From positions 1 to 22,934 of IMG/VR virus record IMGVR_UViG_3300049846_002201: DNA of 22,934 bases, one strand, 5' to 3'. The notes under the pieces were generated by a model, which saw only the letters and a program-made list of their open reading frames with translations, was not told the origin of the DNA and did not search any database. The stretch's first letter is position 1; every line of letters begins with the position of its first letter. Of this stretch, positions 1 through 22,934 are shown piece after piece. A program made the position numbers and the translations under genes. This stretch comes from a virus.

Positions 1-347
1 AGTTTGATTTTGTTGAGTGCGGACAATGCTTGCGAACGGTACAACTCACCTTCCGCAACATGATATGTTCTAGTTCTGCTAATTTGATTGAGCGCCTCAA
101 CCGCGATGCGGAGGTGCTCGCGGAGAGAATCATTTTCTTGTTCAGCCTTTACAACTCTTTGGTGCGTCACCCAGTTTTCATCTAATTGTTTTACCAACTC
201 TTCATTTTCTTTCTGAAGCGCGGCGTAGGCATCGTCAACACGACCAGTTGCTTTAATGTTTATTGTTGTGTCTGTAGTTGTAACATTCATACAAGAAGGG
301 CACATCGAGTGATGGCTAGACCAGCCATGCAAATAACAATTATACAT
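1..347 (-). CDS. Partial small phage protein with N-terminal zinc-knuckle-like Cys/His cluster and coiled coil
   Basis: The reading frame is open to the left edge, so the C-terminus is missing. I chose the ATG at 347 because it overlaps the stop of the upstream gene (ATGTATAA), as elsewhere in this gene cluster. A shorter start exists at 290, but no start has a good Shine-Dalgarno site. From 347 the protein begins MYNCYLHGWSSHHSMCPSC, a C-x2-H-x8-C-x2-C arrangement (Cys4, His7, Cys16, Cys19) that looks like a small zinc-binding knuckle. It is followed by a Glu/Lys/Gln-rich segment (AYAALQKENEELVKQLDEN) that should form a coiled coil. Function is unknown. It is the last visible gene of a minus-strand accessory cluster. 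Confidence 0.6.
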   Translation of the reverse strand, partial: MYNCYLHGWSSHHSMCPSCMNVTTTDTTINIKATGRVDDAYAALQKENEELVKQLDENWVTHQRVVKAEQENDSLREHLRIAVEALNQISRTRTYHVAEGELYRSQALSALNKIK

Positions 348-660
348 CTTTCACCAACTTTTCCACAAGCCCCTGCACTTCGGCTTGCGTTTCGTCAGCT
401 AATTCCGCATTTCGCCCAAAGGCTGTGTATGCCCCATCCATAAATTCTTGTGAATCACTAGCAATAGTTTTATTCTTGTCATTTGAAATTTGTGTCAACG
501 CCTCACTCTGCTTTTCGATGATTTGCAGGAGTAGGTCTATCTCGGCGGCGCGGGAGTCAAAACCATCAACAAATGCTCCGATTGCGTCTTCATCGCCGCA
601 TGGGTTAATATTATCTCTTCTCTCACTCGCCCTTTTCTGCCAGTCGCGGAGGTTAGTCAT
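340..660 (-). CDS. Hypothetical small phage protein
   Basis: 106-aa soluble, acidic, mostly helical protein. I do not recognise the family. Its start codon overlaps the stop of the gene upstream (ATGA at 657-660), and its own stop overlaps the start of the gene downstream at 347, so translation is probably coupled. The central part (AAEIDLLLQIIEKQSEALTQ) could be a coiled coil. No signal peptide, membrane segment or catalytic motif is visible. It belongs to the early or accessory block; short genes of this type vary widely between related phages. Confidence 0.6.
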   Translation of the reverse strand: MTNLRDWQKRASERRDNINPCGDEDAIGAFVDGFDSRAAEIDLLLQIIEKQSEALTQISNDKNKTIASDSQEFMDGAYTAFGRNAELADETQAEVQGLVEKLVKDV

Positions 661-953
661 AATTCACCGTGCTTGGATTTGATTTGGGAGATAATTAGTC
701 TTAAATCATTTTCTGCCTCGACAACATATCCTCTGTGCAATCCATTTATTGCCTCCCTCATTTGACCTACTGCGAGTGAAATACACTCCCGCAACTGCGC
801 ATTCTCTGCGAGAAGTTTGTCGTAGGCTGAGTATTTGATGACGTGTAGATATTCTGAACCTTCAGCGTAACCAGTTTGAATATCATGACTAGCATTTCCG
901 TTCGGGTAATATATTGTATTTATCCAAAACTCCCTCGGCCTATCCTCGCTCAT
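657..953 (-). CDS. Hypothetical small phage accessory protein
   Basis: 98-aa protein beginning MSEDRPREFWI, with the segment HVIKYSAYDKLLAENAQLRE in the middle. Small phage proteins that begin with a 'REFWI' motif and continue with 'H-V-I-E/K-Y-S-A-Y-x-x-L-x-x-E-N-x-x-L' are common in early regions of phages of Gram-negative bacteria; their function is not known. The start has an AAGGA site eight bases upstream. The gene overlaps the next one by ATGA. The non-coding interval just upstream (954-1133) holds a structured element and could contain its promoter, although I see no clear -35/-10 pair. Confidence 0.65.
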   Translation of the reverse strand: MSEDRPREFWINTIYYPNGNASHDIQTGYAEGSEYLHVIKYSAYDKLLAENAQLRECISLAVGQMREAINGLHRGYVVEAENDLRLIISQIKSKHGEL

Positions 954-1043
954 GTCTCATATCCTTACCCAACAAAATTAAAGTATTAAAAAAAATTATC
1001 CGATAACCATTACAATCAGTGACGCTGGTTGAAATTCAAAAGT

Positions 1044-1109
1044 CCGAGCCCATCGTTAGACTTTCACCAAGGTCAACGTGTCATATCCTACAACGTGCGG
1101 TGGGCTCGG
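1044..1109. other. Stem-closed structured element in a 180-bp gap
   Basis: A perfect 9-bp inverted repeat (CCGAGCCCA at 1044-1052, TGGGCTCGG at 1101-1109) encloses 48 bases. Inside is a second hairpin, 1054-1078: CGTT, a bulged A, GACTTT, loop CACC, AAGGTC, AACG. It forms ten pairs on the plus strand, one of them G-U; on the minus strand that pair would be A-C. A 7-bp direct repeat CAACGTG (1074-1080 and 1091-1097) offers an alternative partner for the CGTT arm. It may be a small RNA, an untranslated-region structure or a bidirectional stop; no long U-run follows on either strand. Confidence 0.45.
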
Positions 1110-1133
1110 GCCTCCTTAAGTAGCACCTCGATA

Positions 1134-1580
1134 TTACTTGCTCAACGTCTTAATGTCTTTTTTTAACTTTTGAATTAATTTCTTATCTGGCTTGATTGCC
1201 TGATGCTTTATCTCAGGTTTTTGATAAACCTCAATAGGAATAGGACCCACAATCTGTGTCTTTAACTTTATCTCTCGCGGGTAAGACCGATCTCTTAAAT
1301 CAATCTGAGACTTTCTAAGCTTCGCCATGTGTTCCTGCGCTTCTTCATTATCCTTAGAAAGTTCTGAGACTTTCTCCTCTACTTTTCCCATTCTATCAAC
1401 TGCATTTAAAACTTGCTGATCCGTTAGCTCAAGGCTCTTTTCAATATCTTTAATCTCTCCCTCTAAAAAACCCACCTGCTTTATAAGTTTAGCATAGTCG
1501 GTGTCCTCGGCTTTCGTATGCTTATAAATCCCATAGCCTACAAATATAACCGCGCAAATAAAAAAAACTGTAACATCCAT
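1134..1580 (-). CDS. Membrane-anchored coiled-coil protein
   Basis: 148 aa from the ATG at 1580, which has a perfect AGGAGG seven bases upstream; an in-frame ATG at 1601 would add seven residues (MKRGGLG) and has only a GAGAGG site. The N-terminus is a single hydrophobic span (MDVTVFFICAVIFVGYGIY) followed by Lys/His, then about 70 residues of heptad-like Glu/Lys/Leu sequence, a short proline-containing stretch and a basic tail. This is the topology of a type II membrane protein with an extended coiled coil. An inner-membrane spanin has a similar build, but there is no partner lipoprotein and the gene sits away from the endolysin, so I do not assign that role. Confidence 0.6.
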   Translation of the reverse strand: MDVTVFFICAVIFVGYGIYKHTKAEDTDYAKLIKQVGFLEGEIKDIEKSLELTDQQVLNAVDRMGKVEEKVSELSKDNEEAQEHMAKLRKSQIDLRDRSYPREIKLKTQIVGPIPIEVYQKPEIKHQAIKPDKKLIQKLKKDIKTLSK

Positions 1581-1613
1581 TCCTAACCCTCCTCGCTTCA
1601 TGTTAACCTCTCG

Positions 1614-1847
1614 TCAATGTAAATTTTCTTTCTTACTTATATCTCGATGCAACCAAACACTTAATCTAACTGTACCTTCTTTTTCTGCTCTTAATTCTTC
1701 GTTCCAAATGGGACTACAAATACAATCTTTCTGCGGCTCATGCAGTACAACATCTTCGCGTGGAATGACGTGAACATCCCCATCAATCTCTACTGCGTAG
1801 TACTCGTCCAACTGCACTATCCTAAAAATATTTATTTGACTGCTCAT
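1614..1847 (-). CDS. Hypothetical small phage protein with Cys pair
   Basis: 77 aa from the ATG at 1847 (MSSQINIF). A TTG three codons upstream (1856) is closer to a GGTAGGG sequence and is an alternative start. Visible features are a strand-rich N-terminal half (YYAVEIDGDVHVIPREDV) and the motif HEPQKDCICSPIW. This pattern, 'H-x-P/L-x-x-x-C-x-C-x-P', recurs in small phage proteins of unknown function. It is the first gene of the leftmost minus-strand group and starts only about 55 bp from the divergently transcribed primase gene, so the short gap 1848-1902 must hold control elements for both. Confidence 0.6.
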   Translation of the reverse strand: MSSQINIFRIVQLDEYYAVEIDGDVHVIPREDVVLHEPQKDCICSPIWNEELRAEKEGTVRLSVWLHRDISKKENLH

Positions 1848-1902
1848 TTTCTGCAAATATACCCTACCTTCAAGTCAGCAACTAAAACAAAGGAAATTTT
1901 TC

Positions 1903-4233
1903 ATGATCGAAATTAGACGCATACGAGAATATGTTATTCAAGGCAAGACAAGAAAAGCTGACAAACCTTTTGAACCTGCACTTTTTGTTGATAGCCTTAA
2001 TAATCTCTTCGACAAAAATCTACCTGAAATTATTGAAAAGATTCCAGAAAACGAAAGGTACAATTGCTACTACACTCTTGGCCATGCTCCTGATATTTCT
2101 GATACTAAATCTAGAAAGTGGAGCCATCAGGATGTAATTCCATTTGATATTGACAATTGCGAATATATAGATGAAAAACCAAACGCAGCATATTTAGACG
2201 CAATTGCAGAAGCGCTAAATGTAGACATAAAAAAATGTGTCGTTATCGCAACTGGAAATGGTCTCCAGGTTTTAGTAAAACCTAAGTTCATAATTAACGA
2301 CTCTAAATTTTTTGAACTGAACCAAAAACATTATAGTGCGCTATGCCTCCGAGTTGCTGACTGCCTCAAGGCTAGATCACTAAAGGGAGAGCCGGATGCC
2401 AGTGCGTTTCAACCTAACCGCCTCTTTCGGCTCCCCCTTACTCTTAACGTAAAACCCAAAAAACCAAAGCGCACCGCTACAATCATATCTGGAAACCTAG
2501 AGCCTATAGAGTTTGATCTTGCCAAAGCATCGGGGCTTCCAGTGGTAACTGACTCTGATTGTATTTCTGAAAAGGAACTTTCTTACTTCAAGATCGACAC
2601 CGCTGCCGTTGAATCGGGCTGCGACTTTTTGAAATATGCAAAGGACAACCAAAAAACTATCTCTGAACCGCAGTGGTATGCTTTACTTAGTATTGTGGGA
2701 CGTTTATCGAATGGTTCAGAGAAAGCACATCTCTACTCTAAGGGACACCCCAATTATACGGCACATGATACGGACCTTAAGTTAAAACAATCTTTAGAAT
2801 CTAGCGGGCCTAGGACCTGTGAGAATATTAATACTTTATGGGGTAAGTGTAAGGAATGCCCTAACTATAAGCGCGTAACGTCTCCTGTGTCAATAAAAAG
2901 CGAAAATTTTATTGCAACAGAAGATACAGGCTTCCACGCCTTAAATCCAAAGACAGGTAAAGTTGTGCCGCAGTACAGCGATCTACAAAAGTACTATGCA
3001 AGGTCTAATCCTTATGTTAATTTTTATAGATCCCACTACATTTATACCGGTAAATACTTCGTTGAAAAGCATGATGAAACCATTCCTGCGTTTGCACAGG
3101 ATAACTTTCGCCCGTCCTGCGACAACAATAAGGCCAGTGAGTTTTCAGGTTTAATCAAGCGCACCAACATTGTCGACCACGACTTTTTTTCAATTTCCAC
3201 TCGCCGAAAAATTAACCTCCTAAATGGCGTGCTAAATATTGAAACCATGCTACTAGAACCGCATAGCCCCCACATGGGTTTTAAATACTGCCTCCCATTT
3301 AACTACGACCCAATCGCCGATGCGCCATTGTTTAAGAAATTATTAAATGATGTCACCTGCAATGACGAAAACCTCCAAAAAATACTCCTCGAATTCATGG
3401 GCTTTGCCATTAGCGGAGATGACACCCCAGCCGATAAATTCCTCCTGCTCTCAGGCGAAGGTGCCAATGGAAAATCAACCTTCCTAAAAATACTCCGCGC
3501 CCTCGGTGGCGATGGTGTACGAAATATGACCGAAGCTAACATCATGAACCAATTCGACTCAGTAGCACTCGATGGCGCAAATTTCGTGATCCTAGAAGAA
3601 GTACCCAGCCATATCGATGCGGTGCTGTGGGAACGCCTCAAAGGACTAGTCACAGGCGGCACAGTACGAGCCTCCAAAAAAGGTAAAGACGCCTATGAGT
3701 TCGACTGCCGAGCTAAATTCATAGTTAGCGCCAATGCCCTACCAAAAGGCGCTACCCCCTCCCATGGCCTCTATAGACGCTTCCTGATCGTCCCATTTAA
3801 CGCTACCTTCGACCCGTCCCTGCCAGGCTTCGATCGCAATATAGCCTCTAAAATCATCGCAAATGAGCTGCCAGGGGTTCTAAACCTGGCCCTCGATGCC
3901 TACACAAACCTAAAAGCCAATGACTTCAACTACACCCACTCAGAAAAAGTCGACCAAGCTCTACGTGACTACATCATCGAATCAGATAACGTAGCCACTT
4001 GGGCCGAAGAATCGGTGGACTACTCACCAACAGCTAAGACTACAACAAAAGAATTCTATACCTCCTATGTGTCCTTCACAGAAGCAAATGGCGAACGACC
4101 AGTGTCGGCAAAAGCTCTCACCCAACGCCTAAGAGCTTGGTGCAAAAGAAAAGGAATTGACGCGGAGTATAGTCGAGACAAAAACTCACGCATATTTTTA
4201 GGCGTTTTGCTTAAAAAACAGGCAGATTTCTAA
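1903..4233 (+). CDS. Bifunctional primase-helicase: AEP-like primase plus D5/SF3 superfamily helicase
   Basis: 776 aa. The N-terminal part resembles archaeo-eukaryotic-type (AEP) primase-polymerases: a DxD metal pair in IPFDIDNCE (Asp82, Asp84), the second motif as GNGLQV (118-123) and a third region QPNRLFRLPLTLNVK (170-184). A Cys set (C306, C316, C319, perhaps C240) may bind zinc. The C-terminal half is a D5-type SF3 helicase: Walker A GEGANGKST (518-526), Walker B VILEE (562-566), motif C IVSAN (607-611), arginine finger RR (625-626), then a winged-helix tail (about 712-770). Such proteins prime and unwind at phage or plasmid origins. The start has AAGGAAA upstream. The gene stands alone on the plus strand between two minus-strand groups. 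Oddity: Gln replaces the usual His in motif II. Confidence 0.9.
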   Translation: MIEIRRIREYVIQGKTRKADKPFEPALFVDSLNNLFDKNLPEIIEKIPENERYNCYYTLGHAPDISDTKSRKWSHQDVIPFDIDNCEYIDEKPNAAYLDAIAEALNVDIKKCVVIATGNGLQVLVKPKFIINDSKFFELNQKHYSALCLRVADCLKARSLKGEPDASAFQPNRLFRLPLTLNVKPKKPKRTATIISGNLEPIEFDLAKASGLPVVTDSDCISEKELSYFKIDTAAVESGCDFLKYAKDNQKTISEPQWYALLSIVGRLSNGSEKAHLYSKGHPNYTAHDTDLKLKQSLESSGPRTCENINTLWGKCKECPNYKRVTSPVSIKSENFIATEDTGFHALNPKTGKVVPQYSDLQKYYARSNPYVNFYRSHYIYTGKYFVEKHDETIPAFAQDNFRPSCDNNKASEFSGLIKRTNIVDHDFFSISTRRKINLLNGVLNIETMLLEPHSPHMGFKYCLPFNYDPIADAPLFKKLLNDVTCNDENLQKILLEFMGFAISGDDTPADKFLLLSGEGANGKSTFLKILRALGGDGVRNMTEANIMNQFDSVALDGANFVILEEVPSHIDAVLWERLKGLVTGGTVRASKKGKDAYEFDCRAKFIVSANALPKGATPSHGLYRRFLIVPFNATFDPSLPGFDRNIASKIIANELPGVLNLALDAYTNLKANDFNYTHSEKVDQALRDYIIESDNVATWAEESVDYSPTAKTTTKEFYTSYVSFTEANGERPVSAKALTQRLRAWCKRKGIDAEYSRDKNSRIFLGVLLKKQADF

Positions 4234-4591
4234 AGGTGACACATCTTTAGAGGTGACTGATCTGTCATCGGTTTTTTAAAAGGTGAAAAAATTGTGCGAG
4301 GTGGCATTTGCTGCGGTGTGATGCGAATTTCGCTGTGACGCGGGTTGTATATGTCCCTCAATCGGTCATCTGTCACCGATCGGTCACCGTATAACTATCT
4401 GAAAATATTGATCTAGTGACAGATATGACAGATATGACATATATATTATATTATAGTATATGTATATTATATTGCGTATGTAGGTGTGTACACGTGCAAT
4501 CACCACAATATCTATTATACTATAGCGCGAGTTAAAAACAATGTGTCACATGTCACATCAGTCACCCGCCTAAAAAATAGGCAAAATTTCG
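4234..4591. other. AT-rich repeat-bearing gap, candidate replication origin
   Basis: This 358-bp gap after the primase-helicase contains no convincing gene. It is full of GTGAC/TGTCA-type words: GGTGAC at 4235 and 4252, TGTCA at 4263, an ATCGGT/ACCGAT inverted repeat at 4361-4380 and CGGTCACCG directly after it. Three tandem 9-mers lie at 4417-4443 (TGACAGATA, TGACAGATA, TGACATATA), then an almost pure A/T run to about 4471. ATGTGTCACAT and TGTCACA repeats lie near 4541-4557, and GTCACC at 4561. Short iterated sites beside an easily melted A/T tract, next to the replicative primase-helicase, fit an origin. Control of the flanking genes is the alternative. Confidence 0.45.
4417..4443 (+). repeat. 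Three tandem 9-bp repeats (TGACAGATA)
   Basis: TGACAGATA at 4417-4425 and 4426-4434, then TGACATATA at 4435-4443 (one mismatch), leading into an A/T-only stretch. They share the TGACA word with scattered sites across 4235-4566. Iterons of an origin or binding sites of a repressor are the likely uses. Confidence 0.8.
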
Positions 4592-4828
4592 TTAAAAATG
4601 ACGCAGCGCTTTTTTGGCGTATTTTTTGGCTATAATTTCGCGCATTTTTTTGATCGAAATTTTGGTGAAAAATTGGTTGCCGACCTTGTATAAATTTGGC
4701 GAAAGGATGCGCTGCATTTCTTTTGTGCTACAATAGTTCATCAGGCCTTGGCTTGCGACTACGTGGTACCATAGCAACTCTATGGAGGGAATTGCTAGGT
4801 TCCACTGGTCGACCTTAGGCACACTCAT
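4592..4828 (-). CDS. Hypothetical small phage protein
   Basis: 78 aa with a strongly basic C-terminal half (KKMREIIAKKYAKKALRH). The middle, GLMNYCSTKEMQRILSPNLYKVGNQFF, may be a helix-turn-helix-like or loader-type fold, but I do not recognise a family. The start overlaps the stop of the upstream gene by ATGA (4825-4828). It is the last gene of a five-gene overlapping minus-strand operon. A short inverted repeat, GCCTA/TAGGC at 4568-4582, lies just past its stop, but no U-run follows, so it is at best a weak terminator. Confidence 0.6.
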   Translation of the reverse strand: MSVPKVDQWNLAIPSIELLWYHVVASQGLMNYCSTKEMQRILSPNLYKVGNQFFTKISIKKMREIIAKKYAKKALRHF

Positions 4829-5136
4829 TTAACGATGCCTAGGGCTTTGTCTAGGACTTTTGAGATACGTGCAATGGCGGCCCTTATAACAACAATATCG
4901 GGCTCCTGCCCTAGCTCAACGTCTATCAAAATGCTTGTAAGATCCCTTTGAGACTTTTGTAAGGCTTCGACCATATCTGGCGCACTGGCAACCAAGGTGG
5001 CGTTAGCTTTGCACTCGCCAATATCAAACCAAGTGTTGTCAAAATCGGCCAACTCATAAAGGCCACCCTTTTCCAGGTCGACAAAAACCATGGTGTCTAA
5101 CTTGGTGAACCATGGTCCAGGTGTATGTTTAGTCAT
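4825..5136 (-). CDS. TPGPW-type hypothetical phage protein
   Basis: 103 aa. It opens with MTKHTPGPWF and carries ANATLVASAPDMVEALQKS (residues about 44-62). The pair 'H-T-P-G-P-W' and 'A-N-A-x-L-V/I-A-x-A-P-x-M-L/V-x-A-L' marks a very widespread family of small phage proteins whose function is unknown. They usually sit in early accessory regions, as here. Start and stop each overlap neighbouring genes by ATGA, so the gene is translated within a coupled operon. No membrane segment or catalytic motif is seen. Confidence 0.8.
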   Translation of the reverse strand: MTKHTPGPWFTKLDTMVFVDLEKGGLYELADFDNTWFDIGECKANATLVASAPDMVEALQKSQRDLTSILIDVELGQEPDIVVIRAAIARISKVLDKALGIVK

Positions 5137-5432
5137 GGCTGCCCCCCAATATATTCTTTTATGGCTTTATACGTAAATTTGATGTTTAGTTTTTTACAGG
5201 TTTTTTTAAATGCAGTGGACTCTTTGTTGTAGGCCCCTTTTTTGATGGCGGCTTCCATTCTAGAATATACTTCATCAAATTTGTCTACTTTCCAAGCATA
5301 CTCTTCTGGTCTTGTTTCTACAGCATGGCGTAGCTGGAATTTGTACTCTGAAAGAAACTTTTCTAAGTTAGTCATGTTTTCCCTTTCTCTATAGGCCTTT
5401 ACTTTTTGCAGTAATATTTCTCTAGGTGTCAT
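5133..5432 (-). CDS. Conserved hypothetical phage protein
   Basis: 99 aa. The region from residue 20 (MTNLEKFLSEY) through PEEYAW and the C-terminal AFKKTCKKLNIKFTYKAIKEYI matches a pattern I recognise in many phage proteins of unknown function ('AFK-x-T-C-K-x-L-x-I-K-x-T-Y-x-A-I-x-x-Y/F-L'). Two starts compete. Met20 has GAAAGGG upstream and is where relatives often begin. The ATG at 5432 has GAGGAAGGG and overlaps the stop of the 50-aa gene upstream (TAATG), which supports translational coupling. I keep 5432. The end overlaps the next gene by ATGA. Confidence 0.75.
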   Translation of the reverse strand: MTPREILLQKVKAYRERENMTNLEKFLSEYKFQLRHAVETRPEEYAWKVDKFDEVYSRMEAAIKKGAYNKESTAFKKTCKKLNIKFTYKAIKEYIGGQP

Positions 5433-5584
5433 TAGTATAACCCTTCCTCAAATTCGATTGCGCTATTAAGCTGCGTTAGTAGTGTTTTCATTTCTAGTCG
5501 TGTTCCAAAGAATACGACTTTTTTTGTTTTCTTGCAGATTATTGACCATCTATTTTTGCGCTTAACTAGTTTGAAACTTAGCAT
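5432..5584 (-). CDS. 50-aa basic hypothetical protein
   Basis: A short reading frame that fills an otherwise empty gap. It begins MLSFKLVKRKNRWSIICKKT and ends NSAIEFEEGLY. Its ATG lies inside the end of the upstream gene (ATGCTAA, 5578-5584), and its TAA shares one base with the ATG of the next gene at 5432. Both junctions match the overlapping style of the whole operon, which is the main evidence that it is real. The N-terminal half is strongly basic; the C-terminal tail is acidic. No family is recognised. Confidence 0.65.
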   Translation of the reverse strand: MLSFKLVKRKNRWSIICKKTKKVVFFGTRLEMKTLLTQLNSAIEFEEGLY

Positions 5585-6174
5585 TTTGTAGCCTTATCTT
5601 CTGAAAGAATTTGGTCAAGTTCTGGTTGCAAGATTGGGTTTAAGTAATATTTTTCCATTACGTCTAGGTAAGGAATAAATTCAGGTTTACCTAAATTGGA
5701 TAACTTATAGTAGCACCGCAAGTATTCGACTCTAGTCATTGCTTTATTCTTTTCATACTCTGCATTTTCTAATCTCTCTAAGTGGCCGGGAGTAAATAAG
5801 CAGCCACGCACTTGCTTTAAATCATTGTCGATAACTAACAGAGAGCAACCATCATTATTGTCACCATGGCTTGGTAGAATTTGTCCATTTTTGCTGATTA
5901 GGTATTGATTTTCATTGTGAACCATTGAGATTGTATCCGAAAGGCTAACGCCATAAGTGGCTTTTACTGCCGTCTCAATTTCTCTACTGTCAGAGCAACA
6001 GTAGTTTGACCATTCATTGCCGTGCTTTAGTTTGTTGGCTTCAAGTAACTTTGCGAGTCTAGTTAAATTTGTTGGTGGGTTTATACCGTTGCACCACTGA
6101 TGATGAAAAGCTCCTAGTGCTTTGTAAGCATTATCCTTTTTACTAACGATATAAATTTGATGGCGCTGGCCCAT
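5578..6174 (-). CDS. MGQRHQ-type conserved hypothetical protein
   Basis: 198 aa. The N-terminus MGQRHQIYIVSKKDNAYKAL followed by FHHQWCNG (residues 23-30) is distinctive. I recall this MGQRHQ...HHQW signature from phage proteins and from a set of uncharacterised fungal proteins, with no proven function. The conserved His, Arg and Gln residues in the first 30 positions suggest a binding or catalytic site. The rest has a strand-rich middle with GDNNDGCSLLVIDND. The start has GAGG five bases upstream (CGAGGAAAAAATG). It is the first gene of the overlapping minus-strand operon; the 90-bp gap upstream carries a palindrome and a hairpin. Confidence 0.75.
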   Translation of the reverse strand: MGQRHQIYIVSKKDNAYKALGAFHHQWCNGINPPTNLTRLAKLLEANKLKHGNEWSNYCCSDSREIETAVKATYGVSLSDTISMVHNENQYLISKNGQILPSHGDNNDGCSLLVIDNDLKQVRGCLFTPGHLERLENAEYEKNKAMTRVEYLRCYYKLSNLGKPEFIPYLDVMEKYYLNPILQPELDQILSEDKATKC

Positions 6175-6211
6175 TTTTTCCTCGATTCTAGTCTGTTTTT
6201 AGACTTTTTGT

Positions 6212-6225
6212 GTGCGTAATTGCAC
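6212..6225. promoter_or_regulatory. Palindrome GTGCGTAATTGCAC
   Basis: This 14-mer has GTGC/GCAC arms. It matches GTGCATAATTGCAC at 6618-6631 except at one base, and shares TAATTGCAC with the inverted copy at 6663-6673. It lies upstream of the 198-aa gene on the minus strand, a position expected for an operator. The regulator is unknown. Confidence 0.5.
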
Positions 6226-6232
6226 AAGTTAA

Positions 6233-6252
6233 CCCACGACTTGAGTCATGGG
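6233..6252 (-). terminator. Hairpin after the shortened DUF932-like gene
   Basis: On the minus strand: CCCATGAC, loop TCAA, GTCGTGGG. This is an 8-bp stem with one G-U pair, which would be a C-A mismatch on the plus strand, so the minus transcript is the likely functional form. It begins 12 bases after the stop of the upstream gene. No clear U-run follows, so it may be a weak terminator or a processing or stability hairpin. Confidence 0.4.
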
Positions 6253-6264
6253 CTAAGTGTGAAA

Positions 6265-6598
6265 TTATCTTTTTTGTGCGGCTATCGCTAAACCATTATT
6301 TATGTTGTGTGCCGCTAACGCTCTATTTTGTTCAAATAAGCGCTCAAAATATTGTGTAGGGACATCACAATAGGTGGCTAGTTTTCTTTGCGCGAAGGGA
6401 TTCATATTTAGAAAAGTGTTTTCATTGCCTTTGCGATAGCCTAACCTACCGTCATTGAGCATAGCCATGTTATTAACTGGCACAACCACGTCAATTTTGT
6501 TGTCGTCAATATACTTTAATTTTTGCAGCATGTTTTCTGCTTTATTGTTGAGCGCTATTGCTGAACGCTATTGCTGAACGCTCTAAGTTAGTTAGCAT
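6265..6598 (-). pseudogene. Frameshifted, truncated DUF932-like gene
   Basis: The only well-placed start is the ATG at 6598, with AGGAG seven bases upstream. From it the frame reads MLTNLERSAIAFSNSAQQ and stops at 6542. The following 88-aa frame (6265-6531) has no good ribosome site. A 13-bp tandem duplication at 6553-6578 explains this: with one copy removed, the start at 6598 joins the second frame with no stop, giving a 106-aa product. The second frame contains MNPFAQRKLATYCDVPTQYF and later ALAAHNIN, a pattern I associate with the N-terminal part of DUF932 phage/plasmid proteins, which are usually around 300 aa. The gene is thus also short at its C-terminus. Reinitiation at 6531 could still give an 88-aa protein. 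Confidence 0.7.
6553..6578 (-). repeat. 13-bp tandem duplication (cgctattgctgaa x2)
   Basis: Two exact copies of cgctattgctgaa at 6553-6565 and 6566-6578, followed by a further cgct. Thirteen is not a multiple of three, so the extra copy shifts the reading frame that begins at 6598. Deleting one copy restores an open frame into the downstream gene. Confidence 0.95.
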
Positions 6599-6617
6599 TT
6601 TTTTACTCCTGTTAGAC

Positions 6618-6673
6618 GTGCATAATTGCACTAGCAAAGCTCCGAATATGGCAGAGCTTTAAAGTGCAATTAT
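6618..6673. promoter_or_regulatory. Long imperfect hairpin containing the GTGCATAATTGCAC palindrome
   Basis: ATAATTGCACT (6622-6632) pairs perfectly with AGTGCAATTAT (6663-6673). Inside, AAAGCTC (6636-6642) pairs with GAGCTTT (6654-6660), leaving a 3x2 internal loop and an 11-base apical loop. The palindrome GTGCATAATTGCAC (6618-6631) overlaps the left arm. The structure sits between the 28-aa peptide gene and the ribosome site of the DUF932-like gene on the minus strand. It could be an operator pair, an attenuator or a read-through-limiting hairpin. No U-run follows. Confidence 0.6.
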
Positions 6674-6760
6674 TTAGTAGGATTTTCTTGTGGCGTGCAG
6701 TATTTCTGCGGCAAGTATAATGCCGATAGGTAAGGCGAGCATGACTGTAACATATTCCAT
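6674..6760 (-). CDS. 28-aa single-span membrane peptide
   Basis: A very short frame: MEYVTVMLALPIGIILAAEI followed by LHATRKSY. The start at 6760 has GAGAGG six bases upstream. The sequence is one hydrophobic span with a short basic tail, the form of a small single-pass inner-membrane protein. A promoter-like pair lies upstream (6800-6827) and a long hairpin directly downstream. The ribosome site, hydrophobic pattern and flanking signals make it more likely real than chance. Function is unknown. Confidence 0.55.
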   Translation of the reverse strand: MEYVTVMLALPIGIILAAEILHATRKSY

Positions 6761-6775
6761 TTAATACCTCTCAAT

Positions 6776-6795
6776 CGGTAGCGTTTTTGCTACCG
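6776..6795 (-). promoter_or_regulatory. Stem-loop in leader of the 28-aa peptide gene
   Basis: CGGTAGC (6776-6782) and GCTACCG (6789-6795) form a perfect 7-bp stem with a 6-base loop. It lies just upstream of the ribosome site (6767-6772) and near the expected transcription start of the minus-strand promoter, so it may be a 5' stabilising or translational control hairpin. Confidence 0.5.
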
Positions 6796-6799
6796 GCAC

Positions 6800-6827
6800 A
6801 AAATACACTTTTTTAATATATAGTCAA
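6800..6827 (-). promoter_or_regulatory. Sigma70-like promoter, leftward
   Basis: Read on the minus strand: TTGACT (6827-6822) as -35, a 16-base spacer, then TATTTT (6805-6800) as -10. It would drive the 28-aa peptide gene and perhaps the rest of the leftward operon. The match is good at -35 (5 of 6) and fair at -10 (4 of 6). Confidence 0.5.
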
Positions 6828-6867
6828 CAAAAAAGCGCTAAATGATACCCCCGCAGCTCCGCATCAT

Positions 6868-7254
6868 ATAATCTTTTAAAGTCAACCAAAACAGTGCGAG
6901 CGGAAAACATTACACACTGGCGCACCGATTCGCGCGACCTGAATCTTTTACACTCGAGACTATAGTTTTTACACGCTTGGAGATGACGAATATTTTACAA
7001 TCGGCCGTGTAGTTTCTTCACCGATTCTGCGCAGCTTTTATACTGTAATTCTTACATGCACCGCTTCGGTGGGTAATTATTACAATTAGGCCGGCCATGT
7101 AATAAATACACAGCAGCACAGCATCTTTTACACATGTAATTTTTACCGGAGCGCATATAAGTTCTATATGTGTAATGGTTTCAATGATCCTGTAGATTCT
7201 ATACGTGTAACTTTTACAATGAAGCGTGTAGAGATTATCTATGTAAAACTTTTA
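6868..7254. repeat. Array of degenerate 13-bp dyads, TGTAA-N3-TTACA
   Basis: Perfect copies start at 7044 (TGTAATTCTTACA) and 7206 (TGTAACTTTTACA). Near-perfect copies start at 7072, 7098, 7135 and 7171. More degenerate copies, mostly keeping one good half, start at 6940, 6961, 6987, 7008, 7030, 7120, 7191, 7227 and 7242; weaker ones start at 6868 and 6902. From 6940 on, starts are 14 to 36 bases apart, often near 15 or 21. No gene is convincing here. The array fills most of the 541-bp gap between the leftward operon and the terminase genes. Rows of symmetric sites usually bind a dimeric protein: candidates are small terminase (pac/cos), a replication initiator, or a repressor or activator of the late operon. 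Confidence 0.75.
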
Positions 7255-7256
7255 GA

Positions 7257-7309
7257 CCCCGGGGGTGGGGGCATGGAGCGATTTAAAATTTATAGTCCCC
7301 GCGCCCCCG
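7257..7309. other. GC-rich long hairpin just upstream of terS
   Basis: In an otherwise AT-rich region, CCCCGGGGGTGGGGG (7257-7271) is followed by CCCCGCGCCCCCG (7297-7309). CGGGGG (7260-7265) pairs with CCCCCG (7304-7309), and GGGG (7267-7270) with CCCC (7297-7300), around a 26-base AT-rich loop. No U-run follows. The position between the dyad array and terS would suit a packaging site or a transcription barrier, but function is unproven. Confidence 0.5.
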
Positions 7310-7368
7310 AAAAAAATGCCAAAAAATTTGGGGTTGGCACCGCTGCAAAACGCTGGTTTACTTAGGGA

Positions 7369-8190
7369 ATGATTGGAAGAAGTGGAGTTATAGCTGGCGG
7401 AAAGTCTGTGAGTAACGATCTCAAATCGAATGAGATCGCTATAAAGGAATTTAACAATCCGAGATCAGTTGCATATATGGTACCAAAGGCCATTAAAGCG
7501 CTTATAGAGGAGTTAGATCCATGGATGTTGGGGTGTTCTGAGCGGGAGCTTAGGACGAAGTTAAAGCCTGACGAGTTGGATGAGACTTTGCGGTTGGCAT
7601 TTTGGGATGAGTATACGGTGGCGGTGGATGCGAAGAGGCCGATGAATATGACGAATGTTTATATACGGCTTTGTTCGAAGGAGATGTTTTACAAGAAGTT
7701 TATTACGGTGCCGTTGAGGCTTGCGTATATGTTGAGGCCTCCGATGGATTACACGTATAAGATGCGTGATCTTTTGGAGATAGGTCATCGTCGGATGCGG
7801 GAGGTTTTGGAGTTACCAATTTTGAATAAGCAGGGGAATCCTGATGCGAAGTTGATTGCGGAGATGGTTAAGATTGTGGCGTTGGTGGAGAACAGGGTGC
7901 GTGGGGCGGTGGTGCAGAAGGTTCAGATGGAGCAGAAGAGTTTGAATATAAATGTGGATGCTCCGAAGGATTATTTTGAGATTTCTGATGAGCTTGAGAA
8001 GATTGAAAAGGAGATAAAGCTAATGGAGGCTGGTGATGGGGGATTCGGAAGCGCTGAAGAAAAAGCGCTTATTGAAGCAGAGGAAGTTAGAGTTATTGAA
8101 GGAACGCGAGCAGATGAAGATGGATCTTCCGCATCTGTACGGGCCGAAGTTTTACCAGTGGCAGAAGGATTATTTCGAGTCGAAGAATAG
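7369..8190 (+). CDS. Putative terminase small subunit
   Basis: 273 aa. Assigned mainly by position directly before the large terminase and by its mainly helical, basic-then-acidic make-up; sequence motifs of small terminases are weak. Such proteins bind the packaging site on DNA and hand it to the large subunit. The ATG at 7369 has AGGG almost touching it, and an in-frame stop lies two codons upstream; a GTG at 7408 is an alternative start. The C-terminal 50 or so residues, Glu/Ala-rich, are read across the first 155 bases of terL in another frame, an unusually long overlap. From about 7540 the gene has markedly G-ending codons, unlike its first 150 bases. Confidence 0.65.
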   Translation: MIGRSGVIAGGKSVSNDLKSNEIAIKEFNNPRSVAYMVPKAIKALIEELDPWMLGCSERELRTKLKPDELDETLRLAFWDEYTVAVDAKRPMNMTNVYIRLCSKEMFYKKFITVPLRLAYMLRPPMDYTYKMRDLLEIGHRRMREVLELPILNKQGNPDAKLIAEMVKIVALVENRVRGAVVQKVQMEQKSLNINVDAPKDYFEISDELEKIEKEIKLMEAGDGGFGSAEEKALIEAEEVRVIEGTRADEDGSSASVRAEVLPVAEGLFRVEE

Positions 8191-9574
8191 GGTAAATTTA
8201 ATATGCAGTGCCAACCAGATCGGTAAGTCGAGCGCTGCAATTCGCCGAACGATTGCAAATTGTACTGATCCGAAGCGGTGGGAGGAGATATACGAATCAA
8301 CTCCTCGACAGTTTTGGTATTTGTATCCGGACATTGCGACACTTCGTAGGGAGTGGAGTTCGAAGTGGGTTGCGGAGTATATGCCTCGGGGGAAGATGAA
8401 GAGTCATCCGCAGTATGGGTGGAAGGCTGTGATGGAGCGAGAGGCTCCGACAGTGGTGCATTTTAATTCTGGGATTGATTTATATTTCTTAACATACACT
8501 AAGGATTTGTCGTCGATTCAGGCCTCAACGGTGCATGAGATTACATCGGACGAGGAGCTTCCGGTTAATTTTTATGACGAGTTGATATTACGTTTGGCGG
8601 TGACGAACGGGGTATTCAACATGGTGTGTACTCCTACGCTTAATCAGCCATTTTGGAAGAGGGCGATGGAGTCGAGCGATGTTTTGCCGAATGCGTTTAA
8701 GCGGCAGGTGTCGATGTATGATTGTCTGACTTATTTTGATGGTAGTCCGAGCAAGGTTTTTACGGTTGAGAAGATTAAGAATGTTGAGGAGAAGTGTCGG
8801 AGTGAGGCGGAGAGGCAGCGTAGGGTTTGGGGAAAGTTTATAACTGAGGAGGGTCGGGAGTATTTTGCGTATGATCCTGAGAGGAATCGATGTCAGCGGG
8901 CTGGGACGAACGGATGGCATGTGCATGTGGGTGTGGATTATGGCAGTGGTGGTACTGACGGGCATCCTTCGGCGATAGTGTTTGTTAAGGTTAGGCCGGA
9001 CTACAAAAAGGGTGTTGTGCACAAGGCTTGGCGTGGGGATGGGGTTAAGACTACGTGTGGGGATTTGTTCAATAAATATGTGGATATGTTGGGTAATGAT
9101 CTTCCTGTGCGTAGGGTTTATGACTTTGCGGCGGCGGATTTCCATGCGATTGCGGAGCGGAATGGGGAGACATTTCAGAGGGCGAATAAGTCTAAATCTT
9201 TAGGTAGAGAGGTGCTTAACACTTTATTTAAGTTTGGGATGTTAGATATATACGAGGGAGATATTGAGCTTGATAAGTTATCGGGGGAGCTTTTAACGGT
9301 TATGACCGATTCCAAGGCTAATGTCAACGATTTATCTGATGCTCTTAGGTACTGTGTGGTTGACATTCCGTGGGATTTTGAAAGCATAAGGGATAACAAC
9401 GAAGACCCAGACAAAAAGATGGCTCCAGTGAAGCTTACGCCAGAGCAACTTATGGCGGAGCAAGTAAGTTTGAGAAGGGGCGAGGGTTCTTTGTATTTTA
9501 AGGACGAAGAGCTAGTTCAGGGTGGGGATTTAAGTGAAGAGTTCGACTACTGGAACGAAGAGTACGGCGGGTAG
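8036..9574 (+). CDS. Terminase large subunit (ATPase-nuclease)
   Basis: 512 aa from the ATG at 8036, preceded by GGAGG; a GTG one codon earlier is possible. It is the packaging motor that moves DNA into the prohead and cuts it. After a Lys-rich helix come DLPHLYGPKFYQWQKDYFES, typical of this terminase group, then Walker A SANQIGKSS (about 58-66), Walker B EITSDEEL (about 168-175), and coupling motif CTPTLNQ (about 198-204). The C-terminal RNase H-like nuclease shows VGVDYGSGGTDGHPSA (Asp near 301), VYDFAAADF (Asp near 363) and NDLSDALRY (Asp near 435). All key residues are present. P22 gp2 is of similar size (499 aa). Codon use is strongly G-ending from the start to about 9170, then returns to the AT-rich style. 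Confidence 0.92.
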   Translation: MGDSEALKKKRLLKQRKLELLKEREQMKMDLPHLYGPKFYQWQKDYFESKNRVNLICSANQIGKSSAAIRRTIANCTDPKRWEEIYESTPRQFWYLYPDIATLRREWSSKWVAEYMPRGKMKSHPQYGWKAVMEREAPTVVHFNSGIDLYFLTYTKDLSSIQASTVHEITSDEELPVNFYDELILRLAVTNGVFNMVCTPTLNQPFWKRAMESSDVLPNAFKRQVSMYDCLTYFDGSPSKVFTVEKIKNVEEKCRSEAERQRRVWGKFITEEGREYFAYDPERNRCQRAGTNGWHVHVGVDYGSGGTDGHPSAIVFVKVRPDYKKGVVHKAWRGDGVKTTCGDLFNKYVDMLGNDLPVRRVYDFAAADFHAIAERNGETFQRANKSKSLGREVLNTLFKFGMLDIYEGDIELDKLSGELLTVMTDSKANVNDLSDALRYCVVDIPWDFESIRDNNEDPDKKMAPVKLTPEQLMAEQVSLRRGEGSLYFKDEELVQGGDLSEEFDYWNEEYGG

Positions 9575-9896
9575 ACCCAAGAAAAATGTCTTGTCTGCGG
9601 AAGATATATGTAAAATAATTGCAGAATGTAGATCGGCAAATGTATCCGAAATTAAGTTTGAGGGAATACATATTGTTTTTAATTCTCCACGAAATGAGAT
9701 TTTGGAGCCCAGGCAGGGGTTGGATCAAGCAGGAATAAAACCCATTGAAATTATAGAGAATGAAGAGGCAAAGCTTATGAATGAGCAGGCTCTTTTAGAC
9801 GCTACCGATGCACAGATTTTAATTGATGACCCACTTGAATTTGAGCGGCTTAATACTAGAACCGATTTAGAGCGTAATCGGGTGCTAGGTATATGA
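9534..9896 (+). CDS. Small conserved phage protein between terL and portal
   Basis: 120 aa starting at a GTG with GGGG seven bases upstream, overlapping the last 41 bases of terL. After a basic stretch (STAGRPKKN) comes LSAEDICKIIAECRSANVSE followed by KFEGIHIVF. Short phage proteins with 'L-S-x-x-D-I-x-x-I-I-x-x-C' followed by a strand with 'F-x-G-I/L-x-I-x-F' are often found beside terminase and portal genes; their job is unknown. The C-terminal half is acidic. It ends in an ATGA overlap with the portal gene, so the three genes are probably translated together. Confidence 0.7.
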   Translation: MKSSTTGTKSTAGRPKKNVLSAEDICKIIAECRSANVSEIKFEGIHIVFNSPRNEILEPRQGLDQAGIKPIEIIENEEAKLMNEQALLDATDAQILIDDPLEFERLNTRTDLERNRVLGI

Positions 9897-12034
9897 TTAA
9901 GCATTCGATTGATGAATTGAACAAGATGTATGATGAGGCGAATAGTTGCGATGAGGAGCTATTTGCGGAGATGCGGTCCAATATTTTACTGGTGAGTGGG
10001 CAGCATTTTTCGAAGAAGAGTACGCAATTTTTATCTAATATTAGGAATTCTGCTCGAATATCTCAGGAGCAGAAGCTTCGTTTGACTAAGAATCATATTC
10101 ATAAAGTTACGAGGCATTACATTAATGCGATTACTAGTAAAGTTCCTGGTGTTTCTATTGTTCCGCAGAATGATATTGAGATGCAGGACCGTAAGGCGGC
10201 AGCGCTTAATCAGGCTGTTTGGCAGGATGCTAAGACTAGATATAAGCTTGACGATAAAATGCGTGAATGGGCGGCAAACTTTGTGGAAATTGGTGAAGTT
10301 TGTGCGTACATCTATTTTGAGCCGCATGACGGTAAAGTTATTGGTTATGAAGAGCAGTTAGATCCTATGACTGGTATGCCAGTGTTGGATGAGAAGGGGC
10401 AACTAGTACCTGATGAGACGAAGCCTATTTTTGAGGGTGGGTTTCGATTTAAGACTATTCATGGGTTTAATTTATTAAGAAGTCCTGCTGCATACAGTAT
10501 GCAGCACAGTGAGCATCATATAATCAGAGAAATGGTTAAAAAGCAAGAGTTGGTTAAGATTTATTCAGAAGATCACGATAAGCTTAAAATAATTGGTGAG
10601 GGTGATACTGAGGATTTCGTAGTTTTTGACTCTGCCAAAAAGGGATATGGAACAACAAAGGATCAAGTTTTACTCAGGTACCACTTTTTTAGGCCCTGCC
10701 GGTTGTATCCGCAGGGATACTTTTATATTTCTACGGAGCGTGGTGTGCTTGAGGAGGGGGAATTACCTTTCGGCATATACCCAATTGTATGGCGCGGGTT
10801 TGAAGAGTATGCAAGTAATCCCCGTGGATATTCAATCATTAAGGTAGCGCGTCCGTTTCAAGCCGAGATCAATCGCGCAAGTTCCCAGCAAGCCCAGCAT
10901 CAAATTCAAGTTGGCGACGACAAGATTCTTTACCAGAGTGGTACGAAGCTTGCGCCTGGGGCATTACTCCCAGGGGTACGTGGTTTAACTTATCAAGGGG
11001 CAGCGCCTCAGATTCTTCCTGGGCGGGATGGTAGTCAGTTCACTCAGTATATTTCTCAGAACATTGCGGAGCTTTATCAGGCGTGTATGCTTGAGGAGGT
11101 AAATTCGGACAAAGATTCTGGGCAATTAGACGCATATACACAGCTTTTCAAGAGTGCAAGTCAGCAGCAAAAATTTGCAAAATATACAGAGAAGTTTGAG
11201 AGTTTTTTAAAAGAGGTATGTTTTATATTTTTAGAGCTTGCAAAGCATTACTTGCCTGACAATGCCCTTATTCAGGCGGTGGGTAAGAGTGAAGCGATTA
11301 ATATTCCAGAGTTCCGAAGAACTACTCCGCTCTCATATTCTATTCGTTTAGAGGAGCAGTCAGAGGCGATAGATTCGAAGCTTGGTAGGCAAGTGGCATT
11401 GAATCATGTGCTTCAGTATGTTGGGAATCAGCTAGATCCGAAGCAAATCGGGCTAGTTTTAAAGGAAATGCCATTTTTAAATAACAAAACTTTATTTAAG
11501 CGGCTGACGGTTGATTATGACAACTGTGAGAATGACATGCTTTCACTTGAAAGAGGGACATTTCCACATATTTCTCTCTATGCGGACAACAAAGTGTATG
11601 TGGATATGCTTACGAACCGTATGAAGCAGGCAGATTTTATTAATTTGAACCCACAGATTCAGCAAATGTACGATCAATATTTACAAATGCATGAGAGCGA
11701 GCTTCAGCGAAAGCTAGAGGCAGAGAAAGCTTTGCAAAAAGATTTTATCCCCAGTGGAGGGGCGCTCATTACTTGCATGATGCAGGTAAAAGATCCTTCA
11801 AAACCAGGAAAAACGCAGCAAGTGCGGCTGCCGTATGAGGCTTTATTTTGGTTAATTAATAGGCTTGAGGCGCAGGGAAGCAGTCTTGAGACGTTACAAA
11901 ACACAAATCCCCAGGTAACGGCGGATTTGGCTAACAGTATGCAAAGCCAGAAAGTTTTGCAAGCGCAGCAACAGCAAATGGTGCAGAACGCGCCACAAAT
12001 GGCAATGGATATGCCTCTTCAGACTATGCAATAA
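9893..12034 (+). CDS. Portal protein, P22-like
   Basis: 713 aa, near the 725 aa of P22 gp1. The portal is the dodecameric ring at the unique capsid vertex through which DNA enters and leaves. Features typical of the P22-type portal family are an N-terminal helical section (residues 1-60), then LRLTKNHIHKVTRHYINAIT with VPGVSIVPQND, the wing domain with AANFVEIGEVCAYIYFEP, a Pro/Gly-rich centre, and a long helical C-terminus ending in a Gln/Met-rich tail (QKVLQAQQQQMVQNA). The start overlaps the previous stop by ATGA and has no strong ribosome site of its own. Its place between terminase and scaffold supports the call. Confidence 0.88.
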   Translation: MIKHSIDELNKMYDEANSCDEELFAEMRSNILLVSGQHFSKKSTQFLSNIRNSARISQEQKLRLTKNHIHKVTRHYINAITSKVPGVSIVPQNDIEMQDRKAAALNQAVWQDAKTRYKLDDKMREWAANFVEIGEVCAYIYFEPHDGKVIGYEEQLDPMTGMPVLDEKGQLVPDETKPIFEGGFRFKTIHGFNLLRSPAAYSMQHSEHHIIREMVKKQELVKIYSEDHDKLKIIGEGDTEDFVVFDSAKKGYGTTKDQVLLRYHFFRPCRLYPQGYFYISTERGVLEEGELPFGIYPIVWRGFEEYASNPRGYSIIKVARPFQAEINRASSQQAQHQIQVGDDKILYQSGTKLAPGALLPGVRGLTYQGAAPQILPGRDGSQFTQYISQNIAELYQACMLEEVNSDKDSGQLDAYTQLFKSASQQQKFAKYTEKFESFLKEVCFIFLELAKHYLPDNALIQAVGKSEAINIPEFRRTTPLSYSIRLEEQSEAIDSKLGRQVALNHVLQYVGNQLDPKQIGLVLKEMPFLNNKTLFKRLTVDYDNCENDMLSLERGTFPHISLYADNKVYVDMLTNRMKQADFINLNPQIQQMYDQYLQMHESELQRKLEAEKALQKDFIPSGGALITCMMQVKDPSKPGKTQQVRLPYEALFWLINRLEAQGSSLETLQNTNPQVTADLANSMQSQKVLQAQQQQMVQNAPQMAMDMPLQTMQ

Positions 12035-12068
12035 CAAGTAGCGCGGAAATGCTACAGAAGGAGACAAA

Positions 12069-13019
12069 ATGTCAGAAGAAGTAGAACAAGTAAGCAATAC
12101 AGAAGTAGTAAATACCTCTACGGAGAGTTCTGCGGCGGAAGTTACGCCTCCGACAGATGAAAGAGGTGGTACAAAAGTGGAGGCTCAGGCGGTTTCCTCG
12201 TGGACGCCTAATTATAAGTATAAAGTTAAGGATAAAGAGCTTGAGTTTGACGAGGATATTCGTCCGTTAATCACTAAAAAAGAGCAAGAGGATAAACTTC
12301 GTGATTTATATTCGCGAGCTTACGGATTGGATGAGGTTAAGGCTGATCGGCAGAGTTTAAAAGAGAAAAACGCTGAAATTTCCCAAAAATATGAGGGTAT
12401 TACTAAAAGTCTTAAGACTTTAGGGGAATTTGTTAAGAAGCGTGATTACAGAACATTTTTTGAGTCGTTAGAGATTCCAAAAGAACAAATTATACAGTTT
12501 GCACTAGATGAATTGAAATATTTGGAGCTTCCGGAAGAGGAGCAACAAAGAATTGAGGCTGAGCGCGATATGCAGGCGCGTTTAGCGCAATACGAGGAGC
12601 AAACTACAACATTACAACAACAGCAAGCACAGCTTGTGGCACAGCAAGTGAATAGGGAGCTTTCTTACGAGCTAGAAAGGCCGGAAGTTGCGCAGATGAT
12701 ACAGGCTTTCGATACGCGGGTTGGAAAACCTGGAGCGTTTCGAGAGGAAGTATTGAAGCGCGGAGCTTACTATGAGGCTATCCACAAGCAATCACCACCT
12801 ACGAAACAGGTGATTGATGAGGTCATGCAGTTGGTTGGTAATCAGATGGGCGGTATAGAATCTGCTCATGCGGCTGTTAATTCCCCTGGAACAGCGGCAA
12901 AAAAACCAGTGATCCCAAGTTTTAGCGGTGCAAGCGGTGCAAGTCCTACTCGAAAAGTACCGACTTCCGTTGAAGATTTGCGCAAAATGCGGGCAGCAAT
13001 GGTTGCACAACAGGGGTAA
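12069..13019 (+). CDS. Putative scaffolding protein
   Basis: 316 aa, with a perfect AAGGAG site before the ATG. Strongly charged and helical, with an acidic, low-complexity first 45 residues, then a Lys/Glu-rich section and a Gln-rich coiled coil (about 172-195: REQ/QQQ runs such as TTLQQQQAQLVAQQ). It ends in a Gly/Ala/Ser linker and a short basic helical tail (VPTSVEDLRKMRAAMVAQQG). P22 scaffold is 303 aa, and its basic C-terminal helix binds coat; the same position and build are seen here. It would guide coat assembly into a prohead and then leave. The assignment rests on position and composition, not on sequence identity. Confidence 0.75.
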   Translation: MSEEVEQVSNTEVVNTSTESSAAEVTPPTDERGGTKVEAQAVSSWTPNYKYKVKDKELEFDEDIRPLITKKEQEDKLRDLYSRAYGLDEVKADRQSLKEKNAEISQKYEGITKSLKTLGEFVKKRDYRTFFESLEIPKEQIIQFALDELKYLELPEEEQQRIEAERDMQARLAQYEEQTTTLQQQQAQLVAQQVNRELSYELERPEVAQMIQAFDTRVGKPGAFREEVLKRGAYYEAIHKQSPPTKQVIDEVMQLVGNQMGGIESAHAAVNSPGTAAKKPVIPSFSGASGASPTRKVPTSVEDLRKMRAAMVAQQG

Positions 13020-13044
13020 ACTTAATTTTTAGGAGAATTATAAA

Positions 13045-14310
13045 ATGAGTACATCTAGGACGTTCCAGGCAATGCTCAATGAGTACTTGCCGAACAAAAT
13101 GCTTAAAGAGGAATTGATTAAACGTGACTGGCTTTTAACCAATATGGATAAAGATGACGGATGGTACGGTGGAAAATTGATCGTTCCATTCAAAGCTGCG
13201 GGTGCAAGCTCCATTCGTATGGGTGCTTTGACTGCGCAAGGGGATATTGCAGAAGATGTGTATGTTCGCGGATCTATCGATGATTACAAAGAATGCTGGG
13301 GCTCGATGGTATTTAACGAGCGTGATTTAGTAGATCATTCTGGTAAAATTACCGACGACACATTTTTGAAAATCCTCCCTGATTCAGTTGATGATTTCAT
13401 GGATGTCATGAAGATGACGACATCTGTTCAATTAGGAACAGGCCCTCACTTCGCGACAGTTACGGATGACACGAATGCCGCGACAGGTGTTCTTGAAATT
13501 GACCATATTGACCGCGTGCAATTAGGTCAAAAAGTTACGCTTATTGATGGTAATACTGCGGCAGCGGATTATTATGTAACTGCTATTGATGTAAACGCTG
13601 GACCAAATGGTCTCGGTGAAATTACGCTTTCCGCAACTCGTGGTGGTGTTGCTGCTAACGTGTCGGCGTACTCAGTGGCACAGACTGCGCGTCTTTATAC
13701 AGATGATGCAGATACATCGGCATTCACGTCACTTCGTTCTGTTTTGTTGTCGGCTGCCAATGGTGGTTCGGCTACAGTTCACGGAGTTTCGAAACTTTTA
13801 TATCCATTTCTTCAAGCGGTTAACGTAGATGGTTCCACAATCACTGCGGCTAACATTCTTTCGAAGTTAATGGATGCGTATACAGAAGTTCGACGAAAAG
13901 CAAAGGGTCGCGCAGATCGCTTTGTCATGAGCTATAAGAACTTTGGTTCTGTTCTTAAAGCAATTGAAGATAAAGCAAACGGAGCGGCTAACTGGCAGAT
14001 TTCTGTTACAGGAAAAACAGCTAGTATTTATGGCTGGGATGAAATTACTATTAACACTGTAAAAGGTGCGCTGACTGTGGTTGGTGTTCAAGAGTGGGAT
14101 GACGATATTATCATGCTTTTGGATATGAAAGCCATGATCTTCCGTTCTAATGGTTTCTTCTCGAAGAGAAAAAATCCAAGCACAAAATCAGAATACTTCG
14201 AGGTTCGTTCGACAACTGGGTATCAATATATCGTTGATATTCGGCTATTCGGTGAGCTTGAAGTTAACAAACCTGGTCATTGTGGGATTATTTACGGTAT
14301 TAGCTACTAA
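13045..14310 (+). CDS. Major capsid (coat) protein, HK97-fold
   Basis: 421 aa, close to P22 coat (430 aa), with a TTAGGAGAATT ribosome site. The gene follows scaffold and is followed by a terminator, as is usual for coat genes. N-terminal helix (FQAMLNEYLPNKMLKEELIK), then an E-loop-like segment (GGKLIVPFKAAGASSIRMGA), a central region, an inserted strand-rich domain (about residues 150-225: QKVTLIDGNTAAADYYVT, GEITLSATRGG) and a C-terminal A-domain-like part (WDDDIIMLLDMKAMIF, YQYIVDIRLFGELEV). The codon set is balanced and looks highly expressed. Confidence 0.85.
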   Translation: MSTSRTFQAMLNEYLPNKMLKEELIKRDWLLTNMDKDDGWYGGKLIVPFKAAGASSIRMGALTAQGDIAEDVYVRGSIDDYKECWGSMVFNERDLVDHSGKITDDTFLKILPDSVDDFMDVMKMTTSVQLGTGPHFATVTDDTNAATGVLEIDHIDRVQLGQKVTLIDGNTAAADYYVTAIDVNAGPNGLGEITLSATRGGVAANVSAYSVAQTARLYTDDADTSAFTSLRSVLLSAANGGSATVHGVSKLLYPFLQAVNVDGSTITAANILSKLMDAYTEVRRKAKGRADRFVMSYKNFGSVLKAIEDKANGAANWQISVTGKTASIYGWDEITINTVKGALTVVGVQEWDDDIIMLLDMKAMIFRSNGFFSKRKNPSTKSEYFEVRSTTGYQYIVDIRLFGELEVNKPGHCGIIYGISY

Positions 14311-14317
14311 TTTTAGT

Positions 14318-14340
14318 GGGGGCCTCTTGGCCCCCCTTTT
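14318..14340 (+). terminator. Rho-independent terminator after the coat gene
   Basis: GGGGGCC, loop TCTT, GGCCCCC (14318-14335), then C and TTTT, with further T-rich sequence. A 7-bp all-GC stem eight bases after the coat stop. The next gene begins 16 bases later, so it is probably a partial terminator that lowers tail-gene expression relative to coat. Confidence 0.85.
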
Positions 14341-14355
14341 CTTTAAGAGGTAAAA

Positions 14356-14658
14356 ATGGCGTTAGATAATGACAAGGTAAAAACCAAAACGGAACTTTTT
14401 GCCTCTCAAAGAGAAGAGCAGGTTAAGCAGCATATTGTATATGATCTTCAAGATCGGCCTGTTTTTGTATTTACAATGCATATTAGCGGGGTCGCGGGAG
14501 ATCCTTGCTCTGTAACTGAGTATGTGTATCGCAACGGGACATCTACACAAGTAGTAGCAAGGCAGGAGCGGGTAGGAGTTTGGGGTGCAACATGGGACTC
14601 TGCTTTTACATATGACCCAACAGTGACTTATGATCCAGATGGGGATGGAGTGCTATAA
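14356..14658 (+). CDS. Hypothetical protein after the coat gene
   Basis: 100 aa with a good AAGAGG site. The first third is basic and helical (KTKTELFASQREEQVKQHIV); the rest is strand-rich and ends in an acidic Asp/Tyr/Gly segment (YDPTVTYDPDGDGVL), which might bind calcium. Its place just after coat would fit a head-completion or capsid-decoration protein, but I do not recognise a family. Its stop TAA shares one base with the ATG of the next gene. Confidence 0.6.
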   Translation: MALDNDKVKTKTELFASQREEQVKQHIVYDLQDRPVFVFTMHISGVAGDPCSVTEYVYRNGTSTQVVARQERVGVWGATWDSAFTYDPTVTYDPDGDGVL

Positions 14659-16829
14659 TGATTTTTGAAAAACAGCGGTGGGAAGTCTGGAATATGACTC
14701 AGCATCCGTACAAGCATTCCTTGGCGGAGTTTTCCTTTTCTAATCCGGCTCTTCCAGGTGTTACAAATGTTGAGTCAGCGATCAACTGGTTGGTTGCGGT
14801 TTTATACCCCAATGCAAAAGCGAATGTGGCGACAGTAGCGGCACTTCCTCCTGGGGGCAATACCTTAAATGATTATCGAGTTGTTTTGGATGACGGGGAT
14901 GGAAATCCTGCTGGCTATAGATGGGAACAACGAGAGGGAGAAGCTGTACCTAGTTGGCATAAAGTTTTTGATTTTGATTGGTCCACAGACGCCATACTTG
15001 CTGCGCTTATGGACGTTACGCAAGACGTGTATGTGTATCAAAAAGGTAAAACAGATTTAGATGATACAGGTACGCCTATTGTCGGGGTATTTTCCGGACA
15101 AAGGATTTGGGGCGGAAATTTAGCAGGACAGAATCTAACGCTTGACGCGAACAGTGCCGATAACACGGGATATGTTCAAGTTAATAATAATTTTAGACCT
15201 GTTCTTGATAATACTTTTGACCTCGCTACTGCACTTGAGAGGTTCGCGGATGGCTACTTCGCAGGTACTGTTTCTATTGGTACTCTTGCTTTATCTAGCG
15301 GCTCAATTTCTGATACATCTGGATCAATATCTTTCGCTGACGAAAATTTAAGTACCACTGGAAATATCACAGGCGCGGTTATCACAGGGTCTTCTCTTGT
15401 TGCTGACGATACAGTTGATACAATTACAATAGTTCCCGGCTTAATAACAGACACCACGGGAACAATTAGCTTCGGAAGCGCTAACCTTGTGACCACTGGA
15501 GTTGCGCAGTCGGATACTTATACTGTAACAGACGGAGTAGATGCTCTAGTTTTAGAGCCTAATAATCTAGGTACTTCCTATATAACGTCTAGTCTAGGCA
15601 CGATTAATTTTGACGATGAAAATTTAATTACAACGGGAACATTAACTGTCGGTGCAATTACTACGGATAGCCTAACGGTAGACGATATTTTTGTTGATGG
15701 AAATTCAATTAGCATTTTGACGTTAAATACTAATTTGAATTTAGCGGCAAATGGTACCGGCGTGATTGCTCTGGGTAGCGATCTTAATGGTGGCGCGAAT
15801 GATTTTACTAATTTTGCAAACGGTACGATCACTACGCAACTTACGGCTGGTAATGTTGTTCTTTCTACTGGAATTGATACGATTGCAGGGGATTTAACGC
15901 TTGATTCATTTACAGGGGATATTCTTTTAAATGGCGCCGCAGGTTCGCTTTCTTCTAATATTGATAATACTTATGATCTTGGTACACTGCTCAAGCGTTT
16001 TGCTGACCTGTTCTTAGCAGGAGATATTTCCGACGGCGTAAATAATATTGCGATAGGAACGCTTCTAGCATTTAGGAGTGGAATTTGGCGCGATCTTGCG
16101 CAGACAGTTCCGGCGCAAGCTGGAGATACTTTATTTTGGGATTCAGTTAACGGCGTATGGCTTGCAGATCATCCAGATACGGAGATCACACACAATCAAA
16201 TAACAGGTCTTACCATCGGTGATGCAGGCCATACGCAGTTTGTTATGCTTTCAGGTCGAGCAGGCGGCCAGATTGTACAGGGTGGAACAGCGGCGAGCGA
16301 AGATTTAATTCTAGAGTCAACATCTCACGCGACAAAAGGATATGTTTTTACCAGGGATGTTTTTGCTCCAGAGACTAGTGCAAGTTACGCGGCAGGATGG
16401 TCTGGAACCGATCTTGGCGATGCTACTCATTATTTTAGAGATATATATTCAAGAGGAGAATTTAGAGGGCTTCGCCTAGAGAATTTCACCACTGGCACAC
16501 TTCCGGCTGCGAGTGTTCAAAATATTGGTCGTGCAGTTTGGACTACTGACGAGGACCGAGTTTATATCGATACAGGAACATCATATAAGCCGATGACAAT
16601 TGGGAAATATGAGGCCGATACTGTATGGGACGGAGTAATTACATTGTTAAATGTAAACGTGAGCGCTGAGATTATTGATGCAAGAGATGCTTTATGGCAG
16701 CTTAAGGATAACGCCAATAATTTCGAAGTCATGGGAGTTACTATCTTGGCTACGAGTGCGACAAATGTTCGAATAACATCAAACATCCCGCTACCAGCGG
16801 GTAGTTACAGACTAGTAGGAGTTGAGTGA
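14658..16829 (+). CDS. Repeat-containing tail fibre protein
   Basis: 723 aa. The start overlaps the previous stop and has GGAG seven bases upstream. The first 150 residues form an attachment domain. After WGGNLAGQNLTLDANSADNT come repeated strand-rich units. A motif of the form I-S/T-D-T-S/T-G-S/T-I-S-F-x-x-E/A-N-L-x-T-T-G occurs at about 217-235, 263-281 and 309-327. A second motif, N-T-F/Y-D-L-x-T-x-L-x-R-F-A-D-x-F/Y, occurs at about 185-201 and 437-452, with a diverged copy near 590. The last 130 residues are a non-repetitive beta-rich end. This is the build of trimeric fibres that reach for the cell surface. Which end meets the receptor is not visible; the gene-order neighbours are likely tip proteins. 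Confidence 0.8.
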   Translation: MIFEKQRWEVWNMTQHPYKHSLAEFSFSNPALPGVTNVESAINWLVAVLYPNAKANVATVAALPPGGNTLNDYRVVLDDGDGNPAGYRWEQREGEAVPSWHKVFDFDWSTDAILAALMDVTQDVYVYQKGKTDLDDTGTPIVGVFSGQRIWGGNLAGQNLTLDANSADNTGYVQVNNNFRPVLDNTFDLATALERFADGYFAGTVSIGTLALSSGSISDTSGSISFADENLSTTGNITGAVITGSSLVADDTVDTITIVPGLITDTTGTISFGSANLVTTGVAQSDTYTVTDGVDALVLEPNNLGTSYITSSLGTINFDDENLITTGTLTVGAITTDSLTVDDIFVDGNSISILTLNTNLNLAANGTGVIALGSDLNGGANDFTNFANGTITTQLTAGNVVLSTGIDTIAGDLTLDSFTGDILLNGAAGSLSSNIDNTYDLGTLLKRFADLFLAGDISDGVNNIAIGTLLAFRSGIWRDLAQTVPAQAGDTLFWDSVNGVWLADHPDTEITHNQITGLTIGDAGHTQFVMLSGRAGGQIVQGGTAASEDLILESTSHATKGYVFTRDVFAPETSASYAAGWSGTDLGDATHYFRDIYSRGEFRGLRLENFTTGTLPAASVQNIGRAVWTTDEDRVYIDTGTSYKPMTIGKYEADTVWDGVITLLNVNVSAEIIDARDALWQLKDNANNFEVMGVTILATSATNVRITSNIPLPAGSYRLVGVE

Positions 16830-17458
16830 TGAAGGTTTATAGTCAGCTTGAAAAAGCGCAGGCGGAAAATGTTACAAGTGACACGGCATCAGAACCTAAG
16901 GGAATGCTAAAGTATCGTACAGATTTAAACGTCCTGAAAGTAAGCGATGGTGCTACCTATAAAGAAATGTTGGATACCGATACGGCACAAACGCTCACGA
17001 ACAAAACTTTTGGCGATGCGATTACGAATACGCAAGTCGCAACTCCGGCAAATCCTGCTGCGGGAAAAAATAAACTATATTTTAAAGCAGATGATAATTT
17101 ATATACACTTGATTCGAGTGGAAATGAGACGCAAGTAGGTGGAGTTGTAGCGTCAATTGGAATGGGTGCGAGCGGTGTTTCATTTAAGTCTTCCAACTAT
17201 ACGATAGTCAATGGAGATAAAGGCGTAGTTTTTACTATAGATTCTAGCGGGGGTGCATTTAACCTCACTTTACCTACGCCATCGGCGGGGTTTATTTTTA
17301 CAGTAAAAGACGGGGCGGGATTTTTATCTACTAATCCTGTAACAATAGTTAGAACTTCTGGTGAGACCATTGAAGGATTAGCCACAGATTATATTTGCGA
17401 GGGAGATTTTAATTCTTACACATTTATCTGTGACAGCACTGATTGGTATTTGGTTTAA
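16829..17458 (+). CDS. Beta-rich tail or receptor-binding-like protein
   Basis: 209 aa from the ATG at 16829, which has AGGAG seven bases upstream and shares one base with the previous stop (TGATG); a GTG one codon earlier is less likely. The middle contains TDTAQTLTNKTFGDAI, a TLTNKT word frequent in phage fibre and tail proteins. The C-terminal half (YTIVNGDKGVVFTIDSSGGA, LTLPTP, FTVKDGAGFLSTNPVTI, ending DSTDWYLV) follows the repeating pattern of beta-structured domains at fibre tips. Likely part of the adsorption apparatus together with the flanking fibre and glycine-rich genes. Confidence 0.65.
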   Translation: MKVYSQLEKAQAENVTSDTASEPKGMLKYRTDLNVLKVSDGATYKEMLDTDTAQTLTNKTFGDAITNTQVATPANPAAGKNKLYFKADDNLYTLDSSGNETQVGGVVASIGMGASGVSFKSSNYTIVNGDKGVVFTIDSSGGAFNLTLPTPSAGFIFTVKDGAGFLSTNPVTIVRTSGETIEGLATDYICEGDFNSYTFICDSTDWYLV

Positions 17459-17467
17459 GGAGATAAA

Positions 17468-18265
17468 ATGAAAACAGTAAAAGTATTTAACGCTACAAAT
17501 ACAACATGGCCTGTTCCAGCGGGAGTAACAAAGGCTAAAGCTATAATCGTCGGTGGCGGCGGCGGCGGCGGTGGCGGTGGAGCGGGTACAACGCTTTTTA
17601 CATCCTGTGGTGGCGGTGGCGGCGGCGGCGGACAAGTCGTTGAAGTTGAGCTTTTACTTACTCCAGGGGAACTTTTAAATATTCAAGTAGGTAGCGGTGG
17701 ATCAGCAGGAGTAGGAAATAGCGGTGTAAGCGGTACAGCAGGGGGTACTGGAGGAGATTCATCGATTACAACCACGCTGCACTCAGTATCCGCAAAAGGT
17801 GGGGTAGGAGGAGCAGGAGGATTAGTTGGTCAAACTGGCTCGCAAGCAGGCGGTAACGGCGGCAATGGAGGGGGATATTTTGACAACGGAATTGGGGGAA
17901 CTGGTGTTGCGACTGCCGCAGGAAATGCTGGGACATATAATGGAGGATCTGGAGCTGGTGGAGCAGGTGCTGGAGATAGTAATAGTGCAAGTGGCGGAGC
18001 AGGTTCTAAAAGTTTACGTGCAAGCGGAGGCGCTGCCGGAGCAGTATCGGGAGGACCCAGCGGGGGAGGTGGCGGCGCGAGTTGGGGCGCGGGAGGAGCA
18101 GGCGGAGTCGGGCTTGCCGCTGGAGTTAATGGCACTGGTAGCGGTGTGACAGCGGTAAACAATTCCGGAGGCGGTGGCGGCGGCGGGGGAGGAAAAAGTA
18201 CATCTGCGGGGGCATATACGCAAGGTGGAGCAGGCGGATCTGGTAAGGTTATTTTAATTTTTTAA
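17468..18265 (+). CDS. Glycine-rich tail adhesin-like protein
   Basis: 265 aa with a AAGGAG site. The N-terminus (KVFNATNTTWPVPAGVTKAK, then AIIVG) matches the start of phage glycine-rich domain proteins ('W-x-V-P-A-G-V-T-x-x-x-V-x-x-V-G-G-G'). Two pure Gly runs (about 29-38 and 48-55) follow. Residues 75-260 are mostly Gly/Ala/Ser with repeated GG-x-GG units, and the end GGAGGSGKVILIF is typical of the family. In T-even-like phages, gp38 adhesins use packed Gly-rich helices at the fibre tip to set host range; a similar role is inferred here from composition and position. The long GGN tracts are prone to slippage. Confidence 0.8.
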   Translation: MKTVKVFNATNTTWPVPAGVTKAKAIIVGGGGGGGGGGAGTTLFTSCGGGGGGGGQVVEVELLLTPGELLNIQVGSGGSAGVGNSGVSGTAGGTGGDSSITTTLHSVSAKGGVGGAGGLVGQTGSQAGGNGGNGGGYFDNGIGGTGVATAAGNAGTYNGGSGAGGAGAGDSNSASGGAGSKSLRASGGAAGAVSGGPSGGGGGASWGAGGAGGVGLAAGVNGTGSGVTAVNNSGGGGGGGGGKSTSAGAYTQGGAGGSGKVILIF

Positions 18266-18274
18266 GGAGACGTT

Positions 18275-18451
18275 ATGGAGACAATATATGCATTAATAAA
18301 AGATGGGGTAGTAGTGAACACAATCGTAGCAGATGCGGATAATATCGCAGTTATATCTTCCTTATGGGATTATTGTATCGACATTACTAATTTAACCCCT
18401 AGACCATCCGTAAATTGGCTTTATGACGGCGAAACATTTACGCAACAATAG
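18275..18451 (+). CDS. 58-aa small protein downstream of the glycine-rich adhesin
   Basis: A short gene with a perfect AAGGAG site in a gap between longer ones. It reads METIYALIKDGVVVNTIVAD, then NIAVISSLWDYCIDITN, and ends VNWLYDGETFTQQ. The layout 'Y-A-L-I-x-x-G-x-V-x-N-x-I-V-A-D ... D-x-T ... P-x-x-x-W-x-Y-D-G-x-x-F' recurs in small phage proteins placed after fibre or adhesin genes, where they are sometimes labelled fibre-assembly or tail proteins. Its place suggests a partner or chaperone of the adhesin, which is an inference. Confidence 0.75.
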   Translation: METIYALIKDGVVVNTIVADADNIAVISSLWDYCIDITNLTPRPSVNWLYDGETFTQQ

Positions 18452-18460
18452 GAGTAATAA

Positions 18461-18697
18461 ATGACTGAAATAATTATAGGTTTTCTAAACACAAATCCTC
18501 ATTTCGCGGTGTTATTCACATTAATTTCAGTAAGCCGAACAGTTTTCAAACCGGCTTGCTCTTTAATCCAGCTCTATGTCGATGCTACACCGACGAAAAA
18601 GGATAACGAAGTATGGAATAAAATAAAAGAAAAGAAAAGTTTTAAGGCAGCGGCTTATGCTATTGATTATTTTCTATCAATAAAGCTGCCGAAGTAA
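18461..18697 (+). CDS. Small membrane protein, holin candidate
   Basis: 78 aa with TAGGAG upstream. The sequence starts MTEIIIGFLNTNPHFAVLFT, continues with a hydrophobic stretch, then SRTVFKPACSLIQLYVDATP, a basic loop (TKKDNEVWNKIKEKK) and a second weakly hydrophobic helix ending DYFLSIKLPK. I recall phage proteins of this build ('N-P-x-x-A ... S-R-x-x-F-K-P ... Y-V-D-x-T-P ... D-Y/W-x-x-S-I-K-L-P') next to lysis genes. Position directly before the endolysin and its membrane character make holin the best guess, but the hydrophobic spans are modest and no proven holin motif is present. Confidence 0.55.
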   Translation: MTEIIIGFLNTNPHFAVLFTLISVSRTVFKPACSLIQLYVDATPTKKDNEVWNKIKEKKSFKAAAYAIDYFLSIKLPK

Positions 18698-18701
18698 TGA
18701 A

Positions 18702-19118
18702 ATGGCAATTTTTTCTACCCAATCTCAGGCGAGGTTAAGAGAGTGTCATGAGAAGTTACAACTTTTATTTCGTGAAGTTGTAAAGCACTATGATTGCACA
18801 ATTCTATGCGGCCACCGCAATGAAGCGGATCAAAAAGAAGCTCTTAGGGCAGGAAGATCAAAACTAGACTGGCCCAAATCTAAGCACAATTCTATGCCAT
18901 CATTAGCAGTTGATGCGGTACCATATCCTATAGATTGGAATGACATTAAGAGATTTTACCATTTTGCGGGGTTTGTTATGGGCTTGGCAAAAGTAATGGG
19001 AATTCACATTCGTTGGGGCGGAGATTTTAACTCTGATCTTAATTTTAAAAACGATAATTTTATCGATCTTCCCCATTTTGAGTTAGTTGAGGAGAAACAC
19101 AATGCAGACATTAAGTAA
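18702..19118 (+). CDS. M15-type peptidase endolysin
   Basis: 138 aa. It cuts peptide cross-bridges of peptidoglycan (L-alanyl-D-Glu or D-Ala-D-Ala-type specificity) to release progeny. The M15 metallopeptidase signature is visible: ILCGHRNEADQ (34-44), SKHNSMPSLAVDAVPYP (60-76) giving zinc ligands His62 and Asp71, and DLPHFEL (122-128) giving the catalytic Asp122 and third ligand His125; RWGGDF (104-109) is also typical. There is no signal peptide, so it needs a holin, probably the gene just upstream. The ribosome site is weak and the start lies 4 bp after the previous stop. It overlaps the next gene by 17 bp. Confidence 0.88.
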   Translation: MAIFSTQSQARLRECHEKLQLLFREVVKHYDCTILCGHRNEADQKEALRAGRSKLDWPKSKHNSMPSLAVDAVPYPIDWNDIKRFYHFAGFVMGLAKVMGIHIRWGGDFNSDLNFKNDNFIDLPHFELVEEKHNADIK

Positions 19119-19476
19119 TGGTTATAAGCTTCCAGAAACAGGAGATTTAGGAGATGTCTGGTTTCCTGCACTTGAAGATAATATTCAGCGAGTTAACGAT
19201 CATACGCATAATGGTACTGATTCTGAACCGCTTGAAAGCACTAGCATCGTTGCAGCGTCTGTATCGGTATCTGCGGGGAGCTTTACCAATCAGGGAAATG
19301 GATACTGGAGAGCAACAGTAACTGTTCCAAATGGAGGACTCGTGGACAACCATGTGGTGGTATGTAAAGACCCGACGACAAAGGATCAAATTTACTTGCG
19401 CGTTGAAAAACTAAGCATCAGTCAAGTTTATATATACACAAATTATGTGCAAAATATTGAGGTATTTTTTTCGTGA
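19102..19476 (+). CDS. Hypothetical virion-associated protein
   Basis: 124 aa from the ATG at 19102, which has a GAGGAG site; a longer TTG start at 19087 is not supported. The N-terminal third (LPETGDLGDVWFPALEDNIQ, then VNDHTHNGTDSEPL) resembles a 'D-H-x-H-N-G-x-D-S-x-x-L' element often found in phage tail and neck proteins. The remainder is a beta-rich domain (ASVSVSAGSF, YWRATVTVPNG, DQIYLRVEKLSISQVYIYTN). Its stop shares one base with the start of the next gene. It is likely structural, but the exact role is unknown. Confidence 0.6.
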   Translation: MQTLSNGYKLPETGDLGDVWFPALEDNIQRVNDHTHNGTDSEPLESTSIVAASVSVSAGSFTNQGNGYWRATVTVPNGGLVDNHVVVCKDPTTKDQIYLRVEKLSISQVYIYTNYVQNIEVFFS

Positions 19477-21743
19477 TGGAAACAAATCCGCTTGAAGTTA
19501 TAGATTTCTCTCACGGTATAACTGACTTTTATATCGATGGTACTCCTCAAGCCGGACAGAACTTCGACAATTTTTTTATTGATAGCAACAGGAAGATTTT
19601 TACACGCTGGGGGTCAGAAGTTGTTAATGACCAACTTCCTCTCGGGCTATTTCGCATAAACAAACTGGCAGCACTTGGGGATGACTTCATAGCTTTTCAA
19701 TATAAGCGAGGTTATTTTGATGACGGTGGGACATGGACCGAAATTGTAGGGCCATTATTAGGGCCGTTATTAAAGGCGGGGGATCAAAATTCAGTCATTA
19801 CAGATTCAGAGTGGCGCGGGCATCTTTTTATTTCTAGCGAAGATTTCTCTTCGGTTCAAAAAGTATATAAAGACAGCAATGGTGATTGGCAGGTAAGAAA
19901 TGCGGGCCTTCCTTACATTAGCTCTGGGTATTCTATAACGAATCCTCCGGGGGCAGGATTTACGTATTTATACGCGATAGTTCTTAAATTTTCTTACACA
20001 GTGGGAACATTAACATTTACAGATAGAAGCACGCCACATTATTACGCTACGACTATAACGGGCGGAGAAATAGGTCTTAATACGGCCATAATTAATTTAC
20101 CGACTACTTATCCGTCTTCAGAAAACTGGGACACAGCAAATTGGAAATTTGAGATATACCGCACAGCGAATAATGGTACGGAGTTTTACTATGTAAATGA
20201 AGTTCCTTTTGGAACGGGTAGTTACAATGATAATAATACAGATAATACTATTTCAACTAACGAGGTTCTTTACACGACTGGAGACGTTGCCGCAAATGAC
20301 AAGCCTCCTTTATGTAAGTATGTTCACTGCGTTAACAATTATGGGTATTATGCTCATGTTAAATCCGGCACTGAGATTGAACCTACTTTGTTATTACAGA
20401 GTAAGTTCAGTGATCCGGACTCTGTTCCCTCGTCCTTCTTCGTTAATACAGAGCAACCAATTAGAGGACTTAGTTCAATTTTTGATCGTGTTATTGTATT
20501 TTGCGATGAGTATATTTATCGTATTGATAATTACTTTACTGATGATGGCGATGGCGGCATATTCCTTAGGCGCATTGATGACAAAGCTGGGTGTATAAGC
20601 GCGAACAGTATTGTACGAACACATCTTGGAATTTTCTGGGCGGGTGTACAGGGATTCTATTGGTCTGATGGATTCCAGGTTGCACTTATAAGCGAACACC
20701 TTCCCAACACCTATAAAAAGATTACGCGAAATGCTACCGCCAAGAAAAATATAGTAGGTACTTATGAGCCTGTTAGCCAAAGAGTTTTTTGGACCGTATC
20801 AAAAGATGAAGGTGCGGGAGAGGGCGATAGCATTTATGTTCTAGACTTGAAATTTCCTTTTACACCGAGCGGAGAAAAGCGTGGTGGTACTTTTACAACT
20901 ATGTCCGGCGGGAATACTCCAAGCAATTTTCAGCCCACGCAAGTTTTACGTGTAGGAAATTATGTCTATAGAGGAGATGCTAGGGGTTACTTATTTAGAC
21001 ACAGAGAGGATAAATATACCGATCCGCGTGTAGATATAAATACAGCTTCAAATACATGGGAAATATCAACTATAATTCATAGATATGCGTCTAGTTTTTT
21101 AGATTTTGGTACTAAGTTTTATAGGAAATTTGTACCTAGGATTTTAATTTCAGCAGCAAATACGACAAATCTATCACTTGCTATCTCATCTTCTAATGAT
21201 AATAACCGGGTTGTAGGAGAGTTAAAACCGATTAGGTATACATCTAATATTGTTTGGGGCGATCCATTACCCTTATGGGGAGATGCGGATGCTTTGTGGA
21301 ATAGACAAGGGTTAATTGAAGAATGGCGAAGATTTCCAGCAGGGGGATTACGTTGTAACTATAAGCAAGTTATATTTACTAACGCAAAATCTATACTTTT
21401 TACGAGCGCATTATTAGGGACGGTTAATGTTGATGCGATAAACAAAACTGCAACCCTTGGTGGTAGCTTCCAATTTCCTGAAGATATTGTAGATTATTTT
21501 ATAAAGTTCGAAAACGATGGCTATACCAGAGAGTTTAGAATAGCTCAGGCTACAGCAACTACTATAGTATATGAAGATAGTTTGGACCAAGGTCCCAGTG
21601 TTTCGGCCCTCTATAATTTTACTATAGTAGGATATCCCAAAAGGGAAGTTCTATATTTAAATGGGTATGTTATCCATTGGGCCTTAATTTCTAAATCTCA
21701 TACACCTTTTTCATCGAGTTCATTAGGGAGTAATCCTACATGA
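19476..21743 (+). CDS. Large hub or tail-nozzle-like structural protein
   Basis: 755 aa from the ATG at 19476 (TGATG overlap); a GTG one codon earlier is less likely. The sequence is strand-rich with blades of the form 'hydrophobic-x-D/G-x-I-Y-x-x-D': FCDEYIYRIDNYFT, IFWAGVQGFYWSDGFQVALI, GNYVYRGDARGYLFRH. This suggests a propeller-like hub. The segment WAGVQGFYWSDGFQVALISEHL is characteristic of a group of phage structural proteins of this size. P22 gp10 and T7-type nozzle proteins are propeller proteins at the same place in the particle, so a hub or nozzle role is plausible. It overlaps the next gene by ATGA. Confidence 0.65.
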   Translation: METNPLEVIDFSHGITDFYIDGTPQAGQNFDNFFIDSNRKIFTRWGSEVVNDQLPLGLFRINKLAALGDDFIAFQYKRGYFDDGGTWTEIVGPLLGPLLKAGDQNSVITDSEWRGHLFISSEDFSSVQKVYKDSNGDWQVRNAGLPYISSGYSITNPPGAGFTYLYAIVLKFSYTVGTLTFTDRSTPHYYATTITGGEIGLNTAIINLPTTYPSSENWDTANWKFEIYRTANNGTEFYYVNEVPFGTGSYNDNNTDNTISTNEVLYTTGDVAANDKPPLCKYVHCVNNYGYYAHVKSGTEIEPTLLLQSKFSDPDSVPSSFFVNTEQPIRGLSSIFDRVIVFCDEYIYRIDNYFTDDGDGGIFLRRIDDKAGCISANSIVRTHLGIFWAGVQGFYWSDGFQVALISEHLPNTYKKITRNATAKKNIVGTYEPVSQRVFWTVSKDEGAGEGDSIYVLDLKFPFTPSGEKRGGTFTTMSGGNTPSNFQPTQVLRVGNYVYRGDARGYLFRHREDKYTDPRVDINTASNTWEISTIIHRYASSFLDFGTKFYRKFVPRILISAANTTNLSLAISSSNDNNRVVGELKPIRYTSNIVWGDPLPLWGDADALWNRQGLIEEWRRFPAGGLRCNYKQVIFTNAKSILFTSALLGTVNVDAINKTATLGGSFQFPEDIVDYFIKFENDGYTREFRIAQATATTIVYEDSLDQGPSVSALYNFTIVGYPKREVLYLNGYVIHWALISKSHTPFSSSSLGSNPT

Positions 21744-22249
21744 ACCCTAGGCTAAAGCGGTTAGATTTATTATTAAATGAGGTTAAAGACCCTTATGCGC
21801 AAGAAAATTTTTGGCGGATAAAACTATTTCTAGAATCTTTCTTACCTTCTATTCAAGACGCGGTGGGGAATGTTACCAAAATTACAAATATTATTAATAA
21901 GGGGGAGGAAACAGTGGCGGGAACACCATACTTCACATCTAACCCGACGCTAACTACTCCTGGAAATAACCAAACTTTAATTAGTGTAGTTGTTCCTGCG
22001 GGTATAGTTAGAAATTTGTCTCAAGTTGTTACAATATGTAGGCAAGAATCTACAGGAGATATTTATAGTGGAGCAACACTTATAGGGAGTTTCCAGACTA
22101 GTCCTGCAACACCATTGGCGTGTTTTCGCTGGGACCCTAATTATCCTGTTGCCGCAGGTACTACAATAAAAATAGATTTTAGAGCAAGGACAGGAAGTCC
22201 GATAGTTAGTGTCGATTGTCACTTACAGGCAATCGATCAAACTACCTAA
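21740..22249 (+). CDS. Hypothetical virion protein
   Basis: 169 aa. The first 45 residues are helical (LKRLDLLLNEVKDPYAQENF, then FLESFL), the pattern 'D-P-Y-x-Q-E-N-F-x-R-I/L-K-x-F-L' being familiar from phage tail genes that follow large hub proteins. The rest is a beta domain (QTLISVVVPAGIVRNLSQVV, TTIKIDFRARTGSPIVSVDC). Coupled to the previous gene by an ATGA overlap. Probably an adaptor or tail component; no specific family is named. Confidence 0.6.
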   Translation: MNPRLKRLDLLLNEVKDPYAQENFWRIKLFLESFLPSIQDAVGNVTKITNIINKGEETVAGTPYFTSNPTLTTPGNNQTLISVVVPAGIVRNLSQVVTICRQESTGDIYSGATLIGSFQTSPATPLACFRWDPNYPVAAGTTIKIDFRARTGSPIVSVDCHLQAIDQTT

Positions 22250-22265
22250 CATAAAGGAGTAAGAA

Positions 22266-22808
22266 ATGAGTTTAGCGAATGACAAACGCGAGTCATTCCC
22301 AACGCTAGAGGATGCGAGTGGGGAAGGTTCGGCGTTAAGCCAGATGCAGCAGGGTGATTCACCTGTGCTGAAAAATGGTGCGATTGGTTTTGCATTTCGT
22401 GACAGTGCAGGCAACGTGGTGCTCCCACAATTGTTGCCTACTGGCGCTGTTCCAGTAGATCAAGGTGCGCCTGGCACTCCGATCATGGACCGAGATGAAA
22501 ACGCAGGAAGTCTAACACCTGTTGACGTTGCATCGTTAACATTAACAGCATCAGAAACTTACTGTGACGTTGCAGCAATTGTTTCTTGTTTTCAGGAAAC
22601 ATTGTTTGAGCTTGTTCAAGTGAACAATGCGACAACAACAGTTCTTGCCGACATTCTAGTTGGTCCTGGTCAATACACATTCAAACTCGATTACGAGGAT
22701 TGTGTTGCTGCTGGTGCTACTGGAACGCAAGTGCTCAAAATCAGAGGTACAAATTTTAAGAAAACATCAACAATGCGCGCAACTCTTCGTGCGACAGAAG
22801 TTGCGTAA
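22266..22808 (+). CDS. Hypothetical virion-associated protein
   Basis: 180 aa with AAGGAG upstream. The N-terminal 90 residues are Gly/Pro/Ala-rich with a loose extended character (GSALSQMQQGDSPVLKNGAI, GAPGTPIMDRDENAG). The C-terminal half is a beta-sandwich-like domain (ASLTLTASETYCDVAAIV, YTFKLDYEDCVAAGATG, VLKIRGTNFKKTSTMRATLR). This build suits a secreted or particle-surface structural protein. No family is recognised. Confidence 0.55.
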   Translation: MSLANDKRESFPTLEDASGEGSALSQMQQGDSPVLKNGAIGFAFRDSAGNVVLPQLLPTGAVPVDQGAPGTPIMDRDENAGSLTPVDVASLTLTASETYCDVAAIVSCFQETLFELVQVNNATTTVLADILVGPGQYTFKLDYEDCVAAGATGTQVLKIRGTNFKKTSTMRATLRATEVA

Positions 22809-22838
22809 TTTAACAATTAATTAGGGGAGAATTATTTT

Positions 22839-22934
22839 ATGGCATACAAAATTCAAGTAGTAAGTTCAGATGTTACTGTTTTTTCAAAACGAGGTACAAT
22901 TAAACAAAAATTACCAGCAGGGCAAACTGTACAA
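22839..22934 (+). CDS. Partial gene cut by the right edge
   Basis: Only 32 residues are present (MAYKIQVVSSDVTVFSKRGT onward). The ATG has TAGGGGAG upstream at a good distance, so the start is sound. The visible part is strand-rich; nothing more can be said about function. It continues the late operon. Confidence 0.65.
   Translation, partial: MAYKIQVVSSDVTVFSKRGTIKQKLPAGQTVQ

Follow-up and report, generated by a model that had tools for sequence, protein, structure and literature searches.

The question raised by this locus is what a dense array of short dyads is for, lying as it does in the non-coding gap before the terminase genes of an uncultured phage. The initial annotation, which described the 13-bp dyads (TGTAA-N3-TTACA), offered four functions: terminase recognition region, replication iterons, partition centromere or operator cluster. 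Comparison with related phages narrows these functions but does not settle them – the operator option survives best, and the terminase-recognition and main-origin options are weakened.

The window, meaning the whole stretch of DNA analysed, is an IMG/VR fragment of 22,934 bp. Two relatives that are circular by end overlap are about 41 kb, so the window represents roughly half of a genome. It encodes a D5/DUF5906-type primase-helicase of 776 amino acids (1903–4233, plus strand), identified by family searches (PHROG, Pfam), and a leftward early operon of small genes (4592–6531, minus strand) in which no DNA-binding regulator was recognised. The rightward late operon consists, in order, of a presumed small terminase gene (terS), the large terminase gene (terL), a portal gene, a probable scaffold gene and a probable major capsid protein (MCP) gene. 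The presumed terS (7369–8190, plus strand, 273 amino acids) is named from its position and the family-wide place of such a gene before terL; its product had no match in Pfam or PHROG, and its AF2 model had no clear match in the PDB. The large terminase ORF (8033–9574, plus strand) matches phrog_2 (E 9e-20), and its true start is probably near 8147. The scaffold and capsid genes, which are also named by position, had no PHROG or Pfam match.

None of the isolate phages searched matches the family: INPHARED gave no hit with the TerL, portal or MCP sequences or with the DNA of the array. MCP profiles retrieved at least 141 related IMG/VR contigs, all uncultured, of which 80 were kept, and a search of GTDB genomes with the MCP matched a single contig of a metagenome-assembled genome.

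The array comprises about 17 dyads between 6902 and 7254, with no strand, as defined by sequence scan, shuffles and a matrix. Two dyads are perfect, TGTAATTCTTACA at 7044–7056 and TGTAACTTTTACA at 7206–7218, and four have one mismatch (starting at 7072, 7098, 7135 and 7171); the perfect ones are at the places given in the initial annotation. A further four have two mismatches (6902, 6940, 6961 and 7242), and the weaker copies, with at least three mismatches but recognisable half-sites, start at 6987, 7008, 7030, 7120, 7156, 7191 and 7227, with a weak outlier at 6867. The spacing between sites had been put at 14 to 36 bp; the lower bound holds and the upper is close, the observed range being 14 to 38 bp.

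The array is a genuine cluster, ordered and far beyond chance. The region 6851–7260 contains 2 perfect dyads, 6 with at most one mismatch, 10 with at most two and 18 with at most three, compared to means of 0.001, 0.04, 0.45 and 3.1 in 5000 dinucleotide shuffles of the gap. No shuffle equalled the gap at any threshold, and the shuffle control, proposed earlier as one way to refute the array, bears it out. The excess does not depend on choosing the word in advance. When the best of all dyads of the form 5+gap+5 was sought, allowing up to one mismatch, it occurred 6 times in the gap and at most 3 times in any of 60 shuffles. With a 17-site matrix, the scan called for earlier, the density of sites at a score of 8 was about 80-fold higher inside the array than outside it, though the matrix was trained on the same sites. 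The word is not dispersed across the remainder of the window. Positions 4 and 10 of the dyad are invariant across the 17 listed sites, a selection-biased set.

The order is clearest on the right, where 7120–7254 holds four dyad-N2-dyad pairs (7120/7135, 7156/7171, 7191/7206 and 7227/7242), with 15 bp inside each pair and a period of 35–36 bp. The successive spacings are 15/21/15/20/15/21/15 bp, and the autocorrelation of the array peaks at 71/73, 35/36 and 15. Further left in the array the left halves decay, and TTACA, the right half, is still well preserved. Neither this decay nor the regular spacing on the right had been remarked on before.

The gap between the early and late operons, where the initial annotation placed the array, is the largest non-coding stretch in the window. 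The earlier view that the array holds no convincing gene also stands: the one candidate, a 65-amino-acid ORF at 7168–7365, has no homologue in relatives. The folding z of the gap is −2.2, mostly from a G/C stem; a structured RNA was rejected, the only Rfam match being sub-threshold and at chance level.

To compare the same gap across the family, TerS was traced by profile, giving 56 ORFs and 48 non-redundant gaps, the window included. The gap before terS is conserved among relatives, but the array is not. Only the window and one relative, L298, have perfect dyads; the remaining 46 gaps together have 5 one-mismatch sites, with 1.5 expected. Lack of conservation in relatives, which had been named as a way to refute the array, is thus partly borne out: L298 has three perfect copies, and the other 46 gaps are without a clear dyad.

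In L298 the three dyads are at 435, 467 and 499, 32 bp apart, before terS. Its capsid gene and, independently, the dyad pattern (as L091) led to this contig. A run of three exact copies occurs in only 12 stretches among 2.9 million IMG/VR contigs, so that a member of a small family is unlikely to be among them by chance; for a family of at least 141 contigs the chance is about 6e-4 (12 × 141 / 2.9 million, a post hoc estimate). L298 also has an unusual TerL ORF (1317–3911), which at 864 amino acids is far longer than those of its relatives and has an insert that resembles an intein.

Other gaps in the family have palindromes of other sequence. Six of the 48 score at least 10 for operator-like palindromes, compared to 0.8% in shuffles. 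CTTAT-N4-ATAAG and CGATAA..TTATCG are each common to distantly related members, which for CTTAT-N4-ATAAG are not each other's closest relatives. The best reading is that the recognised word changes between related phages, with most relatives using other words. The terS gap of L125 (3440–3590) has five copies of a 31–33 bp unit, GAGTGTTGTATTTTAGTCACATATATATA, that differs from the array of the window.

What is conserved before terS is a G-rich element. In the window it is GGGGGTGGGGG (7261–7271, plus strand), which begins 7 bp after the end of the array and so abuts it. A C-rich partner, CCCCGCGCCCCC (7297–7308, plus strand), forms a long stem with it. The family form is GGGGGGTGGGGG(TC), often followed 25–45 bp on by a C-rich stretch, a partner present in many relatives. 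In 32 of the 48 gaps the element stands no more than about 400 bp ahead of terS (at 3891 in L004, 3814 in L125, 4059 in L126, 3798 in L134, 1626 in L144 and 3483 in L157, among others). Its density there is about 25-fold that in the remainder of these loci, and it has one or a few copies per record. Judged from sequence, this element and not the array is the better candidate for a packaging or cos landmark.

Our preferred reading, put forward tentatively and at just short of an even chance, takes the array for a cluster of operators where the early genes meet the late ones, bound cooperatively by a dimeric protein and with a word that changes between phages. The sites are symmetric and lie in an intergenic regulatory gap. 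The recurrence of the dyads beside terS in L298 and the operator-like palindromes of other sequence in other family gaps also favour an operator. In the mechanism that we infer, a dimeric protein, encoded by the phage or, with lower probability, by the host, would recognise the symmetric TGTAA-N3-TTACA. Dimers would fill adjacent sites cooperatively, at 15 bp within a pair and ~36 bp from pair to pair. They would thus cover about 350 bp, with the leftward early promoter on one side and the presumed terS/terL late operon on the other. This coat would act as repressor or activator on one or both of the divergent transcripts, and would thereby contribute to the early/late expression switch. Related phages would exchange the recognised word, so that the gap of each relative carries its own dyads.

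Some features of the array fit an operator less well. Seventeen sites are many for an operator, and at 15 and 36 bp they fall out of helical phase. A weak sigma-70-like candidate promoter, TTGACT-16-TATTTT (6800–6827, minus strand), lies just left of the array and points into the early genes, but the scan of the gap region gave 5 matches with 2.9 expected, barely above chance; it revealed no promoter clearly overlapping the sites and no clear rightward promoter. Searches for HTH_3, HTH_36, Lrp/AsnC and RHH_1 regulators were all negative in the window, which is about half of a genome. Cro-like HTH_3 genes were found in 6 of the 13 family records searched, so the usual phage-encoded regulators do exist in the family.

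The same word is found beyond the family, in settings that also favour an operator. In L034, a different phage type, such dyads occupy a divergent gap ahead of the terminase genes, and L310–L315 have them beside an HTH_3 repressor-like gene. In L310 (4398–4496), L311, L313 and L315 the arrays are of TGTAATTTTTACA with 43-bp spacing, next to that repressor-like gene, and L310 and L315 also have an integrase-like gene nearby. G019 (L040, L319–L321; a 49,470-bp record) has 34 exact TGTAA-N3-TTACA palindromes dispersed genome-wide, nearly all of them TGTAAT[C/G]ATTACA; several overlap start codons, so that the encoded proteins begin Met-Ile-Thr. A 99-amino-acid early protein of the window (5133–5432) has a 45% identical homologue in L040 and no PHROG or INPHARED match. 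Its AF2 model is all helical (pLDDT 73), and Foldseek with this model gave no DNA-binding match. A link from this protein to the array was dropped: L040 had been included solely on account of its dyads, and these are the dispersed palindromes, often at start codons. Dense matches to the paired-dyad pattern that were inspected in viral contigs resemble coding repeats. In the literature search the exact consensus was not found as an array, in line with the earlier statement that no such array was known, and one of six spelled-out variants occurred in one paper. Reports on RA3 and phage 13 proved irrelevant to the array.

An unlikely alternative, though one that stays alive, is that the dyads are iterons for a replication initiator and that the gap is an origin or a second origin. 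It survives because the same dyad is repeated inside HTH_36 initiator-like genes of two other phage types: L122 (5158–5281) and L013 (4036–4138), of one type, and L317 (11059–11139), of another. Those copies are mostly 21–26 bp apart, the layout of in-gene phage origins, and part of the window array is spaced at 21–22 and 26 bp; the GC skew also turns upward near 7200. The P335 replication gene had no TGTAA-N3-TTACA, only half-sites in opposite order. An HTH_36 protein is absent, however, from the window (a fragment) and from 12 other family records, and the array is missing from nearly all relatives.

A better candidate for the origin is also at hand. Directly 3' of the primase gene is a repeat-rich, AT-rich region with GTGAC/GTCAC words (4231–4570, no strand), and the relatives examined also have repeats in this place, with a phage-specific word and usually around an AT-rich core: GGTTCC in G001 (9225–9500), TGTGTCC in G004r (22259–22560), TTGGGACA in G005r (35254–35560) and TTGCACCC in L157 (880–1260), with only weak repeats in G007. 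AT content reaches 0.73 there, compared to 0.52–0.68 in the terS gap, and in the window, G001 and G007 the cumulative GC skew reaches its minimum near the primase gene. By these sequence features the region at 4231–4570 is likely the better origin candidate, which weakens the case for the array as the main origin.

Less probable again is that the small terminase recognises the dyads and starts packaging there, as at a pac or cosB-like site. Known terminase sites are often within or beside terS, and the array abuts the conserved G-rich element before terS; the dyads of L298 sit between that element and terS. However, the word does not vary together with terS. The TerS proteins of the window and L298 are 25% identical (rank 32 of 47), and those closest to the window, from L146 (42%) and L126 (39%), go with other dyads. 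Because TerS specificity may drift, this lowers the terminase reading without excluding it. The conserved element of the gap is moreover the G-rich one and not the array, and terS itself is named by position only.

It is quite improbable that a host regulator, such as one of the Lrp/AsnC type, binds the sites, or that they serve partition or DNA wrapping. The dyad word occurs in unrelated phages too, and there is a precedent for cooperative palindrome arrays in the Lrp-type Ss-LrpB, which binds cooperatively to regularly spaced palindromic sites (consensus TTGCAAAATTTGCAA) and wraps the DNA (PMC4046817). Against this, the word is in very few family gaps, and an Lrp gene is absent from the phage records searched.

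Slightly more doubtful is a decaying or non-functional repeat cluster from local duplication: only 2 of the 17 copies are perfect, the self-similarity at ~36 bp is that of local duplication and most relatives lack the array, but the dyads have stayed symmetric although the intervening spacers have diverged, positions 4 and 10 are invariant in the (selection-biased) listed sites, and L298 has perfect copies beside terS. Least probable is that the array and the G-rich element are one control unit, in which a dyad-coating protein would govern both the late promoter and terminase access to the packaging landmark, so that the switch from early to late genes and the initiation of packaging would both be set by one site, its word swapped between phages.

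The comparison yields testable assignments for the three main control sites outside genes: the array as operators, the G-rich element as a landmark ahead of terS, and the post-primase repeats. Should the array prove to consist of operators whose word is exchanged between relatives, the family would be a natural series for how phage switches change specificity.

Among known systems, the operator clusters that tailed phages have at divergent promoters, early/late or lysis/lysogeny, are also made of short symmetric sites, in a divergent gap beside a late operon. The window array differs in having ~17 sites over 350 bp in a paired 15/36-bp order, and in that no repressor was recognised in the window and no evidence of lysogeny was seen in the family. 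The HTH_36/lambda-O-like iterons of L122, L013 and L317 are clusters of the same 13-bp dyad, but they lie inside an initiator gene and mostly at 21–26 bp, whereas the window array is intergenic and irregular, with no such gene seen. The cosB and pac sites bound by small terminase resemble it as a cluster beside terS and a candidate packaging landmark, but here the word does not follow terS and is not conserved in relatives. Lrp-type arrays such as that of Ss-LrpB share regularly spaced palindromes, bound there cooperatively by dimers; Ss-LrpB, however, is archaeal with a different consensus, and such a protein was not found in the phage records searched (PMC4046817). Operator clusters and iterons are known kinds of site; pairing at 15/36 bp next to a conserved G-rich element, in a family without known isolates, sets this array apart as a variant.
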